In this document: in pieces, positions 1 to 63,260 of the stretch | How positions within the stretch are numbered: position 1 is the first letter of the stretch | Layout: the number at the start of each line of letters is the position of its first letter | Source of the DNA: a bacterium | Lineage (GTDB): Bacteria; UBA4055 | DNA length: 63,260 nucleotides | Direction: 5' to 3' | Assembly (NCBI GenBank): GCA_029559475.1 | Contig: JAKQBN010000043.1 | Coordinates: 1-63,260, forward strand | Notes under the pieces: model-generated | Told to the model about the DNA's origin: nothing | The model's database searches: none | Seen by the model: only the letters and a program-made list of their open reading frames with translations | Program-made: the position numbers and the translations under genes

Positions 1-31
1 GCGGAATACATCCACTGCGGATAGAAAAGAA

Positions 32-51
32 AAGCGGCTTTCATGCCGCTT
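32..51. terminator. Bidirectional hairpin terminator at the end of lgt
   Basis: Stem AAGCGGC / GCCGCTT around a six-base loop, with pyrimidine-rich T-runs on both sides. The leftward T-run serves lgt, whose stop codon lies inside the loop. The other side would stop a rightward gene ending before the window. Confidence 0.7.
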
Positions 52-913
52 TTCTTTTCTTTATAAAACCGCGAATTATTAAAGCGGTACCCGCCAATAT
101 CATAATACAGCAGAGCACCTGCCCCATCGACAGGTTCAGAAATACAAAACCGAGCTGTTCGTCGGGTTCCCTGAAATATTCGATTATGAATCTGACAATA
201 CCGTAAAGTAATAGATATGATCCCGCAAAAAAACCTGCCGGCATTTTCTTATTCCTTAATGACCACAAAATAATGAAAATGAAGATTCCTTCAAAAGCTG
301 CTTCGTAAAGCTGCGAAGGGTGCCTGAGCATTTCGTCTCCCGCAAGAGGGAAGTACATGCCTATCGAAGAATCAGTCGTTCTGCCGTAAAGCTCGCCGTT
401 CATAAAATTGCCCAGACGGCCGAAAGTGTAGCCGATGGGAACTGCCGGAGCTACAAAATCGGTAAATTCCAGAAACTTGAGTTTATTCCGCTTTGTAAAC
501 CAATAAGTTCCGGCGAATGCGGCTATCAGAGCTCCGTGATATGACATTCCTGCAATACCGGTGAACTCGAACCCGTTCTTAAATCTGAACGGCAGAATTA
601 TCTCTAAAGGATTTTTCAGATAATACCCGAAATTATAAAACAGAACATAACCCAGACGGCCGCCTATAAGTACGAAAATTATTACAACGAAGAAATAATT
701 CTCAAGGATCTCCGGCTTTAATTCATATTCCTTCTTCTTTAGCCTTTTGTTCAGCAGGTAGAAAGTAAGAGAAAATGCAACTATATACATCAGGCCGTAG
801 TACTTCAGCTGAAATGTTCCGATCCTTAAAATTGACGGATCAATATTGTACGGCAGTGTCTGCCACCATTCCGCGAACTGTGCCACGGTCTCAGATCCTA
901 AAATACTTAACAA
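41..913 (-). CDS. lgt: Phosphatidylglycerol-prolipoprotein diacylglyceryl transferase
   Basis: Inner-membrane enzyme that transfers diacylglycerol from phosphatidylglycerol to the lipobox cysteine of prolipoproteins, the first step of lipoprotein maturation. The 290-residue product is polytopic and carries the family signatures in order: GGRLGYVLFYN near residues 84-94, YHGA at 125-128 with the essential histidine, GRLGNFMNGELYGR at 165-178, and HPSQLYEA at 198-205. Only a TTG start (913) gives a full N-terminus; no ATG lies upstream of the first membrane segment, so the exact start is uncertain. It ends in a terminator and lies 38 bp downstream of the membrane/spermidine-synthase-like gene on the same strand, so the two may be co-transcribed. 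Several putative lipoproteins in the window would be its substrates. Confidence 0.96.
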   Translation of the reverse strand: MLSILGSETVAQFAEWWQTLPYNIDPSILRIGTFQLKYYGLMYIVAFSLTFYLLNKRLKKKEYELKPEILENYFFVVIIFVLIGGRLGYVLFYNFGYYLKNPLEIILPFRFKNGFEFTGIAGMSYHGALIAAFAGTYWFTKRNKLKFLEFTDFVAPAVPIGYTFGRLGNFMNGELYGRTTDSSIGMYFPLAGDEMLRHPSQLYEAAFEGIFIFIILWSLRNKKMPAGFFAGSYLLLYGIVRFIIEYFREPDEQLGFVFLNLSMGQVLCCIMILAGTALIIRGFIKKRKAA

Positions 914-951
914 CTATACAAATATTGAATACTTACGGTTTTCATTAAATA

Positions 952-3507
952 CTATTGACGGATACTCTTATTCAGAAAACTCGTTGCAAGATAATTTTCC
1001 TGGGTTTCAATAGCTAATTTAGTTTCATCTTCGCTAAGATCCCATTTCAGAATATTTATGTTTGAATCCCAGTGCTTAGTAATATTCTGCGCGTTTAAAG
1101 AGCTTGCCTGCTGATCAAAAAGCGACAAGGGAGCTATATAAGAAAGTATCGGATAAATATCCGTATTGATCGGACCTTCACCGGCAAAATCCCTGATTTG
1201 ATCAGGTCCGAATATCACTCTTGAGAAAAGCTCATAAGCCGTTGTAATATTTACAGGGTCTGCAGCTATATCAGCAGCAACCTCCGGTTGAGAGATCCTG
1301 TCTTTAATATCATCAAGTGAAGGTCTGTAAGGTCCTTTACATCCAATTAGCATAATGTCGATGCCCGGATTCAGGACAACCAGATAAGCTTCGGGAAATA
1401 CTTCACGAAAAGACCTGAATACTAACTTTAAAGCATCTGGTTTGAGATGATACATCTGTATCCACTGTCCGAAAACCCCGTCAGGCGTCAAAGCTTTATG
1501 AGCAAGCTTATAATATTCAAGGGTAAAAAGATCGGACACTCCTGACAGCCACGGATTAGACGGTTCAGAAGTGATCATATCATATTTACCGGAACTCCTC
1601 TGCAGATGAAGTCTGCCGTCTGTTATAAGAAGATTAACGTTCTTTCTATCAAGAGGTTTGTTGTTAAAGTCATTAAGGATCATCGCAGCATCAATAATAG
1701 CAGGTTCGATTTCTACTGCATCAATTTGAATTTCCGGAAGCATAGCAAGCGATCCGACTGTCGTACCTGTTCCGAATCCTATCACGCATGTATTTTTAGG
1801 ATCAGAATGAAATAAGGCTGGAAAGTATCCGCAAAGTTTCTGAGTAGGCATATCGGTGAAAGAAGAACCGTCGCCTTTACCATTGGTCTTCAGCGCTAAC
1901 TCGTTGGTAAATTTATTCCTTGTTACAGTAATGGTAGCAGTAAATCCGTCTTTATATGAGATCATATCAACTTCATTATCGTAGATTTTTCCCACTCCGT
2001 ATTTAATTACATCCGGGTTCTGCTGAATTCTCGGAGTATTGATACCGGCTCCCGATGTGATCGCTGACCTGTCTAGAGGGGGTATTAAAAACCAGATCAT
2101 TGCAATGCTTATTATACCAGATGTCTGAAGGAAAGTATTATATTTAGCTTTTGTAAAAAATGCTGAAACCAGCCCGATAATAATCAGCAGAGTACTTGTT
2201 AAGCGCAGAGTATGATCGAGCCCGAAAACCGGTATCAGTAAAAAAGCGGCTATGATCGATCCTGCAATCCCTCCAACAGTATTCCATGCATAAAAATGTG
2301 ATGTATTGTGAGAGGGATCATCTGTGCATTGTTTCATCATAAAAAGTCCGTAGGAAAAGAAAACACCTGAAATAAAAGTAGCAAGACCGACAAGCATGAT
2401 CGCAGGAACCAGCTGGCTCCCGAATAGTCCCAACATGTTTGAAGAGCTCTCAATACTGAAATTACGTATATAATAGTCCGGAAGTATGTTCGCAAAGGCG
2501 ATAGACAAGGTAGTAGCTAAAGACATAAGTAGTATCAATATATAGAATATAGTTCTAGATACTTCGAAAGTTCTGCTGCCGGATTTAGAAGCAATTGATT
2601 TAAGGCTGTAACCCCCGAAAGCAGCGCCAATACCGTAAAAGCAGAGATAAACTGCCAGTATTGTTGAGTAGGCATATATCGATCCACCAACCGTCAGTAC
2701 AATAAGCCTTGTCCATACAAGTTCTGAAACAAGACCTGTGAAACCTACTAAAGTAGTAATGAGTAGAATAAAATTCTTTGCACCAGAACTTAAACCCGAA
2801 CCCAGAAGGTACTGGTCTTCGGGTCCATTCTGTTTTTTTTCTTTTTTTTGCGGTTTACTTTCAGAACTTTTTTCATCTGATAATCTCGGTAGAAGCAGGA
2901 TAACCACAGTAATAAGAGCGTTAGCAGCGGCAGTTATATAAATTGTGTTTATTAGACCGATATTCGGTAGAAGAAAATAACCGGCTGTTAAACATCCTGC
3001 GCAAGCTCCTACAGTATTAAATCCGTAAATTATCGTAATTCTGCGTTCTGCAAGTTTGGAAAACTGCTGGAGATATTTTGCAAGAACCGGAAGTACTGCG
3101 CCCTGACAGATAGTTGGTATAAGCATAATAACAGCACTGAAAACTATTCTGAGAATAAAAATACTAAGATTCGCGTCGCCAATTTTTTGCATAATGACAG
3201 GGAGACTCGAAAAAAGCCAATTAAAAAGCAGAGGGCTCAAGAAGGCGAAAATTGCTGTGATCAATTCAAGAAAAGCATAGATCTTAAGCGGGTTTTTTCT
3301 GTTTGTAAGATATTTTGATGCTAACCACGAACCAAGAGCGAGTCCGCCCATAAATGAAGATACTACGGTAGTTATGCCTAAAGTTGTGGATCCCAGAAGA
3401 AGCGTCAAAAATCTGACCCAGGCGATCTGATAGATCAGCGAAAAAGTTCCTGATAAAAAAAGTATAATAATTAGTGCGAAATAAATTTTGTTCTGTTTGC
3501 TTGTCAT
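952..3507 (-). CDS. Polytopic membrane protein fused to a spermidine-synthase-like domain
   Basis: The 851-residue product has two blocks of about seven membrane segments (roughly 5-210 and 245-500), joined by a charged Lys/Glu-rich linker, and then a cytosolic Rossmann methyltransferase-fold domain of the spermidine synthase type (about 550-770). That domain keeps the nucleotide-binding GFGTGTT motif near 575, VEIEP and DGR. Where true aminopropyltransferases have an Asp-containing gate after YD(V/I)I, this protein reads YDMITSEPSNPW, so polyamine synthesis cannot be assumed. Such membrane/SpeE fusions are widespread in bacteria and their substrate is not established. The start has a GGAGAG ribosome site. 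A near-palindrome lies 26 bp upstream (3533-3560). Confidence 0.85.
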   Translation of the reverse strand: MTSKQNKIYFALIIILFLSGTFSLIYQIAWVRFLTLLLGSTTLGITTVVSSFMGGLALGSWLASKYLTNRKNPLKIYAFLELITAIFAFLSPLLFNWLFSSLPVIMQKIGDANLSIFILRIVFSAVIMLIPTICQGAVLPVLAKYLQQFSKLAERRITIIYGFNTVGACAGCLTAGYFLLPNIGLINTIYITAAANALITVVILLLPRLSDEKSSESKPQKKEKKQNGPEDQYLLGSGLSSGAKNFILLITTLVGFTGLVSELVWTRLIVLTVGGSIYAYSTILAVYLCFYGIGAAFGGYSLKSIASKSGSRTFEVSRTIFYILILLMSLATTLSIAFANILPDYYIRNFSIESSSNMLGLFGSQLVPAIMLVGLATFISGVFFSYGLFMMKQCTDDPSHNTSHFYAWNTVGGIAGSIIAAFLLIPVFGLDHTLRLTSTLLIIIGLVSAFFTKAKYNTFLQTSGIISIAMIWFLIPPLDRSAITSGAGINTPRIQQNPDVIKYGVGKIYDNEVDMISYKDGFTATITVTRNKFTNELALKTNGKGDGSSFTDMPTQKLCGYFPALFHSDPKNTCVIGFGTGTTVGSLAMLPEIQIDAVEIEPAIIDAAMILNDFNNKPLDRKNVNLLITDGRLHLQRSSGKYDMITSEPSNPWLSGVSDLFTLEYYKLAHKALTPDGVFGQWIQMYHLKPDALKLVFRSFREVFPEAYLVVLNPGIDIMLIGCKGPYRPSLDDIKDRISQPEVAADIAADPVNITTAYELFSRVIFGPDQIRDFAGEGPINTDIYPILSYIAPLSLFDQQASSLNAQNITKHWDSNINILKWDLSEDETKLAIETQENYLATSFLNKSIRQ

Positions 3508-3532
3508 AAAGCTCTCCGTTTATTAAACTGCG

Positions 3533-3560
3533 ACTGCTGATATTTACTGATATCTGCAGT
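3533..3560 (-). promoter_or_regulatory. Near-palindrome upstream of the membrane/SpeE gene
   Basis: Eleven-base arms at 3533-3543 and 3550-3560 with one mismatched pair and a six-base spacer, centred about 40 bp before the start codon of the leftward gene. It could be a repressor site or a 5'-leader hairpin. No T-run follows, so it is not a terminator. Function is inferred only from symmetry and position. Confidence 0.35.
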
Positions 3561-3649
3561 ATCGGATACGCAATGTAATTAAATAATGATTCAAAATCAA
3601 ACGAAAACTTTTATCAGACCGTCCAGTCCGGCTTATATCTGACAAATTA

Positions 3650-3678
3650 CTGACATTGCTTTGTTTTACTATTAATAT
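3650..3678 (+). promoter_or_regulatory. Candidate sigma-70 promoter of dnaK
   Basis: CTGACA, a 17-bp spacer and TAATAT. This would give a leader of about 140 nt before dnaK. The spacing matches the stronger promoters found elsewhere in the window. The second possibility is the TATAAT at 3770-3775. Confidence 0.4.
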
Positions 3679-3826
3679 ATATTTTTATTACGATCTTCTA
3701 TTATTTTACTATTTCGTTACTTATAGAACATTCAAGCAAATTAGAAAAAATCATGGCATTTGTTTTGCATATAATAATGAATGCGATGAAATGCGAAAAA
3801 AATTAATTTAAAATAGGAGCATCAAA

Positions 3827-5755
3827 ATGGGAAAAATAATAGGGATCGACCTCGGAACCACCAACAGCTGCGTAGCAGTAATGGAAGGGAACGAGCCGGT
3901 CGTGATAACAAACGCTGAAGGAGGAAGGACAACACCCTCTGTAGTAGCATTCTCAAAAAACGGCGAAAGACTTGTAGGGGGACCCGCGAACAGACAGGCG
4001 GTCACAAATCCTCACAAAACTGTATTTTCCATTAAAAGATTCATGGGAAGAAAATATACTGAAGTAGGTCAGGAAATAAAAGAAGTGCCTTTTGAAGTGA
4101 CAAAAAACGCCAACGGTGTGGTTCAGGTTAAAATAGATGATAAGGATTTTACTCCTCCCGAAATATCGGCGGTTATTCTTCAGAAGCTTAAACAGGCTGC
4201 TGAGGACTATCTCGGCACAAAAGTAACCGAAGCTGTGATCACTGTGCCTGCATATTTTAACGACGCGCAGAGACAGGCGACAAAAGACGCCGGAACTATT
4301 GCCGGACTAGATGTAAAAAGGATCGTCAACGAGCCTACAGCGGCAGCTCTTGCCTACGGTCTGGACAAAAAAGTTGACGGAATAATAGCAGTTTACGACC
4401 TCGGAGGCGGAACTTTCGATATATCAATACTTGAGATCGGCGACGGCGTATTTGAAGTTAAATCAACAAATGGAAATACTCATTTGGGCGGCGATGATTT
4501 CGATCAGAGAGTGATAGATTATCTCGCTGATGAATTCAAAAAGCTCGAAGGGGTCGATCTTAAAAAGGACCCGATGGCGCTTCAGAGGCTGAAAGAAGCA
4601 TCTGAAAAAGGAAAGATCGAGCTTTCATCTCAGACTCAGACTCAGATCAACCTGCCGTTCATAACTGCGACTCAGGACGGACCGAAGCATCTTGACATGA
4701 CTTTAACAAGAGCAAAATTCAACGAGCTTACTAACGACCTAGTAAGAGCATCCATTGAACCGTGTAAACTTGCTATCAGAGATGCGGGCATAGATATAAA
4801 GGATTTGAAAGAAGTGATACTTGTCGGCGGATCGACAAGAATCCCCGCGGTCGTTGATGCGGTCAGGGATTTCTTTGGAAAAGAGCCGAATAAAAGCGTT
4901 AATCCCGATGAGGTCGTCGCTCTCGGAGCCGCTATTCAGGCCGGAATTTTATCGGGAGATGTTAACGAGGTGCTTCTACTCGATGTTACACCGCTGTCTT
5001 TAGGCATCGAAACTCTCGGCGGAGTGATGACAAGGCTTATTGAATCCAATACGACGATACCGACCAAGAAAACAGAAGTATTCTCGACGGCTGCGGATAA
5101 TCAGCCGGCTGTGGACATTCACGTTCTTCAGGGTGAGAGACCGATGGCTGCGGACAACAAGACCATCGGCAGATTCCAGCTGGACGGCATAGCGCCCGCG
5201 CCGAGAGGTATCCCGCAGATAGAAGTAACTTTCGATATAGATGCGAACGGTATATTGAGCGTATCGGCAAAAGATAAAGCTACGGGCAAAACTCAGAACG
5301 TAAAAATTGAAGTTTCTTCCGGCTTAAGCGATTCCGAGATCAAAAGGATGAAAGCAGAAGCTAAAGCAAATGAAGAGACAGATAAAAAGAAAAAAGAAAA
5401 AGTCGATCTGAGAAACTCTGCGGATCAGGCTGTTTTTCAGACAGAAAAACTGCTTAAGGATCTCGAAGGAAAGATCGATCCTTCCGACAAGCAGAGGCTT
5501 GAATCGAGCGTTTCAAAACTTAAAGAAGTATTGAAAACTGATGATATTGAAGCTATAAAAAGCGCTACTGAAGGCCACAATAAAATATGGCATGAGATAA
5601 GCACTAAAATGGCTCAGGCTGCGCAGGGTGCGGGACCCGGATCAGGCCCCCAGGACTTCGATCCGTCACAGCATCAGCCCAAAGACGGCGGAAAACAGGC
5701 CGGCAAGGATGATGTGGAGAACGCGGATTTTGAAGTTGTCGATGACGACAAATAA
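3827..5755 (+). CDS. dnaK: Hsp70 chaperone DnaK
   Basis: ATP-driven cytosolic chaperone that binds exposed hydrophobic segments of unfolded proteins, working with DnaJ and GrpE. The 642-residue product has the N-terminal phosphate-1 motif [17 protein letters not shown], the [12 protein letters not shown] phosphate-2 motif, the ATPase domain to about residue 380, the linker [14 protein letters not shown], the substrate-binding domain, the lid, and the acidic end EVVDDDK typical of bacterial DnaK. It is a single-gene unit: grpE and dnaJ are not adjacent. It has a long upstream leader and ends in a strong hairpin shared with the convergent Gx transporter gene. An AGGAG ribosome site precedes the ATG. 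Confidence 0.99.
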
Positions 5756-5778
5756 CACCTCCTTCTCCAAAAGAAAAA

Positions 5779-5806
5779 CCCCGGAATATTCTACCGGGGT
5801 TTTTTT
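5779..5806. terminator. Bidirectional terminator between dnaK and the Gx transporter gene
   Basis: Stem CCCCGG / CCGGGG with a nine-base loop, followed rightward by seven T and flanked leftward by an A-run. It stops dnaK rightward and overlaps the stop codon of the leftward gene at 5791, so it can stop both convergent units. Confidence 0.85.
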
Positions 5807-6312
5807 ATAATTTCAATGTCCTGCCTGTTTAATATCTCGGCGATAACACCTGTCAAAATCCCCGGTAAAAGGCTTAAAAGTATAATCACCGAGACTGTGA
5901 TATTGTAATCAAATTTGCTGTCAAAGAAATATGTGAATAAATAATACTGCGCGAGATTAAAGGCAACAGCGCCTGCCGAGCTTACCGCGACAAGAGAGAC
6001 CGTACGTCTGAAGACTGCGAAAAGGATCAGCATAACAAAAAAGGATAATGTCGCTCCTGACAGAGAAAATATAAACGGCAGACTGAATAGTTTCGCGCTG
6101 AAAAATCCGCCGATAAAAACGCGGAAGATATTTATGCAGAATGCTGTCAGAAACTCATTTCTCGCGATAAAGAAAAGTACTATCGCGTTGGCTAACCCTA
6201 TCTTTACGAAAGGAATCGGAAGAATGATAAATATTTCCAACAGCTGTAATAGAGAAGCCAGTGCAGAAAAAACGGCGATCATATAAACTCTTGTTCCGTA
6301 TTCGAATTTCAA
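5791..6312 (-). CDS. Gx transporter family membrane protein (Hpre_diP_synt_I type)
   Basis: 173 residues, almost entirely membrane: about five or six hydrophobic segments. The PIPFVKIGLANA stretch near residue 31 is the hallmark of the family named 'heptaprenyl diphosphate synthase component I' or Gx transporter, which looks like the substrate-binding S component of ECF vitamin transporters. The old enzyme name is not supported by any catalytic residue. It is the last gene of a leftward operon, 3 bp after a NusG-domain-II protein. That pairing is frequent in other bacteria, often near FMN-binding or Rnf genes, but no such genes are present here. Substrate unknown. Confidence 0.75.
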   Translation of the reverse strand: MKFEYGTRVYMIAVFSALASLLQLLEIFIILPIPFVKIGLANAIVLFFIARNEFLTAFCINIFRVFIGGFFSAKLFSLPFIFSLSGATLSFFVMLILFAVFRRTVSLVAVSSAGAVAFNLAQYYLFTYFFDSKFDYNITVSVIILLSLLPGILTGVIAEILNRQDIEIIKKPR

Positions 6313-6315
6313 TCC

Positions 6316-6669
6316 CTACTCCGTAACTGCATCAATAGCATTATTTTCTTTCTGTGCGAACTCGATTATCAGCCTGTTCGGCATACAGATTAACCTGCGG
6401 CTGCTTCCTGCATCAAGCCAGCCCTGTTTTACGCAGTATTTGTCCCTGCAGTCCGAATCTTTTATTCTGACTTTTCCGTCTTTTATCTCGGCTATGATCT
6501 TCCCGTTTTTTAATTCGATCAGAGTATCCTTATCCGCAAAGCATAAAAATGTGTCATTATTAAAATTGATCTGAATAATTTCGCTTTTTATCTCTTCCTT
6601 CTTAAAAAAAGGCAGAAGCGCGAATATTATCAGCCCGCCGTATATTAAAATATCGCCGTATCTGAACAC
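6316..6669 (-). CDS. NusG domain II-containing small membrane-anchored protein
   Basis: 117 residues with one N-terminal membrane segment (about 7-22), then a small beta domain outside the membrane. The sequence DCRDKYCVKQGW, followed by GSSRRLICMPNRL, matches NusG domain II proteins, which share a fold with an insert of some NusG factors but are not transcription factors themselves. The paired cysteines suggest a redox or metal role outside the cytosol, which is inference. Its start codon overlaps the rsmG stop by one base, and the Gx transporter gene follows after 3 bp, so the three are translated together. Confidence 0.75.
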   Translation of the reverse strand: MFRYGDILIYGGLIIFALLPFFKKEEIKSEIIQINFNNDTFLCFADKDTLIELKNGKIIAEIKDGKVRIKDSDCRDKYCVKQGWLDAGSSRRLICMPNRLIIEFAQKENNAIDAVTE

Positions 6670-7271
6670 TATTTCTCCATATTGACGATGATCCTGCCAT
6701 CAAGGTACGGATTGGAAAAAATATCGTACCCTTTAAAGATCCCGGCATTATCTTCGCCGGTAAGAATGATCGCTCTTCCGGTATTCTTTATCCTTTTCAG
6801 AAAATGCTCTTTAAGAATTTCGAAATTACCTACGCCCCTCGAAAAGATTATGTCGTATTTTTTTGTAACGGGAAGTTCCTCGAACCTTTTATCAACTGCG
6901 ACCGCATTTTCTAAACCCAAATGAATGGCTGCAGAATTCAAAAATCTCGCTTTTTTCTGTGTCGAATCAAGCAGTTCTATTTTTGCTTCAGGCATAAAAA
7001 TGGAAATTATGATCCCCGGTATACCGCCGCCCGACCCTACATCGAGAAAGCTGCCTTCAGAGTCTTTTATCATTTCGTAAAGTGCATACGATTCAATTAT
7101 CCCTGTCGCGAGAACTGAATCCTCGCTCTTTCTTGAAATCAGGTTAACTTTTTTGTTATAATCGAGTATGTATTCAATATAATCGCCCATCTTATTTCTT
7201 TTCAATTCCTCGAATTGTGTCCCGATGATCTTTTCGGCGGCTTCGATTATCTCAAGAGAGAGCTTTTCCAT
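6669..7271 (-). CDS. rsmG: 16S rRNA (guanine527-N7)-methyltransferase
   Basis: Methylates N7 of G527 in 16S rRNA using S-adenosylmethionine. The 200-residue product has the glycine-rich SAM-binding motif FLDVGSGGGIPGI at 75-87, the KVNLISRKS segment typical of GidB proteins, and SRGVGNFEIL in the C-terminal half. Its length fits the family. It overlaps mnmG by one base, the classic gidA-gidB arrangement usually found near the replication origin. No parAB or other origin genes are seen here, so the pair alone does not show an origin. Confidence 0.97.
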   Translation of the reverse strand: MEKLSLEIIEAAEKIIGTQFEELKRNKMGDYIEYILDYNKKVNLISRKSEDSVLATGIIESYALYEMIKDSEGSFLDVGSGGGIPGIIISIFMPEAKIELLDSTQKKARFLNSAAIHLGLENAVAVDKRFEELPVTKKYDIIFSRGVGNFEILKEHFLKRIKNTGRAIILTGEDNAGIFKGYDIFSNPYLDGRIIVNMEK

Positions 7272-9139
7272 CAGATCAGCCCTCTTGATTTCAGATTTAT
7301 AAGTATGACAGATATATCAGCCGGCGATATTCCCGCTATTCTTCCCGCCTGGCCTATTGATACGGGCTTGATCCTGTTCAGTTTTTCACAAGCCTCTTTT
7401 TTCAGTCCCTTGAATTCTTTATAATCGATATTCTGCGGCAGTTTTATCTTTTCGTTCTTTTCGAATTTCTCGATCATCTCTTTCTGCCTTACTATGTAGC
7501 CTTCGTACTTAATAAGTGTTTCCGCCTGCTTAAGTTCGTAATATGAAAATTCTTCTTTCAGATTTAGTATTTTTGAATCAAGTAGTTTATCGATAGAAAC
7601 CGAAGGCCGTTTGAGCAGCCTGAAAATGTCTGAACCTTCATCTGAGATCTCGAGCGAATTAGTTGTCTGAAATTCATTCAGCCTGTGCTTTTTTACCTTC
7701 ATTGAAGCGAATATTTCAGGAAGCCTGTGAATATTCTCGAGCCTGTTCTTTAAAAAACCGATCTCTTTCGGAGTAAGCAGCTTGTATTTTTCAGAATATT
7801 TTAAAAGACGAGAATCGGCGTTGTCATGTCTTAATTCGAGCCTGTGTTCAGCTAGCGATGTGAACATTCTGTATGGTTCGCGAATATCTTTTGTGATAAG
7901 GTCATCGATCAGAACGCCTGTGTAAGCCTCATTCCTGCCCAGAATGAACGGTTCTTCACCCCTTAACTTGAGTACGGCATTAATTCCGGCCATAAGTCCC
8001 TGAGCCGCCGCTTCCTCGTAACCGGAAGTTCCGTTTATCTGACCCGCGAAATAAAGATTTTCCACGTTTCTGGTCTCCAGAGTCAGTTTTATCTGGTAAG
8101 CAGGGAAATAATCGTATTCTATGGCGTATGCCGGTCTGACAAAATGCGCTTTTTCGAGTCCTTTGACCGTCCTTAAAGCTTTTTTCTGCACTTCGACGGG
8201 CAAGCTGGATGAGAATCCGTTGATATAATACTCGTTCGTATATAATCCTTCAGGCTCTAAAAAAAGCCTGTGCGATATCTTGTCGCTGAACCTGTTGACT
8301 TTGTCTTCGATTGACGGACAGTATCTCGGACCCGTTCCTTTTATCTGGCCGGAGAACAGGGCTGATTTGTCAAAATTCTGCCTGATGATTTCGTGAGTTA
8401 TCTCGCTCGTATTCGTCATAAAGCACGGGATCTGTTTCAGATAAGCCTTTTTGTGCCTGAACGAGAATGGAATTATGTGATCGTCTGAACCGTGAACTTC
8501 GAGATCTTTAAAATCTATTGATTCCGCAGATACTCTCGGCGGGGTTCCAGTTTTAAGCCTGCCGGTCTCAAAGCCGTGTTCTTTTAGTTTTTTTGAAAGG
8601 CTGTCTGCTGATTTTTCTCCCAGCCTGCCTGAAGGTATCTGCTTTTTCCCTATATGGATCACGGCTTTTAAAAACGTACCTGAGCATACAATCGCAGATC
8701 TTGTGTGAATTATGCCGTTAATTTCGGTCTTAACTGCGGCTAAAGTATTATTTTTGATCACAAGATCAAGAGCCTCGTCCTGTATTATGTCGAGATTTTT
8801 TTTCGCCTCCAGTTTTGACCTCATGAAAGCAGAATACTCTTTCTTATCCGACTGAACGCGGAGAGCCCAGACCGCCGGACCCTTTGATAAATTCAGTGTT
8901 TTGAACTGGATCCCTGTTCTGTCAGCCGCTACTCCCATAAGTCCGCCCATTACATCTATCTCTTTTACAAGATGACTTTTAGCGAGCCCGCCTATGGCCG
9001 GATTGCAGGACATCTGGGCTATGTGATCGACCGTCTGCGTGATAAGAAGTGTTTTCGCTCCCATTGACGCGGATATCCAGGCGGCTTCAACTCCCGCGTG
9101 TCCTCCTCCGATAACGGTTATATCATAATTCCTGTGCAT
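7271..9139 (-). CDS. mnmG: tRNA uridine-5-carboxymethylaminomethyl modification enzyme, FAD subunit
   Basis: With MnmE it installs the carboxymethylaminomethyl group on wobble uridine 34 of several tRNAs. The 622-residue product has the FAD-binding GGGHAGVEAA at 11-20, QMSCNPAIGGLAKSHLVKEI with the conserved cysteine near residue 47, and the second signature GTGPRYCPSIEDKV. The C-terminal helical MnmE-binding domain ends normally. It sits between a CHASE2 cyclase gene (20 bp upstream) and rsmG (one-base overlap). MnmE is not in the window. Confidence 0.98.
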   Translation of the reverse strand: MHRNYDITVIGGGHAGVEAAWISASMGAKTLLITQTVDHIAQMSCNPAIGGLAKSHLVKEIDVMGGLMGVAADRTGIQFKTLNLSKGPAVWALRVQSDKKEYSAFMRSKLEAKKNLDIIQDEALDLVIKNNTLAAVKTEINGIIHTRSAIVCSGTFLKAVIHIGKKQIPSGRLGEKSADSLSKKLKEHGFETGRLKTGTPPRVSAESIDFKDLEVHGSDDHIIPFSFRHKKAYLKQIPCFMTNTSEITHEIIRQNFDKSALFSGQIKGTGPRYCPSIEDKVNRFSDKISHRLFLEPEGLYTNEYYINGFSSSLPVEVQKKALRTVKGLEKAHFVRPAYAIEYDYFPAYQIKLTLETRNVENLYFAGQINGTSGYEEAAAQGLMAGINAVLKLRGEEPFILGRNEAYTGVLIDDLITKDIREPYRMFTSLAEHRLELRHDNADSRLLKYSEKYKLLTPKEIGFLKNRLENIHRLPEIFASMKVKKHRLNEFQTTNSLEISDEGSDIFRLLKRPSVSIDKLLDSKILNLKEEFSYYELKQAETLIKYEGYIVRQKEMIEKFEKNEKIKLPQNIDYKEFKGLKKEACEKLNRIKPVSIGQAGRIAGISPADISVILINLKSRGLI

Positions 9140-9159
9140 TTGATTTTTCCTTATAGAAC

Positions 9160-11277
9160 CTATTTACTGTCCATCTTCCAGACGCCTTTCCATTCAGCAG
9201 GACTGTCTTTAATAAGCGTTTCGCATCTGCTTTTCATCAATTCGGATGCCTTGTCGGAGAATTCCGCACTGACCCTGCCGAATATCTCAAGAGCTTTCGC
9301 AAATTCGCCGGACTTGTATAATTTCAAAGCCGACGAATAAAGTTCTGATTTCTTTAAGATCCGTTCATCTACCGCGCTGTTCCTATACCCGAGAAGTTCG
9401 TAGATCCTTACAGCTTTATCTTTACCCTTTACTGAAAGTTCGTCAAGCTCTCTGAAAATGAATTTATCCTTCACCCTTTCGTAAGTAGTATCACTCGTCA
9501 GAATATTCGTCCCGTAATATTTGTTCAGTCCTTCCAGCCTTGAGGCTAGATTCATCCCGTCTCCTATCGCGGTATAATCGAACAGATCGTCGCTTCCGAT
9601 ATTACCTACTGTTACTGTATCGGTATTAAATCCTACACCTATATCTATGCTTTTAAAAGTGTCGTTTGATAGTTCTTTCTTAAGCTTTTTCAGCTCTTCC
9701 ATCGTTTCAAGTGCTGCCTTGCAGGCAAGATAAGGGTGATCGACATCGAGAGGAGCGCCGAAGAAGCATATTACCGCGTCTCCCATATATTTATCAAGCG
9801 TTCCCTGATTTCTTTTTATCACGCCGGTCATCCTTGACAGATAAATGTTCAGAAATCCGACAAGTTCTTTAGGATCGGTTTTTTCGCTGTATGAAGTAAA
9901 ATTTCTTATGTCGGAGAACATCATTGTGATCTCTTTCTTCTCGCCGCCGAGCTTAAACCGCTCGGGATTCTTTAAGATCTCTTTCGAAACGACTTCGGGT
10001 ACGTATTTGCCGAGTGTGGCTCTTATGAATTTCTTGGCTTTATTCTCTTTGTAGTAGCTGATTATATACGTTACAAGGAAAGTAAAGAATAAAGCGATAA
10101 CGGGTCTTGTCGTATCAAGAATGTAATTATACCTGAAAAAAAGCGTCCCCGTGAGTTTGTAATACGCAAAAGCTAAAAGCACAATAAGCACAGTTGAAAT
10201 AATTATGTTCAGCCTTGTGAAAATAATGATCCCTGTAAACAGAATAGCGAGGATCATTATGAATAAAGTAACTGATCTTCTGCTCTTGTAAATGAAATCA
10301 CCGCTCATAATAGTATTGATAATATTCGCATGGACCTCAACCCCCGGCAGATGCTTTTGAATAGGGGCCGACCTTAGATCCATAAGACCGCGGAGCGAAG
10401 AACCGATTATAACCGGTTTGTCCCTGAACGTTTTTTTACCGACCCTGTTTTCCATTACATCATAAAAAGAAACTGTTCTGAAAGTTCTCCACGGTCCTTT
10501 GTAATGGATCAGCATATAGTTATTTTCATCGACAGGTATTGTAACTTTTCTGTTTTCCTTTTTCGAGTAAAAAGAAATACTTTCACCGTTACTTAATTCA
10601 AAGCTCGAATTATCGGCGTCAAGAATTTTCATGCATACAGTCAGCGCTATAGACGGATATAATTCTCCCTGATACTTCTTTATCAGCTGAACTTGTCTGA
10701 TCACACCGTCTTCATCGGAATCGATCCCGAGAAATCCGTTCGTAAAAGCGGAATTTAAGATGTTTTCCGATCCGCAGTTCATAATATCGTATTCTTCTGT
10801 CTTGAAATCAGCCTCGGATTTTATAACTTCCGCGTTATCTATCCTGCAGCCGGAAGAATCCGCATAAATGAAATTCTCCTTGTCTTCATATTCAAAATTA
10901 TAGCCTGCGATCACGTTGCCCGCATTAACAAATGAAGCCGACAGTATAGAGTCCTGATCCCGATAATTGCTCTTATCGAAAAGAATGTCGTATGCGATTA
11001 CCGCGGCTTTTGAATGTGAAAGCACATCAGCAGCGGTGGCGAAATAGCTTCTCGGCCACTCGTAATATTTTCCCAGTTTTGATGCCGATCTCGAGTCAAT
11101 ATCGACTATGACTACATCCTGCAAAGATCCTTCTTCGGCGGAATAGAAATACCTCTGCTTGAATCTGAGATCATATATCTGATTCTCGAACCTGTCGAAA
11201 AACGGAAGAAGCGTCAGAAGCGAAACGGATGACAGAAAAATGCTGATTAATAGATATTTAAAATAATTGCTTTTCAT
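9160..11277 (-). CDS. CHASE2-domain class III adenylate cyclase
   Basis: 705-residue membrane signalling enzyme expected to make cAMP from ATP. An N-terminal membrane helix (about 7-27) precedes an extracytoplasmic CHASE2 sensor domain (about 30-325), then three hydrophobic segments, and a cytosolic class III cyclase domain (about 430-625). That domain has both metal-binding regions, FSDIRNFT and DKYMGDAVICFFG, and the VGNIGS...YTAIGDGMNLASRLE stretch with transition-state residues. The Lys of DKYMGD and Thr of YTAIGD indicate an adenylate rather than guanylate cyclase. A short helical, TPR-like tail follows. It heads the operon that contains mnmG and rsmG. No cAMP receptor gene is seen nearby. 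Confidence 0.88.
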   Translation of the reverse strand: MKSNYFKYLLISIFLSSVSLLTLLPFFDRFENQIYDLRFKQRYFYSAEEGSLQDVVIVDIDSRSASKLGKYYEWPRSYFATAADVLSHSKAAVIAYDILFDKSNYRDQDSILSASFVNAGNVIAGYNFEYEDKENFIYADSSGCRIDNAEVIKSEADFKTEEYDIMNCGSENILNSAFTNGFLGIDSDEDGVIRQVQLIKKYQGELYPSIALTVCMKILDADNSSFELSNGESISFYSKKENRKVTIPVDENNYMLIHYKGPWRTFRTVSFYDVMENRVGKKTFRDKPVIIGSSLRGLMDLRSAPIQKHLPGVEVHANIINTIMSGDFIYKSRRSVTLFIMILAILFTGIIIFTRLNIIISTVLIVLLAFAYYKLTGTLFFRYNYILDTTRPVIALFFTFLVTYIISYYKENKAKKFIRATLGKYVPEVVSKEILKNPERFKLGGEKKEITMMFSDIRNFTSYSEKTDPKELVGFLNIYLSRMTGVIKRNQGTLDKYMGDAVICFFGAPLDVDHPYLACKAALETMEELKKLKKELSNDTFKSIDIGVGFNTDTVTVGNIGSDDLFDYTAIGDGMNLASRLEGLNKYYGTNILTSDTTYERVKDKFIFRELDELSVKGKDKAVRIYELLGYRNSAVDERILKKSELYSSALKLYKSGEFAKALEIFGRVSAEFSDKASELMKSRCETLIKDSPAEWKGVWKMDSK

Positions 11278-11417
11278 TTACGTGAAAAATAAATATTAAC
11301 GGACGGTTTTACAAGTATAAAAAGACTTATAATTATTTAATAAAACAGCTTGATTAATTACTTAAAATTATATTAATTACAAGAGCATTAATTCACTATG
11401 AAATTATGGAGTAAATA

Positions 11418-14006
11418 ATGACCGATATTCTAAAAGACAAGAACGTGATAGAAGCTTCTATTGAAGAGGAAATGCAGAAATCGTATATTGATTATTCAAT
11501 GTCAGTAATAGTATCAAGGGCCCTGCCGGATGTTAGGGACGGACTAAAGCCTGTTCAGAGAAGGATCCTGTTCGGTATGAACGAACTGGGGCTTCATTAC
11601 AATAAAAAGGAAAATAAATGCGCCAGAATAGTCGGTGAGGTAATGGGTAAGTATCATCCCCACGGAGATATGGCGATCTATCAGGCGCTTGTCAGAATGG
11701 CACAGGATTTTACGTTCAGATATCCGCTGGTAAGAGGACAGGGGAACTTCGGCAACGTTGACCTTCCTGCTGCCGCTCCGCGATATACCGAAGCCAAGCT
11801 CAGCAGGCTTTCCGATGAGATGCTTTATGACATAAACAAAGAGACCGTTGACTTTACGAACAATTACGATGACACTTTAAGAGAACCTGCCGTACTTCCT
11901 ACAAGGATACCGAATCTTCTGGTCAACGGAGCCCAGGGAATAGCTGTAGGAATGGCGACTTCCATACCTCCCCATAATCTGAAAGAGGTTCTCCAGGCGG
12001 TGACCGCTCTTCTTGACGATCCCGAAATACCTATTGATAACATTAAAGCCGATCCGGAAAACGGGATAGAAGAGAAAAAAGGTCTTATCTCATATATCAA
12101 AGCACCTGATTTCCCGAGCAAGGGAATCATTTACGGATATTCCGGAATCAGAGAAATGTACCTGACCGGTAGAGGCTATGTAATTCTCAGGGGCAGGATA
12201 GAAAAGAAACTTGCCGATAAAAAAGGTGAAAAGACTAAACTTATAATAACCGAGATACCTTACCAGGTCAGCAGAAAAGCACTAATAGAAAAAATCATAG
12301 AGCTCGTAAAAGACAAGAAGCTTGAAGGCGTTTTTGACGTGAACGATGAATCCAGCAAACAAACCAGGATCGTAATTGAGCTTAAAAAGGACGTCAATGA
12401 AGACGTTATTATAAATCAGCTTTACAAATTGACCCCGCTTCAGACTTCGGTCAGCGGAAATATGATCGCGCTTGTTAACGGCAAACCGATGCAGCTTAAC
12501 ATTAAACAGTTCCTTGAGCAGTTCATTCTGCACAGGGAAGAGATCATCAGAAAAAGAAGCATCTTCGATCTGCGTAAGGCCGAAGAAAGGATCCACATCC
12601 TCGAAGGTCTGCAGATAGCTCTGAACAATATTGACCGCGTGATAGAAATAATCAGGGGAAGCCAGAATACTGAAACGGCAAAAACATCCCTTATGGCCGA
12701 ATTCAGTTTGTCGGATATTCAGGCGGCATCTATTCTGGCAATGAGGCTCTCGCAGCTTACAGCTCTAGAAAAAGAAAAGCTTTTTGCAGAGATCGAAGAA
12801 CTCCGCCTCAAGATCGCCGATCTGAAAGACATCCTCGAGAAAAAAGAACGCAGAACGCAGATCATAAAGGACGAAGTGACCGAGATAATGGAAAAATACG
12901 GCGATGAAAGGCAGTCTGAGATAGTTTATTTCGCCGAAGACCTCACTGTAGAGGATATGGTCCCCGATGATGAAATGATAGTGACGATCTCTCACCAGGG
13001 ATATATAAAAAGAGTCCGGTCGGCTGAATTTAGAAGTCAGGGCAGAGGCGGCGTAGGCTCGAGAGGAGCAGACAGCAAGGACGATGACTTCATAGAATTC
13101 ATGTTCAACGCCACGAACCACTGTTATATAATGTTCTTTACCGACAGGGGAAGAGTGTTCTGGAAAAAAGTATGGCAGATACCGGAAATGAGCAAGGCTT
13201 CAAAAGGACGGCCGATAGTTAACATTCTCGAAAGAGTGGAAGGCGAAAAGATCAAAACCGCCCTGATAATTAAAGATTATGAAAAAGACGGGAAGTACCT
13301 TGTCATGTCAACGAAGAACGGTACTATAAAGAAAACTCCGCTTCTTGCATATTCAAGGCCGAACATTGCGGGTATTATAGCTATAAATTTAAGAGATAAT
13401 GATGAGCTTTTGAGCGCTGCTATAACATCCGGAGATGAAGAGATACTTCTCGGAACGAAACTCGGATACGCGAACCGCTTCCATGAATCTCTCATAAGAG
13501 AGGTCGGCAGGAACTCGATAGGCGTAAAAGGGATCAATCTGAGAGAAAAAGACGAAGTAGTCGGGATGGTCGTGTCGTCAGATGAGAACAGCTCCATAAT
13601 GGTAGTCAGCAAGAACGGTTACGGAAAAAGAGCCACTGTCTCGGCATTCAGAAAAACCAAAAGGGGGTCTAAAGGCGTTAAAGCACTGAACTTAACCGAA
13701 AAAACAGGCGAAATGATCTACATCCACGAAACTGACGATATGAATGACATAATGATAATGACAGAGAACGGAACCGTTATACGCCAGAAAGTGATAGACA
13801 TTAGGGTGATGGGAAGGAATACTCAGGGAGTAAGGCTGATCAGGCTGAGAGATGATGACAATATCGCCGATATCTGCATGGTGCCGCCTTATGAAGAAGA
13901 TGAACCTGCAGAAGCAGTTGCAGGAGAAGCGGCAGAAGCTTCTCAGGAAGATTCACCTTCAGCTCAGGCTCAGGAAAATTCAGGCGAAATTAAGCCTCAG
14001 GAGTAA
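11418..14006 (+). CDS. gyrA: DNA gyrase subunit A (divergent quinolone-resistance region)
   Basis: Breakage-reunion subunit of the type IIA topoisomerase that introduces negative supercoils with GyrB. The 862-residue product has the winged-helix/tower region, active-site tyrosine Y123 in PRYTEAKLS, and a C-terminal beta-pinwheel of repeats. The GyrA-box position reads QGRGGVG instead of QRRGGKG. The tail after about 825 is acidic and Ala/Glu-rich. In the quinolone region the protein has [10 protein letters not shown]: Met85 and Gln89 stand where E. coli has Ser83 and Asp87, and one residue is missing before the active tyrosine ([11 protein letters not shown]). Length and pinwheel favour GyrA, but a ParC-like role cannot be excluded. 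gyrB is not adjacent. A GGAG ribosome site precedes the ATG. Confidence 0.9.
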
Positions 14007-14009
14007 ACA

Positions 14010-14387
14010 ATGCCGGATCAGAAAGACAACTTAGAAGAAAAAAAGCCTTACCGTGCGGACGAAGATGAAGAGAATCCCACTCTTGTCGAAAAATTCACCA
14101 GGCTCGAGATGGAAACTAAGACCGGGCTTATCGTATGCACTTTATTCCTGCTGGCTCTGATTTTCAGATGGCACTGGTTCAATACTAGGTGGTGGGTCGT
14201 TCTTATTCTCGGCGTGATCGGGCTGAAAACTCTTTACACTCAGATGAACGATCTTACCGATGACAAACCGTCAGAAGCCAAGCTTGCAAGATACGCTTTC
14301 ATCGGCCTGATAGCCCTTCTGGTAATAAGAGATCTGTACATTACTGCTGAACTGGCGGATTTCTTAAGCCTGATGTCCATCAGATAA
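14010..14387 (+). CDS. Small membrane protein of unknown function
   Basis: 125 residues. An acidic, hydrophilic N-terminus (about 1-40) is followed by three hydrophobic segments near 40-56, 58-72 and 90-105, with a Trp-rich turn (RWHWFNTRWW) between the first two. I do not recognise a family. It begins 3 bp after gyrA and ends one base before the EIIC-like gene, so it probably belongs to the gyrA-PTS transcript. Its placement suggests a membrane partner of the following transporter-like proteins, but nothing in the sequence proves this. Confidence 0.7.
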   Translation: MPDQKDNLEEKKPYRADEDEENPTLVEKFTRLEMETKTGLIVCTLFLLALIFRWHWFNTRWWVVLILGVIGLKTLYTQMNDLTDDKPSEAKLARYAFIGLIALLVIRDLYITAELADFLSLMSIR

Positions 14388-14388
14388 A

Positions 14389-14979
14389 ATGATCTTTATT
14401 TCATTATTAAGCGCTTTGATCCTGATAGAAAGCCGGGAGATCTTTCAGGGACTGCTTTCCCAGCCGTTCGTGACGGCTGTATTTCTGATCATCGCGGGAT
14501 ACGATCAGTATACTGTTCTTTCTACCGCTGTCCTGATACATCTTTTATATTTAAACAGAATTCCTTCCGGAACAGCTTTTCATCCAGAATACCCTTTCGG
14601 TTATTTTATCACTGTAGCCGTCTTAAAACCCGAGAACGTCAATGCAATATATTTTGCTGTCCTTATCTTTATTATAATGGCAATATCGCTTATAACCGGG
14701 CGTTTTATCGCTTTTAAAAGGAATCTGTTCGAAAAACACCGCAATAAATTCATACGGCATAACGGATACCCTGACATTTTGAAGGCTTTGTTATATTCAT
14801 TTTCAATTTTTTTCATTTTCGCACTTGCATTTGCACTCATCCTTAAGTCGATTTCCCGGGCATTAGCAAATATTCAGATTTTTAATGCGGAGATACCTCA
14901 TTCTTCAGGCATAATCATAACATTATGCCTGCTTCCTGCTGTTGTTTATGCCTTTAAGAACATCCGGAGAACAGCATGA
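14389..14979 (+). CDS. Mannose-family PTS EIIC-like membrane protein
   Basis: 196 residues with about six hydrophobic segments. The N-terminal half follows the EIIC pattern of the mannose-family phosphotransferase permeases: a first helix, then QGLLSQPFVTAVFLIIAGYD, then a helix ending LYLNRIPSGTAFHPEYPFG. It is clearly shorter than enteric ManY (about 266 residues). The gene overlaps the following EIID-like gene by four bases (ATGA), and HPr and EI follow. No EIIA or EIIB domain is encoded in the window, so whether it moves sugar at all is open. It could instead serve a regulatory role. Confidence 0.65.
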   Translation: MIFISLLSALILIESREIFQGLLSQPFVTAVFLIIAGYDQYTVLSTAVLIHLLYLNRIPSGTAFHPEYPFGYFITVAVLKPENVNAIYFAVLIFIIMAISLITGRFIAFKRNLFEKHRNKFIRHNGYPDILKALLYSFSIFFIFALAFALILKSISRALANIQIFNAEIPHSSGIIITLCLLPAVVYAFKNIRRTA

Positions 14980-15572
14980 AAGAAAATCTCGGAAGGCGTA
15001 CTCTTTTATCTCTTACAATAAGATCGTACTTCATCAGGCTTTTTTATAATTATTTCAACCTCTTCGGAGAGGGATTATGCGTTTGTCTTGTCCCGTTTAC
15101 AAATGAAGATAAAGATAATTTTCTCAAACAGAATTTAAAATTCTTCAATACAAATGAATATCTTTCCGGATTCTCTCTCGGAATAATACTGAGATCCCGC
15201 GATGAAAAACCGGAGAACTTAGAAAAAGCAAAAGACATTTTATCATCGGTAGCCGGCTCTGTGGGAGACAGGCTTTTATACAAACTTATCTTACCTGTGA
15301 TCGTGCTTACGTCTCTTAATCTGTTCGCTGTTTCAGGATTCGTTCTTACAAAAGAGGCCGTGATCATTGTACTTTCTGAGATTGTTATTTTTAATATATT
15401 CAGCTTTATGTTGCGGTATTACGGAATTAAGAACGGCTATGAAAAGGGTCTTGAATCAATTAGGATTTTTAGAACCGCCGCTTATTTAAAAGCAGTTTCG
15501 GTTTTTACTTATGTAAGAAATATTCTCATTCTTATACTTATCGTGAACCTTTTCATTTTATTATTCAATTAA
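14976..15572 (+). CDS. Mannose-family PTS EIID-like membrane protein
   Basis: 198 residues. The N-terminal GRRTLLSLTIRSYFIRL segment and the VGDRLLYKLILPVI segment near residue 93 correspond to the conserved start and the GD(R/P)..W...RP-type motif of EIID subunits. Hydrophobic helices follow toward the C-terminus. Like its EIIC-like partner it is much shorter than the enteric protein (about 280 residues). Translation is coupled to the EIIC-like gene by an ATGA overlap. Family assignment is by motif and position next to EIIC, HPr and EI. The substrate is unknown. Confidence 0.65.
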   Translation: MKENLGRRTLLSLTIRSYFIRLFYNYFNLFGEGLCVCLVPFTNEDKDNFLKQNLKFFNTNEYLSGFSLGIILRSRDEKPENLEKAKDILSSVAGSVGDRLLYKLILPVIVLTSLNLFAVSGFVLTKEAVIIVLSEIVIFNIFSFMLRYYGIKNGYEKGLESIRIFRTAAYLKAVSVFTYVRNILILILIVNLFILLFN

Positions 15573-15641
15573 ACATTTAGTTGTTTTTTTCTAAATCACA
15601 GATTAAATTGTTATTCATTATATATAATCACCGGGATTAAA

Positions 15642-15908
15642 ATGGTCGCTGAAAAAATAAAAATAATCAATTCGCTTGGACTTCACGCGCGTCCTGCAGC
15701 TCAGGTCGTGAAAATAACCACAAGATACGACTGCGATGTTTTTATCTCGAGAGACCAGATGGAGGTTAACGCAAAATCCATTATGGGCGTAATGATGCTT
15801 GCCGCCGAAATGAACTCTGAGATTATGGTTAAATGTAACGGACCAGACGAGCATGAGTGTTTGAACGAAATAAAAGAACTGATAGCCAACAAATTCTATG
15901 AAGAATAA
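15642..15908 (+). CDS. ptsH: Phosphocarrier protein HPr
   Basis: Small cytosolic phosphocarrier that takes phosphate from EI and passes it to EIIA domains. The 88-residue product has the active His15 in GLHARPA and a serine exactly at position 46 in AKSIMGVMML, the sequence context phosphorylated by HPr kinase/phosphorylase in other bacteria. This implies Ser46-type regulation, although no hprK gene is present here. It is separated from the EIID-like gene by 69 bp and abuts ptsI with no gap. A TATAAT at 15623-15628 lacks a convincing -35. Confidence 0.96.
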   Translation: MVAEKIKIINSLGLHARPAAQVVKITTRYDCDVFISRDQMEVNAKSIMGVMMLAAEMNSEIMVKCNGPDEHECLNEIKELIANKFYEE

Positions 15909-17675
15909 ATGAACAAAAAGGTTAAGGAGAAAATATTAAAAGGCGTAGCCGCCTCACCGGGAATTGCTATAGGAACTCCGTTCAATTATGTACACGAGAC
16001 CCTTAACGTTTCAAGGGATACCGTTCCCGATAGTGAGATTGAATCGGAAATATTAAAATACCGCAATGCTCTTGATAAAACGCGCGAGAACATTCTTGAG
16101 GATAAAAAGAACGCTGCAAAACGGGGAGGACAGGAAGCCGCGAAGATCTTCGATGCTCATCTTTTAATAATTGACGACCAGGTGCTTATCGATGAAGCGG
16201 TATATTTCATTTCGTCGAATAATGTTCAGGCTTCGTATGCTGTCAGCAAGGTAATGAAAGATTATCAGATGGAGTTCGAAAAACTCCAGAATCAGTATTT
16301 TTCGCAGAGAGCGTTCGACATTGAGGATGTTTGCAGAAGGATCATCAAAAACATTATTTCCGACAGCGATAAACCCGATCAGTCCACGGTTTTAAAGGGA
16401 AAGCAGATAGTGATTTCCAATAATATCTTTCCTTCTGATACTCTCAATTTTAATAAAGACCTTATCCTCGGTATCGTGACCGAGTTCGGAGGGAAAACAA
16501 GCCATGCCGCGATACTGTCTAAATCGCTTGAAGTGCCCGCTGTTGTCGGAGTGACCGGCATATCGAAATATCAGAATAAGATATCTCTGCTGATAGTTGA
16601 CGGTTTTTCCGGGAAAGTGATCATCAATCCTAACGCTTCCACTTTTGAATCCTATAAAAAAAGACAGCATGAAGAGCAGAAACAGGTCGAGGAGGATCTG
16701 AAGTATGCGGCTTTAGCTTCTGTTACACTGGACAATGTATCTGTAAAAATAATGAGCAACATTCAGTCCGCATTGGAAGCTGACAGCGTGATAAAGTGGA
16801 ATAGCGACGGGGTCGGGCTTTTCCGGACCGAGTTTCTGTTCGAAAGCAGTCTGTCCGTGCTTTCAGAGGATGATCAGTTCCGTATATACAGCGAAGTGTC
16901 GGAAAAACTTTATCCGAGACATATAACTATAAGGCTTTTGGATATCGGCGGTGACAAGCTTAATGATAAGATGTCGATAAAAGAGGATAACCCTTTCCTC
17001 GGCGTAAGGGGAATGCGGCTCCTGTTTGATCATCCCGAACTTCTGCGGTCTCACCTCAGAGCCATTTTAAGAGCGTCTTCAAAAAAGAACATTTCGATAA
17101 TGCTTCCTTTCGTTTCCAATATTTCTGAAATAACTAAAACCCGTGCGATCTTCGAAAGAGTTATAAAAGATCTTATCTCTGAAGGATATACTGTTGATGA
17201 AAAAATGAAGATAGGCATTATGGTCGAAGTCCCTTCGATAGTAATGATAGCTGATGCAGTCGCGGCAAAAGCTGATTTTTTTAGTATAGGTACGAATGAT
17301 CTTACTCAGTACGTTCTTGCGGCTGACAGAGGGAATGAAAGGGTAAGCGGAATATATGACTCTTTTCATCCTGCAGTTATAAAAATGCTCGACATGACCG
17401 TAAGAGCCGCTGAAAGAAGAAAGATAGGCGTAGGTATATGCGGACAGATGGCGGGATACCCGATCGCGCTTCCTCTGCTTATAGGTCTTGGCCTGAGAGA
17501 ACTGAGCGTTACGCCTTTTCTTGTTCCGGCCGTAAAAAAGATCATCCGCAGGCTTGATACAAAAGAATGTGCAGCTCTTTCAAAAAAATGCTTGAAAGCA
17601 AGTTCGCCGAAAGCTGTATTAACCATTTTATCGGATTTCTTTGAGAAAAAGATCGGGGATCATCCCCTTCAATAA
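15909..17675 (+). CDS. ptsI: Phosphoenolpyruvate-protein phosphotransferase, Enzyme I
   Basis: Starts the phosphotransferase relay by autophosphorylating on histidine with PEP and then charging HPr. The 588-residue product has an N-terminal HPr-binding/phosphohistidine part with GGKTSHAAI (active His199) and a C-terminal PEP-binding barrel with GLFRTEFLF and GICGQMAG (catalytic Cys511). Length and motifs are canonical, so the enzyme looks fully active. It is the last gene of the rightward gyrA-to-PTS run and ends in a strong bidirectional terminator shared with lpdA. Confidence 0.97.
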   Translation: MNKKVKEKILKGVAASPGIAIGTPFNYVHETLNVSRDTVPDSEIESEILKYRNALDKTRENILEDKKNAAKRGGQEAAKIFDAHLLIIDDQVLIDEAVYFISSNNVQASYAVSKVMKDYQMEFEKLQNQYFSQRAFDIEDVCRRIIKNIISDSDKPDQSTVLKGKQIVISNNIFPSDTLNFNKDLILGIVTEFGGKTSHAAILSKSLEVPAVVGVTGISKYQNKISLLIVDGFSGKVIINPNASTFESYKKRQHEEQKQVEEDLKYAALASVTLDNVSVKIMSNIQSALEADSVIKWNSDGVGLFRTEFLFESSLSVLSEDDQFRIYSEVSEKLYPRHITIRLLDIGGDKLNDKMSIKEDNPFLGVRGMRLLFDHPELLRSHLRAILRASSKKNISIMLPFVSNISEITKTRAIFERVIKDLISEGYTVDEKMKIGIMVEVPSIVMIADAVAAKADFFSIGTNDLTQYVLAADRGNERVSGIYDSFHPAVIKMLDMTVRAAERRKIGVGICGQMAGYPIALPLLIGLGLRELSVTPFLVPAVKKIIRRLDTKECAALSKKCLKASSPKAVLTILSDFFEKKIGDHPLQ

Positions 17676-17680
17676 AAAAA

Positions 17681-17703
17681 AAGCGGGCTGACCCGCTTTT
17701 TTT
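17681..17703. terminator. Bidirectional terminator between ptsI and lpdA
   Basis: Stem AAGCGGG / CCCGCTT with a four-base loop, an A-run on the left and a T-run on the right. It lies between the convergent ptsI and lpdA stop codons and can stop transcription from both sides. Confidence 0.88.
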
Positions 17704-19075
17704 ATACGCTGTGAACAGACATCTTAAAAATCCCCTCGGCAGCTTCGAGAACGCATTCGCTTAATGTCGGATGCGAATGAACAGCTTCTATCAATTTGTG
17801 TATAGAAAGCTTATTGGCTTTGATTATCACAAGCTCCTGCAGAAGGTCGGATGCGTGCGGTCCGACTATATGTGCTCCCAGAAGGGTCTCTCCCGTATTG
17901 TCCGTAAGTATCTTTACGAACCCGTCAGTTTCTCCAAGCCCTTTTGCCTTGCCGTTGGCCGCGAATGAAAATCTGCTGACCTTATATTCCACATTATCAG
18001 CTTTTAATTCCTGCTCCCTTTTGCCGACTGACGCTATCTCTGGATTAGTGAAGATCGCTGAAGGTATCGAATCATAGTCGAGTTCCTTCTTTATTCCGGC
18101 AATGTGCGAAACGGCCGTGATCCCCTGTGCGGAGGCGGTGTGCGCGAGCATGAGTTTTCCTGTTATATCTCCGATAGCGTAAATATTCAGAAAATTGGTC
18201 TGCATAAATTCGTTGATCTTAACGAATCTTCCGTTTTCAAGTTCAATGCCTGATGTGTCTATTCCGTTACCCTTAATATTAACCGACCTGCCGCCTGCCG
18301 CCAGAACTTTCGAAAATATTTCTTCCGTTCCGTCGCTGAATCTTACCGCGACTTCATTATCTTTTAAGACAGATACGGATTCAACTCTGGTCTTTAATTT
18401 AAAGTCAATACCTTTCTTTTTGAATGCTGTCTGAATGGTTCTCGACACCTGATTGTCTTCAGTCGGAAGCAGATAGTCCAGCATCTCGACGATAGTGATC
18501 TTTGATCCGAGCTCGCTGAAAATACCTGAGAATTCGCATCCGACAACACCGCCGCCTATAACGAGCATCTTCTCAGGAACTTCTTCCAAATTTAATGCAT
18601 CATCGCTTGTAATTACATTCTTGTGATCTATGTTAAAACAAGGTATTACAAGAGGAACTGATCCTGTGGCGAGAACAATATTATCGGCAGTGATCTTTCT
18701 GCCGGATGCTGTCGTGATCTCGTTCCGCCCGGTAATTTTTGCGAACTCTCTGACTACCTCTATCTTTCTGAGTTTGAATAATTTATCCAGACCCTGAACG
18801 AGACTGTCGACTATCCCGTTCTTTCTCTGCATTATTTTCGCGAGATCAAAACTTACATTTTCAACTTTTATGCCGAACTCATTGCTTTTTTTTATCTTTT
18901 CAAGTACGTCCGTACATGATAATATCGCTTTCGTCGGAATGCAGCCCCAGTTCAGGCAGGTTCCGCCGAGTTTATCCTTTTCTATTAATATTACGCTAAG
19001 TCCGAGCTGCGAAGCCCTAATTGCGGCGGTATAACCGCCGGGTCCTCCTCCTAAAACAGCTACTTTAAAATCCAT
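17702..19075 (-). CDS. lpdA: Dihydrolipoyl dehydrogenase
   Basis: FAD enzyme that reoxidises the dihydrolipoyl groups of 2-oxoacid dehydrogenase or glycine cleavage complexes with NAD+. From the chosen start the product has 457 residues: the FAD-binding VLGGGPGGYTA at 7-17, the redox disulfide Cys40-Cys45 in GGTCLNWGCIPTK, the NAD-binding VIGGGVVGCEF, and the C-terminal HSHPTLSECVLEA with the catalytic His-Glu pair. A longer reading frame reaches 19129 but would run through the OmpA terminator hairpin. The ATG at 19075 has a GAGG ribosome site and gives the family N-terminus. No E1 or E2 gene is adjacent, so the partner complex is unknown. Confidence 0.96.
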   Translation of the reverse strand: MDFKVAVLGGGPGGYTAAIRASQLGLSVILIEKDKLGGTCLNWGCIPTKAILSCTDVLEKIKKSNEFGIKVENVSFDLAKIMQRKNGIVDSLVQGLDKLFKLRKIEVVREFAKITGRNEITTASGRKITADNIVLATGSVPLVIPCFNIDHKNVITSDDALNLEEVPEKMLVIGGGVVGCEFSGIFSELGSKITIVEMLDYLLPTEDNQVSRTIQTAFKKKGIDFKLKTRVESVSVLKDNEVAVRFSDGTEEIFSKVLAAGGRSVNIKGNGIDTSGIELENGRFVKINEFMQTNFLNIYAIGDITGKLMLAHTASAQGITAVSHIAGIKKELDYDSIPSAIFTNPEIASVGKREQELKADNVEYKVSRFSFAANGKAKGLGETDGFVKILTDNTGETLLGAHIVGPHASDLLQELVIIKANKLSIHKLIEAVHSHPTLSECVLEAAEGIFKMSVHSV

Positions 19076-19093
19076 GCTTAACCTCATTTTTTC

Positions 19094-19124
19094 AATAAAA
19101 AAGGCTACGGAAAACCGTAGCCTT
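19094..19124 (-). terminator. Terminator of the OmpA/TSP3 gene, just upstream of lpdA
   Basis: Perfect ten-base stem AAGGCTACGG / CCGTAGCCTT with a four-base loop; the leftward transcript then reads a T-run. It follows the OmpA stop by about 20 bases. Only 25 bases separate it from the lpdA start, which limits where an lpdA promoter could lie. Confidence 0.88.
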
Positions 19125-19144
19125 TTCATGTTTATAGTATAAAA

Positions 19145-20584
19145 CTACCTTACTCTGAACTCGATCCTTCTGTTCTTAGCTCTTCCTTCTTCAGTTTTAT
19201 TGTCTGCTACAGGTTTTTCTTCTCCGAAACCTTTTGCGGTCAGCTGATTTTTCGGAATTCCGAGTTTTTCGATCAGATATTTCATAACGGTTTCACAACG
19301 TTTCTGTGAAAGGTTCTTGTTGTAAGCCGCTGAACCCTGGCTGTCAGTATGTCCTTCGATCTGGATCTTGATACCCGGGTTGTCAGTAAATATCGCTTTT
19401 ACTTTGTCAAGAGCCGCGAATGAAGCTTCAACAAGGTCCGCTTTTCCTGATTTGAAGTAAACGTTCTCAAGTGCTATGGTGTCGTTTTTCTTCAGAATGA
19501 ATTTATCGGGGCATCCGTCCTCATCTTCGAATCCGTTATAAACTTCGGCTTCGTTAGGACATTTATCTGCCGTATCAAGTATTCTGTCATTATCATTATC
19601 AGGATCAGGGCATCCGTCTTCGTCTTCGAATCCGTCTTTGTCTTCGGCTTCGTTAGGGCATTTGTCGATCAGGTCATAAATTCCGTCGCCGTCAGTATCA
19701 GGACATCCGTTGAATTCTTTCATACCGTAAGTGTTCGGGCACTTATCGTCAACGTCGAGGATTCCGTCTTTATCATTATCCGGATCAGGGCATCCGTCCT
19801 CGTCTTCGAATCCGTCTTTATCTTCGGCTTCGTTAGGACATTTGTCTTTTAAGTCAACTATGCCGTCATTATCGTTGTCGAGGTCAGGACATCCGTCAAT
19901 ATCCTCAAATCCGTCTTTGTCTTCAGGAACTTCTGGACAGCTGTCTTTTTTATTCGGAATTCCGTCTTTGTCTTTATCGGCTCCTTCACCCCACAGAGAG
20001 AAATTCAATCCTGCGTCCATTGTAACGTTATTATGAAGATCTTTAGAAGCTTTATCAAAATTATCCAGCTCATTGACAGAGATAAGATGTCTTGCATCAA
20101 CCCTGAAGGCCACCCATTCAGTAAGGAAATATTTCAAACCTATCCCCCAGTTAAAAAGCGGATCAATGTTGCTGTCCATATGGTGGATGTCAATATTGTA
20201 TGCTCCGCCACCTATTGCAAGATAAGGATTTACCTGTTCTTCGGGGAAGAAGTTATAAAGAGCGTCAAGATGGAAAGTCCAAAAATCACATTCTGTGTTT
20301 ATTGGAATAAATCTACCCCCTTCAGTTGTGAATTCTTCCGCTGTCTCAGTACTAACATATCCTCCGGTAGCTTCAACACCCCAGTTTTCAGTAATATTAT
20401 AACCAAGTCTTCCGCCGGTATGCATTCTGTGATCAAGGTCAACGTACATATTATGTTCGTATAAGTAGACACCCATAAAAGGCGTTACATCGATCGAACG
20501 GACTTTGATCTCAGCGCTGGCAGCCGAATAAAATGCCATAATCAGAATTATGCACATCCTAAACACTGTTCCTCTTATTCCCAT
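19145..20584 (-). CDS. OmpA-family outer membrane protein with thrombospondin type-3 repeats
   Basis: 479-residue envelope protein. A signal peptide (cleavage probably after AASA near residue 24) precedes an eight-stranded OmpA-like beta-barrel (about 25-195), then an Asp-rich calcium-binding region of thrombospondin type-3 repeats (about 200-360; units such as DxDxDGxxDxxDxCP), and a C-terminal OmpA/MotB peptidoglycan-binding domain (about 370-479) with the IQIEGHTDSQGS and NRRIEFRV motifs. It should anchor the outer membrane to the cell wall, and the repeats would bind Ca2+. The start has a strong AAGGAGG site. It forms a single-gene unit with its own terminator, a layout expected for an abundant porin-like protein. 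Confidence 0.95.
   Translation of the reverse strand: MGIRGTVFRMCIILIMAFYSAASAEIKVRSIDVTPFMGVYLYEHNMYVDLDHRMHTGGRLGYNITENWGVEATGGYVSTETAEEFTTEGGRFIPINTECDFWTFHLDALYNFFPEEQVNPYLAIGGGAYNIDIHHMDSNIDPLFNWGIGLKYFLTEWVAFRVDARHLISVNELDNFDKASKDLHNNVTMDAGLNFSLWGEGADKDKDGIPNKKDSCPEVPEDKDGFEDIDGCPDLDNDNDGIVDLKDKCPNEAEDKDGFEDEDGCPDPDNDKDGILDVDDKCPNTYGMKEFNGCPDTDGDGIYDLIDKCPNEAEDKDGFEDEDGCPDPDNDNDRILDTADKCPNEAEVYNGFEDEDGCPDKFILKKNDTIALENVYFKSGKADLVEASFAALDKVKAIFTDNPGIKIQIEGHTDSQGSAAYNKNLSQKRCETVMKYLIEKLGIPKNQLTAKGFGEEKPVADNKTEEGRAKNRRIEFRVR
19520..19975 (-). repeat. DNA repeats encoding thrombospondin type-3 units
   Basis: About nine Asp/Cys-Pro units in tandem. Two stretches, near 19590-19665 and 19770-19845, are almost identical over about 70 bases, so the array probably grew by recent internal duplication. 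One unit near the downstream end has DNDRILD where the others have DKDGILD-type sequence, losing the usual glycine. Confidence 0.8.
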
Positions 20585-20619
20585 TTAATCCTCCTTAAGA
20601 TTCCTATTTTAATTTTTTT

Positions 20620-20649
20620 ATTACATATTAAATCCAATAGCTAAAACAA
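20620..20649 (-). promoter_or_regulatory. Possible promoter of the OmpA/TSP3 gene
   Basis: On the leftward strand TTGTTT, an 18-bp spacer and TGTAAT, placed about 40 bases before the start codon. The match is weaker than the other promoters listed. Confidence 0.3.
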
Positions 20650-20730
20650 ACTTTCAGGCCTGTTTAAGCTAATTTTTCGAATCACTCTGTAAATATATAT
20701 ACATATTTTAAAATGAACAAGCCTTTTTTT

Positions 20731-21207
20731 TTATATTTTATCTGAATTTTTGGAAATCTGCCTGAACGCCTCATACATAAAAACCGAGACCGAATTGCAC
20801 AAATTGATTGATCTTATCTTATCGGACATTGGTATAGTCAGGCCTCTTGTTATATATTCACTATGAAATATTTCCGGCAGTCCTCCGGTCTCCTTTCCGA
20901 AAATAATATAGTCGCCGCACCTGAAGTCTGCTTCATAAAGAGTTCTTGTAGCTTTTGTTGAAGCGAAAAAAAAATCAACACCCTTTCTCTGCATGAAAAA
21001 ACTCTCAAGCGAAGGGTACAACTGATAATCAAGGTCTTTCCAGTAATCTAGCCCCGCCCTTTTCAGCATTTTATCTGTCAGCTTGAATCCGAGAGGTTCT
21101 ATCAGATGAAGTTTCGAATTAAGCCCCACACACAAACGCCCGATGTTACCAGTATTATAAGGTATCTCAGGCTGATACAGTACAATATTTAAAAAATGAT
21201 CTTTCAT
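20731..21207 (-). CDS. trmL: tRNA (cytidine34/uridine34-2'-O)-methyltransferase
   Basis: SPOUT-class methyltransferase of the YibK/TrmL type that 2'-O-methylates the wobble base of tRNA-Leu species. The 158-residue product has the N-terminal IVLYQPEIPYNTGNIGRLC, the knot segment IIFGKETGGLP and the C-terminal PMSDKIRSINLCNSVSVFMYEA, all diagnostic. There is no ribosome site in front of the ATG: the start lies only 14 bases behind the rpmA terminator hairpin. Fittingly, the window also contains a tRNA-Leu(CAA) gene, one of the expected substrate types. Confidence 0.95.
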   Translation of the reverse strand: MKDHFLNIVLYQPEIPYNTGNIGRLCVGLNSKLHLIEPLGFKLTDKMLKRAGLDYWKDLDYQLYPSLESFFMQRKGVDFFFASTKATRTLYEADFRCGDYIIFGKETGGLPEIFHSEYITRGLTIPMSDKIRSINLCNSVSVFMYEAFRQISKNSDKI

Positions 21208-21212
21208 TGTGA

Positions 21213-21241
21213 TAATAAAAAAAGGTCTTAAAAAAGACCTT
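21213..21241 (-). terminator. Terminator of rplU-rpmA, abutting trmL
   Basis: Stem AAGGTCTT / AAGACCTT with a four-base loop, followed on the leftward strand by a run of seven T. It overlaps the rpmA stop codon, and the T-run ends about five bases before the trmL start. Confidence 0.82.
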
Positions 21242-21506
21242 ATTCTGCGATTTCTACCTTTTCGATAGCAACGAATTTTCTTCCTTTGGCTTTCGTCAGG
21301 AATTTTACCTTCCCTGTCTCAAGCGCAAAAAGAGTATGATCCTTGCCGATGCCTACATTCAGGCCCGGATGGAATTTTGTTCCTCTCTGTCTTACGATTA
21401 TCGAGCCGGCACTTGCGAGCTGACCGCCGAACAGCTTGACCCCAAGCCGCTGCGCGTTACTGTCTCGTCCGTTCCTTGAACTGCCGACACCTTTCTTATG
21501 AGCCAT
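21240..21506 (-). CDS. rpmA: 50S ribosomal protein L27
   Basis: 88-residue basic protein of the large subunit whose N-terminus reaches toward the peptidyl-transferase centre. The start [16 protein letters not shown] and the LGVKLFGGQ and [13 protein letters not shown] segments are canonical. No N-terminal cleavable extension of the Firmicutes type is seen. It lies 27 bp after rplU in the usual L21-L27 operon. Confidence 0.99.
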
Positions 21507-21533
21507 ATCCGCCTCTTTTTATATCAATTAATA

Positions 21534-21845
21534 TTAAGCGTTGATCTGTTTGACTTTTACAACTGAAAGATACTGTCTGTGGCCTCTTTTAACTTCGTAG
21601 CGTTTTCTTCTCTTCTTTTTAAAGACAATGACTTTTTTGTCTTTTTTATTTTCAAGAACTTCGAATACTACGCTGGCTCCTTTTACAAAAGGATCGCCGA
21701 AGTTGATACTCTCGCCTTCGCCTACTGCGAGTACTTTCGTTATTGTTACGCTTTCGCCTTTTTCTGCTGTGAGTCTGTCGACTTTTACGACTTCATCCTG
21801 CCTGACGATCTGCTGCTTCCCTGATATTTCAATTACTGCGTACAT
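21534..21845 (-). CDS. rplU: 50S ribosomal protein L21
   Basis: 103-residue protein that binds 23S rRNA. MYAVIEISGKQQIVRQDE at the start and KKRRKRYEVKRGHRQ near the end are the conserved L21 segments. It heads the L21-L27 operon behind a strong leftward promoter at 21882-21910, with a short leader. Confidence 0.99.
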   Translation of the reverse strand: MYAVIEISGKQQIVRQDEVVKVDRLTAEKGESVTITKVLAVGEGESINFGDPFVKGASVVFEVLENKKDKKVIVFKKKRRKRYEVKRGHRQYLSVVKVKQINA

Positions 21846-21881
21846 TTATTCGCTCCGCAACTGTTAATTTTAGAACTTGCA

Positions 21882-21910
21882 AATATAATTTATTGAAAAT
21901 GACTTGTCAA
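21882..21910 (-). promoter_or_regulatory. Sigma-70 promoter of rplU-rpmA
   Basis: On the leftward strand TTGACA, exactly 17 bp, then TATATT, ending about 37 bases before the rplU start. The -10 also continues as TATATTTG. A consensus -35 and ideal spacing fit a ribosomal-protein operon. Confidence 0.75.
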
Positions 21911-21944
21911 GCAAAAATTTTCCGATTTTAAACAAATTATTCAG

Positions 21945-21973
21945 TTGACAATCGTAAAGTCAAGTTTTATATT
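21945..21973 (+). promoter_or_regulatory. Sigma-70 promoter of secDF
   Basis: TTGACA, exactly 17 bp, then TATATT. It lies back-to-back with the rplU promoter, their -35 boxes about 35 bp apart, and leaves a leader of about 80 nt before secD. Confidence 0.75.
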
Positions 21974-22062
21974 TATCGTTTCGGAAAAACAGCCTTCGGG
22001 ATGTTCTGTCCGGGATTAACAGATTAATGCTATTTCTTACTAGTATGGAGGTTTAATTCTTT

Positions 22063-24108
22063 ATGAAAGAGCACAACAACGTGATCAGATGGATAATATT
22101 CGCAGTTCTATTCGCATGGGCGATCTACGCGCTTATCCCTACTTATCAGACATATTTCTCTTCAGAGAAAAAAATGATGGAGAAGATCAAGACAAAATCC
22201 GATCTGTCCAAAGCAAAAGCAAAGCAGGAAAGGGGCGAAGAGCTGACCGGGCTCGAGAACGGTCTTATTAATTCTTACGGTGAAAACGCCGAATATCTTT
22301 CATTGAACGATGAAGAGATCGAAAAACTTGCCGAATATGAAAAGCACAATCTAAAAAGTCTGGCTCTTGGCTTGGACCTTCAGGGCGGTATGCATCTGGT
22401 CCTCGAGATAGATTATGACCAGCTTCTTAAGAACAAAGCGCTTAAAAAGGACAAACAGCTTGAAGACCTGTTGGCTGAAGCCAAAGTAAGATCCGGGAAC
22501 GATAAAGAAAGATATTTCGATGACGTTAAATCTGTTTTCGCTGAAAAGAAAGTACCTCTGAACAACTATTTCGGAAGGACAGGCGAATCGGACGATAAAA
22601 TTATCGACGGTCTCGACAGTGCAGCCAGAAAAGGGATCACAACGACTTTGGAAGTTCTAAGGAACAGGATAGACCAGTTCGGTATTGCAGAACCTTCTAT
22701 ACAGCCGAGAGGAAAACACAGGATAGTAGTTGAGCTTCCGGGCGTTAAAGACGAAGAAAGAGCTACAAAACTCGTTAATCAGGCTGCATTTCTTGAATTT
22801 AAGATCGTGGCAGATAACGAAACTATTCAGAAAAAGATCAACGATATTGATACAGCGCTAAAAAATCAGGATGATTTTCTTGAATCTAATGCAATAACGA
22901 CTGATTCTATAACTGCCGCCGCGGATACTTCTTCGGTAAGATCAGAAGAAGCGCTGACAGATACGACAAAAGCTACGGACGCTACAAAACTATTTTCTGA
23001 CGATAAAACCGCAGGCGATTCTCTGACCGCGGCCCAGACAGAAGAAGATTTAGCAAAGGCAAATCCTTTCAAAGGACTTCTTATCGGAGGTCAGAGAGGC
23101 GAAATCCTTGTTAAAGGCAAGAATAAACACAAAATGGAATCATTACTCAAGAACGACATCGTAAGAAATGTTCTGGGGAATCACGAATTCGTTTGGGGAA
23201 ATAAACCTGATATATATAATAATGAAGAGTATTATGAAATCCTTTTGGTCGAAAAGAAAGCTGCGCTTGATGGAACTTCAATTGTGGAAGCATCGGCAAA
23301 TCTAGCCAGCGATAATTCCGCTACCGGCGGATGGGAAGTTCCCTTCGAACTTAACAGGGACGGCGGAAGGATATTCGCTGAAGTTACAGGCAAAAATGTA
23401 GGCAGAAGACTTGCGATAATTCTGGATAATAAACTTTATATGGCGCCGAACATCCAGGTCAGAATTCCAAACGGCAGAGGCGTGATCACACTCGGAGGCG
23501 GTACTGCTGAAGAAGCGCGCGACATGTCGATCGTTTTAAAAGCCGGTGCTCTAGAGGCTCCTCTCGAAATTATGGAAAAAAGGATAATCGGACCTTCTCT
23601 CGGAAACGACTCAATAGACAGCTCTGTAAAAGCTGCGCTTGTGGGCTCGATCATCGTGATCATTTTCATGATCTCATTATATAAGTTAAGCGGTGTTTTT
23701 GCTGTTATAGCCCTAGTTCTGAACACTATCTTCACTCTGGCTTCGCTTGCTTACTTTAAAGCGACTCTTACACTGCCCGGCATAGCAGGTCTGGTACTGT
23801 CTATAGGTATGGCGGTTGACGCGAACATAATCATATTTGAGCGTATTAAAGAGGAGCTTGAGCAGAAAAACACGGTTCTTTCAGCCATAAACGCGGGATA
23901 TGACAGAGCATTCGTTACGATATTCGACTCCAACCTGACTACTTTCATAGCGGGTATTACCCTATATCAGTTCGGCACAGGTCCGGTAAAAGGATTCGCT
24001 CTGACCCTGATGATAGGTCTTATATGGAACATGTACACGGCCGTTGTTATGACAAGATTGCTTTCAGACCTGTTCACCAAGAAAAACGCAAAAACCATTA
24101 GCATATAA
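22063..24108 (+). CDS. secD: Protein translocase subunit SecD
   Basis: Inner-membrane subunit that with SecF uses the proton gradient to pull secreted proteins out of SecYEG. The 681-residue product has an N-terminal helix, the P1-head region beginning LGLDLQGGMHLVLEI, a large periplasmic part, and five C-terminal helices with AGLVLSIGMAVDANIIIFERIKEEL type motifs. An insertion of roughly 50 residues within about 253-340, rich in Ser, Thr, Ala and Asp (SITAAADTSSVRSEE and similar), interrupts the periplasmic region. The GGAGGT site lies 10 bases before the ATG. secF follows after 27 bp. Confidence 0.98.
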   Translation: MKEHNNVIRWIIFAVLFAWAIYALIPTYQTYFSSEKKMMEKIKTKSDLSKAKAKQERGEELTGLENGLINSYGENAEYLSLNDEEIEKLAEYEKHNLKSLALGLDLQGGMHLVLEIDYDQLLKNKALKKDKQLEDLLAEAKVRSGNDKERYFDDVKSVFAEKKVPLNNYFGRTGESDDKIIDGLDSAARKGITTTLEVLRNRIDQFGIAEPSIQPRGKHRIVVELPGVKDEERATKLVNQAAFLEFKIVADNETIQKKINDIDTALKNQDDFLESNAITTDSITAAADTSSVRSEEALTDTTKATDATKLFSDDKTAGDSLTAAQTEEDLAKANPFKGLLIGGQRGEILVKGKNKHKMESLLKNDIVRNVLGNHEFVWGNKPDIYNNEEYYEILLVEKKAALDGTSIVEASANLASDNSATGGWEVPFELNRDGGRIFAEVTGKNVGRRLAIILDNKLYMAPNIQVRIPNGRGVITLGGGTAEEARDMSIVLKAGALEAPLEIMEKRIIGPSLGNDSIDSSVKAALVGSIIVIIFMISLYKLSGVFAVIALVLNTIFTLASLAYFKATLTLPGIAGLVLSIGMAVDANIIIFERIKEELEQKNTVLSAINAGYDRAFVTIFDSNLTTFIAGITLYQFGTGPVKGFALTLMIGLIWNMYTAVVMTRLLSDLFTKKNAKTISI

Positions 24109-24135
24109 TAAGGATAAGGATCAAAGGAGAGATAT

Positions 24136-25077
24136 ATGAAAATCAAAACAACTAACTTCAACTTTATGAGAGTAAAGGTTCAGGCAATGCTTATATCAGC
24201 CACTATTATCCTTATCGGACTGCTTTCTATTGTCTTCCAGGGAGGACTGGATTATAATATTGAGTTCAACGGCGGATATCTTATGCAGGCGGCCTTTAAA
24301 GATAAGGTCGATATTTCCGAGATAAGAAGCACTTTTTCTTCTCAGGACTTTCCTGAAATGGAGATACAGGAGTTCAGCGACCAGAATTCTGATAAATACG
24401 GCACAGAGGTCGTTCTGAAAGTTGAATCTTCTCAGCAGGACATAAAAGTACTTGAAGAAAGGATAACAGAAGTATTAAATTCAAAATTCGGTGAAGAATC
24501 TTATGAAGTAAGACAATCCACAAGTATAGGACCGAAAGTAGGAGATGAATTAAAATCCTCTACTCTTCAGGCCGTATTATGGACGGTTTTATTAATACTG
24601 ATCTACATTACGATCAAATTCCAGTTCCGTTTCGCTGTCGGTGCGGTAGTTGCTCTTGTGCATGATATTCTTATTACGATAGGAATTCTGTCGATACTAG
24701 GTTATTTCTTCGGTTTCGAAATATCGCTTTCTGTGATCGCTGCGCTTTTAACAATCCTAGGATATTCTTTGAATGACACTATCGTTGTATATGACCGTAT
24801 CAGAGAAGACATGACAAAATATCAGGGTATGGAATTTGAAAAGCTTATAAATACTTCAATAAATGAAACACTGGTAAGAACCCTGTTGACCGGTGCCTGC
24901 ACTCTTTTCGTGGTTATAATTCTGATAATTTTCGGCGGCGAGGTCATAAGACAGCTTACAATTACCCTGTTAATAGGTATCATAACGGGTACATACTCGT
25001 CACTGTACGTAGCAGCACCGGTCGTCCTTTACTGGGAACAGCTAACTCATAAAAAGAGACACTTGAAAAAAGCCTGA
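24136..25077 (+). CDS. secF: Protein translocase subunit SecF
   Basis: Partner of SecD in the translocase motor. The 313-residue product has an N-terminal helix, GLDYNIEFNGGYLMQ, a periplasmic domain, and five helices with the ILGYSLNDTIVVYDRIRE motif near residue 215. Length is normal for a separate SecF. An AGGAGAG site precedes the ATG. Its transcript should end in the strong hairpin at 25099-25134 unless it reads through into purA. Confidence 0.98.
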   Translation: MKIKTTNFNFMRVKVQAMLISATIILIGLLSIVFQGGLDYNIEFNGGYLMQAAFKDKVDISEIRSTFSSQDFPEMEIQEFSDQNSDKYGTEVVLKVESSQQDIKVLEERITEVLNSKFGEESYEVRQSTSIGPKVGDELKSSTLQAVLWTVLLILIYITIKFQFRFAVGAVVALVHDILITIGILSILGYFFGFEISLSVIAALLTILGYSLNDTIVVYDRIREDMTKYQGMEFEKLINTSINETLVRTLLTGACTLFVVIILIIFGGEVIRQLTITLLIGIITGTYSSLYVAAPVVLYWEQLTHKKRHLKKA

Positions 25078-25098
25078 TCTTTGAATTGGTAAAACTTT

Positions 25099-25134
25099 AA
25101 ACAAGTTTAGAGTTTTCTAAACTTGTTTTTTTTT
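25099..25134 (+). terminator. Strong intrinsic terminator between secF and purA
   Basis: Thirteen-base perfect stem (25099-25111 with 25116-25128), a four-base loop and nine T. The T-run touches the GGAGGT ribosome site of purA directly, so the hairpin lies inside any purA leader that starts upstream. This suggests control of purA by read-through, or a promoter buried in the hairpin. Confidence 0.85.
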
Positions 25135-25147
25135 GGAGGTAAAATAA

Positions 25148-26422
25148 ATGAGCGTCAGAATAGCGGTTGGTGCCCAGTGGGGCGATGAAGGAAAAGGTAA
25201 GATCATAGACCTTCTGAGTTCAGAAGCGGATCTGGTCGTACGGTCTCAGGGCGGGGCTAACGCCGGTCATACAGTCAAGATCAGCGATAAAAAGTTCATA
25301 CTTCATATGATCCCGTCAGGCGTGTTGAACAAAAATACAGTATCAGCAATAGGCAACGGTGTTGTTTTCGACTACGATTCTTTTATTTCCGAACTTGATA
25401 CATTGAAAAAAACAGGTATAAATCCTGATGGAAGGCTTTTTATCAGCCCCTACGCACATGTGGTTATGCCATACCATAAGGAACTTGACAGAGCCGCCGA
25501 GAACTGCAGAAAGAACAAGATAGGCACTACTTTCAAAGGTATCGGACCGGCTTATCAGGACAAGATATCAAGATGCGGAATAAGAGTTGTCGACGTCCTT
25601 GATGCCGAATACTTTCCGGTTGTACTGAAAAACAACATAGAAGCAAAAAATCATATCTTTGAAAAGATCTACGGAGAAAAAAATAAGCTTGATTACGATA
25701 AAACATATAAAAACTGTATAGAAAAATTTGAAATTGTAAAAAAGTATGTAAAGGATGTTTCCCTTCTTATTGAAGAATCGCTGGAGAACAAAAAATCGAT
25801 CCTGTTTGAAGGGGCTCAGGGCACCCTGCTTGACATTGATTACGGTACTTATCCTTATGTTACTTCGTCCAATACAACAAGCGGAGGAGTTTGTACAGGA
25901 ACCGGGATCAGCCCCACTAAGATCGACAGCGTTATTGGAGTGATGAAAGCCTATACTACAAGAGTCGGCAACGGTCCTTTTGTAACTGAACTTAACGACG
26001 AAGCGGGAAAGCATCTTCAGTCAGTCGGATGCGAAGTGGGCGCTACAACAGGCAGACAAAGACGCTGCGGATGGTTCGACGCACTTATCGCAAGATATTC
26101 TTCCAGGATAAACGGCCTTTCATCACTGGCTCTTACAAAAATTGACGTTCTGGGCGGTCTGGACAAAATAAAAGTTTGCGTAGGGTACAAATATAAAGGC
26201 AATATTTTAACCGAGTTCCCCCCCGTATCGAACATTCTTGAGAAATGCGAGCCGGTCTATGAAGAACTAGACGGATGGAAAGAGGATATCTCAGATATAA
26301 AAGAATATAAAGACCTTCCTGAAAACGTCAGAAAATACATAGATTACATCGAAAAAATATCGAAAGTACCGGTTGAAATAGTTTCTGTCGGTCCTGAAAG
26401 AAATCAGTCTATATTCAAATAA
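25148..26422 (+). CDS. purA: Adenylosuccinate synthetase
   Basis: Joins IMP and aspartate with GTP to form adenylosuccinate, the first committed step to AMP. The 424-residue product has the P-loop QWGDEGKGKIIDLL, the substrate segment GGANAGHTV, GTTFKGIGPAYQDKI, and TTGRQRRCGWFD, with normal length. The GGAGGT ribosome site lies 7 bases before the ATG and immediately after the upstream terminator T-run. A GAAA-loop terminator follows the gene. Confidence 0.99.
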   Translation: MSVRIAVGAQWGDEGKGKIIDLLSSEADLVVRSQGGANAGHTVKISDKKFILHMIPSGVLNKNTVSAIGNGVVFDYDSFISELDTLKKTGINPDGRLFISPYAHVVMPYHKELDRAAENCRKNKIGTTFKGIGPAYQDKISRCGIRVVDVLDAEYFPVVLKNNIEAKNHIFEKIYGEKNKLDYDKTYKNCIEKFEIVKKYVKDVSLLIEESLENKKSILFEGAQGTLLDIDYGTYPYVTSSNTTSGGVCTGTGISPTKIDSVIGVMKAYTTRVGNGPFVTELNDEAGKHLQSVGCEVGATTGRQRRCGWFDALIARYSSRINGLSSLALTKIDVLGGLDKIKVCVGYKYKGNILTEFPPVSNILEKCEPVYEELDGWKEDISDIKEYKDLPENVRKYIDYIEKISKVPVEIVSVGPERNQSIFK

Positions 26423-26450
26423 AAAAAAGCTCCGGAAACGGAGCTTTTTT
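26421..26450. terminator. Bidirectional terminator between purA and the antiporter gene
   Basis: Stem AAGCTCCG / CGGAGCTT closed by a GAAA tetraloop, an A-run to the left and a T-run to the right. It separates the convergent purA and Na+/Ca2+ antiporter genes. Confidence 0.9.
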
Positions 26451-27402
26451 AAAGTTTTAAAAGAATTATCAGGTATGAAATATATAATAAAAGCAAGATC
26501 GCACCTTCTATTTTTTCGATCTTTCTGTCTTTTCCTGTAAAAATGAATACGAAAAGCAGCAGACTTGCGACAATGTTTACTGTCATGTCAAAATTCGACA
26601 AATCCTGAGTCGCTACCGGATATATCGTTGCAGATGTTCCGAGAATGTAAAATGCGTTGAAAATATTAGATCCGACAATATTTCCGATAGCTATATCCAC
26701 GTTTTTCTTCTTCGCTGCCATTGCAGATGTAGCCAGCTCCGGCAGAGACGTACCTACAGAAACAATGGTTAAGGCTATTATCCTCTGTGAAATGCCTAAT
26801 TCTGTCGCGAATTTAGTAGCGAAGACAACAATTATCTTTCCTCCAGCCACAAGACCGGCGAGACCGAGAACAATGAATAGAACTGCTTTTAATACTGTCA
26901 TTTCTTTTACGGGCACTATCTCTGAATAAGATCCGGTTCTCATCATCTGGATGTTATAGCCGATGAAAATTAAAAAGAAGGCAAGGAGTACAAGACCTTC
27001 AGTTCTTGTAAGTAAAGATCTATCAGCTCCGTCCAAAAAAATATCGTTCGCCAGGATCATCACGACTATAGCGGATAGAAGGCACATAGGTATTTCGATC
27101 CACGTCGTATTTGATTTTACTTTAAGAGGAAATATTAATGCTGAAATACCGAGAATACAAAGAATATTAAAAATATTACTGCCCATAACATTACCCAGAG
27201 TAATGTCGGAATTATGGTCGAGTGATGAAAATACGTTAACTACGAGCTCGGGTGCTGAAGTTCCGAAAGCAACTATGGTAAGACCTATTACTATGTTTGG
27301 TATATTTAGTTTTTTTGCAAGTGATGACGATGAATCGACTAAAAGCCCCGCGCCAAGAATGAGAGGTATAAACCCTGAAATGAGTAAAACAAGATTGAGC
27401 AT
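26449..27402 (-). CDS. Calcium/sodium antiporter family protein (YrbG type)
   Basis: 317-residue inner-membrane protein of the CaCA superfamily with about ten helices. Both ion-binding alpha repeats are present: GTSAPELVVN in the N-terminal half (near residue 48) and GTSLPELATS in the C-terminal half (near residue 217), each followed by a GN.(M/V)GSNIFN helix. These Glu residues bind the cation. The family exchanges Na+ for Ca2+ or K+, and the exact ions cannot be read from the sequence. The start directly abuts the panD stop, so the two genes are co-transcribed, with no evident functional link. Confidence 0.92.
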   Translation of the reverse strand: MLNLVLLISGFIPLILGAGLLVDSSSSLAKKLNIPNIVIGLTIVAFGTSAPELVVNVFSSLDHNSDITLGNVMGSNIFNILCILGISALIFPLKVKSNTTWIEIPMCLLSAIVVMILANDIFLDGADRSLLTRTEGLVLLAFFLIFIGYNIQMMRTGSYSEIVPVKEMTVLKAVLFIVLGLAGLVAGGKIIVVFATKFATELGISQRIIALTIVSVGTSLPELATSAMAAKKKNVDIAIGNIVGSNIFNAFYILGTSATIYPVATQDLSNFDMTVNIVASLLLFVFIFTGKDRKIEKIEGAILLLLYISYLIILLKL

Positions 27403-27765
27403 TTACTCTTTTGTTACGCCGCTGATTCTGTTGCGTTCATCAACCTTAACGGTGATGCTTTTAAAACTTTTAAGTTCTTCTTCATTATAATCGGCGTAAC
27501 TGATGATAATTATCAGGTCTCCTGGCTGAGCGAGACGTGCGATCGCTCCGTTCATGCAGATGATTCCGCTTCCGCGCTCTCCTTCTATCGTATATGTTTC
27601 CGCCCTGGAACCGTTGTTTATGTTCACTACCTGAACCTGTTCCCCGATAAAAATGTCAGCGGCATCAAGAATGTCTTTATCTATTGTTATGCTTCCCTGA
27701 TAGTTGAGATTAGCATCAGTGACGGTGGCTCTGTGTATTTTTGATTTTTTCATTCTTCTGAGCAT
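27403..27765 (-). CDS. panD: Aspartate 1-decarboxylase proenzyme
   Basis: Pyruvoyl enzyme that converts aspartate to beta-alanine for pantothenate. The 120-residue proenzyme has the self-cleavage site Gly24-Ser25 in NYQGSITID; the serine becomes the pyruvoyl group. From the chosen start the cleavage site falls at the same number as in E. coli, which supports that start. [15 protein letters not shown] is the conserved C-terminal signature. panB and panC are not in the window. It sits in front of the antiporter gene with no gap. Confidence 0.97.
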
Positions 27766-27880
27766 TTTTCCCGCCTGATAAAATTAAAAACGGCCTGTAA
27801 GATATTAAAAATGACGACTAAAGTCAAGTTTATATGATAATCAGGCCGTGATCGGAAATTACTTGAATCTATGTAATATA

Positions 27881-28105
27881 TTATCTTGCCAAATCCAGAA
27901 GTTCAGCACTGAATCCGTCTTCTTTGGATGTATTTCCCTCGAACCATACGCAGATAACGTCTCCATCAGCAAGTCCTTTCTGTTTCCACGCTTCGTCAAT
28001 GAGCGTGAACGGCATTTTCTTTTCTTCTCCGACCACCGTTTTCACAGTCATATCCGGTCCGCCCGATCTAAGCCTGACCACCTGTCCCCTTTTGAATTTC
28101 GCCAT
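27881..28105 (-). CDS. YodC-like small protein (DUF2158)
   Basis: 74 residues. The N-terminal FKRGQVVRLRSGGPDMTVKT and the central VICVWFEGN match the YodC/DUF2158 family of small SH3-like proteins found across bacteria, whose role is unknown. A GGGAG ribosome site lies 6 bases before the ATG. It stands as a separate small gene between panD and dgt, with about 80-115 bp on either side. Confidence 0.85.
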   Translation of the reverse strand: MAKFKRGQVVRLRSGGPDMTVKTVVGEEKKMPFTLIDEAWKQKGLADGDVICVWFEGNTSKEDGFSAELLDLAR

Positions 28106-28184
28106 TTTTTCTCCCGGATTTAATTACCTATAAAACTAATATAACAATTATTCGATTTAATAACAATGATAAAACAATTATTTT

Positions 28185-29327
28185 TTAAAAATCGATAAGC
28201 GGAATAGTTATTTTTTCGAGCTGCCATTTAAAATACCTGTCGGTCATGCTCGCTATAAAATCTCGGACTTTTTCAGCGTCATTTGTTTCTTTCAGGTATG
28301 TTTCGTTCTTTGAATCAAGAAAATGTCCGTAAATGTCCGATCTTCTGTTTTCTTTTTCCAAATCTTCTAAAAATGTTTCGAAAAGTACTTCGAATCCATT
28401 TTCTATCTTTTTCCTTTCAGGCTTAAGTTTCTCGTTAAGATAAATAGATTTATAATTAAATTGCTTTAATTCACGTAAAGCTTGAGCGGTTTTTGGGGAA
28501 AATTCGAGTCTGTCTTTTTTCCAGCTGTTGACTATTATATCTTTTACAAGAGTGTCAATAATTGAGCTGTTATTTTTGCCGAGGATCTTTACTACGTTCT
28601 CAGGAATATCTGACCTCTTTAAAAGTTCCAGCCTGATTGCGTCTTCAATATCCGTACCGATATAGGCTATCGTATCGGACATTCTGATAACGCAGCCTTC
28701 GAGAGTCATGGGAACATCGTCGTCGGCACAATAATTCCTGTTTAGATATTTAAGGACGTTCTCGGGTCTTTTTTTTCTATCGGGTGCAAGATTGTCCTCG
28801 TTGATCTCTCCGTTATGCGATACAATCGCGTCCTTAGTCTGAAGCGTCAGGTTCATACCCCTTCCTTTGTATGAAAGCTTCTCGACAATGTAAAGGCTGT
28901 GTACGTTATGGGCGAAACCACCGATCCCGTACTCTCTGCACAACCTGTCAAGACATTTCTCACCGTCGTGACCGAAAGGAGTATGCCCCAGATCGTGACC
29001 CAGAGCGGCTGCTTCTATCAGATCCTGATTCAGCGAGAGCGCTTTACCTATGGTACGGGCGACCTGAGCCACATACTGAATATGAACGATCCTGTTCGTT
29101 ATCTGCTCGTCTAAAAGAGATGAGAAATATATAACCTGTGTTTTGCCGGCAAGCCTCTTGTAGGCTCCGGAATACATTATTCTGTCCCGGTCAACTGCAA
29201 AAGGCGGACGGATCTCGTCATCATCTCCGCCTTTTCGTACTGCGTCTGAATTCTTACAGGCGAAATCAGATAGAAGGGAATCATATTTCTCTTCAACAGA
29301 CCTTCGTATCTCCCTGTAATCTTTCAT
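28185..29327 (-). CDS. dgt: dGTP triphosphohydrolase (HD-domain)
   Basis: Cleaves dGTP, or dNTPs more generally, to the nucleoside and tripolyphosphate, affecting dNTP pools. The 380-residue product has the HD metal site His82, His111-Asp112 (LGHDLGHTPFGHDGE) and a conserved Asp further on (IRMSDTIAYIGTDIEDA). The N-terminal RDRIMYSGAYKRLAGKTQV is the family signature. The Lxxx-TH of enteric Dgt appears as RIVHIQYVAQVAR. Its start overlaps the end of the pseudopilin gene by four bases, so translation is coupled. Confidence 0.93.
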   Translation of the reverse strand: MKDYREIRRSVEEKYDSLLSDFACKNSDAVRKGGDDDEIRPPFAVDRDRIMYSGAYKRLAGKTQVIYFSSLLDEQITNRIVHIQYVAQVARTIGKALSLNQDLIEAAALGHDLGHTPFGHDGEKCLDRLCREYGIGGFAHNVHSLYIVEKLSYKGRGMNLTLQTKDAIVSHNGEINEDNLAPDRKKRPENVLKYLNRNYCADDDVPMTLEGCVIRMSDTIAYIGTDIEDAIRLELLKRSDIPENVVKILGKNNSSIIDTLVKDIIVNSWKKDRLEFSPKTAQALRELKQFNYKSIYLNEKLKPERKKIENGFEVLFETFLEDLEKENRRSDIYGHFLDSKNETYLKETNDAEKVRDFIASMTDRYFKWQLEKITIPLIDF

Positions 29328-29749
29328 TGTATTTCTATTCCGCCTTCTGTTACTCTTAATTTGCGTGTTTTGAAATGATAATCCACTTCGATATTATATT
29401 TGTGATGCCCTATCTCTTCTCTTGCGATCACGTGCGGATAACCGTCGCGTTTGAACACTCTCATTATGAATTCTCCGGACCAGTTCCTTGTCACGAGACC
29501 TGCTGCTTCGAGTTCTTCAGGAGTAGTAAGGTTCTCGTTCTCCGGATCGTCCGTCAGCCAATAGCCGTTAATATCATAATGAGCCTGAATAAGCTGTACG
29601 TTTACCATAACCGCGCTTTTTAATGATGATATTACCGCCCGTTTAATGTAAATACTGTATGACAGATACGCTACCGCTGAGAGAACCGCCACGACCGTTA
29701 CAACCGTGATCAGTTCTACCAGCGAAAATCCTTTTGAAGATCCTGTCAT
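29324..29749 (-). CDS. Type IV pilin-like protein (prepilin N-terminus)
   Basis: 141 residues. A short leader ends in a glycine-type context followed by the class III signal GFSLVELITVVTVVAVLSA, including the conserved Glu5 of mature pilins; a prepilin peptidase would cleave before Phe. The C-terminal domain (about 45-141) has a compact pseudopilin-like beta region, no cysteine pair, and no family I can name. No pilus motor, platform or secretin gene is nearby. It lies between an M3 peptidase gene (10 bp upstream) and dgt (4-base overlap), so it is part of a three-gene operon. Confidence 0.85.
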   Translation of the reverse strand: MTGSSKGFSLVELITVVTVVAVLSAVAYLSYSIYIKRAVISSLKSAVMVNVQLIQAHYDINGYWLTDDPENENLTTPEELEAAGLVTRNWSGEFIMRVFKRDGYPHVIAREEIGHHKYNIEVDYHFKTRKLRVTEGGIEIQ

Positions 29750-29759
29750 CGCGGATTCT

Positions 29760-31808
29760 TTATTTAACCTTTATCCCGAGCCTTTTGAGCAGCGGTTTTT
29801 CGCTTACAGCCCTTCCTCTGAATTTTTTGAAAAGAACATTCATGTCATCGCTGTCGCCTTTTTCAAGTATGTTCTCCATGAATTTTCTGCCCGTCTCCCT
29901 GTCGAGTATCGACTTCTTTTCCTCAAAAGCGGAAAAAGCGTCGGCATCAAGAATATTCGCCCACATATAGCTGTAATATCCTGCGGCATACCCTCCGGCA
30001 AATATATGCGAAAAAGCCGCTTCCATGTATGAATCTTCGACAAAAGGCATTTCATTATACTTAATGTACATCTTTTTATAGACATCATGCGCGGAAGGCA
30101 TCTTTTTCGCAATGCTTTCATTATGATGCAGGCTCATGTCGAACATCCCGAAAGTGACCTGTCTTCTGGTATTTATCGCCTCCATGAAATTGTTGGATTT
30201 GATCAGCCTGTTCATTAAAGGTGCGGGCATTGTTTTGCCTGTTTTGTAGTGTTTGGTAATTATCTTTAAGCCTTCTTTGTGTGTCGCAAAGTTTTCGTGG
30301 AATGACGACGGAAGTTCGACGACGTCCCATCTTACGTGAGCGCCTGAAGTTGATGAAAGTTCGGTCATGCTTAATGCTCCGTGAAGAGCGTGTCCGCATT
30401 CGTGGAATAGAGTCGTCACCTCATCATACCTTAAAAGCGAAGGTTTCTTGCCTACCGGTGGAGTAAAGTTGCAGTGAACTCCCACCTGCGGGATCGTCTC
30501 TTTTCCTTTAAGCCTTTTACCTGAAACATACTGATTCATCCACGCTCCGGGTCTTTTCATACCTGTTCTCGGATAAAGGTCGACGAACAGATAAGCTCTC
30601 AGGTTTTTCTTATCATCGAATATCTTGTAAACGGTTACGTCTTTGTGCCATACAGGTATACCTTTGACCTTCTCGTATTTAAGGCCGTAGATCTTGCCCG
30701 TTATGTCAAAAAATCCCTGCAGTGTTTTGCCTGATTCAAAATATTCGCTCACTTCAGTTTCATTGAAAGAATATCTCTCTTCCTTCAGTTTATTAGACCA
30801 GTACGACATTTCCCATGGCATCATAACATCAGATTTGATCTTTTTAGTTTTATTTCTCAGTTCGATTATCTCTTTATACTCTTTTTTCGATATCGTTTCG
30901 AGCTTTGTCGCTATATTATCCAGAAACTTCATTACGACTTCAGGTGACTCGGCCATTTTTGTTTCAAGCGAATAGTCGGCGTATGTTTTAAATCCCAGAA
31001 GGTTCGATTTTTCCTTTCTCAGCTTAAGTATTTTTTCTATCAGAGGACGGTTATCCAGTTCCCCTTCTGTCCCTCTTTTAAAATAAGCCCTCCAGAGTTT
31101 CTCTTTAAGTTTGTCGTTTTCCGAATATTTCATAAAGGGAAGGTATGACGGCATATCGAGATTGAACACCCAGACATCTTTACCTTTTTTGTCAAGTTTG
31201 AGCTGTTTTGCCTTTTCTTTAGCTCCGGTAATCAAATCTTCAGGAAGCCCTTTAAGGTCTTTTTTAGCTGTTATTACAAGATTGAATACCGACTTGGTCA
31301 CATTGTCGGAATATCTTAACGACAGCTGAGTGAGCTCCAAATTGATCTTTTTTAATTTTTCTTTGTCCCTGTTGTTAAGATCGGCACCGGCGAGAATAAA
31401 CCCTTTCATTACATCATCGAGATGTCTTTTTCTCTCGCCTTTAAGCTTTTTTGCGTTATCGGTTTTACTGTAATCCTTGTACATTTTGTAGTTATCAGGA
31501 TCCATGGACATTTCGTTGCTGAACTGCGTGAGAAGCTGCATTGACTTCTGGTACTCGCTTATGACCTCATCCGTTGCCATCAGAGAATACAGCTGGCTCA
31601 TCGGCATGATAACACGGCTGATATCTTCGGAGATCTCCATTGAAGGTATCATAGTATTATCAAATGTTCTTTCAGCCTTCAGCGCGATAAGTTTCTTTGT
31701 CCTGTCCTTAGCTTCCTTGATGATAGTTTCTGTAGCCGGAACGAAATGCTTTGCTTCGATCTTGTCGTACTGCGCAAAATACTCTTTACTAAGCAGCGGA
31801 TTTTTCAT
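29760..31808 (-). CDS. M3 family zinc metallopeptidase (oligopeptidase A / Dcp type)
   Basis: Cytosolic zinc peptidase that degrades short peptides. From the chosen ATG the product has 682 residues, the usual M3A length. The zinc motif HECGH is near residue 470 (FHECGHALHG), followed by the downstream Glu, and the C-terminal FSHIFAGGYAAGYYSYMWA segment is typical of OpdA/Dcp. The frame is open for nine more codons, but the ATG at 31808 has a GGGAG ribosome site. No signal peptide is seen. It is the first gene of the M3-pilin-dgt operon, behind a promoter near 31864-31891. Confidence 0.93.
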   Translation of the reverse strand: MKNPLLSKEYFAQYDKIEAKHFVPATETIIKEAKDRTKKLIALKAERTFDNTMIPSMEISEDISRVIMPMSQLYSLMATDEVISEYQKSMQLLTQFSNEMSMDPDNYKMYKDYSKTDNAKKLKGERKRHLDDVMKGFILAGADLNNRDKEKLKKINLELTQLSLRYSDNVTKSVFNLVITAKKDLKGLPEDLITGAKEKAKQLKLDKKGKDVWVFNLDMPSYLPFMKYSENDKLKEKLWRAYFKRGTEGELDNRPLIEKILKLRKEKSNLLGFKTYADYSLETKMAESPEVVMKFLDNIATKLETISKKEYKEIIELRNKTKKIKSDVMMPWEMSYWSNKLKEERYSFNETEVSEYFESGKTLQGFFDITGKIYGLKYEKVKGIPVWHKDVTVYKIFDDKKNLRAYLFVDLYPRTGMKRPGAWMNQYVSGKRLKGKETIPQVGVHCNFTPPVGKKPSLLRYDEVTTLFHECGHALHGALSMTELSSTSGAHVRWDVVELPSSFHENFATHKEGLKIITKHYKTGKTMPAPLMNRLIKSNNFMEAINTRRQVTFGMFDMSLHHNESIAKKMPSAHDVYKKMYIKYNEMPFVEDSYMEAAFSHIFAGGYAAGYYSYMWANILDADAFSAFEEKKSILDRETGRKFMENILEKGDSDDMNVLFKKFRGRAVSEKPLLKRLGIKVK

Positions 31809-31863
31809 TTTGTTTCTCCCTATATTAATTTTCAATTATACAGATAACTCAAGTCAAGTAAGA

Positions 31864-31891
31864 AATATAAGCAAATTGAAAAATTTTACAA
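31864..31891 (-). promoter_or_regulatory. Candidate promoter of the M3 peptidase operon
   Basis: On the leftward strand TTGTAA, 16 bp, then TATATT, about 55 bases before the start codon and divergent from the ffh promoter. Confidence 0.45.
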
Positions 31892-31927
31892 GAATAAAAA
31901 ATCTGTTGTTTTCAGGTTTTAATTTTC

Positions 31928-31956
31928 TTGCAATTTGCAGCATTTTTTGTTATATT
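31928..31956 (+). promoter_or_regulatory. Sigma-70 promoter of the ffh-rpsP-rimM-trmD-rplS operon
   Basis: TTGCAA, exactly 17 bp, then TATATT, placed about 50 bases before the ffh ATG. Confidence 0.65.
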
Positions 31957-32006
31957 CGCATTTCCTTAGAAATAAGGATTATTATTATATATAACGCGTG
32001 AGACTT

Positions 32007-33353
32007 ATGTTCGACGAACTGAGCGGAAAGCTCGAGTCCATATTCAAGACACTAAAAGGTCAGCACAGGATATCCGAAGAGAATATCAGGGCTGCATTGC
32101 GTGAAGTCCGCGTTGCTCTTCTTGAAGCTGATGTAAACTATAATGTCGTCAAAGAATTTATCAATAAGGTCAGGGACAGAGCTTTAGGCGAAAAGGTTTA
32201 CGAGAAGATCACTCCCGGTCAACAGATCATAAAATATATTCACGAAGAACTGGTAAAAGTTCTCGGCGGTGATACAAGCGAAGTTGAATTCGCTAAATCC
32301 GGTCCTACCGTAATAATGATGTGCGGACTTCAGGGTTCGGGAAAAACCACTCATACGGCAAAGCTTGCCAGCTATTTCAGGAAAAGGAATAAAAAACATC
32401 CGCTTATGGTAGCTGCCGATGTTTACAGACCTGCTGCTATAGATCAGCTGATCACGCTTGGAAGACAGTTGAGTATACCCGTCTATTCGGAAGACAGCAA
32501 AAACGTGCCTGAAATTTGTAAACACGCTCTTGATTTTGCCGAACAGAACAAACACGACCTTATAATACTCGATACTGCAGGCAGGCTTCACATTGATGAA
32601 GAAATGATGAAAGAGCTTATTCTGGTGAAAGAAGCCCTTTCTCCGAATGAGATCCTTTTTGTGGCTGACAGCATGATAGGTCAGGATGCGGTCACTACAG
32701 CAGCAGAATTTAACTCAAAGCTGAATTTCAGCGGTGTCATCCTGACTAAAATGGATGGAGATTCTAGAGGCGGCGCGGCTTTATCTATTCGCGAAGTTAC
32801 AGGCAAACCGATCAAGTTCGTTGGGACAGGTGAAAAGCTCGATGAGATAGAGATGTTCCATCCTGACAGGCTCGCTCAGAGGATTCTGGGTATGGGCGAC
32901 ATCCTGTCTCTTGTAGAAAAGGCTCAGGACAATATCGATCAGGATGAGGCGGAAAGACTAGCTAAAAAACTTCAGAAAGAAGATTTTACATACGAAGATT
33001 TTCTCGCACAGATAAAGCAGATCAAGAAAATGGGTTCTATAAAATCGATGCTTAAAATGATGCCTGGTATCGGAAATAAGCTTGATTCGATGGACATCGA
33101 TGAAAAAGCATTCACAAAAATTGAGGCGATTATTCATTCGATGACAAAAAAGGAAAGGAATAAACCGTCTCTGCTTAACGGATCGAGAAAATTAAGGATT
33201 GCGAAGGGTTCAGGCAGAAGTGTTCAGGAAATAAATCAGCTCATAAAGCAGTTCGAGCAGATGAATATGATGATGAGACAGATCAGAAAAATAGGTTTCG
33301 ATAAATTAGCGAAAGGCATGTTCGGGGCTCCGAGTCCCAAACGGCCGTATTAA
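32007..33353 (+). CDS. ffh: Signal recognition particle protein Ffh
   Basis: SRP54-type GTPase that binds signal sequences on nascent membrane proteins together with SRP RNA and delivers them to FtsY. The 448-residue product has the helical N domain (MFDELSGKLESIFKTLKG), the G domain with P-loop GLQGSGKTTHTAKLA near residue 108, DTAGR and TKMDGD, and a methionine-rich M domain with the RNA-binding SGRSVQEIN segment. A GTG at 31998 could add three residues, but the ATG gives the family N-terminus. It leads the classical operon with rpsP, rimM, trmD and rplS. No SRP RNA gene was recognised nearby. Confidence 0.97.
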   Translation: MFDELSGKLESIFKTLKGQHRISEENIRAALREVRVALLEADVNYNVVKEFINKVRDRALGEKVYEKITPGQQIIKYIHEELVKVLGGDTSEVEFAKSGPTVIMMCGLQGSGKTTHTAKLASYFRKRNKKHPLMVAADVYRPAAIDQLITLGRQLSIPVYSEDSKNVPEICKHALDFAEQNKHDLIILDTAGRLHIDEEMMKELILVKEALSPNEILFVADSMIGQDAVTTAAEFNSKLNFSGVILTKMDGDSRGGAALSIREVTGKPIKFVGTGEKLDEIEMFHPDRLAQRILGMGDILSLVEKAQDNIDQDEAERLAKKLQKEDFTYEDFLAQIKQIKKMGSIKSMLKMMPGIGNKLDSMDIDEKAFTKIEAIIHSMTKKERNKPSLLNGSRKLRIAKGSGRSVQEINQLIKQFEQMNMMMRQIRKIGFDKLAKGMFGAPSPKRPY

Positions 33354-33425
33354 TTGTGTAATGAGCGCTTCGGACTGGTTCCCGATCGTTCATTAAATTA
33401 CATAAAACAAATAACCGGAGGAAAA

Positions 33426-34001
33426 ATGGTTAAACTGAGAATGACCAGGCTGGGAAAGAAAAAAAGACCTTTCTACAGGATCATCGCAATTGACTCCAGA
33501 AAAAGAAGGGATGGAGATTTCATCGAAAGATTGGGATTTTTTGATCCTTTGGCATCTGGAAAGGCTGTAAGACTTGAGATCGACGCTGAAAAAGCTATAA
33601 AATGGCTTCTTGACGGCGCACAGGTATCGCCGACAGTAAAGAATATCTTCAGCGACGAAGGCATCATGCTTAGATATGACATGATCAGAAGACTGAAAAA
33701 GGAAAAAGTCGAATCCACAGGTAAAGACGGCAAGAAAGTCATAAAATACATCGCCGTAAAAGATGAAAACGGAAATTGTGTCAGAAAATATACTGACGAA
33801 CAGGTTGAAGAAGCCTACAAGAACTTTCTGGCTCTGAGAGAGAAAAAGAAAAACAAAAAACCTGTAGAGAAAAAAGTTCTTTCCAAAAAAGCCAAAGCGA
33901 AAATAGAAGCTGAAAAGAAAGCTGCCGCTGACGCTGCGGAAGCTGCAAAGAAAGCCGCTGAAGCTCCTGCTGCTCAGGTTCCCGAAACACCGGCTTCATA
34001 A
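33426..34001 (+). CDS. rpsP: 30S ribosomal protein S16 with long basic C-terminal tail
   Basis: Small-subunit assembly protein. The ATG at 33426 follows a GGAGG site and starts the canonical VKLRMTRLGKKKRPFYRIIA. The core ends near residue 80; the remaining 110 residues first continue as a charged segment and then become an Ala/Lys/Glu-rich low-complexity tail ending in AAQVPETPAS. Typical S16 has 80-90 residues; extended versions are known in Bacteroidota and relatives, so the tail is a lineage trait rather than a fusion to a known domain. The KH-domain gene often found next in this operon is absent; rimM follows after 8 bp. Confidence 0.95.
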   Translation: MVKLRMTRLGKKKRPFYRIIAIDSRKRRDGDFIERLGFFDPLASGKAVRLEIDAEKAIKWLLDGAQVSPTVKNIFSDEGIMLRYDMIRRLKKEKVESTGKDGKKVIKYIAVKDENGNCVRKYTDEQVEEAYKNFLALREKKKNKKPVEKKVLSKKAKAKIEAEKKAAADAAEAAKKAAEAPAAQVPETPAS

Positions 34002-34009
34002 GGCTATTA

Positions 34010-34537
34010 ATGATCAACCCTGACGACTATATATTTGTCGGAAAGATCGGCAGAACTATAGGAAGAGACGGCTCATTGACAATAGTTTCATATACATCGT
34101 TTCCGCAGAGGTTCAAAAAGATGAAGACTTTCTTTTTGACTAAAGAAAAGAAAACTCCTTTTGAACTGATTGCCGGAAAAGTGGAAGTAACCGAAAGCAG
34201 GATCACTGTCAGCTTCAAAGACTTTGATACCGAAGAGAAGGCGAAAACACTTATCGGCTACAGGATCACTGTCCATAAAAAGGACAGAGTGATCCCTCCC
34301 AAAGGAACTTATTTCATTGAAGACCTTCTCAGCTGCGAGGTTTTCGACTTGAAGGGAGAACTTATCGGAAAAATGAAGGATGTTATGGAGCAGTCCTCCA
34401 ACGACATTTACGTAGTCGATCATAAAGGGCTTGAAGTCCTTATACCTGCAGTATCGCAGTTCATAAAGGACATTGACATAGAGAACAAACGGATAAAAGT
34501 GTCATTAATTGACGGAATGCTGCCGGATGAAGATTGA
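34010..34537 (+). CDS. rimM: 16S rRNA processing/maturation factor RimM
   Basis: Assembly factor that binds S19 and the 30S head during maturation. The 175-residue product has the N-terminal beta-barrel beginning FVGKIGRTIGRDGSLTI and the C-terminal PRC-barrel with LIPAVSQFIKDID near residue 143. It lies in its usual place between rpsP and trmD and overlaps the trmD start by 11 bases, which implies translational coupling. Confidence 0.95.
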   Translation: MINPDDYIFVGKIGRTIGRDGSLTIVSYTSFPQRFKKMKTFFLTKEKKTPFELIAGKVEVTESRITVSFKDFDTEEKAKTLIGYRITVHKKDRVIPPKGTYFIEDLLSCEVFDLKGELIGKMKDVMEQSSNDIYVVDHKGLEVLIPAVSQFIKDIDIENKRIKVSLIDGMLPDED

Positions 34538-35210
34538 CATCATTACCTGCCTTCCGGAACTTCTTTCGAGCTACATTGACGGCTCGATGCTGAAGATCGG
34601 AAGGGATAAAGGTCTTTTAGATATCCGTGTCCACTGTCTTCGCGACTGGGCGACGGATAAACGCAGGACCACCGACGATTCTCCTTACGGAGGAGGACCG
34701 GGGATGATAATGATGATCGGACCTATCGTAAGAGCGTTAAAGGATCTTCGAACAGATGATACTGTTGTGATTTATCCCGCGCCTGAAGGAAAGATCTACG
34801 ATCAGCAAACAGCGAGAGAGCTTTCAAAAATGAAGCATCTGATATTCATTTGCGGGCATTATAAAGGTATTGACGCGAGGATCAATCATTTCGTCGACAG
34901 AACGATATCCTTAGGCGATTATATCCTCACGGGAGGAGAATTGCCAGCCGCGATAATATCGGATTCCGTTTGCAGACTGATACCGGGCGTAATGTCGGAC
35001 ATCGGGTCGGCAGATACTGATTCTTTCGAGAACGGTCTGCTTGACTGCGATTATTTCACAAAACCTGCTGTGTTCGAAGGTTTAAACGTGCCTGAAATTC
35101 TCTGCGGGGGAAATCATAAGGCAATAGATAAGTGGCGCATGAACAACTCTATTGAGAAGACTAAAGTGAAAAGACCGGATCTCTATGAAAAATATAATAA
35201 AATTAAATAA
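34527..35210 (+). CDS. trmD: tRNA (guanine37-N1)-methyltransferase
   Basis: SPOUT methyltransferase that makes m1G37, needed for reading-frame maintenance. From the ATG at 34527 the product has 227 residues with the N-terminal MKIDIITCLPELL, YGGGPGMIMM, the knot segment IFICGHYKGIDARI and the ISLGDYILTGGELPA signature. A TTG six codons upstream also opens the frame, but the ATG gives the family N-terminus. rplS follows after 13 bp. Confidence 0.97.
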   Translation: MKIDIITCLPELLSSYIDGSMLKIGRDKGLLDIRVHCLRDWATDKRRTTDDSPYGGGPGMIMMIGPIVRALKDLRTDDTVVIYPAPEGKIYDQQTARELSKMKHLIFICGHYKGIDARINHFVDRTISLGDYILTGGELPAAIISDSVCRLIPGVMSDIGSADTDSFENGLLDCDYFTKPAVFEGLNVPEILCGGNHKAIDKWRMNNSIEKTKVKRPDLYEKYNKIK

Positions 35211-35223
35211 ACGAGGTTAAAAA

Positions 35224-35574
35224 ATGGATGTAAATACTCTGAACCGTGAGCAGATCAAAGCCGACAGGCCTGATTTTCACGCCGGAGATACTCTGGATGT
35301 TTATCTGAAGATCGTCGAGGGAAACAAGGAAAGGATCCAGGTTTTTTCGGGTGTGGTCATTCAGGTTAAAGGAACGGGCGTGGGAAAATCCTTTACCGTT
35401 AGAAAGATCTCCAACGGGATCGGCGTAGAAAAGATCTTTCCTCTTAATTCCCCTTTCATCGACAAGATAGTAAGAGTCAAGGAAGGTAAAGTAAGACAGG
35501 CTAGAATTTACTACTTCAGAGAAAGAAGAGGTAAATCAGCAAGGATAGCCGAAGCCAAAAAAGGCAAAGCGTAG
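35224..35574 (+). CDS. rplS: 50S ribosomal protein L19
   Basis: 116-residue large-subunit protein at the subunit interface. [42 protein letters not shown] and [18 protein letters not shown] are the conserved segments. It is the last gene of the ffh operon and is followed by a long hairpin. Confidence 0.98.
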
Positions 35575-35581
35575 ATATGAG

Positions 35582-35610
35582 AAGAGGCTGCATCGTGCAG
35601 CCTCTTTCAT
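35582..35610 (+). terminator. Hairpin at the end of the ffh-rplS operon
   Basis: Perfect ten-base stem AAGAGGCTGC / GCAGCCTCTT with a five-base loop, 8 bases after the rplS stop. The following T-run is short (TTTCATTT). The next 134 bases to the smpB stop hold no gene, tRNA or tmRNA that I can recognise. Confidence 0.65.
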
Positions 35611-35744
35611 TTATCAGAGATCCTTCTTCAGCTACAAGCGAACCCGTTACCATCATTACCCGCCAGTACGACGATTCTGTATAGAAGCGATCGAATTAAT
35701 GTAGAGGGTTAGCTTTTCGATGAATTCAGGAGCAATTAATCATA

Positions 35745-36218
35745 TCACTTATTAAATGACTTGACGGCTCTGTCCATTTCACGTTTTACTTCGCGCTCCT
35801 TTATAGCTTCGCGTTTTTCAAATTCACGCTTTCCTTTACACAGGCCTATCTCGACTTTAACAAGATGCATTTTCCTATATACTTTGAGAGGAATTAAAGT
35901 TAACCCTGTATTCTGAAGTTTTACGGCGAGTCTTTTAAGCTCTTTTTTATGAAGAAGAAGCTTTCTCTTTCTTGTTGTTTCATGATTGAAAATGTTCGCC
36001 TCAATGAATTCAGCTATATGCATGCCCACTACCCAGAGCTCGTTATCGAAAAAACGGGCATAGCTTTCTTTTAACGACACCTTCCCGGCTTTTACAGATT
36101 TCACTTCGCTTCCGACCAGAACTATCCCGCATTCGAACTTCTCAAGTATCTCATAATCGTGGTATGCTTTTTTGTTCTGCGCCAGAACCAGATTATTATT
36201 TTTTTTATCTTCAGCCAT
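35745..36218 (-). CDS. smpB: SsrA-binding protein SmpB
   Basis: Binds tmRNA and carries it to stalled ribosomes for trans-translation. From the chosen start the product has 157 residues, with NKKAYHDYEILEKFECGIVL, GSEVKSVKAGKVSLKESYAR and the basic C-terminal tail that mimics the codon-anticodon helix. The start is unusual: neither the ATG at 36218 nor the in-frame ATG at 36227 has a ribosome site, and a terminator hairpin ends only 5-14 bases upstream. No tmRNA gene is found beside it, although smpB and ssrA are neighbours in many genomes. Confidence 0.96.
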   Translation of the reverse strand: MAEDKKNNNLVLAQNKKAYHDYEILEKFECGIVLVGSEVKSVKAGKVSLKESYARFFDNELWVVGMHIAEFIEANIFNHETTRKRKLLLHKKELKRLAVKLQNTGLTLIPLKVYRKMHLVKVEIGLCKGKREFEKREAIKEREVKREMDRAVKSFNK

Positions 36219-36227
36219 AATTTTCAT

Positions 36228-36256
36228 TAATAAAAAGACGCGATCACGCGTCTTTT
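36228..36256 (-). terminator. Terminator of the lipoprotein gene, abutting smpB
   Basis: Perfect ten-base stem AAAAGACGCG / CGCGTCTTTT with a four-base loop, followed on the leftward strand by a T-run that ends at the smpB start codon. Confidence 0.8.
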
Positions 36257-36279
36257 ATACCTGTTATGTAGAATTTGTC

Positions 36280-37236
36280 TTATTCCACGCCCGTAAATTC
36301 GCCGATGGTCATTTCGATTATCGGATTGTTCTTGCTGTTGTCGAACTTAATACTCATCGGATACTCGGTCTTTTCAAACACACCGGATTTCTTCACTATA
36401 TACTTATTAATATTTTCAACATCTTCTATACTGTAGAATATTTCACCGATCATCTCGAATAAAAATACATTAGCTTCCTCTTTCGAAAAGCCTTCGCCGC
36501 CGTGAATAGCGTGAATGCCTGTAACCTGACCGTCTTTCATCGAGAAATACAGCGATATTTCGTTGCCAGCGAATTTTAGGGTCTTGGTAGCGTTCTGCGT
36601 ATATATTTCGTCTTCTTTATATTTGCTTTTCAGGTATTCAGTAAGTTGCTGGTATGTCATTTTCATTGCGGACTTGCTGTCATCCCTCGCTGATGCGATA
36701 GCTGCGTTATACTCTTTTTCTTTCTGCATCTCAAGATTTTTGCGCTGCCTTTCCTCTTCGCGTTTTATCTGTTTTTCAGCCTCTTCTTTTCTACGTGTGA
36801 TCTCCATTTCTGTAAGCTCATATGGTTCGGAAAAATAATCTGTTTCGTATAAAAATTTATTCTTGGTATATCCTTCAATATAGCCTCTTTCCTTATTGAA
36901 AACCCTGACTTTTGTAAGCTCTAAACCCATTTTGCCGTCAACGATTTCAACAAATTCTTTTGTGTAAAGGAAAGTTATGGGGTCCGCGAATTTCGATTCG
37001 TCAGCATATACCGGAACTTTTCTGTTCTTAATCCATCTGAATTTTACGTAATGAGGTTCTACTTTTTCTTTAAAGAATTCTTTCCCGTTCTCGTCGGTTA
37101 TTATATCGCCTGTCATAGATGATGATTCTGTTTTTGTGTCGGTTTGAACTCTTTCGTTTAGCTTGAATTTAGGTTTGTTTCCGGCACATCCGAGAATAAT
37201 CAAAAAAACGAGCAGTGTTATTATAATATTTTTCAT
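36280..37236 (-). CDS. Putative lipoprotein of unknown function
   Basis: The N-terminus MKNIIITLLVFLIILGCAGN is a textbook lipoprotein signal with the lipobox ILGC, so the mature protein should be membrane-anchored after Lgt processing. The start is set by a GGAGGT site 7 bases before the ATG at 37236. The mature part begins with a polar stretch, then a basic beta-rich region with YVKFRWIKNRKVPVYA that may be an SH3-like fold, then a Lys/Glu/Arg-rich helix (about 145-185) of coiled-coil character, and a C-terminal alpha/beta region. I recognise no family. It lies 19-34 bp after a TPR protein gene and is probably co-expressed with it. Confidence 0.8.
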   Translation of the reverse strand: MKNIIITLLVFLIILGCAGNKPKFKLNERVQTDTKTESSSMTGDIITDENGKEFFKEKVEPHYVKFRWIKNRKVPVYADESKFADPITFLYTKEFVEIVDGKMGLELTKVRVFNKERGYIEGYTKNKFLYETDYFSEPYELTEMEITRRKEEAEKQIKREEERQRKNLEMQKEKEYNAAIASARDDSKSAMKMTYQQLTEYLKSKYKEDEIYTQNATKTLKFAGNEISLYFSMKDGQVTGIHAIHGGEGFSKEEANVFLFEMIGEIFYSIEDVENINKYIVKKSGVFEKTEYPMSIKFDNSKNNPIIEMTIGEFTGVE

Positions 37237-37269
37237 CATCGCGACCTCCACTCAATAAAAAGCTGCTGT

Positions 37270-38328
37270 TTATTTTTCTGCCTTTTCGATCTCGCTTAAA
37301 TAGAATTCGGCAGCTGATTTTGTCATAAGATCTTCCTGTGCGATAATAAGAGAAGCTTTCGCTTCAGCGTATCTTTTCATTTTGTTCAAAGCGATCCCTC
37401 TCTCAAGGTGTCCGAGGCTGTATTTTGCATCTTTACTGTACTGAATAGCCTGATCAGCATACTGAAGCGCGCTGACAGCTTTCCCCTGAACATTATAAAG
37501 CTGTGACAGACGTGCGCAAAGTTCGTAATATTTGCTGTAGCCTTTCGGCCCGAGCTGAACGCCTTTCAGCATTACGGATACCGCTTCGCCAATAAGCCTG
37601 TCCTTCTCCTCTTTGTTTTTGCTTGCGGAACTCAGTTGTTCGAGGCTTCCGCCAAGAGCATTATAGGTTTTATGGTCTTTCGGATCTATCTGAAGCGCTT
37701 TTCTGTAATATACAATGGCATTTTCGGGATCGTTCTTTTTCGTAAGATAGATACCGCCGATTAGGTAATACGCGTTGTCCGGTTTATAGTATTTTGCCAT
37801 TTTTAAATAGTATTCAATTGCTTTATCCGGATTTTTATGAAGCAGATCACCTCCGACTTTATGATATGTTTTACCCCTTTCGTTACCGTCTTTAACTTTT
37901 TCGAGATATTTCTCCATTTCCGTATAATTTCCGAGCTCTGCGCAAACATCTGCAGCCTGCTCATAAGCTTCCTGAAAATCCGGTTCCAGCTTGATAGCTT
38001 CAATGAATTTGTTTAGAGCTTCTTTGTATTTTCTGTCTTTTTTCAGAGATATACCGTCATTGTATGATGCTTTGTGCTTGTTTTCCGATTCGTCCTGACA
38101 TTTAAGATATTCAGCTTTCAGTTTTTCGGCTTCCGCCCATAGTTCGTTGTACTTCGGCAGAAGTTCGTCATACTTGGCTTTTGTTATCTCGTCGCTCTTC
38201 ATCTTCGTTTCGATCTCTTTCCAGGCGTCAAGTTTAGCTTCGTAATTTTTCTTTTTATCATCACATCCGTTCGCAAAAAGCTGACCGAAAGCGAATAATA
38301 TGATTATGTTTATTACAACTGAACGCAT
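37270..38328 (-). CDS. Secreted/periplasmic TPR-repeat protein
   Basis: 352 residues with a hydrophobic signal peptide (about 1-19, followed by NGC, possibly a Cys anchor). A charged helical region (25-80) precedes at least five tetratricopeptide repeats, visible as Y.GI.L.....Y.EAL..F..A....P, then DNAYYLIGGIYLTKKNDPENAIVYYRKALQIDP-type units written here only in part. TPRs make protein-binding scaffolds. With the adjoining lipoprotein gene it forms a two-gene envelope unit downstream of lon. Partners are unknown. Confidence 0.85.
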   Translation of the reverse strand: MRSVVINIIILFAFGQLFANGCDDKKKNYEAKLDAWKEIETKMKSDEITKAKYDELLPKYNELWAEAEKLKAEYLKCQDESENKHKASYNDGISLKKDRKYKEALNKFIEAIKLEPDFQEAYEQAADVCAELGNYTEMEKYLEKVKDGNERGKTYHKVGGDLLHKNPDKAIEYYLKMAKYYKPDNAYYLIGGIYLTKKNDPENAIVYYRKALQIDPKDHKTYNALGGSLEQLSSASKNKEEKDRLIGEAVSVMLKGVQLGPKGYSKYYELCARLSQLYNVQGKAVSALQYADQAIQYSKDAKYSLGHLERGIALNKMKRYAEAKASLIIAQEDLMTKSAAEFYLSEIEKAEK

Positions 38329-38409
38329 TTTCTTCTCCGTTACTTTAACAGTTCACTTTTAAAACAGGGATGTAAAAAACCTAATTTTATTCATTTTTGC
38401 AAGTAAAAA

Positions 38410-40782
38410 TTATACTTTTTTTAAACCTCCAATTTTTTTAGTTAAAGCTGTTTTTAACACATCGCTTATATGATTGACCGGTTGGATCTTTAAAGAATCG
38501 ATGACTTCTTTCGGAATATCTTCGAGATCTTTCATGTTGTCCTTCGGTATAAGAACCATTTTTATCCCTGCTTTATGCGCTGCGATAATCTTTTCTCTGA
38601 GACCGCCTATTTCCATTGCTTTTCCGTGAAGCGAGATCTCTCCTGTCATTGCGACATCGCATTTTACCGGAATGCCTGTGTATAATGAAATTATCGCTGT
38701 GGTCATAGCAAGTCCCGCGGACGGTCCGTCTTTTGGCGTCGCTCCGTCAGGAACATGTATGTGCAGATCGGTTTTTTCGAATTTTTTTAGATCAATACCT
38801 AGCCTTTTTGCATTCGCCTTCATGTAACTTACAGCTATTTCGGCGGACTCTTTCATCACTTCTCCAAGCTGACCGGTAATTTTGACTCTTTCTCCGCCTT
38901 TCATAAGCGTAGCTTCGATGAAAAGGATCGAACCTCCAGCGGGAGACCAGGCTAGACCAGTGCAGATGCCGACCTCGTTTTTTCTGTTTGCCATTTCCGG
39001 CGTAATGAATTTATTGCCGAGATATTCTTTTGTTTTTTTCACGTCTATCGTTATGCCCGTCTTTTCGCCTTTAGCCTTGATCACCGCTACCTTCCTGCAG
39101 ATCTTTTCGATCCTCTGCTCAAGCTTTCTTACTCCGGCTTCACGTGTAAAGTTCTCTACAATGAATTCAATAGCTTTATCCGTAAAGAGAATATCTTTTT
39201 CGGTCAGGCCGTTCTGAACGATCTGTCTTTTGGTTATATAGTTCTTGGCAATAGCTACCTTTTCCTGAATTATATAGCTTGGAAATTCTATAACTTCCAT
39301 CCTGTCAAGCAAAGGTTCGGGTATATACTCCGGGTAATTCGCAGTCATTATGAACATTATCTTGGACAGATCGAATGGGACATCAAGATAATGATCCACA
39401 AAATTCGAGTTCTGCTCCGGATCGAGAGCTTCAAGAAGCGCTGCGGAGGGATCTCCCTGATTACTGCTTGAAAGCTTATCTATTTCATCGAGCATCATTA
39501 CGGGATTTCTTACACCTACCTGCCTTAACTGCTTAATAATTATTCCGGGCATTGACCCGATATATGTTCTTCTGTGTCCTCTTATTTCAGCTTCATCTCT
39601 TACTCCGCCCAGAGAAGCTCTTACGAATTTTCTGCCCATCGAACGGGCGATAGATTTACCGATAGATGTTTTTCCCGTTCCCGGAGGTCCCACAAGACAG
39701 AGAATGCTTCCCTTTGTATCGTCTTTAAGCTTTCTTACCGCCATGTACTCAAGGATCCTCTCTTTTATATCTTTTAAACCGTAATGATCTTCGTCAAGAA
39801 TGAGTCTGGCTTTTTCGATATCTATCTCCTCATTAATTTCTTCGTTCCATGGAAGATCGAGCAGCCAGTCGATATATGTTCTCGCAACAGTGTATTCGCT
39901 TGATGCTGAAGACATTCTGTTAAGTCTTTTAAGTTCTCTTTTAGCGGCTGTATGAGCTTGTTCGGGAAGCTTTTTCTTTGAAAGCTTCATCTGAAGCTCT
40001 TCCAGCTCTTGGCTTTCGTCTTCAGTCTCGCCCAGCTCCTTTTTTATTGCACGGAGCTGTTCTCTCAGATAATAGTCTTTCTGATCCTTTTCGAGTTCTT
40101 CGTCAACATCTTCCTGAATTTTTGATGTCAGTTTTAAAAGTTTAAGTTCTTTGTTAAGATATGATGATAGCAGTATAAGTCTTTCTTCTATGTCAGTTTC
40201 CTCAAGTATCTTCTGCCTTTTATCGATGGTCAGATTAAGGTTCGAAGCAATAAAATCCGCTACTTTTGACGGTGTTTTAATTGTATTTAAGGCTATCCTT
40301 AGCTCATCAGGAATATTCGGTGAAAGATTTATGATCTCGGTAAAAGTCTCCGTGACCGATCTTAAAAGCGCAGTTAGTTTAAGGCTTTGTGTTTTTTTCT
40401 CTCTAAGCTGCTCGACTCTTCCTATGAGATAAGGCTCTTCCTTTTCTATCTTTTTAAGCTCGATCCTGCCCAGTCCCTGAACAAGAAGCCTTGCGGTATT
40501 GTCCCTGTCTCCTCTGAACATTCTTAGTATTATGACTGCAGTACCTACGCTGTATATTTCGTTGTTTTTATAGCCTCCTTCTTCGTCCTGTTTATTTGCG
40601 AATATTCCTACTATCTTAGTACTGCTGATGCTGTCGTTTATCAGCCTTAAAAGCGCTTCGTCGTTAACAACAAGAGGCATAATAACGTTAGGAAAAACCA
40701 CCATGTTCATCAAAGGCAGTATTGGAAGTCTGTCCGGTATATTGAAAGCTTTTTTATTCTGAGTACTTTTTATTTTAGGCAT
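38410..40782 (-). CDS. lon: ATP-dependent Lon protease
   Basis: Hexameric AAA+ serine protease that degrades damaged and regulatory proteins in the cytosol. The 790-residue product has the N-terminal substrate-binding LON domain ([18 protein letters not shown]), a coiled-coil middle, the AAA+ module with Walker [14 protein letters not shown] near residue 365 and Walker B MLDEIDK, and the C-terminal protease domain with the catalytic serine in [10 protein letters not shown] near 686 and lysine in [10 protein letters not shown] near 720. It is complete. It follows an hsp20 gene by 10 bp, which in turn follows a giant kinase gene, so the three form one unit. Confidence 0.98.
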
Positions 40783-40792
40783 AGCACCTCCG

Positions 40793-41203
40793 TCAATTTT
40801 CTGATATTTTAGCTGTTATGATCAAAAATCCTTTTTTGTAGCATTGTTTTATGGACTCTACGATTATTTTTTCCGGAAGATTTATTACTCTTTCGAAAGG
40901 TCCGAAATCTATCTCCATTTTATAATAATGCCTCTTTTTATCTGTACCTAACTGATCTCTTACACCTTTTATAACTATATAATCCTCATTGATAACAATA
41001 TCGAGGTTTTCCGTGTTGACATAAGGCATATCGACTATTATGAAAAGCTCTTCCCTGATCTTATACACATCTACTCTCGGTCTCCAGCCTAAAGATTCGT
41101 CGCAGATAAAAGTCTTCTGATTGTTGAAATAATGGTACTGCCCGGATTCATATATTATGCTGTCAAGATTGTATTTGATCAGTTTTTTTCTAAGTTTGTC
41201 CAT
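40793..41203 (-). CDS. Hsp20 / alpha-crystallin family small heat-shock protein
   Basis: 136 residues. The central alpha-crystallin domain (about 40-135) begins RPRVDVYKIREELFIIVDMP and includes the immunoglobulin-like strands NLDIVINEDYIVIKGVR and FGPFERVINLPEKI. The family prevents aggregation of unfolding proteins without ATP. The C-terminal I-x-I motif is not clear, so oligomer form is uncertain. Ten bases separate it from lon, which would degrade clients that cannot be refolded, and 17 bases separate it from the kinase upstream. Confidence 0.88.
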   Translation of the reverse strand: MDKLRKKLIKYNLDSIIYESGQYHYFNNQKTFICDESLGWRPRVDVYKIREELFIIVDMPYVNTENLDIVINEDYIVIKGVRDQLGTDKKRHYYKMEIDFGPFERVINLPEKIIVESIKQCYKKGFLIITAKISEN

Positions 41204-41220
41204 AAATACTTCTCCCGATT

Positions 41221-44200
41221 TTAAATAACCCAGTATTTATCCTGGAAACTTTCTCTTTTTTCAAGAGGCATTTCGGCAGCAAGCCTGGATGACAGGATCT
41301 TGAGCTTCTCTTCGAAAAATTCTGAATTCCTGTAAAGAGACCTGTTCTTGAAATAGAAATATGATGTTAGGATCGCGAAGTAACTGTCGAAACTATAGCC
41401 TTTCGAAAAATTTTCCTTTCCAAGCTCAACAGTGATCTTTAATGAGTTTACGTAATCTTCGTTCAGAAGATTTTCCGCCACTCCGAAATAATCGGAAATG
41501 AAAGGTATGTCTGTAAATACCGTCCTCATTTCCGTAATGTAATTTTTTACTTTTGCAAATGACTCGCCGTCGGAATTATTAAGAGAATTGTTTATGTATT
41601 TTATTAAAAGAAGCATCCTTAAGATCCTTGACGACACTTCCGGGATCTGCTCATAGATCTTTTCGGTATTTTCTTTCGAATACATTGAGAAAAGAAGTTC
41701 GGTATGTCCCAGAAACACTTTGAAAGATTCGGAATTCTCAAGTTCGGGAATGCTTCTCAATATGTTTTTTGTAAATATAGAATACCCTTCCGGATCCTTT
41801 ATTATGTAGTGATAGTATGCAAGATTTACAAGAAATCTTTTGATCTCATCTTTATTCGTGACTTTTCCTACAAGATTCATTGCGAAGCGTATGTTTATCT
41901 CCACATCGCGCCATCTGCCGGTACCTATAAGAAAATAAATATATTTCGTGTATATTCTGAAAAGTCCCAGATAATCTTTGAACCTTTTTCCCAGAGTGAT
42001 CGCTTTCTCGAATTCAACGTCCACTTTGACCGCTGTTTTACGCATGTTGGTCATCAGATCGACCTTATCGGTAATTACGGTTATCAGGTTGTTACCCACG
42101 GTCTTTTTGATGGATATCTGCTCTATTCTGGAATATATCTCGAAAGCCTTTTTCAGCCTCCTTAATCTTGACATTAAATTGGCGTAAAGGTAATTGAGTG
42201 TCAGCTCCTCGACCTTATTTAGACAATGGATAGGTGTCAGCAGATACGACTCGCAGAGTTTTACAGCTGTCTCGAACTTTCTTGATACAAGCTGATCGAA
42301 TATCAGAACGAGCGACATGTCCAGTGTTTCTTCGGGATATACGAAATCGGCCTCGAGATATTTATAGATGTGGATCAGTTTTAAATACAGCTCGGATTTC
42401 TGTATAAGCGCAGATCTTTCAAAATAAGATCTGATGTTTAAAAGCGTGGTTTTTGTATCTTCGTCCAGAACATCTTTATATTTCGACAACTCGTTATCTA
42501 TTACTTCTCCGCATATTTTTATCCTCCCTGTCCTGATCAGGAATGTCAGCCTTTTAAAAAGAATACTCTGATACCCCTTAAAATCCCTGATATCTGCAAA
42601 AACAGAACAGGCTGTTTTCAGATAGTCGGATTTCTTGTGCAGAGAAATCTGCGTCCTGCTGAAACAGACGCTGTCGGATATGATATTCGCATATTCAGCT
42701 GAATCTTCAGAAAGTTTCATTTTCTTCAGCAGCTCATCGTAGTAAATATATGCTTCATCAAAGCTGCCCATCGATATCAGAAGCAGATACAGATCCTGAA
42801 GTATTGAAGCTCTTGTTTTTGATGTAAGATTAAAACTTTTATAATAGAAAATAAGAAAATTCTTTCTGTCGACGTTAAGGTTGTGGTCTTTGCAGTAATC
42901 AATAGTTTCCTTAAGTTGTTTCTTCTTGGTTTTTCCGTCCGCGGATGATTTTATCAGGCAATAAGTGTATGTTATCAGGCTTCTTTTCTTTTTACCGCCG
43001 TAATATTCAGTAAGTTTATCATAGAACTTCTGCCTGTCTTCTTTTGACACGGTTTTAATAACCTTGGTAAAATTTTCGTTCTTGATGAAATAGTACTTGT
43101 CGCCGCGCTTTATTCTGAAATCGATAAGACTCATTCTCTGAAGCTTGACCATTATTCCGTTCAGGTCATCGATATTGAAAATATGCCTGATCTTATCATA
43201 ATTCGCGCCCTCATCGAATTTCCCCGCTATGAACAGAAAAATGAATTTTTCGTTAAGGTTAAGATTTGCGAACCTTGCCTGGTATATATCGACGATCTTC
43301 GAGTGATAGCTGACCTTTTCGGGGTATTCGAATTCGTATTTTCCTTCTTTAAGGTTAAAATACTTATGGCTGATGAGAAATTCAAGATAGCTCTTTATCA
43401 AAAACATATTTCCGTTGCTCTCTTTCATGACGTAAGGTATTATCTTTTCGTCAATATTCTCGACCGGTGTCCTGAGAAGAAAAGCCGTATATTTTCTGAT
43501 CTCGTTCTGCTTCAGATTTTCAATATAATATCTTTTCGGAGGAATTATGTAATAGATATTTTCATACTCTTTTAAATTGCAGCCGCTTGATTCTACAATG
43601 TCAAGATCAACTGAAAGAAGGAGAAATATCGGCGACGTAACCGCAAGATTGAGTATATATGACATAAGTTCCTTCCCTGCGTCATTCAGATTGGTTATGT
43701 CGTCTATAATAAGCAGAAGAGACTGCTTTACGGAAAGATTGTCAAATATTTCTTTCAGGATTAATCTTAATTTGAATATTATATCTTTATCTTGGAGGAA
43801 ATTTCCCTCAGAGTCGATAAGCTCGTTTGCTTTCATAAAAATACTGCTGCTGCTGTCGTTTTTTTCAAGAAATCCGATAAGACCGAACATAAGCTTTCTG
43901 AAGAAGATATTAACTACGCTGTCTTCCTTTTCGACTGTTATATACAGCGACGGGATTCTGTTAAGCTGGGCTTTTATGTTGAAAGCGTCGAGAAGCTGCG
44001 TTTTACCGTTGCCGTTCTCCGAAATCACCGAACTCAGCATGCCTGTTCGTTTCTCTGTTCTAAGACAGAAATTGAGGTATTCGTCCTGAAGTTCAGACAG
44101 AAAATTATTCTTGTCGTAGTAATCGTTGTTGAAGATCGTCTCGATCCTCTCTTCTTCATCTCTGATATTCATCTCAAGAGCTGTTTCCAGATAAAGTATC

Positions 44201-44982
44201 AGCTGCTGCGCGGAATGGATCCTTTCTTCCTTGTTGGCTCCGCACAGATCTTTAATAAGGTTCCTTACAAAATTATCCTGTATGGATTTGAAAGCCGGCT
44301 CGTTCCTGAAAGACTCTTCAAGTTTTTTCTGGACTATTTCTTTTACGGATTTGCATTCGTCAAAGGGAAGCTTATTGGAAAATATATAGTAGATTACCAT
44401 TCCCAGCGAGTAAAGATCCACCCTGTAATCAATGTCCTTTTTTAAAAGCACTTCGGGAGCAATATAGACGAGAGTTCCCCTTACTTTTCCGGCAAAATCC
44501 TCCGCGAAGTTCGCAAGTCCGAAGTCCATTATCTTGGCTTTGTATGAATTCTTCTCTTTTATGAGAAATATATTATCTGTTTTGATGTCGAAATGGATTA
44601 TATGCCTGTTATGAATATAGTTTAAGCCTCTTGCTATCTGAAGGAGAATTTCCAGCTTTTCCTTGTATGACAGTTCAGGAAAAGCCGTAGTAAGATTCAT
44701 ACCTTCAACGAATTCCATCGTGAAAAAATAAGTATCTGTCTCTTTATAGACATCCAGATCGTAAACGCTTATAATATTCGGGTGCTTCAGCTGGCTGACG
44801 AGCTTGAATTCGTTTTTGAACCTGTCGATCGCCTTGTTCGAAAAGAATTTATCCTTGATAAGTTTTAGGGCGACGACGCGGTTCTCGACATAATCTTTTA
44901 CGAGATATACGTTACCCATGCCTCCTTCACCAAGAAGCCTCATTATCTCGTATCTGTCGTTTATTTTATGTCCCGGCTGCAT
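41221..44982 (-). CDS. Ser/Thr protein kinase fused to AAA/STAND ATPase and helical repeats
   Basis: 1253 residues, cytosolic with no clear membrane helix. An N-terminal Hanks-type kinase (about 11-270) has the glycine loop LGEGGMGNVYLV, Lys40, catalytic loop HFDIKTDN (130-137), DFG (153-155) and APE (175-177). The HRD arginine is replaced by Phe, so it is a non-RD kinase. Then comes an AAA/STAND-type ATPase (about 300-560) with P-loop ENGNGKTQ near 325 and Walker B LLLIIDD near 425. The rest (about 600-1253) is helical, probably divergent TPR repeats. The order kinase-ATPase-TPR recalls PknK-type signalling proteins, but no DNA-binding domain is seen. It lies upstream of hsp20 and lon. No strong ribosome site precedes the ATG. 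Confidence 0.88.
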   Translation of the reverse strand: MQPGHKINDRYEIMRLLGEGGMGNVYLVKDYVENRVVALKLIKDKFFSNKAIDRFKNEFKLVSQLKHPNIISVYDLDVYKETDTYFFTMEFVEGMNLTTAFPELSYKEKLEILLQIARGLNYIHNRHIIHFDIKTDNIFLIKEKNSYKAKIMDFGLANFAEDFAGKVRGTLVYIAPEVLLKKDIDYRVDLYSLGMVIYYIFSNKLPFDECKSVKEIVQKKLEESFRNEPAFKSIQDNFVRNLIKDLCGANKEERIHSAQQLILYLETALEMNIRDEEERIETIFNNDYYDKNNFLSELQDEYLNFCLRTEKRTGMLSSVISENGNGKTQLLDAFNIKAQLNRIPSLYITVEKEDSVVNIFFRKLMFGLIGFLEKNDSSSSIFMKANELIDSEGNFLQDKDIIFKLRLILKEIFDNLSVKQSLLLIIDDITNLNDAGKELMSYILNLAVTSPIFLLLSVDLDIVESSGCNLKEYENIYYIIPPKRYYIENLKQNEIRKYTAFLLRTPVENIDEKIIPYVMKESNGNMFLIKSYLEFLISHKYFNLKEGKYEFEYPEKVSYHSKIVDIYQARFANLNLNEKFIFLFIAGKFDEGANYDKIRHIFNIDDLNGIMVKLQRMSLIDFRIKRGDKYYFIKNENFTKVIKTVSKEDRQKFYDKLTEYYGGKKKRSLITYTYCLIKSSADGKTKKKQLKETIDYCKDHNLNVDRKNFLIFYYKSFNLTSKTRASILQDLYLLLISMGSFDEAYIYYDELLKKMKLSEDSAEYANIISDSVCFSRTQISLHKKSDYLKTACSVFADIRDFKGYQSILFKRLTFLIRTGRIKICGEVIDNELSKYKDVLDEDTKTTLLNIRSYFERSALIQKSELYLKLIHIYKYLEADFVYPEETLDMSLVLIFDQLVSRKFETAVKLCESYLLTPIHCLNKVEELTLNYLYANLMSRLRRLKKAFEIYSRIEQISIKKTVGNNLITVITDKVDLMTNMRKTAVKVDVEFEKAITLGKRFKDYLGLFRIYTKYIYFLIGTGRWRDVEINIRFAMNLVGKVTNKDEIKRFLVNLAYYHYIIKDPEGYSIFTKNILRSIPELENSESFKVFLGHTELLFSMYSKENTEKIYEQIPEVSSRILRMLLLIKYINNSLNNSDGESFAKVKNYITEMRTVFTDIPFISDYFGVAENLLNEDYVNSLKITVELGKENFSKGYSFDSYFAILTSYFYFKNRSLYRNSEFFEEKLKILSSRLAAEMPLEKRESFQDKYWVI

Positions 44983-45001
44983 TATGACCCGCTTATTTTT
45001 C

Positions 45002-46261
45002 TTATAAGGATATCGATATCGGGTACATTTCTATAATTTCTTCTCTGGTTCTTCCGAGAATGTCGTACTTTTTCCCTACTTTTCTGAACGCATCAAGAGC
45101 TTTTTCAAGATGTTCTGTCTCGTGAGCGGCTGACATCTGGGTTCTTATTCTAGCTTTTCCCTTCGGAACGACAGGATAGAAAAACCCTATAGCGTAAACA
45201 CCCTCAGCATACAGATCGAGAGAAAAGTCCTGAGCCAGTTTTGCGTTAAAAAGCATTACGGGTATAATCGGACTTTCAGTATTAGTTAATATAAATCCTG
45301 CTTCTTTGAGACCGTTTTTCCAGAACTGAGTGTTCAGTTCCAGTTTATCTCTTCTTTCGGTGGATTCCATTATCATGTTCATAACTTTAAGAACACCCCC
45401 TACCACTACGGGAGATATCGAGTTCGAAAATAAATACGGCCTTGCTTTCTGCCTGAGTATGTCTATAAGCTCCTGCCTGCCTGAAATGCACCCGCCCGAA
45501 GCTCCTCCGAGAGCTTTTCCGAAAGTTGTGCTGATTATATCAACTTCGCCCATCACATTATGAAGTTCGTGAGTACCTCTTCCGTTTTTGCCTATAAACC
45601 CTGTAGCGTGCGAATCATCTACCATAACTAGAGCTTTGTACATTTTCGCGAGTTCGCAGATTTTATCTACCTGGGCCACGATACCGTCCATGGAGAATAC
45701 ACCGTCGGTAACGATCAGTTTTATCTTATGATCCTTCTCCTCTTCAAGTTTTAGCTGAAGATCGTCCATGTCATTATTGGCGTACCTGAACTTCTTAGCC
45801 TTACAAAGCCTCGTGCCGTCAATTATCGATGCGTGATTAAGCGAATCGGTAAATATCGCGCATTCCTCATCAAGAAGGGCCTCGAATATTCCCAGATTCG
45901 CATCGAAGGCAGATGAAAAAAGAATAGTGTCATCCATTCCTAAGAAAAGCGACATTTTATTTTCCAGATCTATATGTATGTCCTGCGTTCCGCATATAAA
46001 TCGCACGGAAGACATTCCGTAACCTCTCGAATCGAGAGTTTCCTTGGCCGCTTTTATTACCTCGGGATGATCAGACATTCCGAGATAATTGTTTGAGCAT
46101 ATGTTAATTATGCCGTCCGTCCTTACTCCTTTAGGATATTCCGCATTAATACTTGCGAATTGAGGAGAATGGATCTGTTTTTCCTGCTTAAAAAGGTTTT
46201 GCTCTCTTATAAATGAAAGCTGCTGAATGTAATAATTCTTAATATCTTTCTCAAAAGACAT
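45002..46261 (-). CDS. Alpha-oxoamine synthase, 2-amino-3-ketobutyrate CoA ligase type (copy 2)
   Basis: 419-residue PLP enzyme of the family that condenses an amino acid with an acyl thioester. It follows E. coli Kbl closely: ICSNNYLGMSDHPEVIKAA, MSSVRFICGTQDIH, LNHASIIDGTRLCKAKKFR, VTDGVFSMDG, the aspartate of VDDSHATGF, the PLP lysine in FGKALGGASGG near residue 250, and KARIRTQMSAAH. Kbl makes 2-amino-3-ketobutyrate from glycine and acetyl-CoA, or the reverse. The usual partner, threonine dehydrogenase, is absent. A close paralogue lies 39 bp upstream. It has an AAGGAAG ribosome site. Confidence 0.9.
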   Translation of the reverse strand: MSFEKDIKNYYIQQLSFIREQNLFKQEKQIHSPQFASINAEYPKGVRTDGIINICSNNYLGMSDHPEVIKAAKETLDSRGYGMSSVRFICGTQDIHIDLENKMSLFLGMDDTILFSSAFDANLGIFEALLDEECAIFTDSLNHASIIDGTRLCKAKKFRYANNDMDDLQLKLEEEKDHKIKLIVTDGVFSMDGIVAQVDKICELAKMYKALVMVDDSHATGFIGKNGRGTHELHNVMGEVDIISTTFGKALGGASGGCISGRQELIDILRQKARPYLFSNSISPVVVGGVLKVMNMIMESTERRDKLELNTQFWKNGLKEAGFILTNTESPIIPVMLFNAKLAQDFSLDLYAEGVYAIGFFYPVVPKGKARIRTQMSAAHETEHLEKALDAFRKVGKKYDILGRTREEIIEMYPISISL

Positions 46262-46300
46262 ATACTTCCTTATGCTTATTTAATCCTTTCGGTCTTTTTG

Positions 46301-47548
46301 TTACTGACCGTACATCGCTATTATCTCCTGCTTGGTTTTTCCAAGGATATCGAATTTCTTGCCGACCTTTTTAAAGGCTTCAAGCGCTTTTTCTAGATGA
46401 TGGATCTCGTGACCTGCCGAGACCTGGGTTCTTATCCTCGCCTGTCCCTGCGGAACTACGGGGAAGAAGAATCCGATGGCATAAACGCCTTCTTCGTAAA
46501 GCGCTTTAGAGAAATCCTGAGAGAGTTTAGCATTGAAAAGCATAACCGGAACAATGGGAGTATCTCCATCTTTCAGAACGAATCCGGCATCCGTAAGGCC
46601 TTTTCTCCAGAATTGGGTGTTTCTTTCAAGTTTATCTCTTCTTTCCGTACTTTTTGAAAGAATGTCGAGTACTGTATTCACTCCTGAGACAACGACCGGA
46701 GCGATCGTGTTCGAGAAAAGATACGGTCTCGCTTTCTGTCGGCACATTTCTACAAGCTCTTTTCTTCCCGATACGCATCCGCCCGATGCTCCGCCGAGCG
46801 CTTTTCCGAAAGTAGTTGTGATTATATCTATTTTACCTACAACTCCGCATTTTTCGTGAGTACCTCTTCCTGTCTTTCCTATGAAACCTGAAGAGTGCGA
46901 TTCATCTACGAAAAGCATTGCATCGTATTTTTCGCATAATGCCACCATTTCGTCAAGTTTCGCGGTATCTCCGTCCATGGAGAAAACACCGTCAGTGATA
47001 ACTACTTTCAGTCTTTTGTCTGCGTGGAGCTGAAGTTTTTCTTCGAGGTGAGCCATATCTGAATGCTTGAACGTATCATGCAGTGCGGCGCAAAGTCTCA
47101 TTCCGTCAATAATTGAAGCGTGAACAAGCCTGTCGGATATCATCACATCTTCGCCGGTTAATATCGCTTCGAAAACACCTGCGTTCGCATCCATGCAGGA
47201 CGGAAACAGGATCGTGTCTTCTGTTCCTAAGAACTTAGTCACTTTCGCTTCCAGTTCTTTATGAATATCCTGAGTTCCGCATATGAACCGGACCGATGAC
47301 ATTCCGTATCCCCTAGAATCAAGACCGGCATGCGCGGCTTTAATAACATCAGGATGACTCGAAAGTCCGAGATAGTTATTGGCGCACATATTGATCACTT
47401 TTTTTAGTTCCGAGCCTGTCGGAAATTCAACTTCAATATCAGCCGCCTGTGATGAGTGGATGAACCTTTCCTGCTTGAAGATCCCTTTTTCTCTAATCTC
47501 ATTAAGCGTTCCGGTATATATACCGCGTACTTTATCGCTGTAAGCCAT
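46301..47548 (-). CDS. Alpha-oxoamine synthase, 2-amino-3-ketobutyrate CoA ligase type (copy 1)
   Basis: 415-residue paralogue of the next gene, alike over its whole length: MCANNYLGLSSHPDVIKAA, MSSVRFICGTQDIHKELEAK, VTDGVFSMDG, FGKALGGASGG (PLP lysine near 250) and ARIRTQVSAGHE. It differs where the substrate pocket may lie: RLVHASIIDGMRLCAALHD replaces the Kbl-like NHASIIDG.RLCKAK, and DESHSSGF replaces DDSHATGF. This suggests that the copies have diverged in acyl or amino-acid preference; one could use an ACP-bound acyl group, since an acyl carrier protein gene lies 11 bp upstream. This is inference. It has an AAGGAGA ribosome site. Confidence 0.9.
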   Translation of the reverse strand: MAYSDKVRGIYTGTLNEIREKGIFKQERFIHSSQAADIEVEFPTGSELKKVINMCANNYLGLSSHPDVIKAAHAGLDSRGYGMSSVRFICGTQDIHKELEAKVTKFLGTEDTILFPSCMDANAGVFEAILTGEDVMISDRLVHASIIDGMRLCAALHDTFKHSDMAHLEEKLQLHADKRLKVVITDGVFSMDGDTAKLDEMVALCEKYDAMLFVDESHSSGFIGKTGRGTHEKCGVVGKIDIITTTFGKALGGASGGCVSGRKELVEMCRQKARPYLFSNTIAPVVVSGVNTVLDILSKSTERRDKLERNTQFWRKGLTDAGFVLKDGDTPIVPVMLFNAKLSQDFSKALYEEGVYAIGFFFPVVPQGQARIRTQVSAGHEIHHLEKALEAFKKVGKKFDILGKTKQEIIAMYGQ

Positions 47549-47559
47549 ATACTATCTCC

Positions 47560-47805
47560 TTATTTTAAATACCCGTTTACGAGATCACATATCTTATTCA
47601 CCGTATCGAAAGCTTCCGGAGTTGCTTTGTCGTCCGGAATTGAGATCTTATATTTATTCTCAAGAAATCTTTTTAAAGAAACCATTGAGAAAGAGTCCAC
47701 GATCCCGCCTGATATCAGAGGTGTGTCATAAGTTAGAACTTCATCCTCGTCTTCTAGATATTCGTTGATCACGTACTGAAGTACGATGTCTTTCATTTCT
47801 GCCAT
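47560..47805 (-). CDS. Acyl carrier protein (non-fatty-acid-synthase type)
   Basis: 81 residues. The phosphopantetheine attachment serine is Ser38 in GGIVDSFSMVSL, the DS motif of carrier proteins followed by a hydrophobic helix II. The sequence is not the standard AcpP and is not near fab genes. It lies between an acetate-CoA ligase gene (41 bp upstream) and the two alpha-oxoamine synthase genes (11 bp downstream). In sphingolipid-making bacteria a dedicated ACP pairs with a serine palmitoyltransferase of the same synthase family, so this ACP may supply the acyl group to one of the paralogues. A CAGGAGA ribosome site precedes the ATG. Confidence 0.88.
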   Translation of the reverse strand: MAEMKDIVLQYVINEYLEDEDEVLTYDTPLISGGIVDSFSMVSLKRFLENKYKISIPDDKATPEAFDTVNKICDLVNGYLK

Positions 47806-47846
47806 TTTGATTCTCCTGTTTTTAACTTTTTTATTAATAATTGTTT

Positions 47847-49550
47847 TTAATCATCTTCAAGTGTTGATGTATCGCCGATGTCCTGACCCCATTCCTGAGC
47901 CCTGAGCATTCTTCTCATTATCTTGCCGCTCCTGGTTTTGGGCAGTTTGTCGAGATACTCTATCTCCTGAGGCATTGCTAAAGGCGACAGTTTTTTTCTG
48001 ATGAAGTTCATGATCTCAAGCTCAAGATCATCGTTCGGTTCGTAACCGGGTTTTAATGTAACGAAGGCCTTCACGACCTCCATATTCACTTCATCCGGTT
48101 TGGAAACAACTGCGGATTCTGCTACTGCAGGATGCTCAAGAAGCGCCGATTCGACTTCGAACGGGCTGACGAGGTGACCGGCTGTGTTGATGACATCGTC
48201 ATCCCTGCCTACGAACCAATAGTAGCCGTCTTTATCGATCGTTGATTTATCGCCGGGCAAATACCAGCCGTTGGAAAATTTCTTTTTATAAGTTTCCTCG
48301 TTGTTCCAGTAAGTCCTCATCATCGACGGCCATCCGGGTCTGAATCCGATCAGACCGGGTTTATTGGGTTCTGTTATCGGTTCAAATGTTTTTTCGTCAA
48401 GAACTGCGGCAGTTATTCCCGGAAACGGTTTTCCCATTGAACCCGGCTTTATTTTCATTCCGGGGTAATTGCAGATCATCATCGATCCTGTCTCCGTCTG
48501 CCAGTAAGTGTCATAGAAAGGAAGCCCGAATACTTTTTCTGACCAGATTACAGCCTCGGCATTAAGGGGTTCGCCGACACTTGCAAGATGTCTGAGACTG
48601 CTGAGGTCGAACTGTTTGACCAATTCAGCTCCCGCCTTCATTAATGATCTGATCGCTGTCGGCGCGGAATACCACATTGAGATCTTATGCTTTTCAATGA
48701 ACTTATACCAGTTCTCCGCTGAGAAACCCGCATCGAGCACGCACTGTGTAGCTCCGTTCGCCCAAGCTCCTATGATGCCGTAAGAAGTTCCCGTAACCCA
48801 TCCGGGATCGGCGGTACACCAGTAAATATCGCTGTCCTGAATGTCGAGAACCCACTTTGCAGTAAGATACTGCGACATTATGGAATAGTGAACATGTTTT
48901 ACGCCTTTGGGCAGACCGGTGGTTCCCGAAGTATAATGCAGAACTGAAGGCGATTCTGCTTTTGTCGGGAATATATCGAATTTGTCTATCTTTTCAGCTT
49001 TTTCGAGATCGAAGGCTTTTTCTCTTTCTTTTAAAGGTTTAAGCCCGTCGTGGTCGACAATAATTATATGCTCGAGAGAAGGCATCCTGTCGAGAAGTTT
49101 TCTTACCTTACCCACATGCTTTCTCTGGGTGATTATTGCCTTTGTCTGAGCGCTGTCGAGCCTTACGAAAAGGCTTTCGTCACCGAACGCTGAGAACAGC
49201 GGCTGAGCAATTGCTCCTATCTTCAGAACGCCCAGAAAACCGAGATAGAGTTCAGGTATTTTGTCCATAAAAAGACATACCCTGTCCTCCTCTTTAACTC
49301 CGAGGTTTCTCAGGTAATGTCCTATTGTGTTAGTAGCTTTTCTTATGTCATCGAAAGTATATTTTTTTTCTTCGCCCGAATATCCTTCCCAGATTAGAGC
49401 TGTTTTGTCCGCTTTACCCATCTGACAGATCCTGTCGGTGCAGTACCATCCGATATTGATCACGTTACCGGGTTTATAATCAAGCTCTTTCTCAGCAATT
49501 TCCCAGCTGAAATCTTTGATTCTTTCTTCGTAGGAATCTATGTTTGCCAT
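47847..49550 (-). CDS. acsA: Acetate-CoA ligase (AcsA type)
   Basis: AMP-forming ligase that activates acetate, or a short acid, to acyl-CoA. From the ATG with the better ribosome spacing (GGAGGA, six bases) the product has 567 residues. It has the AMP-binding loop YTSGTTGLPKGVKH, the acyl-pocket motif DTYWQTETGSM, GWYLPGDK, GRDDDVINTAGHLVSPFEVE and the catalytic lysine region PKTRSGKIMRR near the end. In AcsA enzymes the pocket motif is DTWWQTETG; here the first Trp is Tyr, so a somewhat larger acid is possible. It is closest in layout to Bacillus AcsA. ACP and two Kbl-type genes follow, so its product may feed them. Confidence 0.88.
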   Translation of the reverse strand: MANIDSYEERIKDFSWEIAEKELDYKPGNVINIGWYCTDRICQMGKADKTALIWEGYSGEEKKYTFDDIRKATNTIGHYLRNLGVKEEDRVCLFMDKIPELYLGFLGVLKIGAIAQPLFSAFGDESLFVRLDSAQTKAIITQRKHVGKVRKLLDRMPSLEHIIIVDHDGLKPLKEREKAFDLEKAEKIDKFDIFPTKAESPSVLHYTSGTTGLPKGVKHVHYSIMSQYLTAKWVLDIQDSDIYWCTADPGWVTGTSYGIIGAWANGATQCVLDAGFSAENWYKFIEKHKISMWYSAPTAIRSLMKAGAELVKQFDLSSLRHLASVGEPLNAEAVIWSEKVFGLPFYDTYWQTETGSMMICNYPGMKIKPGSMGKPFPGITAAVLDEKTFEPITEPNKPGLIGFRPGWPSMMRTYWNNEETYKKKFSNGWYLPGDKSTIDKDGYYWFVGRDDDVINTAGHLVSPFEVESALLEHPAVAESAVVSKPDEVNMEVVKAFVTLKPGYEPNDDLELEIMNFIRKKLSPLAMPQEIEYLDKLPKTRSGKIMRRMLRAQEWGQDIGDTSTLEDD

Positions 49551-49590
49551 GTACATTCCTCCAATTTTATTTTTTAATTCTGATTGTCTT

Positions 49591-50013
49591 TTAAACTTTA
49601 AATTTCGTAGCCAAATGGTCGCCCGGCTTAATAAATTCGATCTGTGCCGGTTTGAGTTTCAGAAGACAGAATCCTTTGTCTTCGGGAGTTTTGAAGAACA
49701 TCCTTATGAAGCTTATCTTTTCAAAAACATTTTTTCTGACAGCTTTTGATCTGACGAAAGTGATGCTTCCAGAAATTCTCAGATAGCCGGCATTTTTTTC
49801 ATCTTTCAGATCATAGCACAGTTCTATATTCTTGTTTTTTTTCAGCTGACAGACCTTGTTATCCTCTGTTCCGGTAGAAAAGAACATTTCCTCATCCAAC
49901 CAGATCAAAGTAACAGGCCTGACCCTGGGAAATTCGCCGTCATAAGTCGCCAAATGGACAAACTGAGTCTCTTTCAGATACTTTTTAAGCATATCATCGG
50001 TTTTCTTACTCAT
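49591..50013 (-). CDS. Pyridoxamine 5'-phosphate oxidase-like flavin-binding protein
   Basis: 140 residues from the ATG that has a GGAG site six bases upstream; a further in-frame ATG lies four codons earlier. The split-barrel fold is visible from FVHLATYDGEFPRVRPVTLIW, FFSTGTEDNKVCQLKKN and YLRISGSITFV, the pattern of the PPOX-like/YzzA family that binds FMN or F420. True PdxH is longer and has more active-site residues, so vitamin B6 synthesis is unlikely. Substrate unknown. It lies 40 bp upstream of acsA on the same strand and may head that operon. Confidence 0.8.
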   Translation of the reverse strand: MSKKTDDMLKKYLKETQFVHLATYDGEFPRVRPVTLIWLDEEMFFSTGTEDNKVCQLKKNKNIELCYDLKDEKNAGYLRISGSITFVRSKAVRKNVFEKISFIRMFFKTPEDKGFCLLKLKPAQIEFIKPGDHLATKFKV

Positions 50014-50045
50014 GATCGGCTCCATAATTAATAAACAAGATTAAT

Positions 50046-50074
50046 AATTTATAATATTATTCTGATTAAATCAA
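50046..50074 (-). promoter_or_regulatory. Candidate promoter of the PPOX-acsA-ACP-KBL run
   Basis: On the leftward strand TTGATT, exactly 17 bp, then TAAATT, about 33 bases before the preferred PPOX start. Confidence 0.4.
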
Positions 50075-50100
50075 ATAAAATCTGTTTTAAATTACACAAA

Positions 50101-50122
50101 TAAAAAACCCCCTTTCGGGGGT
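50101..50122 (-). terminator. Terminator of the MFS transporter gene
   Basis: Stem ACCCCC / GGGGGT with a TTTC (leftward GAAA) tetraloop and a following T-run on the leftward strand, 22 bases after the MFS stop codon. Confidence 0.88.
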
Positions 50123-50143
50123 AAATTTTTCCTGTCATATTCT

Positions 50144-51394
50144 TCATTCAGCTTTGTGTTTAATCCTGTTGAGAATGAATGTAAAAACAAGAGTAATAAG
50201 AAGAGATGCACCTGCAATTATAAACGACAAATTGCTGTTGCCGGAACTTGCAAGCCGCTGTGAAATGCTGCTGAAAACCAGACCTCCCAGTCCCCATGCA
50301 GACATTAATATACCGTAGTTCATACCGAAATTCTTGAGTCCCCAGTACCCTTTCGTAAGTGTCGGAAACAGGGATAGATTAGTACCGTAATTGAATCCGA
50401 TGAAAGTTGCGAGCAGCACGATTACCAGAGGCGAAGAATCACCGCTTACAATTTTTATCGCCATGAACATCAGAATGGCCTGAAAAAGAATTATTATAGA
50501 AAGGGTAAGTATTCTGCCTATCTTGTCTGAAACAAGCCCGGCGATTATTCTGCCCGAAGCATTGCCTATGGCCATTATCGCAACTGCTACAAATGCAGCT
50601 TCTCCCATGCTTTTCTTTGCCAGTCCCGATATGTTGGCAATTACCATAAGACCCGCCCCCGAGCTTATGAAGAAAGTGATCCACATCAGGTAGAAAACGG
50701 GCGTTTTCAGCATATAGCCAGGTCCGTGATTTTCTGTAGTATTAGCGTTCTTATTCGATGAGGCTTGAACATTTCCCTGCGCAGGAACATAACCCTGAGG
50801 GGGATTTTTCAAAAGCATTGCAGCTCCGCATACAATGATAATGAATGCTATACCGAATACGAGCATAGTTCTTTGAAGACCATAGTTGTTTACAAGATAT
50901 GTCGCCAGCGGCGCGATATAAACGGGAGCTAATCCGAAACCCGATACAACAATGCCTGATACCATTCCTGTTTTAGATGAATGAAACCATTTTAAAGCCG
51001 GCGGTGTTGCGGCGGAATATCCGAACCCTATGCCTGTACCAGCAAGCAGTCCGAACCCTATTACCCACATTGCATAACTTGTAGTAAAAGATACGAGAAT
51101 AAAACCTATACCGACAAAGACGCCGCCTATCAATGCTGTTAACAGCGGACCTTTTTTATCCTGAAGTTTTCCTGCGGCGATCATCGATAGTGCGAAAGTC
51201 AGCGTGCAAACAGCATAAGGATCATTTAGAGATGCAATGTCCCAAGTAAATGCGTTCTCTCCGCCTGTCTCGATAGATTTTTTAATACTTTCTTTGAAGA
51301 CGCTCCAGGTATATAGAATACCCAGCGCAAGATTGATAAAAAGCCCGGCTCCGGCTACAGTCCAACCTCTGTTTTTGATCTCTTGTGCAGTCAT
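50144..51394 (-). CDS. MFS transporter, OFA (oxalate/formate antiporter) family
   Basis: 416-residue inner-membrane carrier with about twelve helices. The first helix carries NLALGILYTWSVF, the hallmark of the OFA family, and the MFS loop motif is seen as GKLQDKKGP after helix 2 and as GLVSDKIGR in the second half. Family members exchange carboxylates such as oxalate/formate or take up monocarboxylates. The substrate cannot be read here. It is a single-gene unit with its own terminator. It stands between the acsA run and the six-gene cassette; transport of a carboxylate for acsA would be attractive but is only inference. A GGAG site lies six bases before the ATG. Confidence 0.9.
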   Translation of the reverse strand: MTAQEIKNRGWTVAGAGLFINLALGILYTWSVFKESIKKSIETGGENAFTWDIASLNDPYAVCTLTFALSMIAAGKLQDKKGPLLTALIGGVFVGIGFILVSFTTSYAMWVIGFGLLAGTGIGFGYSAATPPALKWFHSSKTGMVSGIVVSGFGLAPVYIAPLATYLVNNYGLQRTMLVFGIAFIIIVCGAAMLLKNPPQGYVPAQGNVQASSNKNANTTENHGPGYMLKTPVFYLMWITFFISSGAGLMVIANISGLAKKSMGEAAFVAVAIMAIGNASGRIIAGLVSDKIGRILTLSIIILFQAILMFMAIKIVSGDSSPLVIVLLATFIGFNYGTNLSLFPTLTKGYWGLKNFGMNYGILMSAWGLGGLVFSSISQRLASSGNSNLSFIIAGASLLITLVFTFILNRIKHKAE

Positions 51395-51462
51395 TTCGGC
51401 TCCATTATGTAATAGATAATTTTATACTGTTTTAAAAGCAGACCAAAATAATAAAACAAATT

Positions 51463-51501
51463 ACAAAAAACAAGTTGATTTTGACACTGTAGTTTTTTGT
51501 A
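51463..51501 (-). terminator. Possible terminator of the six-gene cassette
   Basis: Ten-base A/T-rich arms TACAAAAAAC and GTTTTTTGTA around a 19-base loop, directly after the last gene of the cassette, followed on the leftward strand by TTTGTTTTATTATTTT. The long loop and weak stem make it less certain than the other terminators. Confidence 0.4.
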
Positions 51502-52113
51502 TTATCTTCCGAGATAATATTTAGCGGTCTCATTGTCTTTCTGAAGTATTATCACTCCCGCAAAGATCTTTAAAGCCTCTTCTTTATCGCCTTTTAAAAA
51601 TTTACTTTCTGCGAGAATGTTTAAAAATTCGATGTTCGACGGAAAAACAGCCAGCATTTTTTCTGCCGCTTTGACAGCCTGATCATATTTTTTCTGCCTG
51701 AAAAGAGCTACTGAATACCAGTAGTTCGCGTAATAATTATAATAATCTATCTTCATTATCCTGCCGGACTGAACTTCGACTTTCTCCCATTCGAGCTGCG
51801 ACGCATATATAAGATTTATCGTGTTCATTACTTCAACAGAATACGGGAACTGAGCAAGGGCATTCTCAAGATGCTTCATTCCGTTCGCAAAATTTCCCTG
51901 TAGATAATATAGCCAGCCAAGTCTGTAGTTTACGGTATATCCTGAAGGATAGTTCTTTATCACTCCGCTAAGTGCCGATATCGCTTTATCGTATTTCTGA
52001 GATGCTTCGTATTTGAATGAGGAGTCGTAAGCATCTTCAAGTTCCTTCTGCGTCATTTCTGCATATAGCCCAAAGATCAGGCCGATGATAATTACTAATA
52101 CTGCTTTTTTCAT
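51502..52113 (-). CDS. Exported TPR-repeat protein, last gene of the six-gene cassette
   Basis: 203 residues from the ATG that begins the signal peptide MKKAVLVIIIGLIFGLYA; upstream in-frame ATGs exist and the ribosome site GGAG is nine bases away. The mature protein is built of about five tetratricopeptide repeats (for example YRLGWLYYLQGNFANGMKHL and FRQKKYDQAVKAAEKML). It should be periplasmic and act as a binding scaffold. Its frame overlaps the end of the upstream beta-barrel gene by up to ten bases. Its place at the end of the PqqD-to-barrel cassette implies a role in the same envelope process. Confidence 0.85.
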   Translation of the reverse strand: MKKAVLVIIIGLIFGLYAEMTQKELEDAYDSSFKYEASQKYDKAISALSGVIKNYPSGYTVNYRLGWLYYLQGNFANGMKHLENALAQFPYSVEVMNTINLIYASQLEWEKVEVQSGRIMKIDYYNYYANYWYSVALFRQKKYDQAVKAAEKMLAVFPSNIEFLNILAESKFLKGDKEEALKIFAGVIILQKDNETAKYYLGR

Positions 52114-52118
52114 TTCGC

Positions 52119-53546
52119 TCATCTCCATCTGTAATTTGCTATTATTGAGTTAGTCATTATTTTGTAATCATCAAAATCAGAGTATGAAAAAGTGTAGCCG
52201 AGTATCCAGTCTCCGAACAACTTCTTGAATATTACACCTCCGAGTATATTGGATTTAAGTTTGGAATCATTCGTATTAAGATACCTCCCTTCACCCGTAT
52301 TCACAAGAAACATGTCGCCGGTTGTAAAACTCGAAAAAACATCATATTCCCCCTTATTATAGCCTGCAGTGATTCCGTAAAGAAGCCTTACATCTCCTGA
52401 AGCTATATTTTCCGATATCGTTGTAAGAAGTGTATCCCTGTCCGAGATTTCCATATCTTCGGCGTAACCCGATCCCGGTTCCTGCACAATATTGGCAACT
52501 CCGCCTAAGTAAATTCCTCTGAATGTGAAAGCTCCGTCAATAGTAAATTGAAGAGAGGTCATTGTACTTTGATGTTTCGTGTAATCGCTTCTCCCTGAGT
52601 ATCCGCCGCCCTGTTTTACCAGCGTATTGAAAGTATAAGTATTATAGGTAAGCCCGGAAACATTGAAAAATGTGTTCGCCCTGAAATAGTCGGTCATGCT
52701 GAATCTGCAGCCTGCCGAGGCCGAAAATACATTTTGGATATAGTCGTTTATCAGCCAGCCGGTTTTTATACCTGTATAAAATGAAGTTTTTCCGGACATA
52801 TAATAATTGTACTGCCCGAATACCTCATACTGATTTATGTCTTCGTAGAATAGAAACCCGAGACTTTCGTTTAGATCTTTATTGACCGATGTTCCCTGCA
52901 TGTCGAGATTTAAATTGAATTTGTGCTGACGCGGCCCGAAATTGTAATTCAGATTGAAATTATATCCGCTTTCCAGAAGATCGTTTCCTGTGTAATCATA
53001 CAAAGAGAAAATGATGTCCAGATATTTTTTATCGTCATAAATTAACTCAGAACTTCTTCTGTACGCATTTTTAAACTCATCACTTTTAAACCCGGCATCG
53101 AGAGCTTTTTTATACCATTCTGCCGTTTTCATATAATATCCTGTCTGAACAAGACCTGATCCGGCCATGCTGTATATGGCCCTTTTTCTGAAAAAATCCT
53201 TTTCACTTTTCAGAAATTTTTCCGCGCCTGATGTTTTTCCAAGCAGTGCGTCTGAGTAAATAACTCTGTCCTGATTCATCTGCGAATTTCTGATCTTGAG
53301 TAATTTATACGCATAATTATTAGCTGTTTTTATTCCGCCTGAATTTATGCTCGCGTTGTAAATCCCTTCTTTCGCGCCTAGATTAGAAGGATCTATGCTC
53401 TCGGCCTGAAAATAAAGATCAAGCGCAGTTTCCAGATCGCCTTTAAAATAATATTCATCTCCTTTTAACAAGAGAGAGTCAGCTTCGCTCATTCCGTAAA
53501 CAGCGCTTAAAAAGCTCAGAATTATAACTAATGTTCTTAATCTCAT
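52119..53546 (-). CDS. TPR plus outer-membrane beta-barrel protein of the six-gene cassette
   Basis: 475 residues. A signal peptide (about 1-18) precedes a helical TPR-type domain (about 20-180; LLLKGDEYYFKGDLETALDL and similar), then a C-terminal half with alternating aromatic/polar strands (about 190-475; YNFNLNYNFGPRQHKFNLNL, ending SIIANYRWR) typical of an outer-membrane beta-barrel of about twelve to sixteen strands. TPR-barrel proteins of this layout often export or dock polymers or lipids, though no family is recognised. It overlaps the upstream urea-transporter/M23 gene by four bases (ATGA) and the downstream TPR gene by a few bases, so all are translated together. Confidence 0.82.
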   Translation of the reverse strand: MRLRTLVIILSFLSAVYGMSEADSLLLKGDEYYFKGDLETALDLYFQAESIDPSNLGAKEGIYNASINSGGIKTANNYAYKLLKIRNSQMNQDRVIYSDALLGKTSGAEKFLKSEKDFFRKRAIYSMAGSGLVQTGYYMKTAEWYKKALDAGFKSDEFKNAYRRSSELIYDDKKYLDIIFSLYDYTGNDLLESGYNFNLNYNFGPRQHKFNLNLDMQGTSVNKDLNESLGFLFYEDINQYEVFGQYNYYMSGKTSFYTGIKTGWLINDYIQNVFSASAGCRFSMTDYFRANTFFNVSGLTYNTYTFNTLVKQGGGYSGRSDYTKHQSTMTSLQFTIDGAFTFRGIYLGGVANIVQEPGSGYAEDMEISDRDTLLTTISENIASGDVRLLYGITAGYNKGEYDVFSSFTTGDMFLVNTGEGRYLNTNDSKLKSNILGGVIFKKLFGDWILGYTFSYSDFDDYKIMTNSIIANYRWR

Positions 53547-55624
53547 ATTTTCTCTAATCTAATTAATTTATTACCTTCCCTGATCGTAATTTTCCTAAAT
53601 CCCTTTTTGTCGCACAACTCGGCTGTTGTCTCACATAAAACTTTACCTTTAAGTACAATTTTACCTGATATTATGCTCCTGTCTTTTTTTGTATAGAAAC
53701 CGCACATTTTGTTGAATTTGTGGTTAAAGGATTTTATAACAGTAGGGATAAAAGACCTTTTCCAGACATTTTCAGGGATATACTCGTTCCATTCGATCAG
53801 CTCGTCATCTGAAAGCGGTAACGAAGGGAGAGATATAAAAAGATATCTTAATGGCGAACGCTGATCCCCGTCGTACTTAAAAAAGACGAATCTGTCTTTG
53901 TCATTTCCGAAATATAGCCTGTTGTTTTTCCCATCAGAAAAATAGTATGTTCCGTCTGTTTCCATTTTAACTTCGCAAATAAGTTCGCCGGTTCTAATAT
54001 CATCTTCAAAAACACTGAATTTGAATTCATCGTCGAGAATGAACTGCATTATTCTTGTCAGCGTTTTGGATGGAGCGAGAGCGGTGACTTCATCGCCTTT
54101 CTTTAAATATCTCGGATCAAGGTTAAGATCGTTCACTTTAAAACTATTAAAGACAAACTCCATTCCCGCCGAACCTATCAGATGGGAATACTGAACCTGA
54201 ACATGAAGATGAGGCTCGGGAGAATATCCTGAGTTTCCGCATTCCGCCAGTAATTGTCCTTTTGATACCTGATCGTTCTTTTTAACCTTGGCCGAATCTT
54301 TTTTTAAGTGCGATAATTCAACATAATATCCGGGATAGAAATAAATTATTATATAATTCCCCCAGTTATTGATCTTATCAACTTCGCCAATCTCATTATC
54401 TTCAGCCTCATCGTAAACTTCTATTACAGTACCGTCAACTGGAGACACGACAGGTTTTCCGTAACATAAATAATCCTGTTTATCCTTTCCTTCATTTTTA
54501 AATGTCTTTCCATTCTCCTTAATGACAAAATCATATGCATAACGCCATAACCCTTTATGCGTCCAATCACCGTCAAAAGACTGATATACCGTCCATTTTC
54601 CAAAAAAAGGCAGGTTTATTGCGGGAGTAGTCCAGTCGAACCTGTTCTTATAGTTAAGATGATCGTCCAATGATCTTTCAGGCTGTTCGAGATTCGTATT
54701 GTTCATCATTACATATTTCACGCTGCCCAGAACATAAATGTAAAGAAGGACGGTCAAATTAAAAGGTAGAGTGAAGACCGGTATTCCGAACGACACCCAG
54801 AAAGCCGATGCCGCGTCTATTACAAAGACCGATGTAAGTACAGCTGAAAGAGTGAGAAGATATGTTCTTTTTGACGGTATTAAGAACATTCCGCCGAGGC
54901 TCATGCCGACCAGAATGAAATTGAAAGAGGAAACTTCTAAAAACGCAAGAGGAACGCTTCCTTTTAATAGCGCGAGGAAATATATTCCTGCATAATACGA
55001 CAGAACCGCCGTAAAGAAAGTTATCCGCGAATAAATAAGAACGGCTGTCAGGAGAATTATTCCAATGATATCATAAGGCATGAAAATCAATATGCCGGCA
55101 GCTCTTAAAAGCCCCTGAATGAACGCGGGAATTCCTTCTATATTGAAATATTCCTGTTTATAGAAAGAATCGACTATCAGATTGCTGTATTTGCCTGAAG
55201 CGAGATAGATTATCATGGCCGAGATTGTAAAAGGTATGTTCAATACAGGCAGCCTGAAATATAAATATAGGGCTGAACTGAGAGTATATGTGAGCAGAAC
55301 CGTAAATATGCTCATTCCGCAGGCGAAAAGAACAGAAAGCGCGGTAATTTTGAACAGAAATCCCGCCGCGAATCCCGTAAGCAGCGAATTGTAGGAGATT
55401 AGCCTGTTTACCGGATCGTCATTTTTAATTCCAATGAATCTAGTGAAAATAAGAGCCGTTAAAAGAGAAAATAATCCCAGAACAGCTATATTTTTATTGA
55501 AAAGAGTCGCGGCGAACAGTAAAAGTCCGACGAATCTGTTGCGGATAAAGAATAGGTTTGAATAGGCGTACGTTACCTCTTCAGAAAATATTCTGACAGA
55601 TTCTTTTATCTGCTCAGTTCTCAT
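53543..55624 (-). CDS. Urea-transporter domain fused to an M23 (LytM) peptidase domain
   Basis: 693 residues. The N-terminal half (about 20-315) is a urea-transporter (UT/Yut) fold: two homologous membrane halves with SYNSLLTGFAAGFLF and LPVLNIPF in the first, and FNFILVGMSLGGMFLIPS and GIPVFTLPFNL in the second. The C-terminal half has an M23 metallopeptidase domain (about 340-510) with possible zinc ligands in WTHKGLWRYAYDF and the HLHVQ motif near 472, after SHLKKD and a GNSG turn. The spacing between the first His and the Asp is eight residues, wider than the HxxxD of LytM. A beta-rich tail (about 520-690) follows. The peptidase should face the periplasm. No urease genes are present. It lies 6 bp from the decarboxylase gene. 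Confidence 0.88.
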   Translation of the reverse strand: MRTEQIKESVRIFSEEVTYAYSNLFFIRNRFVGLLLFAATLFNKNIAVLGLFSLLTALIFTRFIGIKNDDPVNRLISYNSLLTGFAAGFLFKITALSVLFACGMSIFTVLLTYTLSSALYLYFRLPVLNIPFTISAMIIYLASGKYSNLIVDSFYKQEYFNIEGIPAFIQGLLRAAGILIFMPYDIIGIILLTAVLIYSRITFFTAVLSYYAGIYFLALLKGSVPLAFLEVSSFNFILVGMSLGGMFLIPSKRTYLLTLSAVLTSVFVIDAASAFWVSFGIPVFTLPFNLTVLLYIYVLGSVKYVMMNNTNLEQPERSLDDHLNYKNRFDWTTPAINLPFFGKWTVYQSFDGDWTHKGLWRYAYDFVIKENGKTFKNEGKDKQDYLCYGKPVVSPVDGTVIEVYDEAEDNEIGEVDKINNWGNYIIIYFYPGYYVELSHLKKDSAKVKKNDQVSKGQLLAECGNSGYSPEPHLHVQVQYSHLIGSAGMEFVFNSFKVNDLNLDPRYLKKGDEVTALAPSKTLTRIMQFILDDEFKFSVFEDDIRTGELICEVKMETDGTYYFSDGKNNRLYFGNDKDRFVFFKYDGDQRSPLRYLFISLPSLPLSDDELIEWNEYIPENVWKRSFIPTVIKSFNHKFNKMCGFYTKKDRSIISGKIVLKGKVLCETTAELCDKKGFRKITIREGNKLIRLEKI

Positions 55625-55630
55625 CTGCCT

Positions 55631-56989
55631 CTATTCCTTAAAGTTAAACTTCTTCAGTTTCGCAGGCACACTCTCCGGCCCTACTATGTCCTGAAGCGTT
55701 TCCGGTCTTCTGATCTGTTCGACAGATCTATCGGTCATTATCATGGCTACGGCGGGACGGTACCTGATGAACTGCATCCACTGTGTCATGTTGTAAGCGC
55801 CCATCGGAGATAGTATCAGCCTTGTGCCTTTTGGCAAAGGCGGCAGGAATGCGCTTTCGACAACAACATCGATGTTCATGCAGAGAGGGCCGTAAATTAT
55901 GCTGTTCTCGTACGCTCCGCGTATTTCCCTGTCTATTTCCACATGATAATTGTACCAGGCTGACGTATAAAGAAGGTTGACTCCAGCGTCAATTATATAG
56001 CTTTTAGTCCCGTCGGGAAGCCTTTTTACCGCGTCAACGGTCGTTATAAGCCAGCCGGCCTCATCAACTATGGCCCTTCCTGTTTCAAGATAAACTTCCG
56101 GATATTCCTTAGGCTCGAGCTCTTCCATTAAAGTATCCGCTACAGCATCGATAAAATTCTCGACCGGCTGTACCGATACTTCCGGCGGCAGATAAGTTCC
56201 TTTAAGTTTGTTCCTCGAGGGGAACCCGCCGCCGAAATCAAGATATGAGACAGATATTTCGAATTCCTTTTCGATCTTACGCATAAGCTGAACGACCTTC
56301 TTCACAGCTTCTTTATAGGCATTCGGTTCAAGCATGAAAGTACCGATGTGGCAGTGTATACCTTCGAGACGGAGATAATCGCTGTGCTGTATTCTCTTCA
56401 CGGCGTTGAAAGCGTTGCCGTTCTCTATTACGAAACCGAATCTGGACCACTGCGGATAAACCCCTGTGTCCATCGTCACCCTTATGCCGACAGGGAATTT
56501 TTTGCCTAAACTTTTAGCGGCTTCTTCGGCCTTGATTATCTCGTCGAAATTATCCAGATTCACCATCGCGCCTTCTTTTAAGGCTGTTACGATCGATTCA
56601 AGAGGCTTATACGGACCGTTGTATATTATTTTATTGCCCGGAACTCCGAGCCTTCTAGCTTTCTGATATTCGAAATCCGATACGACTTCGGCGGTCTCGC
56701 CTTCCTGATGAAGAACGGAACATACAGCGTCAAGATAGTTCGTTTTATACGACCATGACATTTTAGCTTTGGGATATTTGCTTGAAAAATATGAATATAT
56801 CGTTCTGTATCTTTCTCTTATTATCTTTTCGCTCAACACGAACACTGGCGATCCGAATTTATCTGTTATTTGAGCAACCGGAACGCCTTCGATCTCCTCC
56901 CTGTGCCCTTTATTATACGTTACGCCGAATTTGTTCATCACTCCGGCGGTCTGCTTTTTTATATAAGGTTTTACATATTCTTTCTTCAT
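55631..56989 (-). CDS. Fold-III PLP-dependent decarboxylase-like enzyme (LysA/BtrK-like)
   Basis: 452 residues with an alanine-racemase-like barrel and a C-terminal beta domain. The PLP lysine is Lys82 in WSYKTN; HCHIGT, LDFGGGF and the phosphate-binding ETGR follow (canonical EPGR), and GPLC supplies the active-site cysteine of decarboxylases. After GPLC the usual E-S/T-D sequence is replaced by MNIDVV, and the C-terminal GAYN is kept (MGAYNMTQW). True diaminopimelate decarboxylase is therefore unlikely; the substrate may be another amino acid, free or carrier-bound. The gene has one base between it and the ATP-grasp gene and six to the transporter/peptidase gene, so it belongs to the cassette. 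Confidence 0.85.
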   Translation of the reverse strand: MKKEYVKPYIKKQTAGVMNKFGVTYNKGHREEIEGVPVAQITDKFGSPVFVLSEKIIRERYRTIYSYFSSKYPKAKMSWSYKTNYLDAVCSVLHQEGETAEVVSDFEYQKARRLGVPGNKIIYNGPYKPLESIVTALKEGAMVNLDNFDEIIKAEEAAKSLGKKFPVGIRVTMDTGVYPQWSRFGFVIENGNAFNAVKRIQHSDYLRLEGIHCHIGTFMLEPNAYKEAVKKVVQLMRKIEKEFEISVSYLDFGGGFPSRNKLKGTYLPPEVSVQPVENFIDAVADTLMEELEPKEYPEVYLETGRAIVDEAGWLITTVDAVKRLPDGTKSYIIDAGVNLLYTSAWYNYHVEIDREIRGAYENSIIYGPLCMNIDVVVESAFLPPLPKGTRLILSPMGAYNMTQWMQFIRYRPAVAMIMTDRSVEQIRRPETLQDIVGPESVPAKLKKFNFKE

Positions 56990-56990
56990 C

Positions 56991-58043
56991 TTATTCTCCT
57001 TTTTCCGCCGATTCGCCGAAAGTGCTTACCTGTTCGAAATCGGATATATCTTTAACGAGTTCGTTCGTATGTCTTATCATAAGTTTACCGCTTTTATAGT
57101 CCGAATGAGTATCGTATTCCTGACCTGTAAGAAGCTGAACCATCCGCGCAGGCAGATTTATTCCGCATCCGGCCGGGAAATAAACCCATGCAGGGAATCT
57201 CGGATTTATCTCAAGAACATAAATATCCTGAGTTTTATCTTCGAGAAGCACCTCGAACTCGAACCCGCCCCGCCATGATAACCCTTTCACAACTTTTTTC
57301 GTTGCACTTATCAGCTTTTCGTTCCTGACGCTGACAGCGTTCCATACTTTGCCCAACTTGGTTATGGTCATTTTCCTGATCGCGAACACGCCCATGTCGT
57401 TCCCGTTGCCGTCCCCGCAGCCTATCACATCATATTCGTCGCCCTGTATGAATTTTTGAGCTATGATAGGATATCCCCATGCTACGGCTATCTTTGTAAA
57501 GTATCCCTCTGCCTCTCCTATGGAATTCGCTTTATATGCTTCATAGAACGGTCCTTTCACCATCAGAGGGAATCCGAGTTTTTTCGCCGCTTCGTGAAGA
57601 TCGGTCAGAGATGTGCAGCTCAGATATTCCGGCGCTTTTACACCTATTTTTTCCGCGAGTTCTTTCAGCCTTAGTTTATCTCTGAGCCTGAACATTTCTT
57701 TTGTAGGTATCAGCATTTTTATGCCCATATCTTTTAGTACCGGCTCTATATCCATATATATCGGCAGTTCGGCGTCAAGAGCGGAAATAATGACATCTAT
57801 GCATTCTCTTGAATGAATATCCTTTATTCTGTCTATGAACGATTCCCTGCTTCCTGAAGGGTACGGCATTATATAGCTTTTATCTATAATTTGGTCAAGA
57901 TATATCCCGGGTTCGAGAGCGTCGTATGCCAGCCCTATCGTCCGTACATCCATCCCGCTTTCTTTCAGCGCTCTGCAGATACCGGCACCGGGACCCGGAT
58001 TGTCGATAGTGTTTATTCCGCTTACTGCAACAGTTATTTTCAT
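56991..58043 (-). CDS. ATP-grasp ligase of the six-gene cassette
   Basis: 350 residues. An N-terminal Rossmann-like pre-ATP-grasp domain (about 1-110; VAVSGINTIDNPGPGAGICR) precedes the ATP-grasp fold (about 115-310) with KLGFPLMVKGP for the nucleotide-binding lysine, IIAQKFIQGDEYDV, and the metal-binding EINPRFPAW. The family makes amide or thioester bonds through an acyl phosphate. It resembles carbamoyl-phosphate-synthase-like amino acid ligases (PylC or BtrJ in style), not D-Ala-D-Ala ligase. The substrate is unknown. It lies 9 bp behind the PqqD-like gene and one base before the decarboxylase gene. Confidence 0.87.
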   Translation of the reverse strand: MKITVAVSGINTIDNPGPGAGICRALKESGMDVRTIGLAYDALEPGIYLDQIIDKSYIMPYPSGSRESFIDRIKDIHSRECIDVIISALDAELPIYMDIEPVLKDMGIKMLIPTKEMFRLRDKLRLKELAEKIGVKAPEYLSCTSLTDLHEAAKKLGFPLMVKGPFYEAYKANSIGEAEGYFTKIAVAWGYPIIAQKFIQGDEYDVIGCGDGNGNDMGVFAIRKMTITKLGKVWNAVSVRNEKLISATKKVVKGLSWRGGFEFEVLLEDKTQDIYVLEINPRFPAWVYFPAGCGINLPARMVQLLTGQEYDTHSDYKSGKLMIRHTNELVKDISDFEQVSTFGESAEKGE

Positions 58044-58052
58044 AGGGGCCGC

Positions 58053-58295
58053 CTAAAGCAGAAAATATTTTTTAAGGTTTTCGATAAAATCGTTAATATC
58101 TACGCTAAGTTCATCCTCGCCGGCTTCATACTCGTCAGCCATAGCCGATTTTACTCCTTCCATATCTTTTCCATCTTTAAGAAGCTCAAGTATCCTTAAG
58201 CCTGTGGAATTAGCAGTATATGAATGACCCGTCACGGGGTCGAAAATGAATCCGCTCTCGCTTATCGCCAGCACCGCCAGTTTATCCCTGTCCAT
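58053..58295 (-). CDS. PqqD-like small protein heading the six-gene cassette
   Basis: 80 residues from the ATG at 58295, which has a GGGAGG ribosome site; the longer frame starts at a TTG without one. The strand pattern AVLAISESGFIFDPVTGHSY, ANSTGLRILELLKDGKD and a C-terminal helix ending LKKYFLL match PqqD-type proteins. PqqD and its relatives bind the leader of a precursor peptide and present it to a modifying enzyme (RiPP recognition elements). No precursor-peptide gene is recognisable in the 145 bp upstream or elsewhere in the cassette, so it could bind a distant peptide or act as a carrier itself. It follows the promoter at 58389-58417. Confidence 0.85.
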   Translation of the reverse strand: MDRDKLAVLAISESGFIFDPVTGHSYTANSTGLRILELLKDGKDMEGVKSAMADEYEAGEDELSVDINDFIENLKKYFLL

Positions 58296-58388
58296 TTCGC
58301 CTCCCTTACCATTATGGCACTTTAAATGTGTGAACGTGTTACCCAAAAAATTATTTTACGGCAATATTAGAAATAAGACCGCTTATAT

Positions 58389-58417
58389 AATATAATATTG
58401 AAATACTAATTTATCAA
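58389..58417 (-). promoter_or_regulatory. Sigma-70 promoter of the six-gene cassette
   Basis: On the leftward strand TTGATA, exactly 17 bp, then TATATT. It is preceded by the end of prmA and leaves a leader of about 85 nt before the PqqD-like gene, so the cassette is its own transcription unit. Confidence 0.6.
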
Positions 58418-58440
58418 TTAAATTAAAAAAATACGATTTT

Positions 58441-59301
58441 TTAATTTTTTACAAGCCTGATAAGGCACCATTCGTTCATTTCGTAATATCCGTCAGTTAT
58501 AAGTCCGCCTGCTTCTTTTATCCGGGAATACATTATCGCGTTCTCGTCAATTAAAATGCCCGACAATATGATCCTTCCGCCGGGTTTGACTATTTTATTA
58601 AAAGAGGGCAGAAGCTCTTCAAGAACACTTCTATTAATATTTGCTAAAACGAAATCGTATTTATCTGCGCACTCATAATCGCTGTCGGTTGTGAATTTCG
58701 TATGTATACGCATATCCGCATGATTTAAATGAGCGTTCTCCTTGCAGTTGTCGTAGCTTTCTTCGTCAATATCGACGGCTGTCACGCTTTCGGCACCCAG
58801 CTTTACTGCAGCTATCGAAAGTATTCCCGATCCTGATCCCGCCTCAAATACCTTTTTTCCTTTAAAATCGTGCTTGCTGATTTCCTCAAGCATCAGCTTG
58901 GTCGTTTCATGAGTTCCGGTTCCGAATGCCATTTTCGGCTCGATCAATATTTTAATCTTATCCGTCATAACATCCATCCATGCTGGAACTACTAGAAATT
59001 TTCCGGCTTCAATAGGCGAATAAGTTTTCTTCCATTCCTCGCGCCAGTCAGCCTGAGGTATCTTCTCGGAAAATATTTCCGGTATTTTAAACCCGTTCTC
59101 CTCAAAAAAGAGCTTTAATGAATTTACGATCATCTTCGGATCGTCGTCCTCTTCAAAAAAAAGCCTTAATCCGCTCTTGTCCTCAAAAGTGGTCTCGTCA
59201 AGGTCCTCAATGCCTTTGCATCCTATTGAGAAAGCGAATTCGGTCAGCAGATCCTTCTGAATTTCATCATTGATATCAATATCTATCGAAAACCATTCCA
59301 T
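58441..59301 (-). CDS. prmA: Ribosomal protein L11 methyltransferase
   Basis: Trimethylates lysines and the N-terminus of L11 with SAM. The 286-residue product has an N-terminal recognition domain (about 1-95) and the catalytic domain with FGTGTHETTKLMLEEI, VFEAGSGSGILSIAAVKLG and VLANINRSVLEELLP, the NPPY-like position reading NINR as is usual for PrmA. Length is normal. It lies 3 bp after an oxidoreductase gene. Confidence 0.94.
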   Translation of the reverse strand: MEWFSIDIDINDEIQKDLLTEFAFSIGCKGIEDLDETTFEDKSGLRLFFEEDDDPKMIVNSLKLFFEENGFKIPEIFSEKIPQADWREEWKKTYSPIEAGKFLVVPAWMDVMTDKIKILIEPKMAFGTGTHETTKLMLEEISKHDFKGKKVFEAGSGSGILSIAAVKLGAESVTAVDIDEESYDNCKENAHLNHADMRIHTKFTTDSDYECADKYDFVLANINRSVLEELLPSFNKIVKPGGRIILSGILIDENAIMYSRIKEAGGLITDGYYEMNEWCLIRLVKN

Positions 59302-59304
59302 ATA

Positions 59305-60288
59305 TTATAAGCCCTTGAACTGATTTGCTATTTCATTAAGTATACTGTCGGCTACCTGAAGAGCTTTAAGTCCGTCTTCGCCGGTGACTTTAACCGGCTT
59401 TCTTCCGGCTATCGCCTCAACGAAATCCCTGTTCTCTTCGAGAAGTGCGTTCACTTCGATCTTTTCGCGCTTGGAATAAATTATTTTTTTATTCACATAA
59501 TCAAGGTCGGCAACCGCCATTCCTTCGGTGACAGCGGTTTCTTTATCCGCAAGATAGAATATATCAGCGATCCCTGTGTCGAGATCGAGCGACAAATACT
59601 TCTGTTCCTGGAATATTCTGAATTTTCTCATTTTTTTCAGGCTCATTCTTGATGCAGTGAGATTCGCGACCGCGCCGTTCTTGAACTTTATCCTTACGTT
59701 GGCGATGTCGGTTGTGTTCGTTATAACCGCAACACCCGCGGCGTCTATTTTTTCCACATCTGATTTTATCAGGCTCAGTATCAGATCAATATCGTGGATC
59801 ATCAAATCAAGAACGACTGAAACATCAGCCCCTCTCGGATTGAACGGGGCAAGCCGGTGCGCTTCTATAAATTTTGGCTCGATGCTGAAATCCTTCAATT
59901 GCGAAAATGCCGGATTATACCTTTCTATCTGACCGACCTGAATAAGAAGCCCTTTTTCTTTCGCCATTTTAACAAGCTCGATCCCCTGTTCAACGGTCGC
60001 GGTTATGGGCTTTTCTATAAATATATGTTTCCCGGCAAGTAAACATTTTTTCGCCACTTCATAATGAGCCTGTGTAGCAACTGCTACAACGACCCCGTCA
60101 ACTAGCGGAAGCAATTCTTCTAAATTATTAAATCCTTTACATTTGTTTATTTCTGAAGAAACTTTTACAGCTTCGGGATTAATGTCATAAACGCCTATTA
60201 ATTCCGATATATCCGGCAGCATAGTGTTCATCTTAGTATGCAGCTTACCTAAGTGTCCGCATCCCGCAATTCCGATCTTAATTTTCAT
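59305..60288 (-). CDS. Gfo/Idh/MocA family NAD(P)-dependent oxidoreductase
   Basis: 327 residues. An N-terminal Rossmann domain with IGIAGCGHLGKLHTKM (about 4-19), EKPIT near residue 95 with the family lysine, and a C-terminal domain with HRLAPFNPRGADVSVVLDL and MIHDIDLIL (catalytic His near 167). The latter combination is typical of the UDP-GlcNAc 3-dehydrogenase (GnnA-like) branch used to make 3-amino sugars for lipid A in several Gram-negative bacteria. No gnnB or lpx gene is in the window, so the substrate is inferred only from motif. It abuts prmA and follows the sorting-tail protein gene by 14 bp. Confidence 0.83.
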   Translation of the reverse strand: MKIKIGIAGCGHLGKLHTKMNTMLPDISELIGVYDINPEAVKVSSEINKCKGFNNLEELLPLVDGVVVAVATQAHYEVAKKCLLAGKHIFIEKPITATVEQGIELVKMAKEKGLLIQVGQIERYNPAFSQLKDFSIEPKFIEAHRLAPFNPRGADVSVVLDLMIHDIDLILSLIKSDVEKIDAAGVAVITNTTDIANVRIKFKNGAVANLTASRMSLKKMRKFRIFQEQKYLSLDLDTGIADIFYLADKETAVTEGMAVADLDYVNKKIIYSKREKIEVNALLEENRDFVEAIAGRKPVKVTGEDGLKALQVADSILNEIANQFKGL

Positions 60289-60302
60289 ATAAATTATTTC
60301 TC

Positions 60303-61481
60303 CTATCTCAAATACAGCATTTTAGCCGTACTTTCTGTTTTCCCGTTTATCTTCAGCTGATAAAAATAAATTCCTGAGTCAAGGCCGTCAGCTTCGAACA
60401 CTACCGAATGCACACCTTTTTTCAGAGAGCAATTATTCAGGCATTTTACAAGCTGTCCTTTCTGATTGTAAACTGATAGCTCCGCTTTTCCGCTTACAGG
60501 CATGTCCCATGAAATTACTGTTGAGGAATTGAACGGGTTGGGATAATTTTTCAACAGAACGGGAGATCGAACCGAGCTGATAATTTCTTCAATTCCTGTA
60601 GCGCCTGCGCCGGTCTTTTTTACGAAAAGTTTGATATACCACGCACCTGCATAGTCCGGTGAATATTCTTCCGGATGTTCCCATCCTGCTGATTCAGAAT
60701 AGATCCAAGTGTGATCGCTGTTTCCCGCCGGATCCATAGACATGAAATTGGAAGTAGTAGTAAAAACGACTGCTATTGATCCGGTTAAAGTTGAAATAAA
60801 ATCGTCGTCAATAAATGCGCTCCAGCCCCCGATCATACTTTTTGTTCCGTATAAAGACCCAATTAAAGAATCTGTAGGGACTTCATCAAAATTTACTATT
60901 TCCCAGTCAGCCATGCCATCCCACGCATAACCAAATTCTACAGAATTCAGTTCATAGAAATCATTACCCAATTCGAAAACATAAGCAGCTTTCCATTGTG
61001 AATTTCCGCTCCCGATGCAGTTTTCCGGAACAAAAGAAAACGAGGTGCCTCCTGCGATCCATTGATAATCGGGATCTTCGACTCTTATAAGAAACTCATC
61101 CGAGGCAGTTCCGCAATTAGTAACGATAGTTATATTTGCATATGCATGACCATACACATTATTACTTGTAATTATTTTTAATGAATCTTCATTGCTGTTA
61201 AAATTAGCTGAACGAATCGGAGATATCTCTGATATGCTAGTAACTTTTCTTGACAAACTGTAAACATTTAAGGTATCAATTGACCAGTTGAATATATCGT
61301 ACACACTTATAGCAAGAGTATCTGCTAATGTTAACAATTGATCCGGTACTGGATTTTCCACCCAGATCGAGCTGTCCTGCTTAGTTTCCTGCTTACCGGG
61401 AGAATGATCAGCTAATTTTTCAAAACCGGCGCTGCAAGACAATGAAATCATGAATATTATTAATAGAAAAATCTTTTTCAA
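60303..61481 (-). CDS. Secreted protein with C-terminal type IX secretion sorting tail
   Basis: 392 residues. An export signal (about 1-16) ends at LSC, possibly a lipoprotein cysteine. Residues about 40-120 resemble an immunoglobulin-like fold (VTNCGTASDEFLIRVED), and about 125-290 form a beta-rich, Trp/Tyr-rich region of unknown family. The last 80 residues form the Por-secretion/FlgD-like tail: KNYPNPFNSSTVISWDMP, ELSVYNQKGQLV, LDSGIYFYQLKI, STAKMLYLR. In FCB bacteria this tail sends proteins through the type IX system to the surface. A lipobox and a sorting tail together would be unusual. No T9SS component gene is in the window. Confidence 0.85.
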   Translation of the reverse strand: MKKIFLLIIFMISLSCSAGFEKLADHSPGKQETKQDSSIWVENPVPDQLLTLADTLAISVYDIFNWSIDTLNVYSLSRKVTSISEISPIRSANFNSNEDSLKIITSNNVYGHAYANITIVTNCGTASDEFLIRVEDPDYQWIAGGTSFSFVPENCIGSGNSQWKAAYVFELGNDFYELNSVEFGYAWDGMADWEIVNFDEVPTDSLIGSLYGTKSMIGGWSAFIDDDFISTLTGSIAVVFTTTSNFMSMDPAGNSDHTWIYSESAGWEHPEEYSPDYAGAWYIKLFVKKTGAGATGIEEIISSVRSPVLLKNYPNPFNSSTVISWDMPVSGKAELSVYNQKGQLVKCLNNCSLKKGVHSVVFEADGLDSGIYFYQLKINGKTESTAKMLYLR

Positions 61482-61566
61482 GCCTCACCTTTCAGCTTAA
61501 TAACAGACTTTAATATTACGAATTAAATCTTGAAATTACAAGAAGATACGTCACGATTTTTCATTC

Positions 61567-61595
61567 TTGACAAAAGTTTTTATTATAATTATCTT
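61567..61595 (+). promoter_or_regulatory. Promoter of the tRNA-Leu gene
   Basis: TTGACA, exactly 17 bp, then TATCTT, 18 bases before the mature tRNA 5' end. A TATAAT at 61584-61589 is too close to the -35 to pair with it. Confidence 0.65.
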
Positions 61596-61613
61596 CTCCA
61601 ACCGAAAAAAACT

Positions 61614-61699
61614 GCCTTGGTGGCGGAATTGGTAGACGCACTGGACTCAAAATCCAGCGGGGCTCACACCCCGTTCCGGTTCGACTCCGGTCCAAGGCA
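61614..61699 (+). tRNA. tRNA-Leu (anticodon CAA)
   Basis: 86-nt class II tRNA. The acceptor stem GCCTTGG pairs with CCAAGGC; the D-arm holds GGCGGAATTGGTAGACGC; the anticodon stem CTGGA/TCCAG encloses CTCAAAA, giving anticodon CAA for UUG codons. A variable arm (GCGGGGCTCACACCCCG region) and the T-arm TTCGACT follow. The CCA end is not encoded. It has its own promoter and terminator. Confidence 0.96.
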
Positions 61700-61701
61700 C
61701 T

Positions 61702-61738
61702 AAAAAATGAGCCTGAACGCTCATTTTTTATTTTTTTT
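61702..61738 (+). terminator. Terminator of the tRNA-Leu gene
   Basis: Eleven-base stem AAAAAATGAGC / GCTCATTTTTT with a six-base loop, followed by a further long T-run. Confidence 0.9.
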
Positions 61739-61800
61739 ATTTGATTAATCATAACATTCCTTTATAATTATAGCATATATTCGGAATGTTCGGAGGAAGT

Positions 61801-62496
61801 TTGGAGACTTTTTACGCAGACGGAAAAGAAATTCTTTTGAATAGCATGCTTGAAATAGAGGATCAGAACGAGGTCATACACGCTTATGCCAGCCTGAGAA
61901 TTAGGCAGAGTGATATAATAGAGGTCATAAACGGAAAAGGCGGTCGCTTCAGATGCAGAGTTGAAGAATGTACTAGAAAGAAGCTTGCTGTTATGCCTTT
62001 CGAAGAAGTGAAAACCGATAGCGATTATGGCGATGTTAAGCTTACTGTCGCCGTATCGCTTCTTAACAAGAACTCAAAGATGAAACTGCTTGCAGAAAAG
62101 CTCACCGAAATTGGAATATTTGAATTAATTCCGCTTATCTCGGAAAGAACGGCATTTCCGAAAATGAAGACCGATTCTTTAAGGTCGTCTATGATTTCGG
62201 CTCTCAAGCAGTGCGGCGGCAGCACCGATGTGGTTCTTTCTGATACTATTAGCTTCATAGAACTGCTCGGGCTGAAAGGATTTGACAGAAAATTCTACGC
62301 CGATATGAACGGAATTAAATTGACAGAAAACGAGTTAAAGGGAAAGATCCTTGCAGTTGTAGGTCCTGAGGGGGGGCTTACAGAGAACGAAAAGGATCAG
62401 CTTTCCAAAAACGGCTTTTCGGCTCTCAGGCTGAATAAAAGAGTTCTGAGAGCTGAAACCGCCGCCATTATAACGGCATCAAGATTTTTACTTTGA
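61801..62496 (+). CDS. rsmE: 16S rRNA (uracil1498-N3)-methyltransferase
   Basis: SPOUT methyltransferase that makes m3U1498 in 16S rRNA. The N-terminal PUA-like domain is followed by the knot domain with KLTEIGIFELIPLISERT, the VVGPEGGLTENEKDQL signature and LRAETAAIITASRFLL. The frame opens with an ATG at 61786 without a ribosome site. A GGAGGA lies just inside that frame, 3-4 bases before a TTG at 61801, which yields the family-like N-terminus METFYADG, so I prefer the TTG (231 residues); the ATG remains possible. It is followed within 14 bases by a CxxC mini-protein gene. Confidence 0.92.
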   Translation: METFYADGKEILLNSMLEIEDQNEVIHAYASLRIRQSDIIEVINGKGGRFRCRVEECTRKKLAVMPFEEVKTDSDYGDVKLTVAVSLLNKNSKMKLLAEKLTEIGIFELIPLISERTAFPKMKTDSLRSSMISALKQCGGSTDVVLSDTISFIELLGLKGFDRKFYADMNGIKLTENELKGKILAVVGPEGGLTENEKDQLSKNGFSALRLNKRVLRAETAAIITASRFLL

Positions 62497-62510
62497 TATT
62501 GGAGGAGCAG

Positions 62511-62729
62511 ATGATGGATATGATTAAAAAAAATGATAATATTGATGGAATTTTCAGACAATACCCTTCAACAAGAAAGGTGTTTATAAATAAAAGTCTA
62601 AGGTGCGTGATCTGCGAGATGAACAGATTCGCTACAGTTGAGGAGTGCTGTCTGAACAACAAGGTAAAAGACGTTGACGGGTTTGTAAAACTGCTGAATG
62701 AATCTGTGGATGAAGAACTAATTGGCTGA
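62511..62729 (+). CDS. Small CxxC redox-disulfide protein (DUF1858-like)
   Basis: 72 residues from the ATG with a GGAGG site five bases upstream. IDGIFRQYPSTRKVFINKSL then RCVICEMNRFATVEE: a dicysteine CVIC at the start of a helix, plus one more cysteine pair position (ECC), matching the DUF1858 'redox disulfide' domain often found alone or with hybrid-cluster proteins. Its role is unknown. Translation appears coupled to the squalene-synthase-like gene, which starts within its last codons. Confidence 0.78.
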   Translation: MMDMIKKNDNIDGIFRQYPSTRKVFINKSLRCVICEMNRFATVEECCLNNKVKDVDGFVKLLNESVDEELIG

Positions 62730-63260
62730 CAAGAACTTTTACCGTACAGATTTCGCCGAAAAAAGAAATATCTGGCTGAAAGAGGTTTCTAGGACTTTTT
62801 ATCCTTCGATAAAAGCCCTGCCGGAAGATCTTCATTTCTATGTGGGACATTCCTACCTTATCTGCCGGCTCCTTGATACTTTGGAAGACGCTTACGACAT
62901 TACTGTCGAAATGAAAAAAGAAGCTCTTGATACTGCAATATCCTGCATTAAAGATCCGGCCGGCTATCCTCAAGATCCGAATATATTTATAAAAATCGCC
63001 GATGATTCCGATATCAAACCTTATGAAAAAATAATTCTTCAGAATTCTTTCAATGTGTTCGAATGCATAGACACTTTTCCTGAAAACGTTCAGAAAATGA
63101 TAAGGGAATGGACGATCGAAATGGCAGAAGGGATGAAAAAGTATTCCTTCGGAACTGATGAACCGAAAGTTCAGCTTTCAACAATTGATGAACTAGAAGA
63201 ATATACGTATTATGTAGCAGGAACGGTCGGCGAACTGCTTTCGAGACTTTTCACGTTAGA
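62722..63260 (+). CDS. Squalene/phytoene synthase family protein, 3' end beyond the window
   Basis: First 179 residues of a gene running off the right edge. It starts at a TTG that overlaps the CxxC gene by eight bases. The product has SRTFYPSIKALP, the first Asp-rich motif as LLDTLED (Asp52-Asp56), and EEYTYYVAGTVGELLSRLF, which is the conserved squalene synthase segment (Y..YVAG.VG..LSRLF). This fits head-to-head condensation of two farnesyl diphosphates to squalene rather than phytoene synthesis, with a pattern closer to eukaryotic-type squalene synthase than to HpnC/HpnD, as far as the visible part shows. The second Asp motif lies outside the window. Confidence 0.87.
   Translation, partial: MADKNFYRTDFAEKRNIWLKEVSRTFYPSIKALPEDLHFYVGHSYLICRLLDTLEDAYDITVEMKKEALDTAISCIKDPAGYPQDPNIFIKIADDSDIKPYEKIILQNSFNVFECIDTFPENVQKMIREWTIEMAEGMKKYSFGTDEPKVQLSTIDELEEYTYYVAGTVGELLSRLFTL

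Follow-up and report, generated by a model that had tools for sequence, protein, structure and literature searches.

What do six genes, encoding a PqqD-like protein, an ATP-grasp ligase, a PLP decarboxylase, a urea transporter (UT) domain fused to an M23 peptidase, a predicted outer-membrane barrel and a TPR protein, accomplish together when they are packed into a single cassette? The question is raised by a bacterial contig whose analysed stretch, 63,260 nucleotides in full, is called the window here. The source assembly is 2.28 Mb in size, and those of its relatives that have named records belong to Candidatus Delongbacteria. A first-pass annotation of the DNA could match the cassette to no described pathway, and no paper describing it was found in the open-licence literature. 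Within the same literature, there are no papers on PqqD or ATP-grasp proteins together with a urea transporter, and other combinations of the cassette's members gave either nothing or irrelevant papers. The explanation that we consider probable, if only somewhat so, is that the cassette encodes a conserved "conjugate, then decarboxylate" pathway equipped with an envelope module of its own.

The six tightly packed genes run leftward on the minus strand between 51502 and 58295. The first three junctions, counted from the PqqD gene, are gaps of 9, 1 and 6 bp, and at the last two the genes overlap by 4 and 10 bp (Table 1). This is the layout that had first been described, namely six leftward genes with overlaps and gaps of at most 9 bp, and the family names then given to the PqqD, ATP-grasp, PLP decarboxylase, UT-M23 and TPR proteins agree with Pfam and NCBIfam scans. 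The PqqD gene starts with the ATG at 58295, behind GGGAGG; a 97-aa open reading frame with a TTG start was rejected, as homologues do not use that start. The claim that the cassette is one transcription unit stands on its tight packing and conserved gene order, and not on the promoter and terminator signals that were first cited, which are weak. A TTGATA-17-TATATT site is present as reported, but sites of this type number 27 against 22.2 +/- 5.2 in shuffled sequence, and the promoter is weak evidence because such sites are no commoner than in shuffles. The evidence for a terminator is weaker still, consisting of a hairpin behind the last gene with a 9-bp, almost purely A-U stem and a folding z-score of -0.51. 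An Rfam scan of the window gave no element near the cassette, its sole match being a tRNA elsewhere in the window. A role in anti-phage defence was rejected, as PADLOC gave no matches. A plasmid-borne cassette was likewise rejected, since all that matched on plasmids was a generic LysA and a 29% ATP-grasp relative, the latter in a different context on a Streptomyces plasmid.

Table 1. Features of the cassette and its surroundings, in the order of transcription after the candidate promoter
Feature	Position	Strand	Basis or remark
Possible sigma-70 promoter, TTGATA-17-TATATT	58389..58417	-	Weak; not enriched over shuffles
PqqD-like protein, 80 aa, discrete RRE-type	58053..58295	-	Pfam PF05402, E=1e-10
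ATP-grasp ligase, 350 aa, carbamoyl-phosphate-synthase-like branch	56991..58043	-	Pfam ATP-grasp_3
Alanine-racemase-fold PLP decarboxylase, 452 aa	55631..56989	-	Pfam Orn_Arg_deC_N and C
Leader-like N-terminal tail of the PLP decarboxylase, residues 1-22, MKKEYVKPYIKKQTAGVMNKFG	56924..56989	-	Candidate PqqD ligand
UT membrane domain, M23 peptidase domain and C-terminal domain, 693 aa	53543..55624	-	Pfam
Predicted outer-membrane beta-barrel with N-terminal TPR, 475 aa	52119..53546	-	AlphaFold2, fold matches
TPR protein with signal peptide, 208 aa	51502..52128	-	Multiple Pfam TPR matches

The first-pass annotation had looked to two signs of a genuine system, gene order conserved in distant phyla and co-occurrence of the PqqD-like, ATP-grasp and UT-M23 genes, and both are borne out. 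The order PqqD, ATP-grasp ligase, decarboxylase, UT(-M23), barrel, TPR recurs in Delongbacteria and Aquificota. All six genes are found in this order in other Delongbacteria loci (L032, L033, L038 and L039), in Desulfurobacterium thermolithotrophum (L035) and in many other Aquificota genomes. The complete order is also seen in at least three loci of further families (L142, L150 and L153), and still other families contain the first four genes in order. As counted from named records, the phyla comprise at least Delongbacteria, Aquificota and Campylobacterota. In 40/40 ATP-grasp loci, the ligase gene has PqqD as its upstream neighbour; its downstream neighbour is the decarboxylase gene in 39 (the remaining contig ends there), and a UT protein follows in 34. 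The 40 loci include some from the same or sister species and are thus not 40 independent events. In addition, pairwise distances within the four proteins PqqD, ligase, decarboxylase and UT show correlations of 0.91-0.97 across 31 loci. At the level of sequence, this comparison demonstrates that the cassette is inherited as one unit of six genes, of which PqqD, ligase and decarboxylase (hereafter the triad) are the inseparable core.

Co-occurrence was counted in 386 genomes, mostly one per genus, with a UT-M23 match having to reach the membrane domain. The ligase is present in 27 of these genomes and UT-M23 in 29; 25 genomes encode both, 2 the ligase alone, 4 UT-M23 alone and 355 neither (Fisher p = 6e-33, with genomes that are not fully independent). 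Among 136 Aquificota genomes, 40 encode both, 2 and 2 only one of them, and 92 neither (p = 2e-29, again with genomes that are not fully independent). The UT match is found in all thirteen families that have the ligase. In certain genomes the operon is split, and both halves are still in the genome (G135-G137, G148, G163-G165 and G006); similarly, in a Campylobacterota assembly the triad and UT-M23 with TPR are found on two different contigs. In the ligase-negative genomes G010, G242 and G161, the decarboxylase gene adjoins UT-M23, and the position of the ligase coincides with a contig end or a masked stretch. The order and co-occurrence of the cassette genes are far beyond chance. That deep lineages, among them cultivated thermophiles such as Desulfurobacterium, keep the six genes together in order points to a function that is probably important.

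The envelope module begins with the fusion protein, in which Pfam recognizes the UT domain above cut-off (PF03253, E=7.7e-48, residues 20-298) and Peptidase_M23 (E=1.3e-13, residues 388-479). The UT protein of L145 is 361 aa in length, and genomes G355 and G400 have partial UT matches. The UT domain aligns with the bacterial dvUT (3k3f), and the fusion protein scores 75.9 against the cut-off of 274.6 for the urea transporter equivalog TIGR03441. The Thr of the first LPxxTxPF repeat, which we take to have a role in urea transporters, is replaced by Asn, Ser or Ala in the cassette proteins, suggesting that urea may not be the cargo. The zinc and catalytic residues of the M23 domain (H356, D365, H439, H472 and H474) are invariant in 16/16 members. 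The M23 part is not an absolute requirement, since L145 keeps the triad with a UT domain that lacks it. For the next protein, Pfam gives weak TPR matches, and AlphaFold2 predicts a signal helix, TPR helices to about residue 169 and then 14 long strands, with the best fold matches to BcsC and PelBC (TM 0.37-0.45), followed by FadL-type barrels. Its Aquificota orthologues are without the TPR part and mostly end in F or W. In Delongbacteria, Aquificota and other families, the last gene of the cassette is an orthologue of the TPR protein. It is plausible that the last three gene products transport or anchor the product in the envelope, but the M23 and UT domains could also act on something unrelated to it. 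An alternative reading gives the envelope the leading part, with the triad making an amine or amide for peptidoglycan or an outer-membrane component and UT-M23 remodelling the wall. We consider this unlikely: despite the intact M23 residues and the presence of a predicted outer-membrane barrel and a TPR protein, the cassette contains neither a transferase nor a Mur-like enzyme, and the triad and UT of L145 persist without M23.

How the triad is held together is suggested by the PqqD-like protein, whose PF05402 match is above cut-off and whose closest solved structures are the lasso RREs TbiB1 and TfuB1. Discrete lasso RREs recognize the motif [Y/W]xxPx[L/V/I/F/A]; in LppB, N33 fixes the kink at the Pro of the motif, D70 bonds the motif Tyr, and F74 lies alongside both that Pro and the second hydrophobic pocket (PMC13381572). 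A recent survey reports recognition of the Y/W/LxxP type for the FusE, McjB and PqqD groups (PMC12710340). In the cassette protein, N29, D66 and F70 are invariant in 14/14 diverse members, and the spacing of D66 and F70 equals that of the corresponding Asp and Phe in LppB.

A candidate ligand is found next door, as the alignment of the decarboxylases revealed a conserved stretch preceding the catalytic domain. Its motif [YW]xxPx[ILVFM], which matches the recognition motif of the lasso RREs, is present in 44/44 cassette decarboxylases (40 loci together with L208, L209, L211 and the window). Nearly all 44 loci also have a second part, GxxNK[FY]G, the exceptions being L145, where the motif is lost, L147, with NV for NK, and L208, with SK for NK; the alterations in L145 and L208 mean that the role of this second half may vary. 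Among 25 aligned decarboxylases, P8 is invariant, while G16 and N19 each occur in 24 and K20 in 23. Conservation of tail residues 5-22 equals that of the catalytic domain (0.64 for both), compared to 0.37 for the linker. Searched in DNA, the pattern KPx[hydrophobic]x5GxxNKFG matched in 19/386 genomes and never in the reversed control, each of the 19 lying no more than about 2 kb from the ligase match on one and the same contig. The short motif is seen in the first 40 residues of only 13/583 other open reading frames of the cassette loci (14 were counted, one of which is the window's own decarboxylase), and the full motif in 0/583; the tail motif was also not found in the LysA proteins that these genomes encode separately. 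AlphaFold2 models the catalytic domain with high confidence and the tail with low confidence, the pLDDT below 50 at residues 11-20 and 22-26 predicting disorder. Conserved yet predicted to be disordered, the tail resembles a peptide ligand, and the sequences give good support to a docking of PqqD onto it.

This also changes what can be said of a precursor peptide. The earlier remark that none is visible holds for separate genes, as the search for a conserved short open reading frame near the loci (about 40) yielded none besides PqqD, and a precursor hidden in such a frame was rejected on this ground. It does not hold for the recognition motif, since YxxPxI sits on the tail of the decarboxylase. 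With its recognition motif on an enzyme and no separate reading frame, the cassette is not like a standard peptide-modification cluster.

The tail might itself be the acceptor, in which case PqqD would present GxxNK[FY]G to the ligase, an amino acid would be attached, for example at Lys20, and the loaded arm would swing into the PLP site. The near-invariance of G16, N19 and K20 goes beyond the needs of a YxxPxI docking motif, and BtrI/BtrK offer a precedent for a ligase combined with carrier-bound decarboxylation (PMC7857480). However, L147 has V in place of K20, L145 has lost the site and L208 has S for N, unlike [YW]xxPx[ILVFM], which is kept in all loci, and a carrier in cis is without precedent; we therefore rate this reading as improbable. 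The same low rating applies to its extension, in which the tail is both recognition peptide and carrier, the loaded tail is decarboxylated by the same enzyme, and the product is released and exported via UT-M23 and the barrel. If true, a tail that is its own carrier would represent a biosynthetic logic without a precursor gene or an acyl carrier protein. Less probable again is a tail that serves as a mere structural arm of the decarboxylase, with PqqD binding something else. Room for this is left by the docking having been inferred from sequence, but the tail is predicted to be disordered, carries an RRE-type motif and belongs to an enzyme of loci in which PqqD adjoins the ATP-grasp gene without exception.

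As for the chemistry, the closest sequence and fold to the decarboxylase are those of the N-citrylornithine decarboxylase FigC (7kh2), the top fold match with a TM-score of 0.80, and the BtrK structures 7ru7 and 2j66 also match. The PLP-binding Lys82, the stacking His214 and the catalytic Cys370 are invariant in 25/25 decarboxylases. M371, likewise in 25/25, follows the catalytic Cys and takes the place of an acidic residue by which free amino substrates are bound; W345 stands at the site of DAP- and amine-binding residues, and the DAP-binding Arg (Arg343 of DAPDC) is absent from the TSAWY segment in 25/25. In 12 genomes, the cassette enzymes score 197-236 bits against the LysA profile TIGR01048, with its cut-off of 297.9, and 6 of the 12 genomes encode a separate LysA above that cut-off. 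Identity with LysA or a polyamine decarboxylase was thus rejected on the scores, the missing DAP Arg and M371 after C370, where the acidic residue is absent. It is therefore quite improbable that the cassette serves ordinary lysine, polyamine or urea metabolism, with a PLP enzyme that is LysA, ODC or ADC and a UT that moves urea in or out; family-level similarity to LysA and UT is countered by these scores and residues, by the separate LysA proteins and by the replaced Thr of the first UT repeat. A citrate-based (NIS-type) siderophore pathway with a FigC-like decarboxylase is very improbable, for although FigC/FslC is the closest characterized relative, the cassette is without an NIS synthetase, and the positions of FigC H357, R387 and N389, proposed citryl contacts (the first two by docking), are I/L373, Q403 and M/T/L in 25/25 members, so that a citrate siderophore was rejected.

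FigC, SbnH, AcsE, MccE and BtrK constitute a branch acting on conjugated amino acids, and BtrK decarboxylates a carrier-bound amino acid (PMC7857480). Its residues and relatives support the placement of the cassette decarboxylase in this branch, and the original idea that an amino acid is loaded and then decarboxylated fits such a placement. The ligase has a PRK12767-like NCBIfam match, far below its cut-off, and its closest solved structures are 2pn1 and CPS; K163, Q196 and E262 are invariant among 22 members, and E278 and N280 nearly so. BtrJ of butirosin biosynthesis is an ATP-grasp enzyme in the carbamoyl-phosphate-synthase clade (PMC4431377). Given the branch of the decarboxylase and the CPS-like ligase, the most economical reading is that ligation comes first and the resulting conjugate is then decarboxylated.

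In the conjugate-then-decarboxylate pathway, PqqD would bind the tail of the decarboxylase and thereby hold decarboxylase and ATP-grasp ligase in one complex. The ligase would spend ATP on coupling an amino acid to an acceptor through an amide or comparable bond; the decarboxylase would then strip the alpha-carboxylate from the conjugate to give an amine, as in BtrJ/BtrI/BtrK or FigA/FigC. More speculatively, a small polar product or precursor might pass the inner membrane via the urea-transporter-type channel, the M23 domain might act on the periplasmic face of that membrane, and at the outer membrane the product might be handed on or anchored by the TPR and barrel proteins. Study of the cassette may lead to a new metabolite or a new modification of the cell envelope. 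Furthermore, it suggests that PqqD/RRE proteins may recognize an enzyme's own tail rather than a precursor peptide, which would broaden the meaning of PqqD-like genes in genome mining.

Four known systems can be set beside the cassette. RRE-dependent RiPP clusters, such as those of lasso B1 proteins and of PqqD in PQQ, likewise combine a discrete PqqD/RRE protein with a [YW]xxPx[ILVF] motif, whereas in the cassette the motif forms one chain with a 430-residue enzyme and no precursor peptide reading frame was found. The exopolysaccharide export proteins BcsC/PelB, with an N-terminal TPR and an outer-membrane barrel, may be of similar build to the cassette's predicted TPR-barrel, but the TM-scores of 0.37-0.45 come with 11% identity, the cassette has no glycosyltransferase and the Aquificota version is a barrel only. 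FigA/FigC (FslA/FslC) of rhizoferrin synthesis provide the closest characterized decarboxylase, which also has Met next to the catalytic Cys and acts on a conjugated amino acid, a likeness that we propose for the cassette enzyme by analogy. Their ligase, on the other hand, is of the NIS type and that of the cassette ATP-grasp, the citryl contacts are not conserved in the cassette, and FigC does not align to the cassette tail, its match starting at profile position 29. In BtrJ/BtrI/BtrK of butirosin biosynthesis, an ATP-grasp ligase is paired with an alanine-racemase-fold decarboxylase, as are the enzymes whose genes are adjacent in 39 loci here. Butirosin biosynthesis uses the carrier BtrI, in place of which the cassette has PqqD and a peptide tail; an acyl carrier protein is encoded neither within the cassette nor by any of the conserved short reading frames. 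In addition, the cassette decarboxylase scores nearer to FigC than to BtrK, and of these two systems only the cassette has an envelope module attached.

In Desulfurobacteriaceae-type genomes, the PqqD-like gene is immediately preceded by a gene for a membrane protein of the DUF4405 type and, at the loci read for it, by a DUF2202 gene, as in Desulfurobacterium thermolithotrophum (L035). This position beside PqqD is kept even at loci where the gene for UT-M23, the fusion of a urea-transporter-type domain to an M23 peptidase domain, sits elsewhere, and the DUF4405 and DUF2202 proteins may be additional components. As judged from sequence starts only, flagellar genes adjoin both halves of the split Campylobacterota cassette, lying upstream of UT-M23 in one half (L034) and including flagellin beside the other (L208).

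Within the window, the acyl-carrier-like protein encoded downstream of the cassette has as its top NCBIfam match the ornithine-lipid biosynthesis ACP, with a score under the cut-off, and its gene group did not turn up at the other cassette loci examined. Judging from the sequence of the protein with a C-terminal sorting domain, the lineage may possess a type IX secretion system (T9SS).

Features at or near the cassette
Locus	Coordinates	Feature	Remarks
L035	12181-14309	DUF4405 gene, with DUF2202 where read	Further loci: L075, L080, L085, L157, L158, L211
Window	47560-51394	Acyl-carrier-like protein, AMP-binding ligase, PNPOx-like protein and MFS transporter genes	Downstream of cassette
Window	60303-61481	Protein carrying a C-terminal sorting domain for type IX secretion	Por_Secre_tail; scores over the TIGR04183 cut-off
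L078	13190-15830	Extra PqqD and partial ATP-grasp copy	Upstream of intact cassette
L085	7194-7484	Small cytochrome c-like protein	Gene between ligase and decarboxylase genes
L145	8966-13934	Divergent cassette	Two ATP-grasp paralogues; UT domain without M23; decarboxylase N-terminal tail without GxxNK[FY]

On one contig of genome G161 (C107), stop codons break the UT-M23 reading frame close to its start, and the adjoining decarboxylase, at the contig end, is almost full length; the interruption possibly reflects cassette decay or an assembly fault. The second PqqD and partial ATP-grasp at L078 are apparently a local duplication or an assembly duplicate. The L145 cassette represents a natural variant, of use for separating the roles of the parts.
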